Source of the DNA: Nitriliruptoraceae bacterium
GTDB taxonomy: Bacteria > Actinomycetota > Nitriliruptoria > Nitriliruptorales > Nitriliruptoraceae
Direction: 5' to 3'
NCBI GenBank assembly: GCA_020832455.1
Contig: JAFIEQ010000002.1
Location: 1-64,000, forward strand
Length of the DNA: 64,000 nucleotides
Part shown: one piece after another, positions 1 to 64,000 of the stretch
How the letters are laid out: each line of letters opens with the position of its first letter
Position numbering within the stretch: the first letter of the stretch is position 1
Translations under genes and position numbers: made by a program
The notes under the pieces: generated by a model
What the model saw: only the letters and a program-made list of their open reading frames with translations
The model's database searches: none
Told to the model about the DNA's origin: nothing

Positions 1-111
1 GCGCGGGGGGGGGGGGGGGGGGGTGGGGCGGCTCGGGGGGCGGCCCCGCGGTGTGCGGTGCGGGGGGGGGGGGTATTTATCCGCCCCCCGGGCCGTCCCC
101 GAGAGAGGTCG

Positions 112-957
112 ATGAGTCTCTCCACCCGGTGGGTCCTGGCGCTGCTCGCGCCAGCCGTGCTGCTCACGGCGCTGTTCTTCCTGGTCCCCATCGTGGACAT
201 CCTGAGCCGATCGTTCACGGACCCGGAGCTCGGCCTCGCCACCTACGAGCGGATCCTGGCCGACCCCACCACCTTCCGCGTCCTTCGCCGGACCTTCGTG
301 ACCGGTGCGCTGACGGTGCTGCTGTGCCTGGTGCTCGGCTACCCCTACGCGTACCTGATGACCATCGTCGGACCGACGATGCGCTCGGTGCTGCTCCTGC
401 TGGTCCTGGTCCCGTTCTGGACCAGTCTGATGGCGCGCACGTTCGCCTGGATCTCCCTGCTGCAGCGGGACGGCCCGGTCTCGGCGCTGTTCGGCGCGGT
501 CGGGCTCCCCCGGGTCACGTTGCTCGGGACCCTGGCCGGCGTGCTGATCGGCATGGTCCACATCCTGCTGCCCTACTTCGTGCTGACCCTCTACGCCGGG
601 CTCTCCCGGATCGACCGGCGACTACTGGTCGCCGCCACCAGCCTCGGCGCCAACCGGTTCCGCGCCTTCAGCCAGGTCTACCTCCCGCTGTCGGTCCCGG
701 CCGTCGCTGCGGCCAGCACCCTGGTGTTCATCCTCGCGCTGGGCTTCTACATCACCCCCCAACTGCTCGGTAGTCCGCAGCAGTCGCTGCTCGCGCAGGT
801 CATCGGTGTGCGTGTCGAGCGTCTGGTCGACTTCGCGGGGGCCGGCGCCCTGTCCGCGGTGCTCCTCGTGGCGACCGCGGCCCTGTTCCTCGTCGTGCTG
901 GCGCTGATGCGCCCGGCACGTCGGCTCCTGGGCCTGCGCAGCGGTGGTGCCGCGTGA
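112..957 (+). CDS. ABC transporter permease, spermidine/putrescine (PotB) type
   Basis: ORF 58..957; likely start ATG at 112 after purine-rich GAGAGG; multi-TM protein with BPD_transp_1 EAA-like loop (SLGANRFRAFSQVYLPLSVPA). Confidence 0.85.
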   Translation: MSLSTRWVLALLAPAVLLTALFFLVPIVDILSRSFTDPELGLATYERILADPTTFRVLRRTFVTGALTVLLCLVLGYPYAYLMTIVGPTMRSVLLLLVLVPFWTSLMARTFAWISLLQRDGPVSALFGAVGLPRVTLLGTLAGVLIGMVHILLPYFVLTLYAGLSRIDRRLLVAATSLGANRFRAFSQVYLPLSVPAVAAASTLVFILALGFYITPQLLGSPQQSLLAQVIGVRVERLVDFAGAGALSAVLLVATAALFLVVLALMRPARRLLGLRSGGAA

Positions 958-1778
958 ACGACGCATCCACCGTCCGGTTGCCGATCCGCCTCTGGGTGGC
1001 CGTGGTCGCCCTGCTGATGACGGCGCCGACCCTGGTCGTGGTCCCGCTGTCGTTCACCGACCGTCGCTCGTTCCGGTTCCCGATCGAGGGCTGGTCGCTG
1101 CAGTGGTACGGCCGCTTCTTCGCCGAGGAGCGCTGGATCGGCGCGCTGACGACGAGCGTCGCACTGGCGTTCACGGTCGCCGTCATCGCCACCGTGGCGG
1201 GGACCTTCGCCGTCGTGGCGCTCGGTCGGGGCCGACTGCGCCAACCGGCCCAGAACGGCATCCGCGCCCTGCTCATGCTCCCGATCGTCGTACCCGGCAT
1301 CGTGGTCGCGGTCGGGCTCTTCGGGGCCTACCTGCGGTGGGGGCTGAGCGGCACCTTCCGCGGGCTGGTCCTCGCCCACGTGCTGTTGTCGATCCCGTTC
1401 GTGATGATCCCGGTCAGCACCGCGCTGCGCGCGATCGACCCGACCGTGGAACGGGCGGCCGCCGTGCTCGGCGCGGGCCCGCGGCAACGGTTCCTGCAGG
1501 TCCAACTGCCGTTGCTCGCGCCCGGGGTCGCGACCGGGTTCGTGTTCGCGTTCGTGACCAGCCTCGACGAGGTCGTCATCGCCTTCTTCCTGCAGGCCCC
1601 GGGGCTGCGCACGCTGCCGGTGCAGATGTACAGCTCCGTGACCGTCGAGACGGACCCCACCATCGCGGTCGCCTCGACCCTGATGCTGCTGCTGTCCACC
1701 CTGATCATCCTGATCCCCCGGCTGGTGGCGGCACGCCGCGAACGTCGGATCGCCGGACGAACCCTGGAGGCGTCGTGA
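954..1778 (+). CDS. ABC transporter permease, PotC type
   Basis: Overlaps previous stop by 4 bp; EAA loop 'AAAVLGAGPRQRFLQVQLPLLAPG'; TM-rich. Confidence 0.85.
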   Translation: MNDASTVRLPIRLWVAVVALLMTAPTLVVVPLSFTDRRSFRFPIEGWSLQWYGRFFAEERWIGALTTSVALAFTVAVIATVAGTFAVVALGRGRLRQPAQNGIRALLMLPIVVPGIVVAVGLFGAYLRWGLSGTFRGLVLAHVLLSIPFVMIPVSTALRAIDPTVERAAAVLGAGPRQRFLQVQLPLLAPGVATGFVFAFVTSLDEVVIAFFLQAPGLRTLPVQMYSSVTVETDPTIAVASTLMLLLSTLIILIPRLVAARRERRIAGRTLEAS

Positions 1779-2935
1779 CATCCGTTGGCCCCGACCCGTC
1801 GACGACCCCGTCCGGTGACGCCGTGGAACTGCGGGCGCTCAGCAAGCACTACGGGGACCTGGTCGCGGTCGATGACATCGACCTGCAGGTCCGTGACGGT
1901 GAGTTCCTGACGCTGCTCGGCCCGAGCGGTTCCGGCAAGACCACGACCCTGTCGATGATCGCGGGCTTCACGGCACCCAGCGGTGGGCAGGTCGTGGTCC
2001 GCGGCACCGACATCACCGCCACGCCCCCGCACAAGCGCAACATGGGGATGGTGTTCCAGAACTACTCGCTGTTCCCCCACCTCGACGTCCTGGCGAACGT
2101 CGCCTTCCCGCTCCGCCAGCGCGGCGTGGCGCGCGCGACCCGACTCGCCCGGGCGCGTGATGCGCTCGAGGCCGTGGAGCTCGGCGCCCGCACCGCCGCG
2201 ATGCCCAACGAGCTCAGCGGTGGGCAGCAGCAGCGCGTCGCCCTCGCACGGGCGCTGGTGTTCGAACCCTCGTTGCTGCTGATGGACGAACCCTTCGGGG
2301 CGCTCGATCGTGGGCTGCGCGAGAAGATGCAGCTCGAGGTGCGGCGGATCCACCGCGAGCTGTCGGTCACGGTGCTCTTCGTCACGCACGACCAGCAGGA
2401 AGCGCTGACGATGTCGGACCGGATCGCGGTCTTCAACCGGGGCTCGATCGAGCAGATCGGAACGCCCGACGAGCTCTACGAACGCCCGGCGAGCCTCTTC
2501 GTCGCGACGTTCGTCGGCGAGTCGACCGTCATCGCGGGTCGGGCCCAGGGCGAGACCCTCGTCACCGACACCGGCACCGCCCTGCCGCTGCCCGCCGCCC
2601 TCGAGGGTCCGGCGGCGCTCGTGGTGCGGCCCGAACGGGTGCGGGTCCACGCCCCGGACCAGCGGCCGTCGGGATCGGCCGGGGTCGCCGCCACCGTCCG
2701 CGATGTCACCTACCTCGGCGCCCATCGCCGGGTCGAGTTGGACACCGAGGTCGGCGAGGTGGTCGCCCACATCGCCGCGGGCGATCCCGCCCCGGAACCC
2801 GGTGCACACCTCGCCATCAGCTGGCAGGTCGCCACCTCGGCGGCCTTCCCGGATCCCGACGGTGACGAGCACCGAGACCACGGGTCGGCCGAGGTGGCCA
2901 GCCCCTCCCCCAGCGAGCACAGGAGCGCGCCATGA
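1775..2935 (+). CDS. ABC transporter ATP-binding protein, PotA type (TOBE domain)
   Basis: GTG at 1775 in the 944..2935 frame; Walker A GPSGSGKTT, signature LSGGQQQR, Walker B LLLMDEP. Confidence 0.9.
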   Translation: MTSVGPDPSTTPSGDAVELRALSKHYGDLVAVDDIDLQVRDGEFLTLLGPSGSGKTTTLSMIAGFTAPSGGQVVVRGTDITATPPHKRNMGMVFQNYSLFPHLDVLANVAFPLRQRGVARATRLARARDALEAVELGARTAAMPNELSGGQQQRVALARALVFEPSLLLMDEPFGALDRGLREKMQLEVRRIHRELSVTVLFVTHDQQEALTMSDRIAVFNRGSIEQIGTPDELYERPASLFVATFVGESTVIAGRAQGETLVTDTGTALPLPAALEGPAALVVRPERVRVHAPDQRPSGSAGVAATVRDVTYLGAHRRVELDTEVGEVVAHIAAGDPAPEPGAHLAISWQVATSAAFPDPDGDEHRDHGSAEVASPSPSEHRSAP

Positions 2936-3345
2936 CCGCGACGCCACGCCCCACCCTCGTCCGGTTGGACGACGTCACCCCGCTCCCCGCCCAGGACGCC
3001 CCAACCAAGGTCCGCATCCACCGGCTGTTCACACGCGCCGAGCACGCGAGCAACCTCACCCAGGGCGTGTGCTGGATGGACCCCGGGGAGCAGACCAACC
3101 ACTGGTCCAGCCGTGCCGTGGACGACATGCCCGAGGGTGACCACTGGTACGGACCCGTCGACGAGACCTACTTCATCGTGGCGGGCCAGCTCCGTCTGAC
3201 GTGGCGCGGCGAGCACGAGCAGGGCGTGTTCGAGCTCGGTCCCCACGACAGCGTCTACCTGGCTCCGGGATGGATCTACCACCTCGAGAACACGGGTGAT
3301 GAGCCGGCGTTCTTCGTCTACAACATGACGCCGACGCAGGAGTAG
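2932..3345 (+). CDS. cupin-domain protein
   Basis: 137 aa; cupin-like beta-rich pattern (DETYFIVAGQLRLTW...DSVYLAPGWIYHLENTGDEPAFFVYNM). Confidence 0.75.
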   Translation: MTATPRPTLVRLDDVTPLPAQDAPTKVRIHRLFTRAEHASNLTQGVCWMDPGEQTNHWSSRAVDDMPEGDHWYGPVDETYFIVAGQLRLTWRGEHEQGVFELGPHDSVYLAPGWIYHLENTGDEPAFFVYNMTPTQE

Positions 3346-3351
3346 ACGGCG

Positions 3352-4494
3352 ATGATCAGCGTCTTCTACGACGAACGCGTGCTCGACCACGACACCGGCG
3401 TCGCCCTGCACGAAGCGCCCCCGAGTCCCTGGATCAGCGCCCCGGAACCGCACACCGAAGGTCCGGGGCGTCTCCGCGCGATGCGCGACGTGCTCCGGGA
3501 CGGGCCGTTGGCCGGGCGGCTCGACTGGCAGCCAGGGCGGCTGGCGAGCGTGGAGGAGCTCACGCGGGTCCACCCGGCCGCCTACGTCGAGCACATCCGT
3601 CGCACCTGCGCGGACGGGGGCGGCTGGGCGACGGCGACGACCCGGCTGGCGGCGAGGTCCTTCGAGCCGCTGCTGGCGGCCGCGGGCACCGCCCTCGAGG
3701 CGGGCCGCAGCGTGCTGGACGGCCGGAGCACGCGGGCCTACGCCCTGGTGCGACCGCCCGGACACCACGCGCAACGGGCCCAGATCGACGGTTACTGCTT
3801 CTTCAACCACGCGGCGCTCGTCGTCGAGCAGGCGCGCGACGCGGGTCTGGACCGCGTGCTGACGATCGACGTCGACGTCCACCACGGCAACGGCACCCAG
3901 GACATCTTCTACGCCCGCCGTGACGTGCTCACGACCAGCATCCACATGGACCACGGCGCCTGGGGTCCGACCCACCCCCAGACCGGGGCGGGCGACGAGA
4001 CGGGCGAGGGTGACGGGCACGGCTACAACCTGAACGTGCCGCTCCCCCTCGGGGCGGGCGACACGGCCTACCTCCGTGCGCTCGACGAGGTCGTCGCGCC
4101 GGCCGCGCGCGCGTTCCGACCCGACCTGATCGTCGTCGCGAGCGGCCAGGACGCCAGCGCCTTCGACCCGAACGGGCGCCACAACGTCACCATGGCCGGT
4201 TTCCGCGGGATCGGCCAACGGCTCGTCGCGCTCGCGGACGAGCTCTGCGGCGGCCGCGTCGTGGGGGTGCAGGAAGGGGGCTACAACCCGTCCTACGCCG
4301 CCTTCTGCCTCCTGGCGACGCTCGAGGGGATGCTCGACGCCCCGGCGACGCCGGATCCGCTCGCCTACGTCCCGGATCAGCTCCTGGGCGTGGACGAGGC
4401 CATCGCGGCGGCCCGGGCCGTCGCCCTCGCCGTACCACCGACCGAGGGCCCGACCGGCAACCCGACGGCCGACCCGACCACCGGCGACCGCTAG
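3352..4494 (+). CDS. class II histone deacetylase-like / acetylpolyamine amidohydrolase-family protein
   Basis: RPPGHHAQ, TIDVDVHHGNGTQDIFY, and catalytic/metal motifs of the HDAC superfamily. Confidence 0.85.
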   Translation: MISVFYDERVLDHDTGVALHEAPPSPWISAPEPHTEGPGRLRAMRDVLRDGPLAGRLDWQPGRLASVEELTRVHPAAYVEHIRRTCADGGGWATATTRLAARSFEPLLAAAGTALEAGRSVLDGRSTRAYALVRPPGHHAQRAQIDGYCFFNHAALVVEQARDAGLDRVLTIDVDVHHGNGTQDIFYARRDVLTTSIHMDHGAWGPTHPQTGAGDETGEGDGHGYNLNVPLPLGAGDTAYLRALDEVVAPAARAFRPDLIVVASGQDASAFDPNGRHNVTMAGFRGIGQRLVALADELCGGRVVGVQEGGYNPSYAAFCLLATLEGMLDAPATPDPLAYVPDQLLGVDEAIAAARAVALAVPPTEGPTGNPTADPTTGDR

Positions 4495-4546
4495 CCGCTG
4501 CCCACCCGTGCCGCCGATCGGCTCGGCCCATCCCGACAGGACCCCG

Positions 4547-5701
4547 ATGCTGCAGATGCCCTTCCCCATCGCGACCTACCGCGACCGTCTGGTGTCGGTG
4601 CGGCGCCGGATGGCCGACGCCGGCATGGACACGATGATCATCACGATGCCCGACGCCATCCACTGGCTCACCGGGGTCGACTCCGTCGGTTACCTGTGGC
4701 CCCAGGCACTGATCATCCCGGCGGCCGACGACCTCGAGGTCCGCTACGTGACGAGGACCACCGAGGCGCCGGGCGTGGACGCGTGCTCGTGGCTGTCGGA
4801 TCGGTACTTCTACGACATCGTCACCGAGGATCCGGTCGACGCGATCATCGGACAGCTCCGGCGGGGCGCCGGTCTCGCCGGTCGCGTGGGCCTCGAGGAC
4901 GATGCGTTCACGATGCTGCCCTCCACCGCCCGCCGCATCCGGGAAGCCTTCCGAGACGTCGAGTTCGTCGACTGCAGCTACACGGTGCCGGACGCCCGGC
5001 TCATCAAGACGGAGGCCGAGCTCGCCTACCAACGCCGAGCGGCGGCCATGGCGGACGACGCCATCGAACAGGTGCTCGCGGCCATCCGACCCGGCATCAG
5101 CGAGGTCGAGCTCGCCGGCGTCGCGGCCGCGGCCCTGGGTCGAGCCGGCAGCGAACACGCCGCCATCCCGCCCATGGTCGTCTCCGGCGAGCGCAGCGCG
5201 CTGGTGCACTGCATGGCCTCCCGGCGGACCCTGAGCCGTGGTGACGTCGTGTGCATCGAGCTCGCGGGGGTGGTCCACCGCTACCACGCCGTCACGATGC
5301 GCAGCGCGGTCATCGGCGCCCCGACCGCGCGGGTGCGCGAGGTCGCCGCGACGCTGAAGGAGGCGCACCTCGCCGCCATCGACGCGGCCGTCGCGGGCGT
5401 CCCCGTGTACCAGCCGGAGGCCGCCGCCACCGCCGTCCTCGAGCCGGCGGGGCTGATGCCCAACCGCTGCCACCGGATCGGCTACAGCCTGGGCGTCGCC
5501 TACCCGCCGGGGTGGCTGGAACCGATGATGATGGTCGAGGAGGACCCGCACGTCTTCGTCCCGGGGATGTCCTTCACCGTCGAGCCCAACCTCCACCTGC
5601 CCGAGGATGGCTTCGGGCTCAAGCTCGGCGAGACGGTCGAGTGCACCGCGGATGGACCGGTGTCGATGTCACGCCTCTCCGCCGACCTGCACGTCGTCTA
5701 G
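4547..5701 (+). CDS. M24 (pita-bread) family hydrolase, creatinase/ectoine-hydrolase-like
   Basis: ORF 4508..5701, start MLQMPFPIATYRDRL; creatinase N-terminal domain plus M24 fold; canonical metal Asp ligands not evident. Confidence 0.75.
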   Translation: MLQMPFPIATYRDRLVSVRRRMADAGMDTMIITMPDAIHWLTGVDSVGYLWPQALIIPAADDLEVRYVTRTTEAPGVDACSWLSDRYFYDIVTEDPVDAIIGQLRRGAGLAGRVGLEDDAFTMLPSTARRIREAFRDVEFVDCSYTVPDARLIKTEAELAYQRRAAAMADDAIEQVLAAIRPGISEVELAGVAAAALGRAGSEHAAIPPMVVSGERSALVHCMASRRTLSRGDVVCIELAGVVHRYHAVTMRSAVIGAPTARVREVAATLKEAHLAAIDAAVAGVPVYQPEAAATAVLEPAGLMPNRCHRIGYSLGVAYPPGWLEPMMMVEEDPHVFVPGMSFTVEPNLHLPEDGFGLKLGETVECTADGPVSMSRLSADLHVV

Positions 5702-5709
5702 GAGCCAGG

Positions 5710-7107
5710 ATGCGCACGTCCCCACCCACCGGCGGTCCGCGCAACGGGGCGGTCTCCTTCTGGATGCACGACCTGGACGGTCCGGCCCCGGCCACGGACC
5801 GCCTGGAGGGCGACGCGGACGCGGACGTCGTCATCGTCGGTGCCGGCTACACGGGACTGTGGACGGCCTACTACCTGCACGCCAACGATCCCTCCCTGCG
5901 GATCCGGGTCCTCGAACAGCGCCACGTCGGCTTCGGTGCCTCCGGTCGCAACGGCGGCTGGCTGACGAACTCGCTGACCGGTGGCCACGAGGCCTACGCG
6001 CGCCGGCACGGTGACGAGGCCGTGCGTCGCTTCCAGCGCGCCCTCAACGACACCGTGGACGAGGTCCTGCGCGTGGCCCACGCGGAGGGGATCGACGCGC
6101 AGGCCACCAAGGGCGGCAGCCTGCTGGTCGCCCGCAACCCGGCGCAGCAGGGACGCGTCGCGCAGGCCATGGCCCACGCTCGGCGGTGGCCGGAGGAGGG
6201 CCTGGTCGCGCTCGATGCCGGCGAGGTCCGCGAACGCATCCGCGTCGCCGGCGCGCTCGGCGGCCTGTGGCAGCCACACTGCGCGCGCATCCATCCCGCC
6301 CGGCTGGTGACCGGGCTCGCCACGACGCTGCGCGCGCGTGGGGTCGCCATCCACGAGGACACGCCGGTGCTGGACCTGGCGTCGGGGCAGGCCGTCACCC
6401 CGCGGGGGACGGTCCGAGCGCCGGTGGTCATCCGTGCCACGGAGGGGTTCACGTCGCTGCTCCCCGGTCACCGTCGGACCTGGCTGCCGATGAACTCGTC
6501 GATGATCGTCACGGAGCCGCTCGCCCCGGAGGTGTGGGCGACCATCGGGTGGGAGGCGCGGGAGGCACTCGAGGACCTGTCGCACATCTACGCCTACGCG
6601 CAACGCACCACCGACGGTCGGATCGCCATCGGCGGCCGGGGCGTCCCCTACCGGTTCGGATCCCGGATCGATGGCGACGGGCTGACCGACCGGACGACCT
6701 GGTCGGCGCTGGCGGGCCTGCTGCGCAGCTGGTTCCCGGCGGTGGGCGACGTGCCCGTGGCCCACACCTGGAGCGGGGTGCTCGGGGTCCCACGCAACTG
6801 GCGGGCCACCGTCAGCTTCGACCGGGCGACCGGCCTCGGGCACGCCGGCGGGTACGTCGGCACCGGGGTCGCGGCGACCAACCTCGCCGGGCGGACCCTC
6901 GCCGATCTCGTCTGCGGGGTCGACAGCGACCTGGTCGACCTGCCGTGGGTCGGCCAGCGCTCACGCCGCTGGGAACCCGAGCCCCTGCGCTGGCTTGGTG
7001 CCCGCACGGTCCACCGCGCCTACCTCCAGGCCGACCGCGCGGAGGCCGCCGGTCTCGCACGGACCTCGGCGTTCGCGACGGCCGCGAACCTGCTGAGTGG
7101 CCGCTGA
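5710..7107 (+). CDS. FAD-dependent oxidoreductase (DadA / gamma-glutamylputrescine oxidase-like)
   Basis: ATG at 5710 in ORF 5251..7107; ADVVIVGAGYTGLWTAYYL and ASGRNGGW motifs. Confidence 0.85.
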   Translation: MRTSPPTGGPRNGAVSFWMHDLDGPAPATDRLEGDADADVVIVGAGYTGLWTAYYLHANDPSLRIRVLEQRHVGFGASGRNGGWLTNSLTGGHEAYARRHGDEAVRRFQRALNDTVDEVLRVAHAEGIDAQATKGGSLLVARNPAQQGRVAQAMAHARRWPEEGLVALDAGEVRERIRVAGALGGLWQPHCARIHPARLVTGLATTLRARGVAIHEDTPVLDLASGQAVTPRGTVRAPVVIRATEGFTSLLPGHRRTWLPMNSSMIVTEPLAPEVWATIGWEAREALEDLSHIYAYAQRTTDGRIAIGGRGVPYRFGSRIDGDGLTDRTTWSALAGLLRSWFPAVGDVPVAHTWSGVLGVPRNWRATVSFDRATGLGHAGGYVGTGVAATNLAGRTLADLVCGVDSDLVDLPWVGQRSRRWEPEPLRWLGARTVHRAYLQADRAEAAGLARTSAFATAANLLSGR

Positions 7108-7208
7108 GCCGCATCCTCTCGGTCGGCTGCAGGGGGTCCGTCGACGGCCGCGCAGGCCCGGCGGGAGCTGGGATCGAGATGGGTCGGCGGCTCGGGCGGC
7201 CGGCGCGA

Positions 7209-8924
7209 TCAGCGAAGCACGTCGCTGATGACCTCCACGCCACCCTCCCGCTCACCGAACCCGAAGAACTCCTTGACCTTCGCCTGGGCGAACCCGAGCG
7301 CGCGCGCGAGCTCGATCTTCGGCGGGATGGGGAGCTCATCGGCGTCGACGATGACGTCGACGACCGTGGGCCGTGGCGAACGCAGCGCCGTGGCCAGCGC
7401 GCCCTCGAGATCGTCGGGGGACTCGACCCGCAGCCCCTCGGCACCGAAGGCGCGGGCGATCGCCGCCAGATCCCGGCCGGGGATCGAGGTGTGCTCGTCG
7501 GGTTGCGCGTCGGCCTGCTGTTCGACGGTGATCAGGCCGAGTTTGGCGTTGTCGAAGACCACGACGGTGATGGGCAGGCCGAGCTCCGCGGCCGTGATCA
7601 GGTCGCTCGGCAGCATGGTGAACGATCCGTCCCCCACCAGGGCGACGACCTGGCGGTCCGGGTAGGCCATCTGCGCCCCGATGGCGGCAGGCAGGCCGTA
7701 GGCCATGCTGGCCAGGTTGCCGGACAGGGTGAAGTCCTGACGGTCGCGGATGGCGAGGTGGCGGGCGGTCCAGGCGGTCACGGCACCGGTGTCGCACACG
7801 ACGATGGCGTCATCGTCGAGGTGCGCGCCGACGACCGCGGCCAGTCGCGCCGGCTTCAGCGGGGTCGCATCGGAGGTCTCCAGCACCCGCATCCACCGTC
7901 GCCAGCGACCCATGTCCTGCTGGGCGCCCTCCAGCCAGGAGCGGTCGGTCCGCTCGGTGACCGCGTCGGCCAGGGCGGGCAGCACCTCGACGGTGTCGCC
8001 GACCAGCGGGTGGGAGACCGGCACCCGCCGGCCGATGTGGCTCGGGGACCGTTCGATCTGGATGACGGGGACACCCTCGGGGTAGAAGTCCCGGTAGGGG
8101 AAGTCGGTGCCGGCCATCACCAGGACGTCGCACCCCTCGATGGCGTTCACCGCGGGACGGGTCCCGAGCAGACCGAGCCCACCGACGGTCGAGGGATGGT
8201 CGTCGGCGAACAGCGCCTTGCCGGCCAGCGTCTTGATGATCGGGGCGCCGATGCGGTCCGCGAGGCGCAGCAGATCGCCGACCGCGTCCCGGGCGCCGAT
8301 GCCGGCCAGGATGACCGGACGATCGGAGGCGTTCAGGAGCTTGACCGCCGCGGCGAGATGCTCGCGATGCGCGGGCAGGGGCTGGTGCTGGCGCGCGATG
8401 CCGTGCAGCGGTTCGTCCGGGACCGCGGCGTCCGCCAGATCGGTGGGGATCGCGAGGTGCACGACGCCGCGCCCGGCCAGGGCGGTCTGGCACGCCTGGA
8501 CGGCCAGGCGCGGCAGCTGGGCCGGGTCGACGAGCAGCTCCGAGGTGATGGCCACGTCGGCGAACAGCCGGTGCTGGTCGACCTCCTGGTGCGCGTGCGT
8601 GCCACGCTGGCCCCCCGCGACCTGGCCCGTGATGGCGATCACCGGGGCGTGGTCCATCTTCGCGTCGTACAGCCCGTTGAGCAGGTGGATGGCACCGGGA
8701 CCGCTCGTGCCGACGACCGCGGACAACTCCCCCGTCAGTTTCGCGCGGGCGCTCGCGGCGAACGCCGCCGTCTCCTCGTGCCGCACGCCGACGAACTCGA
8801 TGCGATCGTCCCGGCGCAGGGCATCGATGATCACGTTCACGGTGTCGCCCGGGATCCCGACGACCTGGCGGACCCCCGCGGCGACCAGGACGTCGAGGAG
8901 CCGTTCCGCAACCGTGCTCGCCAT
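7209..8924 (-). CDS. thiamine-pyrophosphate-dependent enzyme (pyruvate oxidase / pyruvate:quinone dehydrogenase-like)
   Basis: 571 aa; N-terminal TPP PYR domain (VGIPGDTVN...RHEETAAFAA), C-terminal GDGSFTML TPP motif. Confidence 0.85.
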   Translation of the reverse strand: MASTVAERLLDVLVAAGVRQVVGIPGDTVNVIIDALRRDDRIEFVGVRHEETAAFAASARAKLTGELSAVVGTSGPGAIHLLNGLYDAKMDHAPVIAITGQVAGGQRGTHAHQEVDQHRLFADVAITSELLVDPAQLPRLAVQACQTALAGRGVVHLAIPTDLADAAVPDEPLHGIARQHQPLPAHREHLAAAVKLLNASDRPVILAGIGARDAVGDLLRLADRIGAPIIKTLAGKALFADDHPSTVGGLGLLGTRPAVNAIEGCDVLVMAGTDFPYRDFYPEGVPVIQIERSPSHIGRRVPVSHPLVGDTVEVLPALADAVTERTDRSWLEGAQQDMGRWRRWMRVLETSDATPLKPARLAAVVGAHLDDDAIVVCDTGAVTAWTARHLAIRDRQDFTLSGNLASMAYGLPAAIGAQMAYPDRQVVALVGDGSFTMLPSDLITAAELGLPITVVVFDNAKLGLITVEQQADAQPDEHTSIPGRDLAAIARAFGAEGLRVESPDDLEGALATALRSPRPTVVDVIVDADELPIPPKIELARALGFAQAKVKEFFGFGEREGGVEVISDVLR

Positions 8925-9058
8925 GGGACCTCAGCTCGTTGGACGAGCGCCGACGGTAGGGAGCGCCGGAGCCATCGGGTGCTGGCCGTTCGTTCGTCGT
9001 CCGGCTCAGCTGGAGGAGGTCGGAGTCCGTCCATAACCACGCCGTGTCCCCGGACGCC

Positions 9059-9084
9059 GGAACCCGGCTCGAAGGCCGGGTTCC
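9059..9084. terminator. perfect hairpin ggaacccggc-tcgaag-gccgggttcc, candidate terminator downstream of tRNA-Leu
   Basis: 10-bp perfect inverted repeat with 6-nt loop between the tRNA 3' end (minus strand) and the TPP enzyme gene; no T-tract. Confidence 0.45.
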
Positions 9085-9137
9085 CGATGGTGAAGAGGCG
9101 TTGTCCCGCGAGGTCCTCGGACCCACTGGCTGCCACG

Positions 9138-9221
9138 TGCGCGAGGGGGGACTTGAACCCCCATGTCCGTTAGGACACACGGCCCTCAACCGTGCGCGTC
9201 TGCCAATTCCGCCACTCGCGC
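9138..9221 (-). tRNA. tRNA-Leu (GAG)
   Basis: Reverse complement GCGCGAGTGGCGGAATTGGCAGACGCGCACGGTTGAGGGCCGTGTG...GGGGGTTCAAGTCCCCCCTCGCGC; acceptor stem, T-arm GGTTCAAGTCC, anticodon loop TTGAGGG; long variable arm. Confidence 0.95.
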
Positions 9222-9321
9222 GTGGAACGCGGGTCGGTGCCCGCGAGGCGCGCAGCCTAGCCAGCGTCCGAGGTGCACGCCAACGCGGGCATCGTGCGGT
9301 GGCACCCGTCCGCGAACCGCG

Positions 9322-11181
9322 TCAGTCCTCGGGGTCGTCGAGCCAGACGACGCTCAGGTCGATGCGCCCGAGCGGGCTGTAGACCAGGTCCCGCACCTCG
9401 CCGGTGACGACCGTCTGGTGGCGGTACCAGAGCAGGGGCAGGACCGGCAGGTCCGCGAGGATCCGCTCCTCGACGGCACCGAAGGCGCGGTGGCGTGCCG
9501 GGGAGCGTGGCATCGCGCGGGCGGCGTCGAGCGCCTCGTCCACCTCCCCGACCTCGTAGCGGGTCAGGTTGTCGAGCCCGACCGACTCGGAGTGGAACAG
9601 CGGACGCAGGAACCCGGACGGATCGAGGTCGTTGGTGTCCCAACCGAAGCGGAACAGCTCGAGCTCGCCGGCGCGAGCGTCGGTGACCAACCGTTGCAGG
9701 TCCTGGGCGACGAAGCTGACCTCGACGTCCAGCGTCTCGCTGATCGTGTCGGCCATCGCCTCCGCGATCGCGGCGTGGGTCGAGCCTCGCGTGTGGGTGA
9801 GCACCAGCTCGTCGATCTCCACCGGGGTGGGCTCCTCGCCCTCACCCTCGTCAGCGTCCACGGCGTCGTCCGACCCGTCGCCGGCCTCGTCGTCCCACGC
9901 GGTCGCGTCGCCCGCTGCCTCGACGTCGTCGGGGGCATCGCCGTCGCCGTCCCCGCCGTCGCCCTGATCGGTCGGGTCCTCGAGGGGGACCCCGCTGCGG
10001 ACCTGCCCGATCAGCTCCCTGGCCTCGGTGGGGTCGAAGCGGCAATCCTCGCACCGACCCGCGGCGGCACCGGGGATGGCGGGCGGCAGCAGGGCGTCGG
10101 CGGCGACCCGCGTCCCGCGCATGACGTCCTCGGCGAGCGCCTCACGGTCGATCGCGAGGGAGACGGCCCGGCGGACGCGCGGGTCGTCGAACGGCGGACT
10201 CGTGGTGTCGAAGCCGTAGAGGTAGATCGTGGTTGTGGTCCCGTCGAGCAACCCGGGGCCGGCGTAGCCGTCACGTGACGGCCCGTAGAGCGCCACCGCT
10301 TCCTCGCGGCGCTCCGGGCCGACGGAGGCGACCTGCAACTGGCCGTCGACCAGATCGGTCCACTGGCGCTCGCCGTCCGCATCGTCGCCGTAGATCGTCA
10401 GCACCACCTCGTCGAGGTAGGGCGCACGGTGGTGGTCGGGCACGGCGGCCAGGCGGATGAACGCCCCGGGCTCGCGGGTCCCGGCGACGGCGAAGGGACC
10501 GTTGCCGATCGGCTGCGTGGCGAAGGCCTCCGGATCGTCCTCCGCGACCGCCGGGATCGGCGAGAGGCTCGGGTCGCTGAGCACGCTGAGGTAGCCGGGG
10601 TTCGGTTCGCTCAGCGTGATCGCCACGGTCCGCTCGTCGAGCACCTCGACCCCGGACAGCCCGTCACCCTGCTCCTGGGCCGCCTCGAACCCCTCGATCG
10701 CGTCGACGAGGTAGCCGAGGAACGACGGCTGCTCCGCGGTGCCGTCCGCGATCGTGTCGAAGGTCCGCTTGACGTCCTCGGCGGTCACCGGGGTGTCGTC
10801 GTGGAACCGCGCCTCGCGCAGCGTGAACACGAAGCGAGTCCCGCCGTCCTCGACCTCCCAGGCCGTGGCCGCACCGGGACGGAGCACCCCACGCGGATCG
10901 ACGCGCACGAGCGGCTCGAACAACGCGTCGACGACCAGCTCCCCGGCGTCGTCGAGGACGAACCGCGGATCGAGCGAGACCGGGTCGCTCGGCAGCCCGA
11001 TACGCAGCGTCCCGCCGGCGCGTGGGCCCTCCTGCGGGTCGGGCGCCGGTGCCGGCGGCTCGACGGAGGGCGGTGTGGGTTCCGGCTCGTCCTCCGGCGT
11101 CGTGCACGCCAACAGCAGCGCCGCCACCCCGAACAGCACGGCCCAGACCGATGTCCGGGACCGGGGGGGCACGCGCCGCAC
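9322..11181 (-). CDS. peptide/nickel-type ABC transporter substrate-binding lipoprotein (SBP family 5)
   Basis: Lipobox-like LLLACTT; GGTLRIGLPSDPVSLDPRF and SBP5 motifs; contains a long acidic insert. Confidence 0.85.
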   Translation of the reverse strand: MRRVPPRSRTSVWAVLFGVAALLLACTTPEDEPEPTPPSVEPPAPAPDPQEGPRAGGTLRIGLPSDPVSLDPRFVLDDAGELVVDALFEPLVRVDPRGVLRPGAATAWEVEDGGTRFVFTLREARFHDDTPVTAEDVKRTFDTIADGTAEQPSFLGYLVDAIEGFEAAQEQGDGLSGVEVLDERTVAITLSEPNPGYLSVLSDPSLSPIPAVAEDDPEAFATQPIGNGPFAVAGTREPGAFIRLAAVPDHHRAPYLDEVVLTIYGDDADGERQWTDLVDGQLQVASVGPERREEAVALYGPSRDGYAGPGLLDGTTTTIYLYGFDTTSPPFDDPRVRRAVSLAIDREALAEDVMRGTRVAADALLPPAIPGAAAGRCEDCRFDPTEARELIGQVRSGVPLEDPTDQGDGGDGDGDAPDDVEAAGDATAWDDEAGDGSDDAVDADEGEGEEPTPVEIDELVLTHTRGSTHAAIAEAMADTISETLDVEVSFVAQDLQRLVTDARAGELELFRFGWDTNDLDPSGFLRPLFHSESVGLDNLTRYEVGEVDEALDAARAMPRSPARHRAFGAVEERILADLPVLPLLWYRHQTVVTGEVRDLVYSPLGRIDLSVVWLDDPED

Positions 11182-11192
11182 CGCCCGGTCGG

Positions 11193-11417
11193 TCAGAGCA
11201 GCACGACCAGGGCGCTGTTGGTGACGACCCAGGCGATCCCCGTCAGCACCGTGAACCGGTCGAGGTTGCGCTCGACGACCGCGGAACCCTGCATGCCGCC
11301 CCCGCCGCCGCCGCCGAACATGTCCGACAGCCCGCCGCCCTGCCCGCGGTGCAGCAGCACGAAGCCGATGAGCGCGAGCGACAGCAGCACGTGGACGACG
11401 ACGATCGCGGTGATCAC
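11193..11417 (-). CDS. secG: preprotein translocase subunit SecG
   Basis: Two TM helices, 'LLHRGQGGGLSDMFGGGGGGGMQGSAVVERNLDRFT' typical of SecG; GTG start. Confidence 0.9.
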   Translation of the reverse strand: MITAIVVVHVLLSLALIGFVLLHRGQGGGLSDMFGGGGGGGMQGSAVVERNLDRFTVLTGIAWVVTNSALVVLL

Positions 11418-11502
11418 GGACGGTTCCCTTGGACGACAGCCCAGCGGCATCTGAGCGACCGCGAGGCTACCACCACCGCCCTGACGGACGGGGCGCCTGC
11501 GC

Positions 11503-12858
11503 TCACTCGGCGCGCGTGAGCCAGAACATCTGGAAGCCGTCGGCGCCCGGGGTGCCGCTGACCACCGGCGTCGCGCGCCAGCGCTCCGCGGTCACCGAGT
11601 CCACGGCCCGGACGGAGGGTTGCAGTTGCAGGCTGCGGATCCGGTCGGGCACCGGGCACTGTCCGGCGGCGCAGGCGTGGATGGCTGCCCGACGGTTCTC
11701 CTGCAGCTGCTCATCGAGCAGCACGGGACGCGTCACCCCCGGATCGTCGGACCCGAGGTCGGCGCGGCGGTAGACGCTGAACGCACGGGCCTCACCGGCG
11801 GGGACCTCGGCGGCGACGGGCTGGGACAGCGACCACACCACGGCGAGCGCATCACGCTGCTGCTCGGTGCCACTGGCGAGGTAGCCCGGCGCGACGATGG
11901 CACCGATCGCGGCGGTGGCCACGACGCCGATCACGAGGCCGTGCTCCACCGTGCGACGTGTCCGGCTCGGCGCCGGCACGTCCTCGACGAGGATGCGCAC
12001 ACGTTCGATCAGGTCCCCTGCCGGCACCAACGCCGCGCAGGCGTGCGCGTGCCGGCTGGGAGCGGCCTCGAGCACCTTGAGCAACCCGCCGGCGAGCGCC
12101 CCGGGGCGCCGTGTGGCCCGCACCGCGAGCTGATCGGCGGCGAGCTCCCGTTCGCGGTGGAGCTGGCGCACGGCCCAGCCACCGCCCGGGACGAAGAAGG
12201 TGAGGTCACGCAGCAGCCCCAGCAGCCCGGCCACGAGGGTGTCACGCCGCTTGACGTGGGCGAGCTCGTGGGCCAGGACCCCCTCGAGCTCCTGGGCGTC
12301 GAGGAGGGCGAGCAGGTCGGCGCCGATGATCACGACGGGGCGACGGCGACCCACGACGTAGGCGCCGCCGGCGCAGCGGGGCCGCACCGCGAGCCGTGGG
12401 CTCGGGACCTGCAGTCGGCGCGCGACCCGGTCGGCGATGGCCCGTAGCTGCGGCGGCGCGTCGGCCTCGCGCGCCCAGCGGCCCGCGCGCCGGCGGGTCG
12501 AGACGAACGAGACCGTCCGACGGATCACACGGACGCCGGCGATCGCGCCCCAGATGCCGAGCAGGATCGGGACCGCGAAGGGGACGAAGTTGAGGTAGCC
12601 GTCCCCGACCGGGATCAGCACCGCCTCGGCGCTGGCGGACGGAACCATCAGGGTCGGCAGTTCGGGGCGCAGTCCCCCGCTGCCCAGGATCACGACCAGC
12701 GCGGCACCCGGTGCGAGCGCCGTGGCGACCCGCGCCTGTGGGGAGCGCACCCCGGCGCGCAGCAGCAGCCGCACCAGCACGACCGCCCCGGTGGTCGCCA
12801 GAACCGCCCGGACCACGAGGGATTCGAGCGGGACGGAGAGCAGGACGCCGAGGTCCAC
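11503..12858 (-). CDS. M56/M48-like membrane zinc metallopeptidase (BlaR1-like)
   Basis: HELAHVKRRD (HExxH) with several TM segments; adjacent BlaI-like regulator. Confidence 0.8.
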   Translation of the reverse strand: MDLGVLLSVPLESLVVRAVLATTGAVVLVRLLLRAGVRSPQARVATALAPGAALVVILGSGGLRPELPTLMVPSASAEAVLIPVGDGYLNFVPFAVPILLGIWGAIAGVRVIRRTVSFVSTRRRAGRWAREADAPPQLRAIADRVARRLQVPSPRLAVRPRCAGGAYVVGRRRPVVIIGADLLALLDAQELEGVLAHELAHVKRRDTLVAGLLGLLRDLTFFVPGGGWAVRQLHRERELAADQLAVRATRRPGALAGGLLKVLEAAPSRHAHACAALVPAGDLIERVRILVEDVPAPSRTRRTVEHGLVIGVVATAAIGAIVAPGYLASGTEQQRDALAVVWSLSQPVAAEVPAGEARAFSVYRRADLGSDDPGVTRPVLLDEQLQENRRAAIHACAAGQCPVPDRIRSLQLQPSVRAVDSVTAERWRATPVVSGTPGADGFQMFWLTRAE

Positions 12859-12862
12859 GAGG

Positions 12863-13264
12863 TCAGCGTTCCTCGGTTCGACGACGCTCGACCGCGTCCT
12901 TGAGCTCGCGCAGGGTCAGATCGTCGACCCCGTCGACCACATCGGCGAGGTAGGCGGCTGCCGGCTCCGGGTAGCGCTCCATCAGCCAGGTCATCACGTT
13001 CTCGACCGCGGAACGCGCGTAGCGGTCGCGGCTGACCGCCGGCCGGTAGCGGTGGGCGAGCCCCGAGGTGTCCCGCTCCAGCAGCCCCTTGGAGGCCAAG
13101 CGCGCCATGGTCGTCATCACGGTCGTGTAGGCGATGGTCCGACGGGCCGCCAGCTCGTCGTGCACGTCACGGACGGTGGCATCGGCGAGGCGCCAGGCCA
13201 CGTCCATGACCTCCTGCTCGAGCGGACCGAGCAGGTTCTCCATCGGGTCGTTTCGTCGCACCAC
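12863..13264 (-). CDS. BlaI/MecI/CopY family transcriptional regulator
   Basis: LGPLEQEVMDVAWRL...TIAYTTVMTTMARLASKGLLERD winged-helix pattern. Confidence 0.88.
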   Translation of the reverse strand: MVRRNDPMENLLGPLEQEVMDVAWRLADATVRDVHDELAARRTIAYTTVMTTMARLASKGLLERDTSGLAHRYRPAVSRDRYARSAVENVMTWLMERYPEPAAAYLADVVDGVDDLTLRELKDAVERRRTEER

Positions 13265-13636
13265 GGTCCCATCCTCCCCGACGCGCCGGCAGCTGGCGGT
13301 CGCTCACTCGTACTATAGGGACTCCGGGCGCCGAGGGGGCGTTCCCGGTACCGGGAGGGCCCGCGATGCGCGGCCGTAGCGTCCCTCCACCGCATGTCCG
13401 GTCACCTGCTGACCGATGAGCGAGCACCGCGCGCCCGCGGGAATAGCACGTCCTACCGAGATAGTACGTGGCTACGCTCGTTCGGACGGTGGTCGCCGTC
13501 GGCGCAACGTCGATGTGGCCACCGCGGGTTCGATCCGTCGACCACGATCCTCCGGGGTCACCAGGGAAGCGTCGACCGATCGAGTCACCCACCGCGCGTC
13601 CGATGGTCGGGCGCGCACGATGGAGGAGCGCAGCCG

Positions 13637-15460
13637 ATGCGTATGAGACGCCGAAGCGTCAAGATGACCGCCATCGCCGCCGCTGCAGCACTCGTTCTGA
13701 GTGCATGTGGCAACGGCGATGACGGCGAGACCGACGACACCGTCGACGACGAAGATGTCGAGACGGACGACGACACCGATGACGACGACACCGATGACGA
13801 GCCGTCGGCAGACGGTCCCGCCGACACCACGGTCGTCTACGCGGCCGAGCAGGAGTTCGCGTCCTACAACGCGGGCACGGCCGACCAGAACGCGACGCGG
13901 AACACGCTCGTGCTCAACGGTGTCCTCGAGGGCTTCTGGCGTTTCGCGCCGGACGGGTTCGCGGAGGCGAACACCGACTTCGGGACCTACGAGCTCACCA
14001 GCGAGGACCCGCAGATCGTCACCTACACGATCAACGACGAGGTGACCTGGTCCGACGGCGAGCCGATCGACTGCGCCGACATGCTGTTGACGTGGGCCGC
14101 CAACGCCGGCGTCTACACCACCGGTGAGGAGGACGAGGACGGCAACGAGACCCCGCTGTTCTCCACCGCCGGTACCGCTGGCTACGAGGACTGGGCCAAG
14201 CCGTCGTGTGCGGATGGCGACAAGACCCTCGAGGTCGAGTACGAGAACGTGTACGCGTCCTGGGAGGCCATCAACCCGGTCACCATGCCCGCGCACATCG
14301 TGGCTGAGCAGGGTGGCCTCACGGTCGCCGAGTTCATCGAGGCGATCGAGAACGACGACGCCGACGCACTCGCTGACGCCGCCGCGTTCTACAACAGCGG
14401 CTGGGTCATGAACCCGGGCGAGCTGCTCGACGCGGCGCTCATGCCCTCCTCCGGTCCCTACACCATCACGGACTGGCAGGCTGGCGAGTCGCTGACCCTC
14501 GAGTACAACGAGAACTACTGGGGCGAGGCTCCGGCGACGCGCACCATCGTCTTCCGGTTCCTGGACCAGGACCAGCAGGCGCAGGCGCTCGACAACCGTG
14601 AGGTCGACATCATCGACCCGCAGCCCAACCCGGACCTGCTGAACCAGCTCGATGGCATGCAGGGTGTCGTGGTGGAGACCGGTGAGTCCTTCATCTACGA
14701 GCACCTCGACTTCAACATGTCGTCGGGTAGCCCGTTCGAGGACCGCGACCTGCGTGAAGCCTTCGCGCTGTGCGTCCCGCGTCAGCTGATCATCGACAAC
14801 CTCATCGCGCCGCAGAACCCGGACGCCGAGGTGCTCGATGCCCGTCTGACCTACTCCTTCCAGCCCGACTACGCGGAGCAGGTCGCCGGCACCATCGCCG
14901 GCGACTACGCCGACGTCGACATCGAGCAGTCCGCCGCACTCCTCGCCGAAGCCGGCATGGAGGGCATGGAGGTCGCGATCGGGTACCAGGCACCGAACCC
15001 GCGTCGTACCAACATCGTGGAGCTCATCCGTGACTCCTGTGGCGAGGCCGGCTTCGAGATCGTCGACCAGGGCTCCGACACCTTCTTCGGTGGCGAGCTC
15101 GACGAGACGGACTTCGACGTCGCCCTGTTCGCGTGGGTGGGTTCCGGCTACGTGAGCGGCACCGCCTCCACCTTCACCACGCCGAGCGCCTGCGCGGCTG
15201 GTCAGAAGGGCAACAACAACGGCTGCTACTCCAGCGAGGTCGTGGACGATCTGTACCGCCAGCTGCTCGCTGAGCTCGACCCGGACGCCGCGCGCGACCT
15301 GGTCGCTCAGATCGAGGCCCAGCTGTGGGAGGACCTGCCCACCATCCCGCTGTTCACCTTCCCGTCGGTCATCGCGTTCGCGGATGACATCGACGGTGTC
15401 GTGAACAACCAGACCCAGGGTGGTATCACCTGGAACATGGAGGAGTGGGCACGCCAGTGA
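13637..15460 (+). CDS. ABC transporter family substrate-binding lipoprotein (peptide, SBP5)
   Basis: ATG 13637; lipobox LVLSACGNG followed by Asp-rich linker; SBP5 fold sequence. Confidence 0.85.
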   Translation: MRMRRRSVKMTAIAAAAALVLSACGNGDDGETDDTVDDEDVETDDDTDDDDTDDEPSADGPADTTVVYAAEQEFASYNAGTADQNATRNTLVLNGVLEGFWRFAPDGFAEANTDFGTYELTSEDPQIVTYTINDEVTWSDGEPIDCADMLLTWAANAGVYTTGEEDEDGNETPLFSTAGTAGYEDWAKPSCADGDKTLEVEYENVYASWEAINPVTMPAHIVAEQGGLTVAEFIEAIENDDADALADAAAFYNSGWVMNPGELLDAALMPSSGPYTITDWQAGESLTLEYNENYWGEAPATRTIVFRFLDQDQQAQALDNREVDIIDPQPNPDLLNQLDGMQGVVVETGESFIYEHLDFNMSSGSPFEDRDLREAFALCVPRQLIIDNLIAPQNPDAEVLDARLTYSFQPDYAEQVAGTIAGDYADVDIEQSAALLAEAGMEGMEVAIGYQAPNPRRTNIVELIRDSCGEAGFEIVDQGSDTFFGGELDETDFDVALFAWVGSGYVSGTASTFTTPSACAAGQKGNNNGCYSSEVVDDLYRQLLAELDPDAARDLVAQIEAQLWEDLPTIPLFTFPSVIAFADDIDGVVNNQTQGGITWNMEEWARQ

Positions 15461-15708
15461 GTCCGAGGTCGGGGGGCGCGTTCCGCGTCCCCTGGCCATC
15501 GACTGACTGCACGTGAACGGCCTTCGCGGGGCCGGGTGCACGTTCGGCCCGGCCCCGCTGCCATGTCTGCGCACCGCCGCTCCCGGCGCTGAGGGATCTG
15601 GGAGGATCCGCCAGACAGGGCGTGTGACCACGCCCGCGCGACATCGCACTCCTCGGGACTCCGCCTGGTCCCCGGGGTTATCCTCACGACCGCGATCGGA
15701 GACACGCG

Positions 15709-17220
15709 GTGGCTGTATTCATCCTCAGACGGTTCATCATCTCGACGTTCACCCTGTTGGCGGCGTCGTTCGTCGTCTACTTCGGCGTCTCGATCTCCGG
15801 CGATCCCTTCGAGGACCTGCGCGGGATCCAGGATGAGGGTGATGCCCAGATCCAGATCGCCGCGCGCCGCGAGCTCCTGCAGCTCGACGTGCCCGTCCCG
15901 TTGCGTTGGTTCAACTGGCTCACCGGCATCTTCCGGGGCGACTTCGGCCTCAACATCCGCAACCAGGACGTCTCCGCGCTGCTCTCGAACGCGGCCGCTG
16001 CCACGATGCAGATGGTCATCGTCGCGACCGTCCTCGCGATCGTGCTCGGCGTCACCGTCGGGATCGTCTCCGCGCTCCGTCAGTACAGCGGCTTCGACTA
16101 CAGCCTGACCTTCGCCGCCTTCCTCTTCTACTCGCTGCCCGTCTTCTGGGTCGCCGTCATGCTCAAGCAGTACGCGGCCATCGAGTTCAACAACTGGTTA
16201 CGGGACCCCACGATCTCTCCGACCGTGACGGTGGTGGTCGCGCTACTCGCGGCCGTCGCCTGGCAGGCACTCATCGGTGGGGACCGACAGCGGCGTCTGG
16301 TGGTGTCGATCACGAGCTTCGCCTCGACCGCCGCGGTCCTGGTCTTCTTCAGCACCACCCGCTGGTTCGCCGACCCGGGGTTCGGCACGATCGTGGTCGG
16401 CGTCATGTCGGTGATCTCGGCCGTGGTTGCGACCTACCTCACCGCCGGCTTCCGCCACCGGCCCCCACTGCAGGCGGCCGGAGCGACCGCGGTGGCCGGG
16501 GTCGGCTTCTACCTCGTCGGTGGCCCGATCCTGGCCGAGCCCTCCGCCTGGACCCTGCTGGGCCTGTTCGTGCTCGGCATCGGCGCGGCACTCGGGATCG
16601 GCGCCGGGCTCGGCGGCATCCACCGCCGCCAGGCGATGTCCGCGTCCGCGCTCACCGCGGTCCTGGTCAGCGGCGTCATCTTCATGGACCAGCTGCTGCA
16701 GGCCTACGAGCGCTTCTTCGGCCTGGTGCGCGGTCGGCCGATCTCCACGGTCGGCTCCGCCACCCCCGGCTTCACCGGCAACTTCTGGGAGGTCGGGCTG
16801 GACTCGATCAGCCACCTGATGCTGCCGACCGTCGCCCTGCTGCTGATCTCGTTCGCCGTGTACACCCGCTACACCCGCGCGAGCATGCTCGAGGTGATGA
16901 ACCAGGACTACATCCGGACCGCGCGGGCCAAGGGGCTGACCGAGCGCACCGTGGTCATGCGCCACGGGTTCCGCAACGCCCTGATCCCGGTCACCACCCT
17001 GATGGCCTTCGACTTCGGTGCGGTGATCGGCGGTGCGGTCATCACCGAGCAGGTCTTCGGTTGGCAGGGCATGGGCACGCTGTTCATCCGTGGCCTGAAC
17101 GAGGTCGACCCGAACCCGGTGATGGCCTTCTTCGTGGTCGCCGGCGGATCCATCGTGGTGTTCAACATGATCGCCGACATCGCCTACGCCTACCTCGACC
17201 CGCGGATCCGACTCTCGTGA
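15709..17220 (+). CDS. ABC transporter permease, DppB-like, with extended central region
   Basis: 503 aa; N-terminal DppB (FILRRFIISTFTLLAASFVVYFGVSISGDPF) and C-terminal EAA loop (DYIRTARAKGLTERTVVMRHGFRNALIPV). Confidence 0.85.
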   Translation: MAVFILRRFIISTFTLLAASFVVYFGVSISGDPFEDLRGIQDEGDAQIQIAARRELLQLDVPVPLRWFNWLTGIFRGDFGLNIRNQDVSALLSNAAAATMQMVIVATVLAIVLGVTVGIVSALRQYSGFDYSLTFAAFLFYSLPVFWVAVMLKQYAAIEFNNWLRDPTISPTVTVVVALLAAVAWQALIGGDRQRRLVVSITSFASTAAVLVFFSTTRWFADPGFGTIVVGVMSVISAVVATYLTAGFRHRPPLQAAGATAVAGVGFYLVGGPILAEPSAWTLLGLFVLGIGAALGIGAGLGGIHRRQAMSASALTAVLVSGVIFMDQLLQAYERFFGLVRGRPISTVGSATPGFTGNFWEVGLDSISHLMLPTVALLLISFAVYTRYTRASMLEVMNQDYIRTARAKGLTERTVVMRHGFRNALIPVTTLMAFDFGAVIGGAVITEQVFGWQGMGTLFIRGLNEVDPNPVMAFFVVAGGSIVVFNMIADIAYAYLDPRIRLS

Positions 17221-17248
17221 TCGCAGCGCCCAGCGGAAGGACGACCCG

Positions 17249-18226
17249 ATGAGCACCAACACCGAGGGCCCCCCGGTCACCCGTGACCACGAACCGACCC
17301 AGGTCGCCGACGACGGCATGGAGGTCATCGCCCGCACGCAGGGCCAGATGGTCCTGCGCCGCTTCCTGCGACACCGCGCGGCGATGTTGGGGCTCGGGAC
17401 GCTGCTGTTCATCGTCGTGCTGGCCTACACCTCGATCGGGTACGGCCCGTTCGGGGGCTGGTGGGACAAGTCGTTCCTGCGCACGGGCACCGTGCTCGAC
17501 GGCGGCCGGCCGACCTTGTTCACCGAGGGCTTCGCGCTCGGTGAGCACCCGTTCGGGCAGGACAACGTCGGCAAGGATTACTTCGCGCTGGTCATGCGGG
17601 GCACGCAGCAGTCGCTGGTCGTGGCCTTCATCATCGGGATCGTGACCACGCTGCTCGGCACGCTCATCGGTGCCGCCGCGGGCTTCTTCCGCGGCCGTAC
17701 CGAGGCCGTGCTGATGCGCATCACCGACGCCATGATCTCCGTGCCCACCCTGATCTTCGCCGCGATCGTCGCGGCGGTGTTCGGTCGCACGGGCATCGTG
17801 TTCCTCGGCATCGCGCTGGGTGTCGTGACCTGGACGGGGCTCGCCCGCCTCGTGCGCGGGGAGTTCATGGCCCTGCGGGAGAAGGAGTTCGTCGAGGCCG
17901 CCCGCGCGATCGGGACGAGCAACTGGCGCATCATCACCAAGCACATCCTGCCCAACACCGTCGGGGTGATCATCGTCACCGCCACGCTCGCCATCGCGGC
18001 AGGCATCCTGCTGGAGACCGCCCTGTCCTTCCTGGGGCTCGGGATCCAGCCGCCGGACGTCTCGCTCGGCAGCCTCATCACCGAGTACCAGACCGCCATG
18101 GTCTCCCGACCCTGGTTGTTCTGGTGGCCCGGCATCTTCATCGTCGCGATCGCGCTGTCGGTGAACTTCATCGGCGACGGCCTGCGCGATGCCTTCGACC
18201 CGCGCCAGAACCGCGTCCGGGACTGA
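17249..18226 (+). CDS. ABC transporter permease, DppC-like
   Basis: REKEFVEAARAIGTSNWRIITKHILPN EAA loop; 325 aa. Confidence 0.88.
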   Translation: MSTNTEGPPVTRDHEPTQVADDGMEVIARTQGQMVLRRFLRHRAAMLGLGTLLFIVVLAYTSIGYGPFGGWWDKSFLRTGTVLDGGRPTLFTEGFALGEHPFGQDNVGKDYFALVMRGTQQSLVVAFIIGIVTTLLGTLIGAAAGFFRGRTEAVLMRITDAMISVPTLIFAAIVAAVFGRTGIVFLGIALGVVTWTGLARLVRGEFMALREKEFVEAARAIGTSNWRIITKHILPNTVGVIIVTATLAIAAGILLETALSFLGLGIQPPDVSLGSLITEYQTAMVSRPWLFWWPGIFIVAIALSVNFIGDGLRDAFDPRQNRVRD

Positions 18227-18335
18227 TGCCCGCCGTGCTGCCCCACCACCGGCCCTCCCGGCGGATGCCGCACCCCACCCCGGCCCACGACCGGGTCCGG
18301 CGCTCCCGTCCCCTCCCCCGTGTCAGGACCCCGCG

Positions 18336-19436
18336 ATGAGCATGTCCGACCCCGCCCACCCCGAGGATGCGACGACCACGCCCCCGCTCGACGCGGTCGA
18401 CGGCCGCACCAGCGACGAACTGCTGCGGGTCGAGGACCTCACGGTCAGCTTCCCCACCGACGACGGCCTCGTCCAGGCGGTCCGCGGGGTGTCGTACTCG
18501 GTCCGGGAACGCGAGGTGCTCGGCATCGTCGGCGAGTCCGGTTCCGGCAAGTCGGTCTCCTCCATGGCGTTGATGGGGCTGCTGCCGAAGTCGGCCCGGG
18601 TCACCGGCTCGGTGTACTTCCGGGGCCGTGACGTCCTGCAGCTGCGGGAGAAGCACCAGCGAGCGCTGCGTGGCTCCCGGATCGCGATGATCTTCCAGGA
18701 CCCGATGACCGCGTTGAACCCGGTCTACTCCATCGGCGACCAGCTCGCGGAGGCCGTGCTCTCGCACCACACGATGCCGCGCAAGAAGGCGTTGGACCGC
18801 GCCGCGGAGATGCTCGACATGGTCGGCATCCCCCAGGCACGCGAACGGCTGCGCAACTACCCCCACGAGTTCTCCGGCGGGATGCGTCAGCGCGTCATGA
18901 TCGCGATGGCCGTGATCAACAACCCGGACATCATCATCGCGGACGAGCCGACCACGGCGCTGGACGTCACCGTGCAGGCGCAGATCCTTGAGACGCTCAT
19001 CGAGGTCAAGGACGCGGTGAACGCCGCCATCATCATGATCACCCACGACCTCGGCGTCATCGCCGGCATCGCGGACCGCACCCTGGTGATGTACGCCGGC
19101 AAGCCGGTCGAGGTCGCGGAGACCGGGCCGATGTTCGCCAACCCGCGGATGCCCTACACCGCCGGACTCATGGGGTCGATCCCGTCGCTCGAGGACTCGA
19201 CGAACGAGCGGCTGCGTCCGATCAAGGGCACGCCGCCGTCGCTGATCAGCCTGCCCATCGGCTGCGCGTTCGAACCTCGGTGCCCGTTGTCGACCGCGGA
19301 GTGCCTGGAGACCGAACCGCCGCTCACCGAGACGGACAAGCCCGACCACGTGGCCGCCTGCCACCACTGGCAGAAACTCGCCGCCGTCGACGACCCGACC
19401 GCCTACTTCCGGACCGAGAGCGAGGTTGGGCGATGA
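18336..19436 (+). CDS. ABC transporter ATP-binding protein, DppD-like
   Basis: [34 protein letters not shown]; oligopeptide C-terminal domain. Confidence 0.9.
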
Positions 19437-20491
19437 CGCAGACCTCCCCCGCCCCCGTCAGCGCCCACGACGAGCACGTCGGCGAGCATCTGCTCGAGGT
19501 ACGTGACCTCGTCATGCACTTCCCGATCCGCGGCAGCGGTTTCCTGCGCCGGGTGGTCGGACAGGTGCAGGCCGTCAGTGGCGTCAGTCTCGACCTCGAT
19601 GCCGGCGAGACCCTCGGGGTCGTCGGCGAGTCCGGCTGCGGCAAGTCCACCACCGGCCGCGCGATCCTGCAGCTGCACACCCCGACCGCCGGCAGCGTGC
19701 GGTGGGAGGGCAAGGAGCTCACCGAGCTGCCGAAGCAGGAGATGCAGGCGGTCCGGCGCGACCTGCAGATCGTCTTCCAGGACCCCTACGCCTCGCTCAA
19801 CCCGAAGATGCCGGTCAACGACATCATCGCGGAGCCGCTGAAGGTCCACGGACGTTACAAGGACGGCGGGCCGGCCCGGGTGAAGGAGCTGCTCCAGCTC
19901 GTCGGGCTCAACCCGGAGCACGGCAACCGCTACCCCCACGAGTTCTCCGGCGGTCAGCGCCAGCGCATCGGCATCGCCCGGGCGCTCGCGCTGCAGCCCA
20001 AGGCCCTGATCCTCGACGAGCCGGTGTCGGCACTGGACGTCTCCGTGCAGGCCGGCATCATCAACCTGCTCGAGGACCTGCAGGACGAGTTCGGCCTGGC
20101 GTACGTCTTCATCGCCCACGACCTGTCGGTCGTGCGCCACATCTCCGACCGGGTCGCGGTGATGTACCTCGGCAAGGTCGTGGAGACCGGCGAGCGCGAT
20201 GAGATCTACCGCCGCCCCTCGCACCCCTACACGCAGGCCCTGCTGTCGGCCGCGCCGAGCGCGAACCCGGAGATCGAGGCCAAGCGGGAGCGCATCATCC
20301 TCGAAGGTGACGTCCCGAGCCCGGCCGACCCGCCGAGCGGGTGCCGGTTCCGGACCCGGTGCTGGAAGGCCGAGGAGATCTGCGCCACCGAGGAACCCGA
20401 GCTCGTCGACCGCGGCCAGGGCCACCCGGTGGCGTGCCACTTCGCCGAGGAGCTGCTCGAGGTCATCAACCCCGACGACGTCACCCCCTGA
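19433..20491 (+). CDS. ABC transporter ATP-binding protein, DppF-like
   Basis: [39 protein letters not shown]. Confidence 0.9.
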
Positions 20492-20511
20492 CCTCGGGGG
20501 CGACCCGATCT

Positions 20512-20612
20512 GCGCCTGTGGGCGACCCGATCAGCGCCTGTGGGCGTTCTGATCAGCGCCTGTGGGCGTTCTGATCAGCGCCTGTGGGCGTTCTGATCAG
20601 CGCCTGTGGGCG
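20512..20612. repeat. exact 22-bp period tandem repeat (about 5 units, core gcgcctgtgggcg)
   Basis: Core gcgcctgtgggcg begins at 20512, 20534, 20556, 20578 and 20600; unit gcgcctgtgggcgttctgatca. Confidence 0.9.
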
Positions 20613-21370
20613 ACGATGAGCGCGAAGTCCTCCGAGGACAGGCTGGCGCCGCCGACGAGCGCGCCGTCGACGTCCGGCAGCGCCATCAGCTCGCGGACGT
20701 TGCCGGGCTTGACGCTGCCCCCGTACTGGACCCGGATGCCGGCGGCGGTGTCCGCGTCGTAGATCGAGGCGAGCTCCGTGCGGACCGCGCCACACAGCTC
20801 CTGGGCGTCCTCGGGGAGCGCGGTGCGTCCGGTCCCGATGGCCCAGACCGGCTCGTAGGCGACGACCAGGGACTCCGGATCCGCGACCCGCACGCCCGCC
20901 AGCGACCCGCGCAGCTGCTCGGTGACCACCTCGACGGCGCGACCGGCTTCGCGTTCCTCGAGGGTCTCGCCGACGCAGAGGATGGGGCGCATCCCGTGGG
21001 ACTGGATCGCCTTGACCTTCGCGTTGACGACCTCGTCGGTCTCGCCGAACAGCGCCCGACGCTCCGAGTGGCCGGCGATGACGTAGCGCACGTCGAGCCG
21101 GGCCAGCATGGGGGCGGCGATCTCCCCGGTGAAGGCGCCCTCGTCCTCCGCGTGGCAGTTCTGGGCCCCCAACGCGATCGCGAGCTTGTCGGACTGGATC
21201 AGCGTCTGCAGCGATCGCAGCGAGATGAACGGCGGGCAGACCACGACCTCCTGCCCCTCGTAGTCCGCGCCGTCGAGGTGGTAGGCCAGCTTCTGGACGA
21301 GCTGGATGGCCTCGAGGTGGTCGCGGTGCATCTTCCAGTTGCCGGCGATGATCGGCGTACGGTCACTCAC
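20597..21370 (-). CDS. tpiA: triosephosphate isomerase
   Basis: [33 protein letters not shown] motifs. Confidence 0.97.
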
Positions 21371-21442
21371 AACGTGGTCCTTGGTGGTCGGGACGTTCCG
21401 ACGCGCGGGGCGCGGGTGGGGCGATCGTGGGTGGGGCGGCGG

Positions 21443-22633
21443 TCAGCGGCGCAACGCGGCGACGCCGGGCAGGTCCTTGCCCTCGAGCAGTTCGAGCGAG
21501 GCGCCGCCGCCGGTCGACACGTGGTCGACGCGGTCGTCGAGACCGAAGCTGCGGATGGCGGCGGCCGAGTCCCCACCACCGACGACGCTGAACCCGCTGG
21601 TGGAGGCCATGGCCTCCGCCACGGTCCGGGTCCCGGCGGCGAAGCTCGCCCACTCGAACACGCCCATCGGGCCGTTCCAGAAGATGCTGCCGGCGCCGCG
21701 GATGGCCTCCGCGTATGCCTCCGCGGTCCGCGGGCCGACGTCCAGGCCGAGCTGATCGGCGGGCATCTGGTCGACGTCCACGGTCGAGGCAGCCGCGTCC
21801 TCGGCGAACTCGGGGGCGACCACGACGTCGGTCGGCAACAGCACCTCGACCCCGCGACCCCGGGCCCGTTGCACGAGCTCACGGACCGTGTCGACCTGGT
21901 CGGCCTCCACGCGGGAGCCGCCGACCTCGTGACCCTCGGCGACGAGGAAGGTGAACGCCATGGCGCCGCCGACCGCGATGGCGTCGACGCGCTGCAGCAG
22001 GTTCTCGAGCACGGTGAGCTTGTCGCTCACCTTCGCGCCCCCGAGCACCGCGACGTAGGGGTGCCGTGGGTCGGTGAGCAGGCCACCGAGCACCTCGAGC
22101 TCACGGGCCAGCAGCCGCCCGGCGTAGCCGGGCAGGCGGGCCGGGACCCCGGAGATCGAGGCGTGCGCGCGGTGGGACGCCCCGAAGGCGTCGTCCACGT
22201 AGACGTCCGCCAACGCGGCCAGCGCGTCGGCGAAGGCGTCGTCGTTGGCGGTCTCCCCCGCGTCCCAGCGCAGGTTCTCCAGCAGGAGGACCTCACCGGG
22301 CGCGAGCGCGTCCGCGCGGGCGCGCGCATCCTCGCCGACGACGTCGCTGGCCTGGTGCACCGGCCGCTCGAGCAGGTCGCCGAGCAGGGCCGCGACCGGC
22401 GCCATGGACGACGCCGGGTCCGGGGTGCCCTTGGGACGCCCCAGGTGCGAGGCGACCACGACGGAGGCGCCCTGCGCGAGCAGGTGCTCGATCGTGTCGA
22501 CCGACGAGCGCACCCGGAGGTCGTCGCCGACCTGACCGTCCCGCAAGGGTACGTTCAGGTCGGCCCGAACGAACACCTGCCGGCCCGAGGCGTCCAGGTC
22601 GTCGAGCGTCGGAACGCCGTCGAGCAGACTCAC
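21443..22633 (-). CDS. pgk: phosphoglycerate kinase
   Basis: VFVRADLNVPL, ASHLGRPKG, NGPMGVFE; GTG start at 22633 overlapping the gapA stop. Confidence 0.96.
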   Translation of the reverse strand: MSLLDGVPTLDDLDASGRQVFVRADLNVPLRDGQVGDDLRVRSSVDTIEHLLAQGASVVVASHLGRPKGTPDPASSMAPVAALLGDLLERPVHQASDVVGEDARARADALAPGEVLLLENLRWDAGETANDDAFADALAALADVYVDDAFGASHRAHASISGVPARLPGYAGRLLARELEVLGGLLTDPRHPYVAVLGGAKVSDKLTVLENLLQRVDAIAVGGAMAFTFLVAEGHEVGGSRVEADQVDTVRELVQRARGRGVEVLLPTDVVVAPEFAEDAAASTVDVDQMPADQLGLDVGPRTAEAYAEAIRGAGSIFWNGPMGVFEWASFAAGTRTVAEAMASTSGFSVVGGGDSAAAIRSFGLDDRVDHVSTGGGASLELLEGKDLPGVAALRR

Positions 22634-23631
22634 AGCTTGTCGCCCACGAACTTGGTGAAGTCGGCCAGCCGCGTGGAGTAGCCCATCTCGTTGTCGTACC
22701 AGCCGAGCACCTTCACCATGCGACCCGCGGCGATGGTCGCCAAGCCGTCGAAGATGCACGAGTGCGGGTTGCCGATGATGTCGACGGACACGATCGGGTC
22801 CTCGGTGTACTCGAGCACGCCCTGCAGGGGCCCGTCCGCAGCGGCCTTGAGCGCGGCGTTGAGCTCCTCCTTGGTGACCTCCTGCGACAGCAGCAGCGTC
22901 AGGTCCGTGGCGGAGCCCGACGGGACCGGCACGCGCATGGCGTAGCCGTCGAGGCGGCCCTCCATGGCGGGCAGCGCGAGCGACGCGGCCTTGGCCGCAC
23001 CGGTCGTGGTCGGGATCATCGACACCGCGGCGGCGCGGGCGCGACGTGGGTCCTTGTGCGGCGCGTCGTGGATGCGCTGGTCACCGGTGTAGGCGTGGAT
23101 CGTGGTCATCAGACCCTGCTCGATCCCGAACGCCTCGTGGATGACCTTGGCCATCGGGACGACAGAGTTGGTCGTGCAGGAGGCCATGGAGACGACGTCA
23201 TGGGTCGCCGGGTCGTACTCGTCCTCGTTGGCGCCCATGACGATGGTCTTGTCCTCGTCGGTCGCCGGGGCGGAGATGACGACCTTCTTGGCACCGGCCT
23301 CGAGGTGCTTGGCCGCCGCGTCGCGCTTGGTGAAGAACCCGGTCGACTCGACCACGATGTCGATGTCCATGTCCGACCACGGCAGCGCCGCCGGGTCGCG
23401 CTCGGACAGGACGGTGAGCCGGTCACCGTTGATGATCAGGTCGCCGTCGACCTCGACGGTGCCGTCGAAGCGACCGTGCACGCTGTCGTACTTCAGCAGC
23501 AGGGCGAGCGCCCCGGTGTCGGTGAGGTCGTTGACCGCGACGATGTCGATGTCGATGCCCTGCGCGTACTTGGCGCGCAGGAAGTTCCGGCCGATACGGC
23601 CGAACCCGTTGATGGCCACGCGGACGGTCAT
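22630..23631 (-). CDS. gapA: glyceraldehyde-3-phosphate dehydrogenase
   Basis: RVAINGFGRIGRN, SMASCTTNSVVPMAK. Confidence 0.97.
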   Translation of the reverse strand: MTVRVAINGFGRIGRNFLRAKYAQGIDIDIVAVNDLTDTGALALLLKYDSVHGRFDGTVEVDGDLIINGDRLTVLSERDPAALPWSDMDIDIVVESTGFFTKRDAAAKHLEAGAKKVVISAPATDEDKTIVMGANEDEYDPATHDVVSMASCTTNSVVPMAKVIHEAFGIEQGLMTTIHAYTGDQRIHDAPHKDPRRARAAAVSMIPTTTGAAKAASLALPAMEGRLDGYAMRVPVPSGSATDLTLLLSQEVTKEELNAALKAAADGPLQGVLEYTEDPIVSVDIIGNPHSCIFDGLATIAAGRMVKVLGWYDNEMGYSTRLADFTKFVGDKL

Positions 23632-23735
23632 GGAGCCTCCTGGCTGTGGTGGGAACGTGGTGGAAGGGTCGTGCTCGAAGGTCTGGTGCGCGTCGAGCGC
23701 TCGCCGCGGACACTATCACCGGCCTCCGACCGCGG

Positions 23736-24698
23736 TCAGGGGCTCTCGGCCTCCCCTTCGTCCGTAGCGGCAGGGGGATCGGCCGCCAACTCCTCGAGCC
23801 GCCGCAGGCGGCGGTGGACGGCCGACTTGCCGACGCCCGGGTGCAGCAGTGCGCCGAGCTCGCTGAGGCTCGCCTCCGGGTTCGCGAGCCGCACGAGCGC
23901 GACATCGCGCAACTCCTCGGGCAACCCATCCCACCCGTGCGCCGCGATGGCGGTCTCCACCGCGCGGACCTGCACCGCCGCCGCCTCGATGGAGCGGCGC
24001 AGGTTCGCGTTGTCCGCGTTGGCCAGGCGGTTGGCCTCCGCGCGCAGCTGCCGACGCAGACGGCGGTCATCGAAGGCGAGGAACGCCTGGCTCGCGCCCA
24101 GCGTCGCCAGCAGTCGACCGATGGACTCCCCCGACTTGATCACGACCCGGCGTCGGTCCCCGTCCACGTGGCTGGCGCGGACACCGAGGGCCTCCGCCAA
24201 CAGTGCCACCAGGCCGTCCGCGACCCCGGCACCGTCGACGGGCATCTCCAGGTGCGGGTCGCGACCGGGCGGGGAGATCGTCGCGGAGGCCAGCACGACC
24301 CCTCGCAGGTAGGACAACCCGGTCACCTCGTCGAGGTCGACGGGCAGGGCATCGGTCGGGAACCCCCGGGCATCGAGCAGCCCGAGCTGCTGGCCGAGGG
24401 GGGCGGCCTGCACGACCACCAGCCCGTAGGTGGTCCGCTGACGGACCCCGGACGGCGACCAGACGACCAGCTGTGGCCGCCGACCGAAGCAGTCCACGAG
24501 CCAGCGGTGGGCGCGGCGGACGACCGCGCCCGAGCCCGTGCGCAGCTGCAATCGAGGTCCGAGCTCCGCCGTGTCACGGTGCCAGCTGCCCGCGCCCCGC
24601 AGCAGCCCGCTGAGCTCCGCGCGGCGTTCCGGGTCGGTCGCCACCTCGACCCGGGCCAGTTCCTGGCGGACGCCCGCCGTGAAGCCCGGCGGCTCCAT
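23736..24698 (-). CDS. whiA: DNA-binding protein WhiA
   Basis: LAGLIDADG-like plus C-terminal HTH (LRDVALVRLANPEASLSELGALLHPGVGKSAVHRRLRRLEELA); position in the whiA-yvcK-rapZ cluster. Confidence 0.93.
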   Translation of the reverse strand: MEPPGFTAGVRQELARVEVATDPERRAELSGLLRGAGSWHRDTAELGPRLQLRTGSGAVVRRAHRWLVDCFGRRPQLVVWSPSGVRQRTTYGLVVVQAAPLGQQLGLLDARGFPTDALPVDLDEVTGLSYLRGVVLASATISPPGRDPHLEMPVDGAGVADGLVALLAEALGVRASHVDGDRRRVVIKSGESIGRLLATLGASQAFLAFDDRRLRRQLRAEANRLANADNANLRRSIEAAAVQVRAVETAIAAHGWDGLPEELRDVALVRLANPEASLSELGALLHPGVGKSAVHRRLRRLEELAADPPAATDEGEAESP

Positions 24699-25645
24699 CA
24701 GGGGCTCACCAGCGCGGTGAGGGCGTGGGCGAGCTTGGCCGGGTCGTGCCCGTCCGCGCCATCGAGCAGGTCGGCCACGATCAGCTGCGTCATGCGACGG
24801 CCGACCGCCGTCGCATCGACCGGCAGCGGTGCGCCCTGTCCGCTGGGTGAGTCGCCGCCGTGGGCGAGCACCGCATCGAGCTGCAGCCCCGGCACGTGGG
24901 CCGTCAGGGCGTCGAGGTGGTCGACGAGCCCCATCCCCTCGGTCTCCCCCGGTTGCTCACGCAGGTTGGCCACGTAGACGATCGGTGCCGAGGACGCCGC
25001 CAGCCCGGCGGTCACCCCCGGGACCAGCAGGTTGGGGATGAGGCTGGTGTAGAGCGACCCCGGGCCGAGCACGATCAGTTCCGCCTCGGCCAGGGCGTCG
25101 ACGACCCCGGGCGTGACCAGCGGGTCGTCGGGGTCGAGCCAGACCTGCTGCAACCGCGGCGTGGCCGCGACTGCGACCTGCCCGGTGACGGCCCCCTCCG
25201 CGGTCCGAGCGCGCAAGGTCACGGGGGTCTCGGTGCACGGCAGCACCCGACCCGGGCACGCGAGCAGGGCGCAGAGCCGGTCGAGCGCGGTGACCAGGTC
25301 ACCCGCGGCGAGGTCCTGCATCGCGATCAGCACGAGGTTGCCGAGGCTGTGCCCGGCGAGCTCGCCCCGATGGAAGCGGTAGCCGATGACCTCGGCGACG
25401 TCGTGGCGCCGGGCCATCGCCGTCAACGCCATCCGCAGGTCACCGGGTGGGAGCACGTCGAGGTCGCGACGCAGCCGTCCGGAGGACCCGCCATCGTCCG
25501 CGACCGTGACGACCGCGGTCGTGTGCTCGGCCAGCCGCGTGCAGGCGCGCAGCGAGCGCGCCAGGCCGTGGCCACCCCCGAGCGCCACCGCCGCACCGAT
25601 GGCCGCGGACGACGGCGGGTCCACCGCGGACCCCGATGCGCTCAC
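24698..25645 (-). CDS. gluconeogenesis factor / CofD-like YvcK family protein
   Basis: ALGGGHGLARSLRACTRLAEHTTAVVTVADDGGSSGRLR. Confidence 0.93.
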   Translation of the reverse strand: MSASGSAVDPPSSAAIGAAVALGGGHGLARSLRACTRLAEHTTAVVTVADDGGSSGRLRRDLDVLPPGDLRMALTAMARRHDVAEVIGYRFHRGELAGHSLGNLVLIAMQDLAAGDLVTALDRLCALLACPGRVLPCTETPVTLRARTAEGAVTGQVAVAATPRLQQVWLDPDDPLVTPGVVDALAEAELIVLGPGSLYTSLIPNLLVPGVTAGLAASSAPIVYVANLREQPGETEGMGLVDHLDALTAHVPGLQLDAVLAHGGDSPSGQGAPLPVDATAVGRRMTQLIVADLLDGADGHDPAKLAHALTALVSP

Positions 25646-26556
25646 TCCGCACCCAGGTCGCGGTGCACGACGGCGACCGGCAGGTCGAACGAGGTCGCCA
25701 GGTGGCGACCGATGCGATCCGAGATGGCCACGGAGCGGTGCTTGCCCCCCGTGCAGCCGATCCCGATGGTCAGGTAGCGCTTGCCCTCGGTGACGTAGCC
25801 GGGCACGGCGACGTCCAGGAGGTGCTCCAGCGCGGAGACGAACGGCTCCGTCGCGGGCTGACCGAACACGTAGTCGCGGACGGGGGCGTCCTTGCCGCTG
25901 TAGGGCCGCAGCTCCTCGACCCAGTGCGGGTTCGGCAGGAACCGCACGTCGAACAACAGGTCGGCGTCCCTCGGCGTGCCGTGCTTGAAGCCGAACGAGA
26001 CCACGGACACCCGCAGCTGCGAGGCGCCCGGGTCGTCGACGGCCGCCAGGACCTTGTCACGCAGCTCGTGGACGTTGAGGTCCGAGGTGTCGACGATGAG
26101 GTCGGCGAGCCCGCGCAGCTCCGTGAGCTGCTCGCGTTCGGCCCGGATCCCCGACAGCACGCCCCCGTCGGTGTCCGCCGGGTGCCGCCGACGGGTCTCC
26201 TCGAAGCGACGGACCAGCGCCTCCTCGTCGGCCTCGAGGAACAGCACCCGCACGTCCGCCTCGGAGCGGCGCAGATCGCGCACCGTGTCGACGAGCGCGC
26301 TGAAGAACTCCCGGCCGCGGACATCGGCGACGACGGCCAGCCGGGTGACCGAGGATCCGGGGGCGAAGGCGAGCTCCGTGACCCGGTCGATGAGCGTCGG
26401 CGGGAGGTTGTCGATCACGAACCAGCCGAGGTCCTCGACCGCGTTCGAGGCCGTGGAACGCCCTGCGCCGGACAGCCCGGTGATGACCAGGATGCGTGGC
26501 CTGGCCTCCTCGACCGAGCTCACCTCGCCGCCGAGCGGAGTTGGCCGATCGCTCAC
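25642..26556 (-). CDS. rapZ: RNase adapter protein RapZ (P-loop, YvcJ family)
   Basis: GTG 26556 in ORF 25642..27684; VITGLSGAGRSTASNAVEDLGWFVIDNLP; SFGFKHG; IGCTGGKHRSVAI. Confidence 0.93.
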   Translation of the reverse strand: MSDRPTPLGGEVSSVEEARPRILVITGLSGAGRSTASNAVEDLGWFVIDNLPPTLIDRVTELAFAPGSSVTRLAVVADVRGREFFSALVDTVRDLRRSEADVRVLFLEADEEALVRRFEETRRRHPADTDGGVLSGIRAEREQLTELRGLADLIVDTSDLNVHELRDKVLAAVDDPGASQLRVSVVSFGFKHGTPRDADLLFDVRFLPNPHWVEELRPYSGKDAPVRDYVFGQPATEPFVSALEHLLDVAVPGYVTEGKRYLTIGIGCTGGKHRSVAISDRIGRHLATSFDLPVAVVHRDLGAE

Positions 26557-26609
26557 TGCTGGCCGTTGTGTGTGTGCTGGGTGGGGTGCTCGTTGTGGGG
26601 CGCCTCGGG

Positions 26610-28544
26610 TCACCGGGGGGCGCGTCGGGCCTGCTCGGCCGCCTGCAGGTGCTCGTGCACGGTGCGTGCCAGCGTAGAGGACACCCCCGGCACGCCGGCC
26701 AGGTCCTCGACGCTGGCCCGGCGCAACGCGGCGAGCGAGCCGAACCGGGTCAGCAGTGCCTGACGTCGGGTCGGCCCGATGCCGGGCACGTCGTCCAGCG
26801 CCGAGTGCTGCACGTCCGCACGCCGACGGGTGCGCTGGTAGGAGACCGCGAAGCGGTGGGCCTCGTCCCGGACGCGCTGGACGAGGAACAGCGCCTCGCT
26901 GCCCCGGGGCAGGACGACCGGCCGACGTTCCCCGGGCTTCCACAGCTCCTCGAACCGCTTGGCGAGCCCGACGAAGGCGACATCGTCCGTGGGCAGGTCC
27001 GCGACGCCCTCCAGCGCCGCGTTCAACTGCCCCACGCCCCCGTCGATGATGACCAGGTTCGGGGGGTAGGCGAAGCGGGCCTCGCCGTCCGCCTCGCGTT
27101 CCGCGATCGGGCGGGCCCGTTCCTCGGCCAGCCGCGTGAAGCGACGCCGCAGGACCTCGCGCATGGCCGCGTAGTCGTCGTTGGTGTCGACGCTGAGCTT
27201 GAACCGCCGGTAGTCGCGCTTGCGCGGCAGGCCGTCCTCGAACACCACCATCGAGCCGACCACCCCGGTGCCGCCGAGGTGCGAGATGTCGTAGCACTCG
27301 ATGCGCAGCAGCGCCTCGTCCAGATCCAGGGCCTCCTGGAGCTCCTTGAGCGCCCGGGTCCGGCTGTCGAAGTCGCTCGCGCGTTTCAGGCGGGTGCGCT
27401 GGAAGGACTCGGCCGCGTTCTGTTCCACCGTGGCGAGGAAGTGTCGCTTGGCGCCGCGCTGGGGCACCCGGAACTGCACGTGCTGGATCGGGCGGCCCCG
27501 CTCCCCCGACCGCGAGGACCGGCGCTGCTCGGCGAGCAGCAGCGACAGCGCCTCGTGATCGTCCGGCAGCTCCGGGACCAGGACGACCGGCGGCACCTCG
27601 TCGTCGCGTTCGGCGTACAGCTGCAACACGAACGAGGTCAGCAGCGCCGGGGTGGTCAGCGGCTCGACCTTGTCCACCGACCATCCCTTGCGCCCGACGA
27701 GCCGTCCTCGGCGCACGAAGAAGGCCTGGACGGCCGCCTCGAGCTCGTCCTCGTGGACGGCGATCGCGTCGAAGTCCTCCTCGTGCTCCGCGACGACCTG
27801 CTGCTTCTCCATCGCCCGCTGCGCTGCGAACAGCTGATCGCGCAACCGCGCCGCCGCCTCGAAGTTCAGTTCGCTCGCCGCGCCCGCCATGTCCGCTTCC
27901 AGGCGGGCCACCACGGGTTCGGTGTCACCGTCGAGGAAGGCCGCCAGACCATCGACCAGCGCACGGTGCTCCTCGGGTGTCACCTCGCCGGTGCAGGGCG
28001 CCGCGCAACGATCGATGTGGAACAGCAGGCAGGGTCGGCCGGTCCGTGCCGCCCGGTCGTAGACGCCCTGGGAACAGGTGCGGACCGGGAACACCCGCTG
28101 GAGCAGGTCGAGCGTCTCGCGGATGGCGTAGGCGTGGGCGTAGGGCCCGAACCGTCGGTCTCCCTTGGCCACGTCCGTGCGGGACACCCGCGCCCGCGGG
28201 ACCGGCTCCGAGGTGGTCAGCACCAGGTACGGGTAGGACTTGTCGTCGCGGTAGCGCACGTTGTAGCGCGGACGGTGGCGTTGGATGAGCGTGTACTCGA
28301 GGTGCAACGCCTCCACCTCGGAGTCGACCACGATCCACTCGACCGCACGTGCCGCCTCCAGCATCGCCCGCGTCCGCGGCGCGATGCCGGCGAACCCCTG
28401 GAAGTAGTTCGCCAGGCGCGAGCGCAGGCTCTTCGCCTTGCCCACGTAGACGACCCGTCCGTCCCGGTCACGGAACAGGTAGCACCCCGGGGACTCGGGG
28501 ATCGAGCCCGGTTCGGGTCGGAAGCTCGCGGCGGGGTTGCGCAT
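26610..28544 (-). CDS. uvrC: excinuclease ABC subunit C
   Basis: GIY-YIG-type N-terminus (PGCYLFRDRDGRVVYVGKAKSLRSRL), UvrC RNase H and HhH region. Confidence 0.96.
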   Translation of the reverse strand: MRNPAASFRPEPGSIPESPGCYLFRDRDGRVVYVGKAKSLRSRLANYFQGFAGIAPRTRAMLEAARAVEWIVVDSEVEALHLEYTLIQRHRPRYNVRYRDDKSYPYLVLTTSEPVPRARVSRTDVAKGDRRFGPYAHAYAIRETLDLLQRVFPVRTCSQGVYDRAARTGRPCLLFHIDRCAAPCTGEVTPEEHRALVDGLAAFLDGDTEPVVARLEADMAGAASELNFEAAARLRDQLFAAQRAMEKQQVVAEHEEDFDAIAVHEDELEAAVQAFFVRRGRLVGRKGWSVDKVEPLTTPALLTSFVLQLYAERDDEVPPVVLVPELPDDHEALSLLLAEQRRSSRSGERGRPIQHVQFRVPQRGAKRHFLATVEQNAAESFQRTRLKRASDFDSRTRALKELQEALDLDEALLRIECYDISHLGGTGVVGSMVVFEDGLPRKRDYRRFKLSVDTNDDYAAMREVLRRRFTRLAEERARPIAEREADGEARFAYPPNLVIIDGGVGQLNAALEGVADLPTDDVAFVGLAKRFEELWKPGERRPVVLPRGSEALFLVQRVRDEAHRFAVSYQRTRRRADVQHSALDDVPGIGPTRRQALLTRFGSLAALRRASVEDLAGVPGVSSTLARTVHEHLQAAEQARRAPR

Positions 28545-28615
28545 CGACCCGAGCGTACTTGCTCCCCCTAGGCTCCCCTCCTGGTCGAACTGGGGTCCAG
28601 GCAGTGCATCGTCCG

Positions 28616-29731
28616 GTGTGGGAAGGGTTCGACGTGACCTCGTTCGCGCAATCGACCGCCGTCTGCGGCGACGACGAGGGTCTCGCCTCCAACTGGCTGT
28701 GTGAACTGGTCCTGGAGCAGACCGGCAACGAGCTGCTCGCCCGGGTGAGCGGATTCGGTACCACGCTGATCCGGGTCGTGATCATCCTCGTGGTCGCCTT
28801 CCTGGTCAGCCGCCTGCTGCGCCGGTTGGTGACGCGTTTCGCGGACCGCATGGAGGGGCGGATCGAGGATCGACTCGGGAAGCTGGAGGACAGTCAGAAG
28901 TTCCGCATCCGGCGGTTCCAGCGGCTGCAGGCCATCGTCGGGGTCCTGCGCGGTGCGATCGCGGTGCTGGTCTGGCTGACCGCGTTGCTCATGGTCGTCT
29001 CGACGCTGGGCTTCCCGCTGCAGCCGTTGCTCGCCGGCGCCGGTCTGGCCGGCATCGTGCTCGGCTTCGGGGCGCAGCAGCTCGTGCGGGACATCCTCGC
29101 GGGCATCGCCATGCTGATCGAGGACCAGTACGGCGTGGGCGACTGGATCGAGGTCGACGGCAAGTTCGGCCTCGTGGAACGGGTGGGGCTCCGGACCTCC
29201 AGCTTCCGGGACATCGACGGGGTGCTCCACCACGTGCTCAACGGCTACATCCAGCGCGTCGGGAACCTGTCACAGGAGTGGGCGCGCGCCACCTTCGACG
29301 TCCCCGTGTCCTTGGATGCCGACCTGCTCGCCGCCAAGCAGGTCATCTACGACGTCGCCAACGAGCTCGCCGCGGATCCGGTCTGGGGTCCGGACATCAT
29401 CTCCGCACCGGAGATCTGGGGCGTGCAGGAGTTCGGGCCCGAGGGCATCAAGGTCCGGCTGGTGATCCCGACCAAGCCGATGGTGAACTTCGATGTCACC
29501 CGGCAGTTGCGTGAGCGCATGAAGCTCGCCTTCGACGCCCACGGCATCCGCATGCCGGCCCAGCAGGTCGACCTCGGTGGGATGCGCACGGGCTTCCCGG
29601 TGGCCACCGCCCCCGTCCACGAACGCGGCCGGTACGAGGCCGACCCGCAGGCCGTGGCCGACGGCACCTCACCCCGCGACATGACCGACGAACTGCGCAT
29701 CCAGCGAGGTGGGCAGGCCCGGCCGGACTGA
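28616..29731 (+). CDS. mechanosensitive ion channel (MscS family)
   Basis: GFGAQQLVRDILAGIAMLIEDQYGVGDWIEVDGKFGLVERVGLRTSSFRDIDG. Confidence 0.9.
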   Translation: MWEGFDVTSFAQSTAVCGDDEGLASNWLCELVLEQTGNELLARVSGFGTTLIRVVIILVVAFLVSRLLRRLVTRFADRMEGRIEDRLGKLEDSQKFRIRRFQRLQAIVGVLRGAIAVLVWLTALLMVVSTLGFPLQPLLAGAGLAGIVLGFGAQQLVRDILAGIAMLIEDQYGVGDWIEVDGKFGLVERVGLRTSSFRDIDGVLHHVLNGYIQRVGNLSQEWARATFDVPVSLDADLLAAKQVIYDVANELAADPVWGPDIISAPEIWGVQEFGPEGIKVRLVIPTKPMVNFDVTRQLRERMKLAFDAHGIRMPAQQVDLGGMRTGFPVATAPVHERGRYEADPQAVADGTSPRDMTDELRIQRGGQARPD

Positions 29732-29775
29732 GGCGACACCGGTGATCCACGGCGTGCGCCGGGTGCAGCTACGCC

Positions 29776-32673
29776 TCAACGGTTCGGGATCAGCTCGCGC
29801 AGGAACTTGCCCGTGTAGCTCGCGGCGGCGCCGGCGATGTCCTCCGGGGTCCCGGACGCGACGATCGTCCCACCGCCGGTCCCACCCTCCGGACCGAGGT
29901 CGATGAGGTGGTCCGCGGTCTTGATCACGTCGAGGTTGTGCTCGATCACGATGACCGTGTTGCCCTTCTCCACCAACCGGTGCAGCACCTCGAGCAGACG
30001 GCGGATGTCCTCGAAGTGCAGCCCGGTCGTGGGCTCGTCGAGGATGTAGACGGTCTGCCCGGTCGCCCGCTTGCGCAGCTCACTGGCGAGCTTCACCCGC
30101 TGGGCCTCGCCCCCGGACAGGGTGGTCGCCGGCTGGCCGAGACGGACGTAGCCGAGCCCGACGTCGACCAGCGTCTGCAGGTGGGAGGCGATCCGGGGGA
30201 TGTTGGCGAAGAACTCGAGCGCCTCCTCGATCGGCATCTCCAGCACCTCGGAGATGGTCTTGCCCTTGTAGTGGACCTCGAGCGTCTCCCGGTTGTAGCG
30301 ACGCCCCTTGCAGACCTCGCACGGGACGTAGACGTCGGGCAGGAAGTGCATCTCGATGCGCAGCGTCCCGTCGCCGCGACACGCCTCGCACCGGCCGCCC
30401 TTGACGTTGAACGAGAAGCGACCGGGTTGGTAGCCACGGACCTTGGCCTCGTTGGTGGTCGCGAACAGCGCACGGACGTGGTCGAACAACCCGGTGTAGG
30501 TCGCCGGGTTGGACCGCGGGGTGCGACCGATCGGGGACTGATCGACGATGACGGCCTTGTCGACCACCTCGAGTCCCTCGATGCGCTTGTGTGACCCGGG
30601 GCGCTCGCGCGAGCCGTAGACGTGCCGCATCAGCGCCTTGGAGAGGATGTCGTTGACCAGGGTCGACTTGCCGGACCCGGAGACACCGGTGACGCAGGTG
30701 AAGGTGCCGAGCGGGAAGCTCGCGTCCACATCCCGCAGGTTGTTCGCCGACGCGCCCAGGATCTCGATCGCCCTGCCGTCGCCCGGCCGGCGCTCGCTCG
30801 GGAGCGGGATGCTGCGCTCGCCGGACAGGTACGCACCGGTCAGCGACTTGCGGGTCAACCGGCGCAACTGCTCGACGGATCCGGAGTGCACGATCTCGCC
30901 ACCGTGCTCACCGGCCCCGGGGCCGATGTCGACGACGTGGTCGGCGGCATCGATGGTCGCCTCGTCGTGCTCGACCACGATCAGGGTGTTGCCGAGGTCG
31001 CGCAGCCGGATGAGCGTGTCGATGAGACGCTCGTTGTCGCGCTGGTGCAGCCCGATCGAGGGTTCGTCGAGCACGTAGAGCACCCCGACGAGGCCCGCAC
31101 CGATCTGGGTCGCGAGGCGGATGCGCTGGGCCTCCCCACCCGAGAGCGTGCCCGCCGCCCGGTCCAGGGTCAGGTACTCCAGCCCGACGTCGAGCAGGAA
31201 CCGCAGCCGCGCCCGGATCTCCTTGAGGACCCGCTCACCGATCAGCGCCTCGCGGTCGGTGAGCGCCAGCGACTCGACGAACGCGTCCGCCTCGGCCACC
31301 GACTTCGAGGTCAACGAGGCGATGTCGACCCCGCCGACGGTCACGCCGAGCACCAGCGGCTTGAGGCGGCGACCGTCGCAGGCCGGGCAGGCGACCTCGC
31401 GCATGTACTGCTGGACCTGGTCGCGGACGTGGTCGGACTCGGTCTCCTGGTGGCGTCGCTTCAGCGAGGCGATGACCCCCTCGATGCGCGCCTTGTAGGA
31501 CCGTCGACGCCCGTACCGGTTGGTGTAGGAGACCTGGACGCGCCCCTCGGCGCCGTGCAGGATCGCGTCGCGCGTCCGTTCCGAGAGCTCGCGCCACGGG
31601 GTGTCGGGCTCGTCACCGAAGTGGGTCACCACCGCGCGCAACAGCTGGCGATAGTAGTTCGACTGCGCGCCGGTCCCCCACGGCAGCACGACCCCCTCAT
31701 CGACGGAGAGGTCCTCGTCACCGAGCACGAGTTCCGGGTCGACCGTGAGCTGCGTGCCCAGCCCGGAGCAGGTGTCACAGGCACCGTAGGGCGAGTTGAA
31801 CGAGAAGTTGCGCGGTGCGAGCTGGTCGAACGACAGGCCACAGGACGCGCAGGCCAGGTGCTCGGAGAAGATCAGCTCCTCGGCTTCGGGCTCGGGCTCC
31901 CCGGCCTCACGCGCGGCGTCGATCACCTCACGGGCGGGCAGCACCTCGATCATGGCGACGCCGTCGGCGAGCTGCAGCGCCGTCTCGATCGAGTCCGACA
32001 ACCGCCGGCGCAGGTCCTGCTTCTGCACCAACCGGTCGACCACCACCTCGATGGTGTGCTTGACGTTCTTCTCGAGCTTGGGCACCTCGTCGATGCCGAA
32101 GACCTCGCCGTCGATACGCACCCGGGCGTAGCCGTCCGTCGAGAGCTGCTGGAACATCGCGGCGTGCTCGCCCTTGCGACCGCGCACCACCGGCGCCAGC
32201 ACCTGGAAGCGGGTGCCCGACGGCAGCTCGCCGACCTGGTCGACAATCTGCTCCGCGGTCTGACGCGCGATCGGCTGGCCACAGTTGGGACAGTGCGGTT
32301 GCCCGATGCGCGCGTAGAGCAGACGCAGGTAGTCGTAGATCTCCGTGATGGTGCCCACGGTCGAGCGCGGGTTGCGCGAGGTCGACTTCTGGTCGATGGA
32401 GATCGCCGGGGACAACCCGTCGATGAAGTCCACGTCCGGCTTGTCCATCTGCCCGAGGAACTGTCGGGCGTACGCCGACAGCGACTCCACGTAGCGACGC
32501 TGGCCCTCGGCGTAGATCGTGTCGAACGCCAGGCTGGACTTGCCGGAACCGGACAGGCCCGTGAACACGATCAGGCTGTCGCGCGGCAGGTCGAGGTCGA
32601 CGTCCTTGAGGTTGTGCTCCCGGGCACCGCGCACGGTGATGGTGTCGCGATGGGAGGCGCGGGGTGCGGCCAC
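29776..32673 (-). CDS. uvrA: excinuclease ABC subunit A
   Basis: [58 protein letters not shown]; zinc fingers; GTG/ATG start about 32673. Confidence 0.97.
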
Positions 32674-33053
32674 AGCAGCTTCCTCGGTGATGGGTTGGAC
32701 GACCCCGGCACACGCATGGTCCGCACACCGCGGGACCATGGCGCCGTCCGGAGGCGACGCAGGGACCCCGCGGCCGGGGCCGCGACGGGATCGACGGGAC
32801 GTGAAACATCCGGAGCGCGTCGGCCGGTGGGATCGCGTCAGCGTATCGATGCCCATCCTAGCCCCGTCCGGCGTCCCGGGTCGAACGTCTGTTCGCACCG
32901 GGGCCGGGGGCGATCCGGACGACATCGGGACCGCCCGCGCCGCGGATGCGAGCAGCGGACGGCCCCCACCGGGCGCCGGTCACCGGTCGGCCCCCGTTAG
33001 GCTCGGGCGGTACCCGGGACGACCCGGGGTCCGATCCCCCGTGAGGAGGTCAC

Positions 33054-34067
33054 GTGCGCATCGCCGTGTTCAGCACCAGGCCCTACGACCGTCGCTTCCT
33101 CGACGCGGAGGCGGCGAACCACCCCGAGCTCGAGCTCACCTTCCTCGAGGCGAGACTCGATGCGACCACCGCCAGCCTCGCCGACGGGCACGACGCGGTG
33201 TGCGCCTTCGTCAACGACGACCTCAGTGCCCCGGTGCTGGACGCGCTCGCCGGGTCCGGCGTGCGACTGGTCACGATGCGGTGTGCCGGGTTCAACAACG
33301 TCGACCTCGAGGCAGCACGGCGCAACCACATCACGGTGACCCGCGTGCCCGCCTACTCCCCCTACGCGGTCGCGGAGCACACCGTGGCGCTGATGCTGGC
33401 CGTCGAACGTCGCCTGCACCGGGCCTACAACCGGGTCCGTGAGGGCAACTTCGCCCTGGAGGGCCTGCTCGGCTTCGACCTCCGGAACAAGCGCGTCGGC
33501 ATCATCGGGACCGGGAAGATCGGCCAGATCGTCGCCCGGATCATGCGCGGGTTCGGCTGCTCGCTGCGCGCCTACGACCCGTTCCCCAACGACGAGGTGC
33601 GCGACTACGGCGTGCGCTACGTGGACCTCGACACGATGTTCGCCGAGTGCGACGTGATCACGCTGCACTGCCCGCTCACGCCGGAGACCCACCACCTCAT
33701 CGACGAGGCGGCACTGAACAAGATGAAGCCCGGCGTGATGATCGTGAACACCTCCCGCGGGGCGCTGATCGACACCCGCGCGGCGATCGAGGCGCTCAAG
33801 GACGGCCGGATCGGCAACCTCGCACTGGACGTCTACGAGGAGGAGGGCGACCTGTTCTTCGAGGACCTGTCCGACAAGGTCATCCAGGACGACGTCTTCT
33901 CGCGGCTGCTCACCTTCCCCAACGTGTTCATCACCGCCCACCAGGCGTTCTTCACCGAGGAGGCGCTGACCAACATCGCCCAGACGACCCTCGGCAACGC
34001 GAGCGTCTTCGCCCGCGACGAGCGCTCCGGGAACGAACTGACCCCCGAGGAGATCCGCGGTGCCTGA
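33054..34067 (+). CDS. D-2-hydroxyacid (D-lactate-like) dehydrogenase
   Basis: [30 protein letters not shown]-type C-terminus. Confidence 0.9.
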
Positions 34068-34713
34068 GTACACCGGCCACGTCGAACCGGATGGCGAGTG
34101 GCAGGACCGACGCGACGGCGACGTCCTGATCCGCAAGCTCGCCGTCGAGGAGTTCGACAACAACGTCTACGTGGTCGTCGACACCATCAGCGGCCGCGCG
34201 CTGCTGATCGACGTGGCCGCCCGACCGGAGCGCCTCGCCGATGCGGTGGCCGGCTTCGAGGTCGTCGCCGCGGTCCAGACCCACGGCCACTGGGACCACG
34301 TCCGGGCGTGGGACGGGGTCCGCGACGAGCAGGGCATCGAGGTCTGGGGGCACCAGGCGGATGATCCGCTCTTCCCCCGGCCGGTCGACCGGGCGCTCGC
34401 GGGTGGGGAGCGCATCTCGCTCGGCGGCGTCGAGGTCGAGGTCATCCACCTGCCCGGGCACACCCCGGGTTCGCTGCTCTTCCTCGTCGAGGGCGCCGAG
34501 CGGCCGCACCTGTTCAGCGGGGACACGTTGTTCCCCGGCGGTCACGGACGGACAACATCCGACGAGGACCACGAACTCATCATGGACGGCCTCGAAGAGC
34601 AGATCTTCGGGCGGCTCCCCGATGACACGTGGGTCTACCCGGGCCACGGGGACGACACGACGCTCGGAGCCGAGCGTCCCCATCTCGCGGAGTGGCGCGA
34701 ACGCGGCTGGTGA
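34060..34713 (+). CDS. MBL-fold metallo-hydrolase; chimera of host 5' part (34060-34530) and element-supplied 3' part (34531-34713)
   Basis: [35 protein letters not shown]; homologous alternative 3' end found at 43263-43445. Confidence 0.9.
34531..34547. repeat. attL core, ttccccggcggtcacgg
   Basis: Identical to 43263-43279. Confidence 0.9.
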
Positions 34714-34715
34714 GC

Positions 34716-34746
34716 CGTTGCCCTCCGCACCACCTGGAGGGCAACG
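34716..34746 (+). promoter_or_regulatory. 11-bp perfect hairpin cgttgccctcc-gcaccacct-ggagggcaacg spanning the SD of the first element ORF
   Basis: Read directly; stop of MBL at 34713, SD-like ggagg 34736-34740, ATG 34748. Confidence 0.6.
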
Positions 34747-34747
34747 C

Positions 34748-35041
34748 ATGAGCGAAGCACAGGAAGTCCACGAACCGGACTCGACGGCCGTCACGATGCT
34801 CGAGCAAGGGCTAGTGACGTTGCTGGCGAACATGCCGTTCGGCGCGAACGCAGCCAACCCCGACCACCCACACGAGACGTTCGCCCGGATGCATGAGGAC
34901 GACCCCGTCTATCTGCTCGGTGGCTTGCAGCGGATCGCGTGGACCGCTGACGCGCTGCGGACCGACTACGACCGGGAGCTCTCGGCATACCACGAGCAGG
35001 AGCGGACGCGGCTGCGGTTGGCCGGAGAGCAGTCGGCATGA
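34748..35041 (+). CDS. hypothetical protein (element cargo)
   Basis: 97-aa MSEAQEVHEPDST...; SD ggagg; ORF overlaps next by 4 bp. Confidence 0.6.
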   Translation: MSEAQEVHEPDSTAVTMLEQGLVTLLANMPFGANAANPDHPHETFARMHEDDPVYLLGGLQRIAWTADALRTDYDRELSAYHEQERTRLRLAGEQSA

Positions 35042-35280
35042 GCGATACCAACGCACCCGGCCCGCTCACGACGAACCTCGCCGCCGGATCGGTCAGCGCC
35101 GCCCGCGCCGCTGCGCTGACCCACGCACGGCGGGCCGTCGAGCTGCTCGAGGGGATCGAGGCGGGCGAGCCGCTGAAGTTCGCGACCGACGACGACCCGT
35201 CCATCGTGCTCTCTCGAGCCGCCGCGGCGCTGGGCGAGGCCGAAGCGATCGCGTTCGCTCGTGAGCGCCACGCCAGGTAG
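35038..35280 (+). CDS. hypothetical protein (element cargo)
   Basis: 80 aa, ATGA overlap with previous ORF. Confidence 0.55.
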   Translation: MSDTNAPGPLTTNLAAGSVSAARAAALTHARRAVELLEGIEAGEPLKFATDDDPSIVLSRAAAALGEAEAIAFARERHAR

Positions 35281-35328
35281 GCGCACCCCGAGCACCCGGA
35301 CCCCCGTCACCTGGTGGCGGGGGTCCGC

Positions 35329-35592
35329 TCATGCAGCCTCGGACGCACGACGTTCACGCTGCAGCTTCTGACGCTGCCCCGGCGACAGGCCGCCCCACAC
35401 ACCGTCGCGGTGCCCCTCCACCAACGCCAGCTCGAGACACGGGACGCGGACCGGGCACCGTTCGCACGTCGCCTTGGCGTCGGCGATCGCTGCCGTCGTG
35501 TCGGCGCCCTTGCCCTCCGGGAACCACGGGTCGTAGTCGGCGGTGGCTTGGCCCCGGCACGCCGCCCGTTCCTGCCACCCGACGTCGCTCAC
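35329..35592 (-). CDS. WhiB-family Fe-S transcriptional regulator
   Basis: C..., CERCPVRVPCLELAL, GVWGGLSPGQR; four-Cys WhiB pattern. Confidence 0.9.
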   Translation of the reverse strand: MSDVGWQERAACRGQATADYDPWFPEGKGADTTAAIADAKATCERCPVRVPCLELALVEGHRDGVWGGLSPGQRQKLQRERRASEAA

Positions 35593-35828
35593 GACGCCGC
35601 CGCACGGCGCTCCCACATCCGTGCACGGATCGGGTCGAGCCCGTCCTCGACCGGGCCGCAGTCACGTAGATGGTTCACCAGCGTCGCAACCGTCCCCATG
35701 TCGAACCCCGGGTCCACATCGGCACGCTTCGCGAACGTGACCAACGACCTGGCCATCGACATCGAAGCCGGGTTCGACCGGTACGTGAACCGGCGAGCCA
35801 ACGTCCGGCACCGCTCCTCGTTGGTCAT
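35589..35828 (-). CDS. hypothetical protein
   Basis: MTNEERCRTLARRF...; overlaps WhiB start by 4 bp, minus-strand operon. Confidence 0.55.
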   Translation of the reverse strand: MTNEERCRTLARRFTYRSNPASMSMARSLVTFAKRADVDPGFDMGTVATLVNHLRDCGPVEDGLDPIRARMWERRAAAS

Positions 35829-36073
35829 CGCGCACCCCCACGGAGAAGCTCGTCCAGCTCCGCATCGGTGACGCCGGCCTCCGCGCCCGGCGCCCCACCG
35901 ATCTGCTCGACCAGGGCGCGCAGCTCGCGGTGCGCCGCCGGGGTCGCGTACGCAGGGATCTCGCCGTCGTCCAGGTGCTTCGCGAGCATGACCGCCTGAG
36001 ACGCGAGCACCTGCGCCTCGGTCCCGAGGCTGGTCGCCTTGATGAGGCGACGTACCGCCGTGGCGATCTTCAC
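35825..36073 (-). CDS. hypothetical protein
   Basis: 82 aa; ATGA-type overlap with following ORF. Confidence 0.55.
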   Translation of the reverse strand: MKIATAVRRLIKATSLGTEAQVLASQAVMLAKHLDDGEIPAYATPAAHRELRALVEQIGGAPGAEAGVTDAELDELLRGGAR

Positions 36074-36194
36074 GATGCACCTTCAGGTCGGGAACGCTTT
36101 TTTCCTGCCGTGGGGACGGTTACCGATGGCGCGGAGTCATGGCCGGATCGGGTGCAGCCCGTGGTCGACCCCCCGCCCACCCTCCGCGCCCGCG

Positions 36195-36680
36195 TCACTT
36201 GCGCGACGCGGCCAGCTCGTCGGCCAACAGCTGGTGACGCCACGCCGTCTCGGCTGCACGCCACTTCGCGCTCGCCCGGTGCAGCACCTCGCGTGCCAGG
36301 TCACGTTCGCTGTTCAGTTCGTCCAGGACCTCACGAGCCTTGCGCAGACGCCGAGGGCCCTTGGGGTCGGTGAACATCTGACCGAGCTTGTTCACCATCA
36401 CGGGGCCGGCGTCCTGGGCGGCGCGCTCGGCGAGCGCGGCGGCCTGCCACTGTTCGTCGATCCGCTCGAACGCCGCTGCGGCGATGTCTCGAGCTTCGGC
36501 CAGCTCGACCACTTCGGCGGGCGGTTCGGGGTCGGGGCCGGTGTTGGGGGTGCGTGGCGGGAACGCCTCGTTGTACTCGCGGCTGGTCCACGGTCCGTAG
36601 TGGCCGGAGACCTCGTAGAGCCGGGCCGTGCGTGCGTCGACGTGCGGGTCGACGGGCTGGGTCTTGGTTCGGGTTGCCAT
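36195..36680 (-). CDS. hypothetical protein, probable alpha-helical/coiled coil
   Basis: ORF 36195..36695, likely start MATRTKTQPV. Confidence 0.55.
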   Translation of the reverse strand: MATRTKTQPVDPHVDARTARLYEVSGHYGPWTSREYNEAFPPRTPNTGPDPEPPAEVVELAEARDIAAAAFERIDEQWQAAALAERAAQDAGPVMVNKLGQMFTDPKGPRRLRKAREVLDELNSERDLAREVLHRASAKWRAAETAWRHQLLADELAASRK

Positions 36681-36691
36681 GGTTGCTCCTG

Positions 36692-36907
36692 TCACGCCTG
36701 GGTTCCGACGACGGTCCAGGTGGGCTCGGCCCTGGTGCCGGTGTTGATGTAGAGCACCGCGTTGGTGGCGTCGATCAGCAGTGCCCCGCGGTGTGCGACG
36801 CCGGCCAACGTCTGCTCCTCGGCGACGTTGGACGGTGTCCCGTCCACGGTGTAGGTGCCGACGAGTTCCGACCCCTCGATGATGTTTCCGCCTTCGATGA
36901 CTGCCAT
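36692..36907 (-). CDS. small phage decoration/head-fibre-like protein
   Basis: 71 aa MAVIEGGNIIEGSELVGTYTVDGTPSN...DATNAVLYINTGTRAEPTWTVVGTQA, resembling phage head-associated small proteins; lies next to head protease. Confidence 0.5.
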   Translation of the reverse strand: MAVIEGGNIIEGSELVGTYTVDGTPSNVAEEQTLAGVAHRGALLIDATNAVLYINTGTRAEPTWTVVGTQA

Positions 36908-36921
36908 TGGTGTGCCTTCCG

Positions 36922-37560
36922 TCAGGTGGTTGGGATGCCGTGCGAGGTCGCGACGAACTGCGCGTACAGCGCGGTTCCGTCGACGTTGTCGGTGTGGCGG
37001 GACGGCTCGATGACCTCGTCGGCCAGGCCGGCGGTGACGGCCTGACGGGCGTCGAACCACGTCTCGGCGGCCATGAGCTTCAGGTAGCTCGCGGGGGTGC
37101 GCCCGGACCGGTTCGCGTAGATCTTCGCGATGACGTCGTCCTGGCGGTCGAGCAGCGCCGCGAACGTGCGCATCTCGTCGCCGTCACCCATCGCGAGGCC
37201 CCACGCCCGGTGGATCATCATCTGTGCCCCGCCGAGCATGACGCGCCGGTCGCCCGCCTGGGCGATCACCGACGCGATCGACGCAGCGACACCGGTCACC
37301 CTTGTGGTGACGTGCGCGGGGTGGGCACGCAGCGCGTTGTACAGCGCCACCCCGTCGAACACGTCCCCGCCGGGCGAGTTGATCTCGACCCGGATGCGCG
37401 GCGAGTCGATGGCGTCCAGGTCGCGGGTGAACTCGTCGGAGCCGAGCACCTCGTCGAAGACACGCACGACGGTGGTGTCGGTCTCGGCACGGTTGTGGAT
37501 CGTGTACCACGCGGTGCGAGGTAGGCGGGCGGTGGCCCGGTTGCGGGCGGACAGGTCCAT
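36922..37560 (-). CDS. ClpP-like phage head maturation protease (S14)
   Basis: INSPGGDVFDGVALYNALRAH, TGVAASIASVIAQAGDRRVMLGGAQMMIHRAW (Ser/His catalytic context). Confidence 0.85.
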   Translation of the reverse strand: MDLSARNRATARLPRTAWYTIHNRAETDTTVVRVFDEVLGSDEFTRDLDAIDSPRIRVEINSPGGDVFDGVALYNALRAHPAHVTTRVTGVAASIASVIAQAGDRRVMLGGAQMMIHRAWGLAMGDGDEMRTFAALLDRQDDVIAKIYANRSGRTPASYLKLMAAETWFDARQAVTAGLADEVIEPSRHTDNVDGTALYAQFVATSHGIPTT

Positions 37561-37568
37561 CGGGGCTC

Positions 37569-38117
37569 CTAGTTGCGGTTGCGGTGCGCGGCGGCCATGT
37601 ACGCGGCCGCGAACCCGGCCTCGTAGTCGCGGGCGTCGTGCTCGTTGGCGACGTAGCCGTCCAGGTCGACGGGGTCGAGCTGGGCGAGGTGGCGGCACTC
37701 GTGCGCGGCGGTGCGCATCGCCTGACGGACCGGGAGGTCCATGCGGATCAGCACCGCGGGCGGGTCGCCACGTAGGGCCCGGCCGGCCAGGTTGTCCGGC
37801 CCGTCGAACTGCTCGAGCTCGTCGCCGCCGAACTCGTCACGGTGCGCCCGGTCGGCGGCCGTCTCGTGACGGAACCAGCGGACCTCGGGCCGGTCGATGC
37901 CGAGCAGGGACACCACCGCGGAGACGACCGCGCCGACGGCCTGCACGGTGTCGGTGGGGACGATGGGCCGGCCGACCTCGGTGTAGGTAGCGGTGCGGTC
38001 CGAGTAGCCGAGCTGGGACATCGCCTGACGACGGTCGAGGTCGTTGCAGGTGTCGATGAACCGGCGGTACTCGTCGCCGATGATGAACCGGATGTACTCG
38101 TCGTGAGGCTCGATCAT
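37569..38117 (-). CDS. HExxH putative metallopeptidase-like protein
   Basis: AMRTAAHECRHLAQLD; start MIEPHDEYIRF. Confidence 0.6.
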   Translation of the reverse strand: MIEPHDEYIRFIIGDEYRRFIDTCNDLDRRQAMSQLGYSDRTATYTEVGRPIVPTDTVQAVGAVVSAVVSLLGIDRPEVRWFRHETAADRAHRDEFGGDELEQFDGPDNLAGRALRGDPPAVLIRMDLPVRQAMRTAAHECRHLAQLDPVDLDGYVANEHDARDYEAGFAAAYMAAAHRNRN

Positions 38118-38509
38118 GCGGCGTTCCTCCGTGCGGCTTCGGCGGTCACCGCGTCGGCGTCGAGCAGCCATCGGCCCGCGGCCTGGACGCCACCGAGGTC
38201 GGGGGCGAGGTTGCGGACCTGGCGTTGCGAGAGGTTGAGCATTCGGGCGGCCTCGGCGATGTCGACGTGTCCGGATGATGCCGAGGCGTCGACCACGGCC
38301 GTTTCCGCGTTGCCGACCACGGAAGTGCGCCATCCTTCGGCGGCCGCGTGCAGCGCGGCGACGGCGGCGAGCATCCGTGCCCGGTCGGGTTCGGGGAGAC
38401 GGTCGAACCGGCCCTGACGGTGTGCGTCGGTCGCGAGCCGGGACAGGATCGCGGCGGGAAGCCCCTCGATGACGGCGCCGTGCCGGATCAGCGGGACCGG
38501 GGCGCTCAT
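38114..38509 (-). CDS. HTH DNA-binding protein (excisionase/MerR-like HTH)
   Basis: VDIAEAARMLNLSQRQVRNLAPDLGGVQAAGRWLLDADAV. Confidence 0.65.
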   Translation of the reverse strand: MSAPVPLIRHGAVIEGLPAAILSRLATDAHRQGRFDRLPEPDRARMLAAVAALHAAAEGWRTSVVGNAETAVVDASASSGHVDIAEAARMLNLSQRQVRNLAPDLGGVQAAGRWLLDADAVTAEAARRNAA

Positions 38510-38572
38510 CGGTCGCCCTCCCCGTCGTCGCTCGTGCTTCCCACGAGGTCGGTTGCAGGGTTGCTGCGGGGC

Positions 38573-38735
38573 ACCCTCACGAACGGCCCCCCTAAAGGGG
38601 GGCACGTTCGCGTGAGGGTCAGGCGCGTGAGGGTCGTGAGGGTCCCGTGAGGGGTCTCGTGAGGGTGTTGTGGGGCATCGGGCGGTTCCGTGAGGGCACA
38701 CGTCCGAAACGGGTGCGTGAGGGGGTGCGTGAGGG
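38573..38735. repeat. CGTGAGGG iteron-like array plus hairpin; candidate replication origin or regulator-binding region
   Basis: CGTGAGGG at 38611, 38626, 38635, 38646, 38658, 38689, 38716, 38728; inverted copy CCCTCACG at 38574; stem GCCCCCC-TAAA-GGGGGGC at 38586-38603. Confidence 0.7.
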
Positions 38736-39797
38736 TCATCCGGCCACCTCAAGCGCGGTCGTGGCAGGCAGGTACAGCGCCGGGATTCCCGCGGCCGGAT
38801 CGCCTTCCCGCTTGCGTGCGAGCTGCCTGCCGGTCAGCCCCTCAAGGCGACGCCGTGCACGCTCCACGTTGGCGCGTGAGGGGTCGGGGTCGCCCGTGAG
38901 GGCCTGGGCCATGGTCCGGGCGGTAATGCCCTTGACGGCGGCGTTGAGGATCGTGAGCGGGTCGGGTTTGTCGACGGTGGAGGTGACCCCGGCGTCGTGG
39001 TCGTGCATGAGCTGCCAAGGGCCGACCAGCTCGGCCGGTTGCTTGAGGTGGGTCAGCTCCACGATGGGGTCTCCGGCCGCACCCCAGAGCAGCACGACCG
39101 ATCCGGCGCCTGCCGTGATCCATGCCGAGCCGTAGACGTCGGCGAGGCCGGTGGGCTTGCGGTTGTCGCCGGATGCTTTGCGTTGGTGGTGGAGGCCCAT
39201 CGTCTCGATGTCGGCGGCGACCAGGTGCTGAAGTGCGACGTTCAGGGCGGATCCGACCTCAGGTTTCTCGAGGCCGGGGGCGACGTCCTTCAGGCTGTCG
39301 ATGACGACCGTGCCGACGCCGTAGTGGTCAGCCATCGACGCGAGCCGTTCCGGGTCGGTGGTCAGGTCGAACGGGAGCGGGCCGCGCCACACGATTAGGT
39401 TCCGGTCGAGCTGGCGCCGGTCCTCCTCGCTGACCATCCGTCGTAGTGACCGGGCTGCCTGCCGTGGCCGGTCCGCCGCGATGTAGAGCGTCGGCCGGTC
39501 GTCGGCCTCGACCGGGAGGCCCAGGAGCTGCCCGTCGAGCACGCCGGCACGTCGGAGCACGGCCTGTTGCCCAAGGGTGGTCTTGCCGACGCCGGGAGGG
39601 CCGCAGACGAGCAGCGGTTCACCCTTGGACCAGATGACGTCGTTCCCGTCGCCCCAGACGGCGGGGACGCCGTCGGGCTGGTCGAGCACGAACGCGCCGC
39701 CGGGCTGGTGGCGGTCGAAGCTCGGCGCTGGTTCCGGGTCGGCGTGGCGCAGGGCTGACGTTGCGAGTTGGTCGAGGTCGAGGGGGGCGGCGCTCAT
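38736..39797 (-). CDS. RepA/RecA-like AAA ATPase (replicative-helicase-type)
   Basis: LLVCGPPGVGKTTLGQQAVL Walker A, TVVIDSLKDV Walker B; 353 aa. Confidence 0.8.
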   Translation of the reverse strand: MSAAPLDLDQLATSALRHADPEPAPSFDRHQPGGAFVLDQPDGVPAVWGDGNDVIWSKGEPLLVCGPPGVGKTTLGQQAVLRRAGVLDGQLLGLPVEADDRPTLYIAADRPRQAARSLRRMVSEEDRRQLDRNLIVWRGPLPFDLTTDPERLASMADHYGVGTVVIDSLKDVAPGLEKPEVGSALNVALQHLVAADIETMGLHHQRKASGDNRKPTGLADVYGSAWITAGAGSVVLLWGAAGDPIVELTHLKQPAELVGPWQLMHDHDAGVTSTVDKPDPLTILNAAVKGITARTMAQALTGDPDPSRANVERARRRLEGLTGRQLARKREGDPAAGIPALYLPATTALEVAG

Positions 39798-40654
39798 GTT
39801 GCGACCTCCGGCAGCTCGGCCGGTTGGTCGAGCCCTGACCCGAACCCGGATGCGATCGTGCGGGATGCTTCGCCGTTACCGAGCCCGCAGGCTGAGGCCG
39901 CGGCATCGAGCGCAGCGAGTGCGGCATCGGGGTCGAGCGCGCCGGCTGCGGTGAGCTGGCCGAGGCGGAACGCTGCCCGGTTGAGGGTGTGGTTTCGGGT
40001 TCCGGTCGCGGCTGAGGCGACGTCCTCGAGTTCGCCGCGGACCGCTGCGGTCGTCCATGCGGCGAGCCTGCCGGCAACGCCAGACACGGCCGGGGCGACC
40101 GGACGGGCTGGCCGTGGTGCGTCGGCCGGGACGGTCAGTAGGTCGATCCATGCCGGCGGGAGTTCGGGCGGGTCGGGCGGGCCGGGCCACGGTTGGTCTC
40201 GCCACTGGTACGGGGCGTCGTTCACGACCGATGGTGGGGCGAGCACGTAGCCGCCGTCACCTCGCACATCGACTCCCGTGCCGAGCTTCCCTGCTGAGCA
40301 TGGGACGCGGATGCCGGGGTGGCGGTAGTAGCCGTGCATCCCACCTCGAGGGGTGTGGACGGCGACGGCTCGGGGTAGCGGTCCATGCTCACGGACGAGT
40401 TCGTGCATCGTGGGCTCGCCACCAGGGTCGACGTCGATGACGACCAGGCCAGACACGGCACCGGTGGCGATGCCGACGTTGTAGGTCGGGACGGCTTCCC
40501 ACCAGTCGATGATCCGGTCAGGGTCGGTGGTCGCGTCGTGGAACCCGTGGGGGGTGGCGGGGAGCTTCGCGCCGGCGCGGACGGGCAGGACGTTCCATTC
40601 CCAACCTCCGGCGTAGGTCAGGGCGTCGTGCATCGGACCGAGGTGGTCGCTCAT
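39794..40654 (-). CDS. bifunctional DNA primase/polymerase (prim-pol) N-terminal domain protein
   Basis: NVLPVRAGAKLPAT, GIATGAVSGLVVIDVDPGG, TPRGGMHGYYRHP; directly upstream of helicase. Confidence 0.85.
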   Translation of the reverse strand: MSDHLGPMHDALTYAGGWEWNVLPVRAGAKLPATPHGFHDATTDPDRIIDWWEAVPTYNVGIATGAVSGLVVIDVDPGGEPTMHELVREHGPLPRAVAVHTPRGGMHGYYRHPGIRVPCSAGKLGTGVDVRGDGGYVLAPPSVVNDAPYQWRDQPWPGPPDPPELPPAWIDLLTVPADAPRPARPVAPAVSGVAGRLAAWTTAAVRGELEDVASAATGTRNHTLNRAAFRLGQLTAAGALDPDAALAALDAAASACGLGNGEASRTIASGFGSGLDQPAELPEVAT

Positions 40655-40986
40655 GGGCGGACCTCCCCGGCGTCGTAGACGTGCGCGACACGGCCCGGGA
40701 ACTGCACGGTGGATCGGATCCGCAGCCACGACGGGCGGACCGCCCCGCCGTTGGCGACCAGCTCGAACAGGACAACGTCGGGTACGACGTCGACGCAGCG
40801 GGTCGCGTCACAGACACGGACGGGGTCGCCGGTTCGGAAGGCCTCGACGGCGGCGGGCTTGAGGTGGTCGGTGCTGAGTCCACGGCCGAGCGGTGACGTA
40901 TCCTGTGAGGGTCGTTCAGCTGCCCGCTGACGGTTTCGGGAGCCACGTCCTGCCGGGGACGTGGCTCTCTGCATGGGGTCGCTCAT
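40651..40986 (-). CDS. hypothetical protein
   Basis: 111 aa, 4-bp overlap with prim-pol start. Confidence 0.55.
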   Translation of the reverse strand: MSDPMQRATSPAGRGSRNRQRAAERPSQDTSPLGRGLSTDHLKPAAVEAFRTGDPVRVCDATRCVDVVPDVVLFELVANGGAVRPSWLRIRSTVQFPGRVAHVYDAGEVRP

Positions 40987-41198
40987 GTGGTAGCCCCGTT
41001 CCCACGCAGTAGGCGTGCGAGGCGGGTCCGCTGTTCGTCGGTCAGCGGTGGTGCGGCCGCTACGACCTCGCGGACGTGATCCTCCAGGCGCGCAGCGCGT
41101 AGGTCTCGGCGGGCGTCTTCGAGACGTTCGGTGTCACCAGAGTGGTGACGGGACAGAGCGGCAACTCGGGCGCGCTCAGCTCTCCAGGTGGTCGACAT
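40983..41198 (-). CDS. hypothetical protein
   Basis: 71 aa, 4-bp overlap with downstream ORF. Confidence 0.5.
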   Translation of the reverse strand: MSTTWRAERARVAALSRHHSGDTERLEDARRDLRAARLEDHVREVVAAAPPLTDEQRTRLARLLRGNGATT

Positions 41199-41299
41199 CC
41201 TTCAGCCTTGGGACAGGGGTTACCTGCCCCCCGCTGAGGGAGCCTGACGTCGAGGGGGGTGATCGGCGGGCCTCGGCCACCGGCAGCCGCTAAGGGCCG

Positions 41300-41674
41300 C
41301 TATTGCTCGGTGAGCCTAGCATCGGCCGAGACGTCAACCGTGGACGTCCACACGTCCTCCCGCGCCGGCAGGGCGGCGAGAATCGTCGTGGACTTCAGAA
41401 CGACGTCGATCGCGCACGAACGGTCGCGGCAACGGATGCGGACACCCTTCACGAAGCCGTCAGCGTCGCCGGCTGGTGCGTTCATGCTCGACACCGGCGG
41501 CGAGACGGTGGCGTACGAACCGTCCGGGTTGCGCGATTGACCGTGACGGCGCTGAGTGCCGACGCGAACGGCGATGGTGTCGAGCACCATCTCACGGTGA
41601 GTTCCCCCACCGGTGCAGACGACGACGATCTTCCGGATGGGCTCCCGGTCCTTCGCGTTCCGCCTGCGGCTCAC
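41300..41674 (-). CDS. hypothetical protein co-transcribed with integrase
   Basis: GTG 41674 overlaps integrase TGA (41671-41673); RIRCRDRSCAIDVVLKS. Confidence 0.5.
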   Translation of the reverse strand: MSRRRNAKDREPIRKIVVVCTGGGTHREMVLDTIAVRVGTQRRHGQSRNPDGSYATVSPPVSSMNAPAGDADGFVKGVRIRCRDRSCAIDVVLKSTTILAALPAREDVWTSTVDVSADARLTEQ

Positions 41675-43197
41675 GGCTGGCCCTTCCACTCGATGTGGAC
41701 GTCCTCCGGGACGAAACCGGGCCCCTGACGGGTCGGCATGATCTTGACGACGATGCCGAGGACCTCGAGGACGGCACGACGACCCCCTACGTCGAGGGAC
41801 AGCCACGCGGCTGCAGCCTGGTCCCCCACGATGCCGTCGAGGACGTCGGTGCCGCCAGCCGCGGCCGAGAGGATCTGGCGATACTCGGCCTCCGCCTCGT
41901 CGAGTTCAGGACGTAGGCGATCCGTGATGCGTGCGAGCTGCCGGGCGTCGATGCCGCCCTCCGCGTACTGGTCTGCGGCCTGATCCAGGCGGCCGCGGAT
42001 GGTCTCGGCTCGCCCCTGAGCCTCGGCTGCGTCAGCGAGCTCGACCGTGAACGCGTCCGCTGCATCGGGTCGGGACAGACGCTCGACCACGACCGCGCTG
42101 ACCAGCTCATCGACGCGCTCGTCGGAGCGACCAACGCACCCCTCACGGTCGCACACGTACAGCGGGTAGCTCTTGCCTCGTGCCCGCTTGACGACGTGGC
42201 GTAGCTGCGACCCGCACACGCCGCACTCCCCCACGCCGTAGGTGAGCAGGTGCCGCCGCTCGGAGGCGGTGGCGCGAGAGGTGCGCCGGTTGGGGTTGCT
42301 CAGTAGCGCCACGACCTGGTCATGCTTGTCCCGGTCGATGATGGCCGGCCACGCGGCCTCGCCGATGACGACACGATGATGCACGCGCTCGGCGACGTTC
42401 GCGGGTCGCATCGCGAGCTTGCGTACGGTCGAGTTCAGCCAACGAGGGTGGCCGTCCGAGCGGTCGCCCTGGGGGGCCGGTTTCCCCGCCCTGAGAGCGA
42501 GGTGGTGTCTCGGTGTCGGGAGGCCGCGGGCGTTCAGGTCGTCGCGGACCTTGCTCAGCGACTCGCCACCGAGAAGCCGGTCCACGATCTCCCGGACGAC
42601 CCCGGCGGCTTCCGGGTCCACCTCGTCGTGCCACTCGATGACCTCGCCGGCAGCGTTGCGCTCACGGATGCGCCGCCACCCGTACAGCACGTGGCCGGCA
42701 GCCTTGCCGTCGCGGGCACGCTGTAGCGCGGCGCGGGCCACACGTTCGCCCTTGACGTCGGACTCCATCGAGTCGAACGCTCCCAGCAGGTCGGCCATCC
42801 CGCGACCGTAGGCGGATGCGAGGTCGAGGTCGGGGCCCTTCACGGCGACGAGCGACACCCGGGCGGCGGCGAGACGGCGGATGATGGCGCCGCGGTCCTC
42901 CCGGTCGCGGACGACACGGGAGGTGTGCCAGCACACGATCCGGTCGAACCCGCCCGCGTCGGCATCGTTGAGCAGCTGCAGGTACCCGGGACGCTCGCGG
43001 CGGGGCGACCCGTTGCCGCTGTAGCCGTGGAAGGCCGACACGTCGTTGTCGACGTACTCGCCTACGACGTCCCACCCGCGCCCCTCGGCCAGCGCACGGC
43101 CGTCCTCGAGCTGTCGGCGGACGCCGGCCTCCGTGCCGAGGTCGTCCTCGCTGATGCGGGCGTACAGGGCGCATCGGGGGGTGGTGTTCGTGGCCAC
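41671..43197 (-). CDS. large serine recombinase / integrase
   Basis: CALYARISEDDLGTEAGVRRQLE (catalytic Ser), recombinase domain, zinc ribbon CGVCG...YVCDREGC, coiled coil; ORF extends to 43236. Confidence 0.95.
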   Translation of the reverse strand: MATNTTPRCALYARISEDDLGTEAGVRRQLEDGRALAEGRGWDVVGEYVDNDVSAFHGYSGNGSPRRERPGYLQLLNDADAGGFDRIVCWHTSRVVRDREDRGAIIRRLAAARVSLVAVKGPDLDLASAYGRGMADLLGAFDSMESDVKGERVARAALQRARDGKAAGHVLYGWRRIRERNAAGEVIEWHDEVDPEAAGVVREIVDRLLGGESLSKVRDDLNARGLPTPRHHLALRAGKPAPQGDRSDGHPRWLNSTVRKLAMRPANVAERVHHRVVIGEAAWPAIIDRDKHDQVVALLSNPNRRTSRATASERRHLLTYGVGECGVCGSQLRHVVKRARGKSYPLYVCDREGCVGRSDERVDELVSAVVVERLSRPDAADAFTVELADAAEAQGRAETIRGRLDQAADQYAEGGIDARQLARITDRLRPELDEAEAEYRQILSAAAGGTDVLDGIVGDQAAAAWLSLDVGGRRAVLEVLGIVVKIMPTRQGPGFVPEDVHIEWKGQP

Positions 43198-43237
43198 GGC
43201 CGCTCCGCTCTCGAGATCAGGGCTTGACCGTAGCAAG

Positions 43238-43247
43238 TGTTGTCCGT
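43238..43247. repeat. attP arm TGTTGTCCGT (inverted copy ACGGACAACA at 34548-34557)
   Basis: Perfect 10-bp inverted repeat, symmetric about TT in reconstructed attP. Confidence 0.75.
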
Positions 43248-43262
43248 AGCGTGCCGTAGGTA

Positions 43263-43279
43263 TTCCCCGGCGGTCACGG
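43263..43279. repeat. attR core, ttccccggcggtcacgg
   Basis: Identical to 34531-34547. Confidence 0.9.
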
Positions 43280-43445
43280 CAAGACCGCGGACGAGACCGA
43301 GCACCACCGGATCATGGACGGACTCGAGGCGCAGATCTTCGGCCGGCTCCCCGACCACACCTGGGTCTACCCCGGTCACGGTGACGACACGACCCTGGGC
43401 GCCGAACGTCCCCACCTGCCGGAGTGGCGCGAACGCGGCTGGTGA
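43263..43445 (+). pseudogene. displaced original 3' end of the MBL-fold hydrolase gene
   Basis: 61 codons in frame to TGA, same length as 34531-34713, translates [60 protein letters not shown]. Confidence 0.9.
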
Positions 43446-43581
43446 GCGGGCGCCGCCGGGAACACGTCCGTCGTCGCTGGATCGGCGGGATCGGCGGCCG
43501 GGACCGCGGCATCGAGGCCGGCTGGGTCCGTCGGCACCGGTCGCGGTCCTGCCGGGGAGGTGTCAGCAGGTCCGTGCGTCG

Positions 43582-43971
43582 TCAGACGGGCACGGACGCC
43601 ACCCCGATCGCGGCCAGCACGAGCACGAGGGTGATGATCAGCCCGCGACCGGCGAGCCGGTGGGCGTCCGCGGCCATCTGCGTGCGGCGCGCCCGCCCGA
43701 GCAACGCCTGGCCCAGCCCCAGGGCGAGGATGCCGAGGACCGGGTGGACGTAGGCGATGAGCGGCGCCGCCTCCCAGTAGCCCGCGACCCCGTAGAGCAC
43801 GATCCCGAGCAGCACCTGCAGGCTCAGCAGGATGTAGGTCGCACGGAACAGGCCGGCATCGAACTCGCGTCCGTCCTTGGCGCGCTTGAACGCCACGAGC
43901 GCCGCCACGAGCACCAGCACGGAGACGACGTAGCCGGTGTAGCGGTGGGACTGCAGCAGGATCTCGAGCAC
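43582..43971 (-). CDS. small membrane protein, four predicted TM helices
   Basis: 129 aa hydrophobic, MLEILLQSHRYTGYVVSVLVLVAAL. Confidence 0.7.
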   Translation of the reverse strand: MLEILLQSHRYTGYVVSVLVLVAALVAFKRAKDGREFDAGLFRATYILLSLQVLLGIVLYGVAGYWEAAPLIAYVHPVLGILALGLGQALLGRARRTQMAADAHRLAGRGLIITLVLVLAAIGVASVPV

Positions 43972-44072
43972 GGACGCCTCGCAGGGGGTGGATGAGCCGG
44001 CAGCCTAGCCGGCGGCACCGACCGTTCCCGGCGACGAACGCCGCCGAACGGGCGCCGGCTGCGGGGCGGTGG

Positions 44073-45254
44073 TCACCGGGCGAGCACGGCCCGCAGCCGC
44101 CAGGTCCCGAGCACCCCGAGCGCGAGCGCCATCCCCACCAGCACGCCGACGTTGGGCAGCACCTCGACGAGTCCCGCATCGCGCCGGACGATCTGGGCCA
44201 TCGCGTCGTTCGCCCACGCGTGCGGGGTGAGGCGTGCGACCGCGCGCATGCCCTCGGGGAACAGCTCCAGCGGGATCATCGACCCGCCGAGCGCCGCGAG
44301 CCCGATCCCGAGCCCGACACCCGCCCCGGAGGCCTGGCTGTCGTTGCTGAACACCGCGCCGAGCACCAGCCCCGCCGCGGCCGCCACCGCACAGAAGGAC
44401 AGGATCACGACGGTGGCCGCCAGCGGGTCACCCCAGTCCACCCGGAACAGCAGCACGGTGGCGATGACGATGTAGAGCGCCTGCATCAGCGCGATCAGCA
44501 ACCGCCCACCCGTGATGCCGGCGACGATGACGCGCACCGGCGTGGGGGTCGCGACCATCCGGCGGGCCACCCCGTACTCGCGGGTCTGGATCAACGCCAC
44601 CCCGCCGGTCAACGCCGTCAGGAACGTGAACAGGAACAGCTGGGTCGACGCGCCGAGGTCGAACTGGCCGAGCCCGGCGAACTCCTCCGCGAGCTCGTCG
44701 CTGCCGAGCGTCTGCGCGGCAACGGTGATGCCCGGCGCCTGCCCACCGACCAGGGCGGCGACCGCGAGCAGCTCGTCGCGCTCCGCCGGCGAGCGGGGCT
44801 CGAGCGCGTCGAGCAGGGCCACCGCGTCGATCGCGAGGGTCTCGTCGGCGAGTTCGGCCGCGACGAGCGTGCGCAGCGAGGTGGCGGTCGCGTCGGGGCG
44901 GCCGATGAAGGTCACCTCGACGTCGTCCAGCCCGAGCAGGGCGGCGTCGAGCCCGTCGGGCACGAGGATCCCGCCGCTCATCAGCCCGCGTTCGACCTCG
45001 TCACGCAGCGCCGCCTCGTCCGCCATCCGGACCGGCGCCACCCCGTCTGCCGCCTCGAGACGTTCGAGCAGCGCGTCCAGCGTGGCGTCGTCCTGCGGAC
45101 CGACGACCCCGAGCCGCGCGTCGACCGAACCGGCGAACTGGGCGCCGATCAGGACCACGAGCAGCAGCGGGAAGACGAACACGAAGAAGATGTTCGAGCG
45201 GTCCCGCAGCATGCGCAGCAGCTCCGTGCGGGCGATGGTCCAGATCCTCACCAC
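44073..45254 (-). CDS. ABC-2 type transporter permease
   Basis: N-terminal TM, large extracellular region, C-terminal 5-6 TM ABC2_membrane_3 layout. Confidence 0.85.
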   Translation of the reverse strand: MVRIWTIARTELLRMLRDRSNIFFVFVFPLLLVVLIGAQFAGSVDARLGVVGPQDDATLDALLERLEAADGVAPVRMADEAALRDEVERGLMSGGILVPDGLDAALLGLDDVEVTFIGRPDATATSLRTLVAAELADETLAIDAVALLDALEPRSPAERDELLAVAALVGGQAPGITVAAQTLGSDELAEEFAGLGQFDLGASTQLFLFTFLTALTGGVALIQTREYGVARRMVATPTPVRVIVAGITGGRLLIALMQALYIVIATVLLFRVDWGDPLAATVVILSFCAVAAAAGLVLGAVFSNDSQASGAGVGLGIGLAALGGSMIPLELFPEGMRAVARLTPHAWANDAMAQIVRRDAGLVEVLPNVGVLVGMALALGVLGTWRLRAVLAR

Positions 45255-46429
45255 GCCTGCCTCCGCCGCTGGAGGACCACGGCGGGGATCGCGGTCACGA
45301 TCCCGAACGCGACGATCGCGGCCGCCGGGCCGAGCGCCAGGGTCCAGTCGCCAGCCGAGGCCTGCGCATCGAGCCCCCGCAGGAACCAGCCGTGGGGGGA
45401 GATCAGGGTGGCGATGCGCAGCACCCCGGCATCACCCGGCAGCGGGAAGAACACCCCACCCACCAGGCCGAGGACCACGGCCACGATCGACTGCAGGTTG
45501 CCGGCCTGTTCCGCGGTCCTGGCGAACGATCCGACCAGGGCCATCACGCCGAGCGCGGCGATGACCAACGCCACGATGAGGATCGCGGTGCCGAGCGGTG
45601 GGCCCCAGTCGGCACCGAGCAGGACCGCGGAGGCGACCGCCAGCACGACCATCGAGGCGAGGCCGAGCAGCAGCGCCCCGAGCAGCTTGCCGGCCTGGAT
45701 CGCGGCGGGCCGGATCGGGGCCGCGAGCAGCCGCGGCATCGTGCCGAGCTTGCGTTCCTCGAGTAGCCCGGTGACCCCGAACTGCACGGTGAAGAACACG
45801 AAGAACGCGGCCATACCCGCGGCGAGGTAGCTCGTGAAGTCCAACGGATCGCCGACGTCGCTGACCTCATCCGCGAGCGAGGCGAGACGGGGCTGGCTCG
45901 CGGCGAGCTCACCGAGCCCGCCGATCAGGCCAGGATCGAGCCCCCCGGTCATGGCGGCCTCGATGGTGACCGCGAGCCCGATCCGTCCCACCTCGGCCGC
46001 GTACGCCTCCGCGATGCCGCGTGCGACCTCGCCTTCGAGGCTGCGTCCGGCTGCGACGAGCACCTCGAGCTCGACCTGCTCCCCCGCACCGATGGCGTCG
46101 CTGAACCCGACGGGCAGGATCCAGGCGACGTCGAGGTCGCCGTCGGTGACCTGGCTGCGGGCCGCCTCGGCATCGGCGACGACGATCCGCTCGAGCAGGC
46201 CCTCGTCGACCAGCGCGGGGATCACCCCGTCGGCGAACCCGGCGGCGACCGCGCCCCCGTCGAGGTCGACCACCGCACCGGTGATCTGCAGATCCTCGGT
46301 GTCGGGGAAGATCAGCGAGAACAGCACGGTCAACCCGAGCGGCACGGCGAGCGCGAAGATCCACACGCTGCGGTCACGCAGGCGCAGACGCAGGTCCTTG
46401 CCGAGGATGGTGAGCGCGGCGCTGCCCAC
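45248..46429 (-). CDS. ABC-2 type transporter permease
   Basis: Same layout as 44073..45254; overlapping ends. Confidence 0.85.
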   Translation of the reverse strand: MGSAALTILGKDLRLRLRDRSVWIFALAVPLGLTVLFSLIFPDTEDLQITGAVVDLDGGAVAAGFADGVIPALVDEGLLERIVVADAEAARSQVTDGDLDVAWILPVGFSDAIGAGEQVELEVLVAAGRSLEGEVARGIAEAYAAEVGRIGLAVTIEAAMTGGLDPGLIGGLGELAASQPRLASLADEVSDVGDPLDFTSYLAAGMAAFFVFFTVQFGVTGLLEERKLGTMPRLLAAPIRPAAIQAGKLLGALLLGLASMVVLAVASAVLLGADWGPPLGTAILIVALVIAALGVMALVGSFARTAEQAGNLQSIVAVVLGLVGGVFFPLPGDAGVLRIATLISPHGWFLRGLDAQASAGDWTLALGPAAAIVAFGIVTAIPAVVLQRRRQAW

Positions 46430-46430
46430 G

Positions 46431-47381
46431 TCAGTCCCGCAACGCTTTGCCGGTGAGGTGCAGGAACACGTCCTCGAGGTCGGGCTCGCGCACCTCGACC
46501 CCGCTCACCGACGCACCGCTCGCGGCGACCTCGGCGAGCAGCTGCGGCAGGGCCGCGGCCGCGCCGTCGACCAGACAGACCACGACGTCGTCCTCCGCAT
46601 CGGCGGAGCTGATCGCCGGGAGCCGTTCACAGGCGGCGGCCGCGGCGGCCGCGTCCCCGGCGACCGTGAGGCGCACGACGTCCTGCTCGCCGATGGTCGC
46701 GATCAGCTCGCGGCGGGTGCCCTCCGCGACGATCCGCCCCTGGTCCACGATGGCGATCCGGTCACACAGCCGCTCCGCCTCCTCCATGTAGTGCGTGGTG
46801 TAGAGCACGGCCAGACCCTCGGTGGCCAGTTCCTCGACCGAGTCCAGGATGGCGTTGCGGGACTGCGGATCGACCCCGACGGTGGGCTCGTCGAGGATGA
46901 GCAGCTTCGGGCCGTGCAGCATCCCGACCCCGATGTTGAGTCGGCGCTTCATCCCGCCGGAGAACTCCCCCGCCCGATCGTCCGCCCGATCGGTCAGCCC
47001 GATGACCGACAGCACCTCGTCGAGCCGTCGGGTCAGCTCGGCCTTGGGCAGCCCGTAGAGGCGACCGAAGAAGCGCAGGTTCTCCCGGGCGCTGAGGTCC
47101 GGGTAGATCGCGAGGTCCTGCGGGACGAGGCCGACCGCGGCCTTGGCGGCGGTGGCCGTCGGGGTCATCGTGCGCCCGTCCACCTCGATCGTGCCGGCGT
47201 CGGGCTTGAGCAGCCCGGCGATCATGGAGATCGAGGTGGTCTTGCCCGCGCCGTTGGGGCCGAGCAGCCCGTAGGTCTCCCCCGGCGCGATGGTCAGCGA
47301 GACCTCGTCGACCGCCTGCAGCGCCCCGAAGGCCTTGCGCAGACCGGTCGCCCGGAGCACCTGCTGTGCCACCTGCCCCAT
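46431..47381 (-). CDS. ABC-2 type transporter ATP-binding protein
   Basis: LLGPNGAGKTTSISMIAGL, FSGGMKRRLNIGVGML, LILDEPTVGVD. Confidence 0.92.
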   Translation of the reverse strand: MGQVAQQVLRATGLRKAFGALQAVDEVSLTIAPGETYGLLGPNGAGKTTSISMIAGLLKPDAGTIEVDGRTMTPTATAAKAAVGLVPQDLAIYPDLSARENLRFFGRLYGLPKAELTRRLDEVLSVIGLTDRADDRAGEFSGGMKRRLNIGVGMLHGPKLLILDEPTVGVDPQSRNAILDSVEELATEGLAVLYTTHYMEEAERLCDRIAIVDQGRIVAEGTRRELIATIGEQDVVRLTVAGDAAAAAAACERLPAISSADAEDDVVVCLVDGAAAALPQLLAEVAASGASVSGVEVREPDLEDVFLHLTGKALRD

Positions 47382-47520
47382 CGCCTCTCCCCCACGCCGC
47401 TCATCCGGCCCGGACCGACCGTCGGCCGGGCAGATCGGACCCTAGACCGTTCGAGCGTCGAACCGCAGGGCACGTCGACACCTCGCGCACGCCACGCGGA
47501 CACCGGCGGCCGATCACGGC

Positions 47521-49644
47521 TCAGATGTTGGCGGCCTGCATGGACTTCAGCTCGCGCTTGAGGTCGTTGACCTCGTCGCGCAGCCGCGCGGCGTACTCGA
47601 AGCGCAGTTCGCCCGCCGCGGTGTGCATCTCCTCCTCGAGCCGACGGATCAGCGCGCTGAGGTCCTCCTGGGGCAGCTCGGAGGCGTCGATCGCCCCGGC
47701 ACCGACCCCGGCCGGCGCCTCGTCCGGCTGGTAGGCCTCCCCGAGCTCCTCGGCGCGCACCGCCTGGATGATGTCACCGACGCGCTTGCGGACCGTCTGT
47801 GGGTCGATGCCGTGTTCCGTGTTGTACGCCACCTGCTTCGCCCGGCGGCGGTCGGTCTCGTCCAGCGCCGTGCGCATCGCGTCGGTCACGTGATCGGCGT
47901 ACATCACGACCTGGCCGTCCACGTTGCGGGCGGCACGTCCGATCGTCTGGATCAGCGAGGTCGACGACCGCAGGAAGCCCTCCTTGTCCGCGTCCAGGAT
48001 GGCGACGAGCGACACCTCCGGCAGGTCGAGCCCCTCGCGCAGCAGGTTGATCCCGACCAGCACGTCGAACTCGCCCATCCGCAGGCTGCGCAGGATCTCC
48101 ACCCGTTCCACCGTGTCGATGTCGGAGTGCAGGTAGCGCACCCGGACCCCGTTCTCCAGCAGGTAGTCGGTCAGGTCCTCCGCCATCTTCTTGGTGAGCG
48201 TGGTGACCAGCACCCGCTGGTCCTTGTCGGTGCGCTGACGGACGAGTTCCATCAGGTCGTCGATCTGGCCCTGGGTCGGCTTGACGACGACCTGGGGGTC
48301 GACCAACCCCGTGGGCCGGATGATCTGCTCCGCGATCGTGTCCGATTCCCGGCGCTCGTAGGGGCCGGGGGTCGCGGAGATGAACAGCCGTTGCCCGATC
48401 CGGGCGAGGAACTCGTCGAAGGTCAGCGGCCGGTTGTCGCGCGCGGAGGGCAGGCGGAACCCGTGGTCGACCAGGCTGTCCTTGCGGGAGCGGTCGCCCT
48501 CGTACATCCCGCCGACCTGCGGGACCGACACGTGCGACTCGTCCATGAACACCACGAAGTCGTCCGGGAAGTAGTCCAGCAGCGTGTAGGGCGACTCCCC
48601 CGGCGCGCGACCGTCGAAGTGGCGCGAGTAGTTCTCGATGCCGTTGCAGAACCCGACCTCGCGGATCATCTCCAGGTCGTAGTTGGTCCGCATCTTCAGC
48701 CGCTGCGCCTCGAGCAGCTTGCCCTCGCGCTCGAACTCCTCGAGCCGCTCGCCGAGCTCCTGTTCGATGGAGGTCAGCGCCCGCTGCAGCGCCTCCTGCG
48801 AGGAGACGTAGTGCGAGGCGGGGAAGATCGCGGCCTGCTGGATCGGCTTGGAGACCTCACCGGTGAGCGGATCGACGCGGGTGATCCGGTCGACCTCGTC
48901 ACCGAAGAACTCGACCCGCAGCGCGCGCTCGTCGTCGGCGGGGAACACCTCCAGCGTGTCACCACGGACGCGGAAGGTCCCGCGCACCAGGTTCATGTCG
49001 TTGCGCGAGTACTGCAGCGACACGAGCTTGCGCAGGGAGGCGTCGAGCCCGATCTCCTCGCCGCTGCGGAAGGACAGCACATGGTCCTCGTACTCGAACG
49101 GTGACCCCAGGCCGTAGATGCACGACACGGACGCGACCACGACCACGTCGCGGCGCGACAGCAACCCCATCGTCGCCCGGTGCCGCAGCCGGTCGATCTC
49201 GTCGTTGATCGACGAGTCCTTCTCGATGTAGGTGTCACTGGAGGCGATGTAGGCCTCCGGTTGGTAGTAGTCGTAGTAGGAGACGAAGTACTCGACGGCG
49301 TTGTCGGGCAGGAAGTCGCGGAACTCGTTGGCGAGCTGCGCGGCGAGCGTCTTGTTGGGCGCCATCACCAGGCAGGGCCGCTGGAGGCGCTCCAGCACCT
49401 TGGCCGCGGTGAAGGTCTTGCCGGTCCCGGTCGCCCCGAGCAGGGTGACCGCACGCTCGCCCGCCTCGAACGCCTCGGTGATCTCCTCGATGGCACGCGG
49501 CTGGTCCCCGGCGGGGCTGAACTCGCTCACGACCCGGAACGGGGTGTCGTCGCGGACGTTGCGGTGCAGGCCCGAGCGGTCCGGACGGACGTGGTCCGCG
49601 GCGGGATCGGGGCGGGTGGCATCGGTGGCGCTCATGGCGAGCAC
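47521..49644 (-). CDS. uvrB: excinuclease ABC subunit B
   Basis: [36 protein letters not shown]-terminal UVR motif. Confidence 0.97.
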
Positions 49645-49751
49645 GGTACCCAGGGGGTGTGACCTGCGGCCGCGACGTCCGTCCGCGCCCTACCGTGCGC
49701 GCTCGGTCCGACCTCCGAACCCCGCCGTCCGATGATCCAGGAGGATCCCGG

Positions 49752-51266
49752 GTGACCACGCTGCTCGCGGCGCTGCCCATCGTGCTCGTCCTGGTCCTGA
49801 TGATCGGGTTCGGCTGGCCCGCGGCGCGGGCCGGCACCGCCGGCGCCATCGCGGCACTGGTCGTGGCGCTGAGCGCCTTCGGTTTCGGGCGGGACGTGCT
49901 CGCCGACGTCGGGATCGGCGGCGGCCTGACCGGGGTGGTCGCGGAGGCCACGTTCACCTCCGCCACGATCCTGTGGATCGTGCTCCCGGCGCTGGCGATC
50001 CACCAGCTGCAGGTCGGCATCGGCGCCACCGAGGTGCTCCGCGAGGCACTGGGGCGTCTGTCGGGCGATCCCATCGTGCTGGCGTTGCTGATCGGGTGGT
50101 TCTTCGCCCTGTTCATCGAGGGCGCCGCCGGGTTCGGCGCGTCGGTCGCGCTCGCCGCACCGTTCCTGGTCGGTGTCGGCTACCAGCCGCTGCAGGCCGT
50201 CGTGGTGGCGATGATCGGCCACGCGGTCGGGGTCTCGTTCGGCGCCGTCGGGACACCCGTCGTGGCCATGCTGGCCGCGGTCGACCTCGACCCGTTGGCC
50301 ATCGGCCGCGCGAGCGCCACCTACCACCTGGTGTTCGGCATCGTGCCGCTGGTGGTGATGGTCCTGGTCGCCGCACGCGGTACCGGGAGCCGGCCCACGC
50401 CGGCCATCTGGGGCTGGACCCTGCTGGCCGCGTTCGGCTTCCTGGTCCCCATGTGGCTCCTGGCCAGCTTCGTGGGCCCCGAGCTGCCGACCATGGCCGG
50501 CTCGCTGATCGGCGGGAGCGTGTTCGTCGCCGCCCTGCTGCTCGTGCGACGACGGCAGGCCGTGCCCGCCGCGCCCGCGCTGGACGTCGGCGCGCTGGTG
50601 CGCGCCGCCTCGCCCTACCTGACGCTGGTCGGGCTGGTCGTCGCGACCCGGACCATCCCCGCCATCGGCGAGCCGCTCGCGCGGTGGAGCGTGGCGTGGA
50701 CCCTTCCCGGCGGGTTCAGCGGGTCCTTCACCCCGCTGACCCACCCCGGCACGCTGCTGGCCCTCGCCTTCCTCGGTGCGGTCCTCGCCCAGCGGGTCGA
50801 CCGGAACGCGGCGGGTGGCGCGATCGCGCGCACGCTGCGCCAGTTGGGCCCGGTCACCATCGCGCTGGTCGCGATGCTGCTGCTGGCACGCCTGATGGTC
50901 CGCTCGGAGATGACGGCCACCTTGGCGGAGACCGCGGCCGGTTCGGCCGGTGCGGCCTGGCCCCTGCTGGCGCCGCTGGTCGGGGTGCTCGGGACCTTCG
51001 TCACCGGCTCGGCGACCGCCTCGAACATCCTGTTCACCGATCTGCAGGCCGCGACCGCCGCGGAACTCGACCTGCCGGCCGTGCCCCTGCTGGGGGCGCA
51101 GAACTTCGGTGCAGGGGTCGGCAACGCCGTGTGCCCGCACAACATCGTGGCAGCGGGTGCCACCGTGGGGCTCGTGGGTGCGGAGGGCGACGTGCTGCGC
51201 CGCACCCTGGGCGTGACGCTGGTGTACGCCCTGCTCGGTGGGGTGCTCGCGCTGCTGCTCGTCTGA
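49752..51266 (+). CDS. L-lactate permease family transporter
   Basis: GTG 49752; TM-rich, EGAAGFGASVALAAPFLVGVGYQPLQAVVVAMIGHAVGVSFGAVGTPV. Confidence 0.9.
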   Translation: MTTLLAALPIVLVLVLMIGFGWPAARAGTAGAIAALVVALSAFGFGRDVLADVGIGGGLTGVVAEATFTSATILWIVLPALAIHQLQVGIGATEVLREALGRLSGDPIVLALLIGWFFALFIEGAAGFGASVALAAPFLVGVGYQPLQAVVVAMIGHAVGVSFGAVGTPVVAMLAAVDLDPLAIGRASATYHLVFGIVPLVVMVLVAARGTGSRPTPAIWGWTLLAAFGFLVPMWLLASFVGPELPTMAGSLIGGSVFVAALLLVRRRQAVPAAPALDVGALVRAASPYLTLVGLVVATRTIPAIGEPLARWSVAWTLPGGFSGSFTPLTHPGTLLALAFLGAVLAQRVDRNAAGGAIARTLRQLGPVTIALVAMLLLARLMVRSEMTATLAETAAGSAGAAWPLLAPLVGVLGTFVTGSATASNILFTDLQAATAAELDLPAVPLLGAQNFGAGVGNAVCPHNIVAAGATVGLVGAEGDVLRRTLGVTLVYALLGGVLALLLV

Positions 51267-51305
51267 CCCGCCGCGCCGCGTCTCGCCGAGCACCCCACCC
51301 GTCGA

Positions 51306-52526
51306 TCACCGCTCGGCGGCGGCCGCGAACGGTGGCACCGGTCCGCCGGTGTGCTGCCCGACCGGTTCACGGACGTCCAGGCGCGGCTCGGCCCCGAGCG
51401 CCGCGCGCGCCTGGCTGGGGTCGGCGGGCGGGGACAACGCCCAGGCCTCCAACCAGCGCGCCGCCCGTTGCGCGGCCCGCCCGTCGATCAGTCGCCGCAA
51501 CGGCTTGGGAGACCGGCCCAGCAGTTCCGCGAGCAGGGCCGGCCAGGCCAGCGGGTCCGGCCAGTCGTCGAGCACGACGGCGGCGCCGGCGGCCTCCAGG
51601 GCGTCGGCGAACGCCGGTCCGCCGGGGCGATCGGGCGGGACGACGCCCAGCGGGGTGTCCGCGGCCGCGGCGTCGGCCACCGCGCTCAACGAGGCCGGGG
51701 CGATCACGACGTCCGCGGCGCGCAGGGTCGGGAACACCTCGTCGGTCCAGCCGTGCAGCGTGAACCGGTCGGTCGGGCTGACCGGGTCCGGGCACGGGCC
51801 GACCACGTGCATCGTCCAGGACGACGCGGTCGCAGCGGCCTGTGCCAGCATGCGCCCGGAGGGGTTGTCGCCGTCGCTGCCCAGCAGGACGGTCACGTGC
51901 CGGCCGTCCTCCGGGATGTCCAGGCGACGCCGCGCCGCGCGACGGCTCAGACGACGGCCCTCGAAGCGGGACAACAGCCCGGCGTGGACGGTCCGCTGCC
52001 GGACCTCGGACGGGATCGCCGGGGACTCGAGCGCCGCGGGGAAGGGCGCCAACCAGCCGGCGGCCACATCGTTGACGGCGCCGGTGAGCGCGCCCACCGT
52101 CGGGCCCGGGCGGCGCATCGGCACGATCGGCACCCCCAGGCACCGGGCCAGCAGCGCGACCTCGACGGGTCCGTCGACGACCAGCAGCGGATGCGCGGCC
52201 TGTTCGGCCCACGTCGACAGCGCGAGGCCGAGGTCGCAGCCCACGACCGCCGCACGGGTCGGATCGCTCAGCGCCACCGCGGTGCCCTCGACGGGCGAGA
52301 GGCGCACCTCACGGACCCCGGGTAGGCCCAACGGTGCCCCCCGGTGGAACAGCGTGACGTCGGCGTCGAGGACCGGGACGATGGCTCGAGCACGCGAGGC
52401 AGCACCGGGTCGATCGTCGAGGAACCAGCCGATGCTGGGACGGCCGTTGCTCGCGCTGATATCGACGATGTGCAAGGGATCGCGTGCCTCGGTCGGGCAC
52501 GCGGTTCGGTTGATCGGGTCCCGCAT
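51306..52526 (-). CDS. glycosyltransferase-like (MurG/GT28-type) hypothetical protein
   Basis: MRDPIN...SNGRPSIGWFLDDR...LLGSDGDNPSGRMLAQAAATASSW; GT-B like pattern. Confidence 0.5.
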   Translation of the reverse strand: MRDPINRTACPTEARDPLHIVDISASNGRPSIGWFLDDRPGAASRARAIVPVLDADVTLFHRGAPLGLPGVREVRLSPVEGTAVALSDPTRAAVVGCDLGLALSTWAEQAAHPLLVVDGPVEVALLARCLGVPIVPMRRPGPTVGALTGAVNDVAAGWLAPFPAALESPAIPSEVRQRTVHAGLLSRFEGRRLSRRAARRRLDIPEDGRHVTVLLGSDGDNPSGRMLAQAAATASSWTMHVVGPCPDPVSPTDRFTLHGWTDEVFPTLRAADVVIAPASLSAVADAAAADTPLGVVPPDRPGGPAFADALEAAGAAVVLDDWPDPLAWPALLAELLGRSPKPLRRLIDGRAAQRAARWLEAWALSPPADPSQARAALGAEPRLDVREPVGQHTGGPVPPFAAAAER

Positions 52527-52733
52527 ACGGGCTCCTGAGATTCCGGGACCCGCCTGCTCCGGCTGACCATCAGCCCAGACGTCCCCCATGGAGGACGGCT
52601 GTGGTCTCAACCACCGTTGACCCTAGAGAGCCACCGACGCGCTGTCGAGGGGCCGTTCGTCCGGGTCCGCACCTGGCCGCCCACCGGACGTGTGGGTCGG
52701 CGGACCACGGCGACGCGACGGCCGCTGGCTGGC

Positions 52734-53522
52734 TCAGCGGGCCAGGGTCGTCGGATCGGCGATCACGGCCTGCGCGATATCCCGGAGCTTGACGTTGCGC
52801 TGCTGGGACGCGCGACGCAGCAGGCCGAAGGCCTCCTCCTCGTCGCACGGGCGGGAGGCCATCAGGATGCCCTTGGCCCGCTCGATGACGGCGCGGCCCT
52901 CGAGCGCCTGCTGGAGCTGGCCCGCCAACTGCGTGGCCTGGCGGTACGCGCGGGCGTTCGCGAGCGTCGTGGCCGCCGGCGCAGCGATCCTGCGTGCCAA
53001 CTCCAGGTCGTCCGCGCGCAACGCCCCACGCTCCCCGGCGAACACGTTGAGCGCTCCGATCGGCTGTCCACCGGCCCGCAGGGGCACGGAGAACACGCTG
53101 CCGAACCCGCAGTCCATGGCGCGTTCGCGGAACGCCGGCCAGCGCTCCTCCTGCGAGAGATCGGACAGCAGGTGCTCGCGCCCCGTCTGTAACGAGTCGA
53201 CGCACGGGCCCTCGTCCAACTCGTACTGCAGGTCGTCGACCACCCGCGCGTCCTCGCTGGTCGCCGCGACGGTCACGTAGCCACCACCGTCGTCGATGGC
53301 CGTGACGCTCACCGCGGCCGACGTCCCGATGGCACGGCTGGTGAGCTCCAGGACCTGCGTCAGCAGCGACTCGAGCGTCTCGTCCTCGACCAGCAGGCCG
53401 GTCAGCCGCTCCAGTGTGCCCACGTACCCGTCGCCGACCGTCACACCGGTGGAGGGTCCCGGCACGAGGCGCGGGCGGTCGACCTGCCGTCGCGCCCCCG
53501 GCTCCATCAACGCGTCGCTCAT
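52734..53522 (-). CDS. GAF and ANTAR domain protein
   Basis: GAF (VTAIDDGGGYVTVAATSEDA...) then ANTAR (LQQALEGRAVIERAKGILMASRPCDEEEAFGLLRRASQQRNVKLRDIAQAVI). Confidence 0.88.
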   Translation of the reverse strand: MSDALMEPGARRQVDRPRLVPGPSTGVTVGDGYVGTLERLTGLLVEDETLESLLTQVLELTSRAIGTSAAVSVTAIDDGGGYVTVAATSEDARVVDDLQYELDEGPCVDSLQTGREHLLSDLSQEERWPAFRERAMDCGFGSVFSVPLRAGGQPIGALNVFAGERGALRADDLELARRIAAPAATTLANARAYRQATQLAGQLQQALEGRAVIERAKGILMASRPCDEEEAFGLLRRASQQRNVKLRDIAQAVIADPTTLAR

Positions 53523-53583
53523 GGCGTGCTCCTCACCGGAGACGTTCCCCCTGACCGCCGTCGGCCACCCTGCAGCGTAGCCG

Positions 53584-54237
53584 TCAGCGGCGGTTCTCCC
53601 GGTGCGTGGCGGCTTCCTGGCCGGCCACCCGCGCGGCCTCGGCACGCAACGCCGGCACCAGCGCGTCGATGCGCGCCTCGAGCTCCTCCCGGGAGCCGTC
53701 GTTGTCCAGCACGTGCGAGGCCACCGCCCGTCGCTCGTCGTCGGTGACCTGCGAGCCGATCCTGGCCCGCACGTCGGCCTCGTCCATCCCACGCTGCTCG
53801 ACCAGCCGCCGGACCCGGCGTCGTTCGTCGGCGACCACGACGACCACGGCATCGAACCGACGTACCTGCCCCGTCTCGATCAGCAGGGGATGATCGACCA
53901 CGACGAGGGCGTCGGGGGCGACCTCCCCCTCGAGTTCGGCGATGCGTGTCGCGATGCGCCCGGCGATCCGCGGGTGGGTGATCGCGTTCAGGTCGCTCCG
54001 GGACGCGTCGTCCACGAACGCCCGGCGCGCGAGTTCCGTGCGATCCAACGAGCCGTCCGGGCGCAGGATGTCCGTCCCGAACCGGGCCGCGAGGTCCGCG
54101 AGCACCGGCTCACCGACCGCCACGATCTCCCGGGCCACCCCGTCGGCGTCGATCAGCACCGCACCGTGGTACGCGAACCGGGCGGCCGCCGTCGACTTCC
54201 CGCTGCCCATGCCGCCGGTCAGCCCGATCAGGTACAC
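53584..54237 (-). CDS. coaE: dephospho-CoA kinase
   Basis: VYLIGLTGGMGSGKSTAAARFA, DADGVAREIV, HPRIAGR. Confidence 0.93.
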   Translation of the reverse strand: MYLIGLTGGMGSGKSTAAARFAYHGAVLIDADGVAREIVAVGEPVLADLAARFGTDILRPDGSLDRTELARRAFVDDASRSDLNAITHPRIAGRIATRIAELEGEVAPDALVVVDHPLLIETGQVRRFDAVVVVVADERRRVRRLVEQRGMDEADVRARIGSQVTDDERRAVASHVLDNDGSREELEARIDALVPALRAEAARVAGQEAATHRENRR

Positions 54238-54280
54238 GTCAACTCCTGGCGCGACGTCTCGATCGCCGAGCGTACGCGCG

Positions 54281-54313
54281 CCCCCCCCCCCCCCCCCCCC
54301 CGGGGGGGGGGGG
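54281..54313. repeat. homopolymer palindrome C21G12
   Basis: Uninterrupted C (54281-54301) followed by G (54302-54313) between rpsA and coaE. Confidence 0.8.
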
Positions 54314-54337
54314 CGCAACGGGTGGTGCGTGAGCAGC

Positions 54338-55867
54338 TCAGGCCTGCTCGTCGGTCTCCTCGGCGTCCGTGGCCGCGTTCGCCTCGGGAGCAGCCTCGGC
54401 CTCAGGGGCCTGCTCGGCCTCCGCCTCGGTCTCCGCCTCGGGTTCCGCGTCCGCCTCGGGCTCGTCGACCTCGGGGGCCATCGCCGGCTCCTGGGGCAGC
54501 TCGGCCTCGGCGAGCGCCATCTCCTCGGGAGACAGCTCCTCCTCCTTGCCGAACCCGGCCTGCGCGAAGGCCGCAGCGAGCGTGCCGCTGGGCGTGTCGT
54601 CGTCGCCGGACGAGTACGCGGTCTCGACCGCGGGTGTGGCGTCGTAGGGGTCGTCCGCGACGGGCTCGTCGCCGGCGCGCGCCTGCTTCAGCGACAGGCT
54701 GATGCGGCGACGGACCGTGTCGATGTCGATGACCTTGACCTCGATCTTGTCGCCGACGTTGACGACCGCCTCGGGCACCTCGACGTGGCGGTCCGCCAGC
54801 TCCGAGATGTGGACCAGACCCTCGATGCCGTCCGCGACCTTGACGAAGGAACCGAAGGGCACCAGCTTGGTGACCTCACCGTCGACGATCTCCCCGACGG
54901 CGTGCTCCCGGGCGAACTTCTGCCACGGGTCCTCCTGGGTCGCCTTCAGCGACAGCGAGACGCGCTCGCGGTCGAGGTCGACGTCCAGCACCTCCACCTC
55001 GACGTTGTCGCCGACCTCGACGACCTCGCTCGGGTGGTCGATGTGCTTCCAGGACAGCTCGGAGACGTGCACGAGGCCGTCGACGCCGCCGAGGTCCACG
55101 AACGCCCCGAAGTTGACGATCGACGACACGACACCGGCGCGGATCTCGCCCTTCTGCAGCGAGGTGAGGAACTCGTTGCGGAACTCGCTCTGGGTCTCCT
55201 CGAGGAACTTTCGGCGCGAGAGGACCACGTTGTTGCGGTTCTTGTCGAGCTCGATGATCTTGCACTCGAGCTGCTCGCCGACGTAGGGCGTCAGGTCGCG
55301 CACGCGGCGCATCTCGACCAGCGAGGCGGGCAGGAAGCCGCGCAGCCCGATGTCGAGGATGAGGCCACCCTTGACCACCTCGATGACCGTGCCCTGCACC
55401 GTCTTGTCGGAGGTGTAGATCTGCTCGATGGTGCCCCAGGCACGCTCGTACTGGGCGCGCTTCTTGGACAGGACGAGACGACCCTCCTCGTCCTCCTTCT
55501 TCATGACGAGGGCTTCGACCACGTCACCGACGGCGACGACCGTGTTGGGGTCGACGTCGAGCTTGATCGACAGCTCGCGCGACGGGATGACCCCCTCGGA
55601 CTTCCAGCCGATGTCGAGCAGGACCTCGTCGGGGTCGACCTTGACGACCACCCCTTCGATGATCTTGCCCTCCTCGACGGCGGTGACGGTGCCTTCCAGC
55701 GCCGCCTCGAACTCCTCGTCGGTGAGGTCGTTCTCGACGATGGAGTCGCCGGTCGAGGTCATGGAGCCGCCGGGGTCCTGCGCGACGACGACGGGCTCGT
55801 CGGCGGCCGGCTGCGCGCTCGCATCCGCGCTGGAGGTGGTGGGGTCGGGGGTCGGGGTCTCGGGCAT
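54338..55867 (-). CDS. rpsA: 30S ribosomal protein S1
   Basis: Four S1 domains (VVKVDPDEVLLDIGWKSEGVIP...; VDGLVHVSELSWKHIDHP). Confidence 0.96.
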   Translation of the reverse strand: MPETPTPDPTTSSADASAQPAADEPVVVAQDPGGSMTSTGDSIVENDLTDEEFEAALEGTVTAVEEGKIIEGVVVKVDPDEVLLDIGWKSEGVIPSRELSIKLDVDPNTVVAVGDVVEALVMKKEDEEGRLVLSKKRAQYERAWGTIEQIYTSDKTVQGTVIEVVKGGLILDIGLRGFLPASLVEMRRVRDLTPYVGEQLECKIIELDKNRNNVVLSRRKFLEETQSEFRNEFLTSLQKGEIRAGVVSSIVNFGAFVDLGGVDGLVHVSELSWKHIDHPSEVVEVGDNVEVEVLDVDLDRERVSLSLKATQEDPWQKFAREHAVGEIVDGEVTKLVPFGSFVKVADGIEGLVHISELADRHVEVPEAVVNVGDKIEVKVIDIDTVRRRISLSLKQARAGDEPVADDPYDATPAVETAYSSGDDDTPSGTLAAAFAQAGFGKEEELSPEEMALAEAELPQEPAMAPEVDEPEADAEPEAETEAEAEQAPEAEAAPEANAATDAEETDEQA

Positions 55868-56186
55868 CGGGGTCAGGTCTCTTCGTGGCTGGGGACAGGG
55901 GACGGTCGGACACCGGTGCGACACTGCACGACGTACGTCCTGGGAGGGGCTCCCCGACGCGCGACCCCCGCTCGAGCGGGATCACGGTTCGGTCGAGGGC
56001 ACGCCAAGGGGACGGCGCGTGGACACCGGCGCGTACAGGGTCGCAGCAGGTCGCACGGGTGTCAACGTGACGCGCGCGGGCTCCGACCGGGCTCGTAGGA
56101 TGCCGGGCGGGCGCCGCGCGCCGGACCCGACCGCTGGCAGCTGGCGCCGCCCGGCCAGCTGACGCCGCGACCCAGTGGGAGCCACG

Positions 56187-56801
56187 ATGCACACCACGCC
56201 GCTGCCCGAGGGGTTGCTGGCGGGCGAGGACGGGCAGGCGCGCTGCTGGTGGTGCGGCGACGACCCCGCCTACGTCGCCTACCACGACCACGAGTGGGGC
56301 GTCCCCGTCCACGACGAGGTCCGCCTCTACGAGAAGCTGTGCCTCGAGGCCTTCCAGGCCGGCCTGTCGTGGCTCACGATCCTGCGCAAACGCGAGGCCT
56401 TCCGGGCGGCCTTCGCCGGGTTCGACCCGGCTGCGGTCGCCCGGTTCGACGACGCGGACCGCCAGCGGCTGCTCGCCGACGTCGGCATCGTGCGCAACCG
56501 CGCGAAGGTCGACGCGACGATCGCGAACGCACGCGCCGTGCTCGAGCTGCGAGCCGAGGGCGAGCGCCTCGACGAGCTGGTCTGGCGGTTCGCCCCCGAT
56601 GACCACCCGGCTCCGCGCACGCACCACGACGTCCCCGCGAGCACGCCTGCGTCGACGGCGCTGTCGAAGGAGCTCAAGCGGCGCGGGTTCCGCTTCGTCG
56701 GTCCGACCACCGCGTACGCGTTCATGCAGTCGATGGGGCTGGTCGACGACCACCTGGTCGGGTGCGCCGCCCGCCGGCGCGTGCCGGGCCGTGAGGCGTG
56801 A
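56187..56801 (+). CDS. tag: DNA-3-methyladenine glycosylase I
   Basis: CWWCGDDPAYVAYHDHEWGVPVHDEVRLYEKLCLEAFQAGLSWLTILRKREAFRAAF. Confidence 0.95.
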   Translation: MHTTPLPEGLLAGEDGQARCWWCGDDPAYVAYHDHEWGVPVHDEVRLYEKLCLEAFQAGLSWLTILRKREAFRAAFAGFDPAAVARFDDADRQRLLADVGIVRNRAKVDATIANARAVLELRAEGERLDELVWRFAPDDHPAPRTHHDVPASTPASTALSKELKRRGFRFVGPTTAYAFMQSMGLVDDHLVGCAARRRVPGREA

Positions 56802-57274
56802 GCACCGCTCGCAGTAGCCTGTCCCCCGGCCGCCGGTCCCGCGGCCGTCCCCGACCGATCGAGCCCGCCGTGGTCCTGCGTCGTCTGCGCGCCGCCGCGC
56901 GCCCGTCCGTGCAGCTGGAACGCCACCCCGACGAGATGCCCAAGGACGGGCTGTTCACCGCCCCGCTGCGCATCACCCGCCTGGAGGCGCTCGAGCCGGA
57001 ACCGCACGAGGGCCGCACGCGGGTCACGTTCCTCGTCGAGGTGAAGGACGTCGAGGACAAGCGCTGCTCCGACGTCGCCGTGGATGCCACGGTGCGGGGC
57101 CCGGAGCGCGAGGCCACGGTGCAGGCCACCACGGACATGTTCGGCCGCGTCCGCCTGCGCATGACGGGCCCCCCGGGTGCCTACGAGGTCGAGGTCCTCG
57201 AGGTCGCGGCGAAGGCGCTCGCCTGGGATCGGGACGCCGGGCCGATCTCCGCCTCGATCACCGTCGCGGACTGA
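56798..57274 (+). CDS. hypothetical protein
   Basis: 158 aa, GTGA overlap with tag stop. Confidence 0.6.
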   Translation: MSTARSSLSPGRRSRGRPRPIEPAVVLRRLRAAARPSVQLERHPDEMPKDGLFTAPLRITRLEALEPEPHEGRTRVTFLVEVKDVEDKRCSDVAVDATVRGPEREATVQATTDMFGRVRLRMTGPPGAYEVEVLEVAAKALAWDRDAGPISASITVAD

Positions 57275-57281
57275 GCGCGCC

Positions 57282-57656
57282 GTGCCGGGGTCCACGTCCG
57301 CATCCGAGCGCTGGCCCCGGGGACGTGCACGCGTGCGTCATCGGCACCGCCGGGACCGATGGGACGCCGAACGCACCAGCGAGGACGTGCCCTCGCTGAG
57401 CGTGACCATCGCGCTGACCCTCGCCGGCGGCGGGGTCCTGCTGCTCGCCTGGCAGCTCGCGGCGCTCCCGACCGCGGTGGCTGCGGGCGCCCTGCTGGTC
57501 TGGAGCGTGCTCGTCGAGCTGAGTGGCCACACGGTCAGCACCCGGGTCCACACCGGACCGCGACGGCTCGCGTGGACGCTGCTGCGCCCCGCTTACGTGG
57601 TCGGTTTCGGGCTGCTGGCGCTCCTCGAGGCCCTGCTGGAGCTCGTCATCGGCTGA
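57282..57656 (+). CDS. small membrane protein
   Basis: Arg-rich N-terminus, then 2-3 hydrophobic helices; start uncertain (57282 or 57387). Confidence 0.5.
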   Translation: MPGSTSASERWPRGRARVRHRHRRDRWDAERTSEDVPSLSVTIALTLAGGGVLLLAWQLAALPTAVAAGALLVWSVLVELSGHTVSTRVHTGPRRLAWTLLRPAYVVGFGLLALLEALLELVIG

Positions 57657-58143
57657 CGGCGCGCCCTCGGCCGACGGGGCCTCGGCCGGCGGGGCTTCGA
57701 CCGACGGGTTCGGCGGGGCCCACGATCGCGGCCAGCAGCGTGCCGTCGTCGGCGCTGTCGTCGACCCACGCGTCGATGCCCGCACGGAACGCGGCGTCGA
57801 ACCACACCGTGCCCCGACCGATCACCACCGTGCGTCGCGACGGGTCGGCCCGGTGCTGCCGGCGTAGCTGGGCGACCAGGTCCCCGTCGCCGGCACCGCT
57901 CCCGAGGGCCACCACCTGGACCTCGGGGGGCTCGGACCCCGGGTCCACGCCGGCGGCCATCCGTTCGGCCCGGTGGTCGACGACGCGGAAGGCCCCGGTC
58001 ACCGTCGCCAGTCGTTCCAGGCGCTCCCGCGTCGCGGGATCGCCGCAGGCGAGTTCGACGCGCGGGGGTACCCGACCCCCGGGCCGTGCGTGGGCCGGCC
58101 CGACGGACGGACGAGCGGCCCTGCGCCGCGCTCGGGTGCGCAT
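57646..58143 (-). CDS. hypothetical protein
   Basis: 165 aa ORF; no family recognised. Confidence 0.4.
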   Translation of the reverse strand: MRTRARRRAARPSVGPAHARPGGRVPPRVELACGDPATRERLERLATVTGAFRVVDHRAERMAAGVDPGSEPPEVQVVALGSGAGDGDLVAQLRRQHRADPSRRTVVIGRGTVWFDAAFRAGIDAWVDDSADDGTLLAAIVGPAEPVGRSPAGRGPVGRGRAVSR

Positions 58144-58170
58144 CCGGGACCTCCTCGCGCTCGGGCGGCG

Positions 58171-58659
58171 CTACTCGAGCCGGGTGCGGCGCTCGATCGT
58201 GCAGTGGTAGACGCCGGCGGGCGAGGTGACCGTCACCCGGTCCCCCGGACGACGCCCGAGCACGGCGGCGGCCAGCGGCGCGTCCATCGAGGTGCGGTGC
58301 TCGTCCATCCCGGCTTCGACCGGGTGCACGATCAGGAAGCGTTCGGTGTCGCCGTCGGGGAACCGGACCTCGACCTCGTCGCCGACCTCGACGATGGTCG
58401 GGTCGTCACGGACGTCGGCCGGCGCCACGGCGTTGCGCAGCACCTGCGTCAGCGCCTCGATCTGCTCGACGAGACGCTGATGCTCGGCGACCAGCTGGTC
58501 GGTGCGCTCGCTGTGGAGCTCGTCCTCGATGTCCACGAGGCGCGCCGCGATGCGGTCGTGCCGGGCCTGGAGCCAGGTGCGTCCGACCCCGGTCAGGATC
58601 GGCCGGGTGCGGGTGGATGGGGATGAGACGTCGGCGACCACGGTCGACCTTCCGAACAT
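58171..58659 (-). CDS. GreA/GreB-like elongation factor C-terminal domain protein
   Basis: IVEVGDEVEVRFPDGDTERFLIVHPVEAGMDEHRTSMDAPLAAAVLGRRPGDRVTVTSPAGVYHCTIERR; start chosen downstream of palindrome. Confidence 0.75.
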   Translation of the reverse strand: MFGRSTVVADVSSPSTRTRPILTGVGRTWLQARHDRIAARLVDIEDELHSERTDQLVAEHQRLVEQIEALTQVLRNAVAPADVRDDPTIVEVGDEVEVRFPDGDTERFLIVHPVEAGMDEHRTSMDAPLAAAVLGRRPGDRVTVTSPAGVYHCTIERRTRLE

Positions 58660-58673
58660 CGCTTCATCGGTAG

Positions 58674-58688
58674 TGAAGCGCTGCTTCA
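58674..58688. promoter_or_regulatory. palindrome TGAAGC-gct-GCTTCA, candidate operator (copy 1)
   Basis: Perfect inverted repeat; embedded in 19-bp identity with 61323-61341; extra half-sites at 58661 and 58705. Confidence 0.6.
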
Positions 58689-58709
58689 TCATACCTCGTA
58701 TGGGTGAAG

Positions 58710-59903
58710 CTAGCTCGGCGCGGCCAGGTTCCACAGCAGCTCCGCCGGTTGTGGGCCGGGGTTCGCCCACCCGGTGATCGCCGTGGTCGTCAGCGCCACG
58801 GCATCGCCCTCGTGGAAGGTCTCGGTCCGGCCACCGACCTGCAGATCCAGGACCCCGCGCAGGACGACGACCGTCTCGGGCACCTTCACGGCGAACGGCG
58901 GCCGATCACCGCTCGCGCCGGCGTCGAGCTGCAGCATCCAGGTCGCGGCGCCCTGCGGGCCCTCGGCCACCCGTTCGGCGTGCAACCCATCCTGCAGACG
59001 CAACCGTTCGCGGCCGCTGCGGCGCGAGACCCGGTACCCGCGCTCGGAGGACGCATCCGGCCCGAAGGGCACCTCGAGCACCTCCCACAGGCGCACGAGC
59101 GTGTCCCCGGACGGCCCGCGGACACCACGCTCGACCTGGGACAGGGCGGACGGCGTGATGCCCACGCGTCGCGCGAGCTCGGTCTGGGACAGGCCGCGCG
59201 CCAGCCGCTGATCACGGATGGCGACACCCAGGCGCTCACGGGTGGTGATCGTGGCGTCGGTGGCCCGCAGATCGCCATCGGCGAGCGCCGCGTGGACGCT
59301 GCGTCCGACGACCTCGGGCCGACGTCCGTCCGCCTTGCGGACCGTGAGCCGCAGCTGCCCGTCGTCGCCCTCGAGCTGGACCACGACCTGCGTGATCTCC
59401 TCGAGTCGCCGCAGGAAGCTGGGTCGGTGCTCCTGGGCGTGGATCGGCCAGACCGCGAGGCTCCGGCGTCGGTAGAGGCGCGGACAGGTGGCGAGGAACA
59501 GCTCGAGGGCGGCGTCGGGGCCCCACCGCTCCGGGACGGCGGACAACGGATCGAACACGAACGCGGCCCCGCTGCCGAGCTCCGCGTCGACGGCCGCCAG
59601 GCTGGCCAGCGCCTCGTCCAATCCCGCGTCCGGACCGATCGCATCCCCGAGCGAGGAGGCACGACCGGTCACGACCGGTGACCAGTCGACCACCCGGGTG
59701 CCGGCGGGGATCGGCCCCTCCCAGCTGGCGAGGAGGTTGACCACGACCAGGGGCACCTCGCCGCGGGCCGCCTCGACGAAGCGCTCGACCAGCAGACCCA
59801 CCGGCGTCCCCGCCGCTCCCGACAGCACCAGGTTGTCGCCGGTGTGGATCCCGTCGATGAGTCCGTCGAGCAGCGCGGTGCCGCTGGTGGTGGTCTGCGG
59901 CAC
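58710..59903 (-). CDS. regulator with KaiC/RecA-like N-terminal domain, XRE HTH and C-terminal cupin
   Basis: GDNLVLSGAAGTPVGLLVERF...AFVFDPLSAVPERWG; ERLGVAIRDQRLARGLSQTELARRVGITPSALSQVERG; cupin VVLRGVLDLQVGGRTETFHEGDAVAL. Confidence 0.75.
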   Translation of the reverse strand: MPQTTTSGTALLDGLIDGIHTGDNLVLSGAAGTPVGLLVERFVEAARGEVPLVVVNLLASWEGPIPAGTRVVDWSPVVTGRASSLGDAIGPDAGLDEALASLAAVDAELGSGAAFVFDPLSAVPERWGPDAALELFLATCPRLYRRRSLAVWPIHAQEHRPSFLRRLEEITQVVVQLEGDDGQLRLTVRKADGRRPEVVGRSVHAALADGDLRATDATITTRERLGVAIRDQRLARGLSQTELARRVGITPSALSQVERGVRGPSGDTLVRLWEVLEVPFGPDASSERGYRVSRRSGRERLRLQDGLHAERVAEGPQGAATWMLQLDAGASGDRPPFAVKVPETVVVLRGVLDLQVGGRTETFHEGDAVALTTTAITGWANPGPQPAELLWNLAAPS

Positions 59904-59950
59904 GACGGGTCCCCTCGACGGCTGGAGCGGTACCGGGACGGTAGTGCCCG

Positions 59951-61210
59951 TCAGGAGGCGAGTTCGTCGACGGCGAGCCCCGCGCGCTCCTCGAGCGCCG
60001 TCGCGATGCGATCGACGCCGAGCACGGTCGCAGCCGTGCGCATCGGCAGCGCACGCGCATCGGCCACGTGCCACAGCTCGTGGAGCGCGGTCGCCATCTT
60101 CGATGCGAGCCGCTCGGCGACCTGTGCGGCGGACCAGCGTTCACCGCGCAGGTTCTGCTCCCACTCGAAGCAGGAGACGGTGACGCCGCCGGCGCTGGCG
60201 AGCACGTCCGGGACGATCGTGATGCCGCGGTCGACGAGCACCTCGTCTGCCTCGGGTGTGCAGGGGCCGTTGGCCGCCTCGGCGATCAGACGCGCACGGA
60301 CCGCCTCGGCCTCGGGACGCTCGATGACCCCCTCGAGCGCGGCGGGGACCAGGATCTCGCAGTCGAGGGCGAGCAGGTCACGCGGCGAGACCAGTTCGAC
60401 GCCGGGGTGGTGGACCACCGATCCGTGGACCCGCTTGGTGGCCGACACCGCGACCACGTCCAGACCCTGCGGGTGGTGGACGGCGCCTCGACTGTCGGAC
60501 AGGCCGACGACCCGCAGCCCGTCCGCCTGCAGCATGCGGGCCAGGTGCGCCCCGGCGTTGCCGAAGCCCTGGACCACCACCCGGGCGTCGCTCGGTAGGC
60601 CGAGTCGCTCCGCGCTCTCCAGGATGACCGCACGGCACCCGGCGGCGGTGGCCGTGTCACGACCGAGCGAACCACCGGCGGGCAGCGACTTGCCCGTGAC
60701 GACCGCCGGTGAGGGACGACCGACGATCCGGGCGTACTCGTCGGCGATCCAGTCCATGTGGCGCTCGCTGGTGTTGACGTCCGGGGCGGGCACGTCGCGG
60801 TCCGGCCCGATGTTGCCCGCGATCGCCCGCGTATAGCTGCGGGTCAACGACTCGAGTTCGAGCTCGCTGAGCTCCTTCGGATCGATCGTGACGCCACCCT
60901 TGCCGCCACCGAGCGGCAGGTCCATGAGCGCCGTCTTGACGCTCATGAGCGTCGCGAGGCCGGCGACCTCCTCGGGGGTCACCTCGGGGTGGAACCGGGT
61001 GCCCCCCTTCGCGGGCCCACGGGCGGTGGAGTGCGCGACCCGGTAGCCGGGGACGATGCGGATCTCGCCGTCGTCGGTGACGTAGGGCACCTGGACGGCC
61101 AACGACCGCTCCGGCTGCACCAGGCTCGATCGGATCCACCCGTCGAGCGCGAGTTCGTCCGCGGCGTGGTCGATCGCGTCGAGGGCGAGTCGGTGCAGGT
61201 CGATCGTCAT
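59951..61210 (-). CDS. Glu/Leu/Phe/Val dehydrogenase (glutamate dehydrogenase)
   Basis: GPAKGGTRFHPEVTPEEVAGLATLMSVKTALMDLPLGGGKGGV; Rossmann VVQGFGNAG. Confidence 0.93.
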   Translation of the reverse strand: MTIDLHRLALDAIDHAADELALDGWIRSSLVQPERSLAVQVPYVTDDGEIRIVPGYRVAHSTARGPAKGGTRFHPEVTPEEVAGLATLMSVKTALMDLPLGGGKGGVTIDPKELSELELESLTRSYTRAIAGNIGPDRDVPAPDVNTSERHMDWIADEYARIVGRPSPAVVTGKSLPAGGSLGRDTATAAGCRAVILESAERLGLPSDARVVVQGFGNAGAHLARMLQADGLRVVGLSDSRGAVHHPQGLDVVAVSATKRVHGSVVHHPGVELVSPRDLLALDCEILVPAALEGVIERPEAEAVRARLIAEAANGPCTPEADEVLVDRGITIVPDVLASAGGVTVSCFEWEQNLRGERWSAAQVAERLASKMATALHELWHVADARALPMRTAATVLGVDRIATALEERAGLAVDELAS

Positions 61211-61323
61211 CCGGTGGACCTCCGGGGTGGCGGTGCACGGAGGACGCGCCCGGACGGCAGCGCGGACCCACCGCGTGTGGCGGGGAGGAGCGACGCGCCC
61301 TTGCGTCACGGGAACCGTACCCG

Positions 61324-61338
61324 TGAAGCGCTGCTTCA
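61324..61338. promoter_or_regulatory. palindrome TGAAGC-gct-GCTTCA, candidate operator (copy 2)
   Basis: Identical 15-bp palindrome upstream of GDH. Confidence 0.6.
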
Positions 61339-61389
61339 TCAACGATCGACCGCGGAAGCACGGGGACGCCGTCGTCGTCCCTGCGGTCG

Positions 61390-64000
61390 TCAGTGCTTCT
61401 GGGCGTCGAACCAGGTCGCCCCGAAGGCGTGATCGACGTCCAACGGCACCGCCAGCTCCACGACCCCGGCCAGGGTCTGCACCACCAGTTCCTCCGCGGC
61501 GGCGAGCTCGTCGTCCGGGACCTCGAGGATGACCTCGTCGTGGACCTGCAACAGCAGCTGGGTGCGCAACCCGGAGCGGTCGAGGGCGTGCTGCAACTCG
61601 ATCATCGCGAGCTTGATCACGTCCGCGGCGGTGCCCTGGATCGGCGCGTTCAAGGCCATCCTCTCGGCCATCTGACGCCGGTTGCGGTTGTCCGAGCGCA
61701 GGTCCGGCAGGTAGCGCCGCCGTCCGAACATCGTGGTGGTGTAGCCGTCCCGTGTCGCCGCATCCACGGCGGCGTCGAGGAACGAGCGCACGTCCGGGAA
61801 GCGGGCGTAGTAGGCATCGACGATGGCCTCGGCCTCCGCCGGTGGGATCGCCAGCTGCTGGGACAGGCCGTAAGGCGTGAGCCCGTAGGCGAGCCCGTAG
61901 TTGACCGCCTTGGCCCGATCACGCAGCGCCCCGTCGACGTGCTCGAGGTCGAGGTCGAAGACCTTCGCGGCCGTCGTCGCGTGGATGTCCTCGCCGGAGG
62001 CGAAGGCGTCGAGCAGGCCGGCGTCCCCCGACAGGTGGGCCATGATCCGCAGCTCGATCTGCGAGTAGTCCGCCACCAGCAGCTGGGCGAACCCCTCCCC
62101 CGCGACGAACGCACGCCGGATCTCCCGACCCTCGGCGCGACGCACCGGGATGTTCTGCAGGTTCGGGTGGGAGGACGACAACCGACCCGTCGCCGCGATC
62201 GTCTGCGAGAGGGTCGTGTGGATCCGTCCCGTCCGTGGATCGACCAGCGGCGGCAACGCGTCCACGTAGGTGGACAGCAGCTTGGACACCTCCCGCCACT
62301 CGAGCACCGCCGCGACGATCGGGTGCGCGTCCGCGAGGTTGGACAACGCCTGCGCGTCGGTGGAGTACCCGGTCTTGATGCGGCGTGTCTTGGGCAGCTC
62401 GAGCTCCTCGAAGAGCACCTGCTGCAACTGCGGGCCGGACCCGACGTTGAAGGGGTGCCCCGCGTGGTCGTGGACCTCGTGTTCGAGCGCGTCGACCCGG
62501 GTGGCCAGCCGTTCCCGGATCGTGTCGAGGACGTCGAGGTCGAGGGTGATACCCCGGCGCTCCATCCGGGCGAGCACCGGCGCCAACGGCAGCTCGATCC
62601 GGTCGTGCAGGTCCCGCTGATCGCGGTTGTCCAGGGACGCGCCGAGGTGGCCGGCGAGCTCCAGGGTCGCCTCGGCCGCCAGCGCACGCTCGTGGGCGTG
62701 GTCCTCCTCGTCGACCACCAGCGCCAGCTGATCGGCGGCGGCGGTCACCTCGTCCACCGCGATCGTGCGCTGCAGGTGCTGCATGGCCAGCCGGTCCAGC
62801 TCGAAGCTGCGCTGTTCCGGGTTCAGCAGGTAGGCCGCCAACTCCGTGTCGGTGGCGACCCCGCTGACACGCCACCCACGGCTCGCGGCCGCGTGGTCGA
62901 GCGTCTTGAGGTCGTGGGTGACCACGGGGCGGGTCGGGTCCGCGAGCAGTTCGGCGAGGGCGTCGAGGTCGTCCTCGGCCAGGTCGTCCACCGCGCCACC
63001 CTGGGGTGCACGACGCGCCGCCGCGAGCCCGATCCCCTCGAAGCGCACGTGCGGGGGCCGGTCCGCCGTGGCGGCGATGACCGCCACGGGCCCCTCGATG
63101 CCCTCGAGCCAGGCACGCAGGGAGCCGGGCTCGATGCGCTCCGGGGTGATGGCGAACCCGCTCGCCTCGGCCTCCTCCTGCTCGCCGAGGACCTCCGCGA
63201 CGAACCGGTCGTACAGCGCCCGGAACTCCAGCGTGCCGAACAGCTCGCGCACCGCAGCCGCGTCGACCTCGCCACGCCGCAGGTCGGCGACGTCGAAGGT
63301 GACGTCCACGTCGCGCCGCAGGCGCATGATGGCGAGGTTGGCCTCCACCTGCTCGCGGTGCTCGGCCAGCATCGCCGGCACCTTCTTGCCGGCGACCTCG
63401 TCGAGGTGCTCGTAGATGCCGGGGACATCGCCGTAGGCCGTCACGAGCTTGGCGGCCGTCTTGTCCCCGACACCGGGGACGCCCGGCAGGTTGTCCGAGC
63501 TGTCGCCCCGCAGCGCCGCGAGGTCCACGTAGGCGCTCGGCGGGACCCCGTAGCGTTCCTGCACGGCGCCCGGGGTCATCTCCGCCACCTCGGAGATGCC
63601 GCGCAGGGTGTAGAGGACCGTCAGCTGCTCGTCGACGAGCTGCATCGAGTCGCGGTCACCGGTCACGATGTAGGCGTGGAACCCGGCGTCGATCGCCCGG
63701 GTCGCGACCGTCGCCAGCACGTCGTCGGCCTCCACGCCTGCCAGCTCGATGACGGGGATCTCGAGCGCCGCGAGCACCTGCTTGATGAGGTCGACCTGGG
63801 GGCGGAACTCGTCGGGCGGCGCCGCACGGTTCGCCTTGTACTCGGGGAACGCCGCGGTGCGCGCGACGTCCCGGCCCTTGTCGAACGCCACCGCGATCGC
63901 GTCCGGGTCGCGGTCCGCGAGCAGCTTGATCAGCATCGAGGTGAAGCCGTAGACCGCGTTGGTGAGCTGTCCCGTCTGGGTCCGCAGCGTGTCCGGCAGC
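61390..64000 (-). CDS. polA: DNA polymerase I (5' end runs beyond window)
   Basis: QLLVADYSQIELRIMAHLSGD, RDRAKAVNYGLAYGL, LLQVHDEVILEVPD; frame continues open to window end. Confidence 0.97.
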   Translation of the reverse strand, partial: LPDTLRTQTGQLTNAVYGFTSMLIKLLADRDPDAIAVAFDKGRDVARTAAFPEYKANRAAPPDEFRPQVDLIKQVLAALEIPVIELAGVEADDVLATVATRAIDAGFHAYIVTGDRDSMQLVDEQLTVLYTLRGISEVAEMTPGAVQERYGVPPSAYVDLAALRGDSSDNLPGVPGVGDKTAAKLVTAYGDVPGIYEHLDEVAGKKVPAMLAEHREQVEANLAIMRLRRDVDVTFDVADLRRGEVDAAAVRELFGTLEFRALYDRFVAEVLGEQEEAEASGFAITPERIEPGSLRAWLEGIEGPVAVIAATADRPPHVRFEGIGLAAARRAPQGGAVDDLAEDDLDALAELLADPTRPVVTHDLKTLDHAAASRGWRVSGVATDTELAAYLLNPEQRSFELDRLAMQHLQRTIAVDEVTAAADQLALVVDEEDHAHERALAAEATLELAGHLGASLDNRDQRDLHDRIELPLAPVLARMERRGITLDLDVLDTIRERLATRVDALEHEVHDHAGHPFNVGSGPQLQQVLFEELELPKTRRIKTGYSTDAQALSNLADAHPIVAAVLEWREVSKLLSTYVDALPPLVDPRTGRIHTTLSQTIAATGRLSSSHPNLQNIPVRRAEGREIRRAFVAGEGFAQLLVADYSQIELRIMAHLSGDAGLLDAFASGEDIHATTAAKVFDLDLEHVDGALRDRAKAVNYGLAYGLTPYGLSQQLAIPPAEAEAIVDAYYARFPDVRSFLDAAVDAATRDGYTTTMFGRRRYLPDLRSDNRNRRQMAERMALNAPIQGTAADVIKLAMIELQHALDRSGLRTQLLLQVHDEVILEVPDDELAAAEELVVQTLAGVVELAVPLDVDHAFGATWFDAQKH

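Follow-up and report, generated by a model that had tools for sequence, protein, structure and literature searches.

Positions 34531-43262 of the window (the whole 64,000-nucleotide stretch analysed) hold one integrated element of 8,732 bp, placed at the 3' end of a metallo-hydrolase gene in a chromosome of actinobacterial type. The element is, on a modest balance of probability, an integrated phage satellite that adds a protease and a small head protein to particle parts supplied in trans. This reading is favoured by the clean att-bounded insertion, the replication module, the head genes of phage type and the lack of recognised shell, packaging or tail genes, as well as by the capsid-bearing elements with related genes that occur in the same genome and in the same family.

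The minus strand of the element encodes a serine integrase, a primase-polymerase, a helicase, an HTH protein, a HExxH protein, a ClpP-like head maturation protease, a small head-type protein and a WhiB regulator, and two plus-strand genes are placed at 34748-35280 (Table 1). All the genes that an earlier sequence-only reading had named in this mostly minus-strand series are thus present. The recognised genes are all intact, and the packing is tight from the HTH gene to that of a 161-aa protein, with spacers of 8, 14 and 11 nt between the HExxH, protease, small protein and 161-aa genes. The HTH protein may be an AlpA/Xis-like regulator. The gene set is known from a single copy.

Table 1. Features of the integrated element and of its attachment sites (window coordinates).
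Feature	Position	Strand	Basis or remark
Left att	34531..34733	+	Element-borne copy of the 3' end of a metallo-beta-lactamase-fold hydrolase gene (host gene 34060-34713)
97-aa protein	34748..35041	+	No family; relative at L173:7662-7934 in the contig-34 element of the same genome, phmmer E 7.6e-20
80-aa protein	35038..35280	+	No family match; codon-position bias
WhiB regulator	35329..35613	-	PF02467 E 3.5e-19; 49% to the WhiB of the contig-34 element
82-aa protein	35825..36073	-	No family match
161-aa helical-hairpin protein	36195..36680	-	No family; AlphaFold pLDDT 79.5; no significant fold match
71-aa small head protein (post-capsid, decoration-like)	36692..36907	-	51% to a ctLpZ231 protein
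ClpP-type head maturation protease, 212 aa	36922..37560	-	PHROGs head maturation protease E 2e-65; tree; alignment
HExxH protein, putative metallopeptidase	37569..38123	-	Motif AAHECRHL; no family above cut-off
HTH protein	38114..38509	-	HTH_28 E 0.004
AAA_25 helicase	38736..39797	-	phrog_6012 E 1.7e-90
Primase-polymerase	39794..40657	-	PF09250 E 1.6e-44
111-aa protein	40651..40986	-	No family match
71-aa protein of phage family phrog_24177 (unknown function)	40983..41198	-	E 7.8e-8
Possible 119-aa protein	41300..41659	-	No family match
Large serine integrase	41671..43236	-	Resolvase and Recombinase domains; phrog_95 E 7e-93
Right att	43263..43465	+	Original hydrolase 3' end, displaced by the insertion

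The limits of the element are set at 34531-43262 because a direct repeat bounds it and the empty site is contiguous in relatives; the extent first proposed, 35329-43236, was too short at both ends. The repeat measures 203 nt (34531-34733 and 43263-43465, 79% identity) and corresponds to the hydrolase gene's 3' end. Its left copy starts with a 17-bp core, TTCCCCGGCGGTCACGG, that is identical in both repeats. The upstream gene, the hydrolase end and the downstream flank are contiguous in many relatives, such as L121, and none of the 29 relatives examined carries the element at the hydrolase site. Given the 21% difference between the carried and the host hydrolase ends, the element probably came from a host other than the present one. 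The integration site is flanked by a uvrA-like gene on one side (window 29776-32925) and a uvrB-like gene on the other (47521-49644).

Among phage integrases, those of the Larva group (Mycobacterium phage Larva) are closest, with 41% identity over 99% of the length. Next to their integrase gene, these phages have the same hydrolase 3' end. When position 43262 is joined to 34531, the resulting attP aligns with the attP of Larva across the junction and the integrase falls in the same place. The related integrase, the same target gene and the homologous attP are those of a Larva-type serine integration module. The integration systems of the element and of the Larva group (Kratiovirus) are therefore alike, whereas that of Larva belongs to a complete 63-kb phage. 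The family phrog_21189, named 'hydrolase' in PHROGs, is the attachment fragment (window 34531-34710). The short 'hydrolase' annotated in Larva-group Mycobacterium phages is likewise the 3' end of a bacterial gene carried at attP, and a role as an enzyme is improbable. A further record with the same hydrolase end, H103, was rejected, as it is a bacterial fragment.

The reading frame of the protease extends to 37698, but no plausible start codon precedes the ATG at 37560, which lies 8 nt beyond the HExxH gene. In a maximum-likelihood tree, phage and cellular proteases are separated with 100/100 support, and the protein falls on the phage side, next to the proteases of L004 and of the G048 prophage (98/87; 56 and 53% identity), both of which sit in complete head operons. 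The catalytic Ser and His are conserved in the alignment, and the third position is read as Glu, as in most phage relatives. These sequence comparisons identify the ClpP-like protein as a head maturation protease of phage type; a grouping with non-phage proteases, which would have spoken against the sequence-only reading, was not found. By comparison of ORF lengths it is a short protein (212 aa), without the long C-terminal extension that many phage proteases have. In 397 genomes of the phylum, the other protease matches are placed within head operons, as judged by their neighbouring genes. As a control, the ORF downstream of a related protease was inspected in 71 other viral loci: it matches phrog_29 in 59 and mostly other major-head families in the remainder, so that a capsid gene nearly always adjoins the protease. 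In the element, no recognised portal or capsid gene adjoins the protease. Omegavirus was rejected as a donor of the protease, its own being unrelated.

The decoration-like protein of the sequence-only reading does exist, and its gene is 36692-36907, which is preceded by a plausible ribosome-binding site, rather than 36195-36680, which encodes a helical protein without relatives. Relatives of the small protein were found in three phages (ctLpZ231, L116 and L117), and in all three the gene lies directly 3' of a PF05065 major capsid gene and 5' of the connector genes. Its origin in a head operon is shown by these sequence contexts, and the decoration-like role is putative. The protease is of the Peptidase_S78 type in ctLpZ231 and L116, and none is recognised in L117. 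Since both phages with a recognised protease use the S78 type and not the ClpP type, the pair carried by the element is a mosaic. In this small sample of three phages, this speaks against the pair being one phage operon from which the capsid gene was removed.

The sole sequence hit of the 161-aa protein, in G010, was rejected as a shadow ORF over ribosomal protein genes. Its fold matches are generic coiled-coils only; Sid of P4 is among them at E 0.9, which is no evidence. No relatives of the HExxH protein were found in the genomes of the class, in phages or in viral contigs, and its predicted model is poor and not usable. The zinc-protease gene of the Omegavirus head region was tried as its relative and rejected, with no detectable similarity.

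All 81 ORFs of at least 50 aa in the six frames of 34531-43262 were compared with PHROGs and Pfam at E 0.01. The 13 Pfam families matched include no capsid, portal, terminase or tail family. Among the 25 of 39 PHROGs families listed, the head maturation protease is the sole structural one, and gene-by-gene family scans likewise gave no capsid, portal, terminase or tail match. The earlier statement that no such gene could be recognised in any frame holds within these scans, and the divergent capsid or terminase genes that would have contradicted it did not appear in the profile searches. A very divergent small terminase subunit may hide among the proteins that lack a family match, such as the 82-aa protein. 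Neither a packaging gene nor a packaging site was identified in the element.

The replication module consists of the helicase and the primase-polymerase. The sequence-only reading had called the helicase RepA-like, that is, of plasmid type. Its relatives are found in Omegavirus phages, and the helicase of an element in G007 is 62% identical, whereas none of 72,556 plasmid records gives a match; by these matches it is classed as phage-type. A helicase scan of genome contigs returned one locus, in Streptomyces, with no head genes in view.

The host genome contains two capsid loci. The one on contig 34 (L173, 1797-7934) belongs to a second, cut-off element with a phrog_2263 capsid protein, a weak connector match, a WhiB, an integrase and the relative of the 97-aa protein. 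This capsid protein is most similar to those of Omegavirus and 31% identical to the capsid protein of L004. Contig 24 (L172, 145-6069) holds a candidate third element with a tyrosine integrase, a regulator and a replication initiator; its phrog_10 capsid gene lies at the contig edge. The draft genome, 93% complete, yielded no PF04860 portal, no S78 protease and no other head protease, and no helper phage was identified for the element. A comparable case is offered by G007, of the same family as the host, in which a 10,236-bp element bounded by 45-bp repeats is inserted at tRNA-Leu (L111:5729-16009) and encodes a tyrosine integrase, the related helicase, TerS, TerL and capsid; no protease, portal or tail gene was recognised in it. 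The two elements share the host family, the helicase and the format of a small att-bounded element (10.2 kb in G007). On the other hand, the G007 element differs in its tyrosine integrase, its tRNA-Leu site and its TerS, TerL and capsid genes, and in having no recognised protease or small head protein. In another contig, L160 (G105 contig 315, 5306-11289), a terminase gene and another large gene lie on the strand opposite to a protease and a capsid-like gene, which is possibly a rearranged element.

Under the satellite reading, the Larva-type large serine integrase inserts the element at the hydrolase 3' end, as the anatomy of the att sites shows, and would excise it as an 8.7-kb circle, restoring the hydrolase end. 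The circle would then be replicated, probably by the primase-polymerase and the helicase, to judge from their families. Because capsid, portal, terminase and tail genes are absent from the element, these parts would come from elsewhere in the cell, supplied by a helper phage or by another element. The protease and the small head protein may process and decorate the borrowed procapsid, perhaps favouring the genome of the element itself. For this, the protease inside the borrowed procapsid would have to recognise a foreign capsid or scaffold protein. This requirement counts against the reading, and so do the single known copy of the gene set and the failure to identify a packaging gene or site in the element or a helper in the draft genome. 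The timing of expression may be set by WhiB and the HTH protein. A more specific proposal, which we regard as improbable, is that a head module is split over co-resident satellites: the window element would provide the protease and the small head protein, and the contig-34 element the capsid and a connector-like protein. The two would complement each other and then borrow portal, terminase and tail from a helper. A hint in this direction comes from phage L004: its protease is the closest relative (56%), and its capsid protein belongs to the contig-34 family (31% identity). The WhiB and the 97-aa protein are common to both elements.

The main rival to the satellite reading is decay, which we judge unlikely as a whole. 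A defective prophage or a capsid-forming satellite would have lost capsid, portal, terminase and tail by deletion, and the two head genes would be leftovers. The gene order of phages (portal, protease, capsid, with the small protein after the capsid) is such that deletions could leave this pair, and the single known copy of the gene set fits such a history. However, several deletions would be needed, each of them clean between genes, as the short spacers require, and neither the att ends nor any recognised gene is damaged; moreover, the recognised partner phages of the small protein use an unrelated type of protease. Interference is a quite improbable alternative, in which the protease, together with the small protein, would cut or mis-decorate the helper procapsid, and the spoiled assembly would protect the host or favour the element. 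Interference through remodelling of helper capsids is described for known satellites (PMC10945586, PMC12409344), and the shortness of the protease would also suit this role, but a scan of ten proteins gave no match to a known defence model.

It is very improbable that the element is an integrative plasmid or a conjugative element with phage genes as cargo. Primase-polymerase and helicase genes occur in plasmid-like elements too, and this counts for such an origin. Against it stand the phage-type integrase and att sites and the helicase, which matches Omegavirus phages and no plasmid record; in addition, neither the gene scans nor the 81-ORF six-frame scan found a relaxase, a TraB/FtsK-type gene or any other conjugation or transfer gene. 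Of the two origins proposed by the sequence-only reading, a satellite or a plasmid-like element, the satellite is thus the better supported and the plasmid-like element finds no support.

The sequence-only reading could name no satellite family for this gene set. A resemblance can be named, since the closest known kind is the actinobacterial satellite (candidate PICI or phiRv1-like), yet the capsid gene that defines this kind is absent. For the candidate PICIs of Mycobacterium, among them phiRv1/phiRv2-like elements, the defining genes are an integrase and a major capsid gene (PMC10654092). Like them, the window element is a small integrated actinobacterial element with a helicase, a few virion genes and no complete phage, and some of them also have serine integrases (PMC10654092). 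As in PICIs in general, a small att-bounded island combines a replication module with regulators, without tail and lysis genes. An integrase does lie in a phage-like region, but in place of a capsid gene the head genes are a protease and a post-capsid protein. The cf-PICIs encode capsid, protease, portal, connectors, both terminase subunits and HNH (definition given in PMC10690885) and depend on a helper for tails. They share with the window element the head maturation protease, which is the only member of their head and packaging set found in it. The element therefore falls outside both the candidate-PICI and the cf-PICI classes, because it lacks the capsid gene.

A likeness of another sort is found in satellites that remodel capsids, as described for P4, PLE and SaPI (PMC10945586, PMC11718236, PMC12409344); a large serine recombinase is a further feature that PLE has in common with the window element (PMC6002521). 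P4 (Sid, Psu) and PLE (TcaP) give accessory head proteins and borrow the major capsid protein. These are external scaffold or decoration proteins, however, and no sequence relation to the window element was found. Within the part of the literature covered, no satellite was found to have a head protease while lacking a capsid gene. Surveys with the capsid gene as their marker would miss such satellites, and the co-resident capsid-bearing relative makes complementation between satellites, as a hypothesis, directly testable. Among known satellites, some make the complete head (cf-PICI), some carry a capsid gene, and some alter a borrowed capsid through scaffold or decoration proteins; if the satellite reading is true, a maturation protease without a shell would be a new way to exploit or control the head of a helper.
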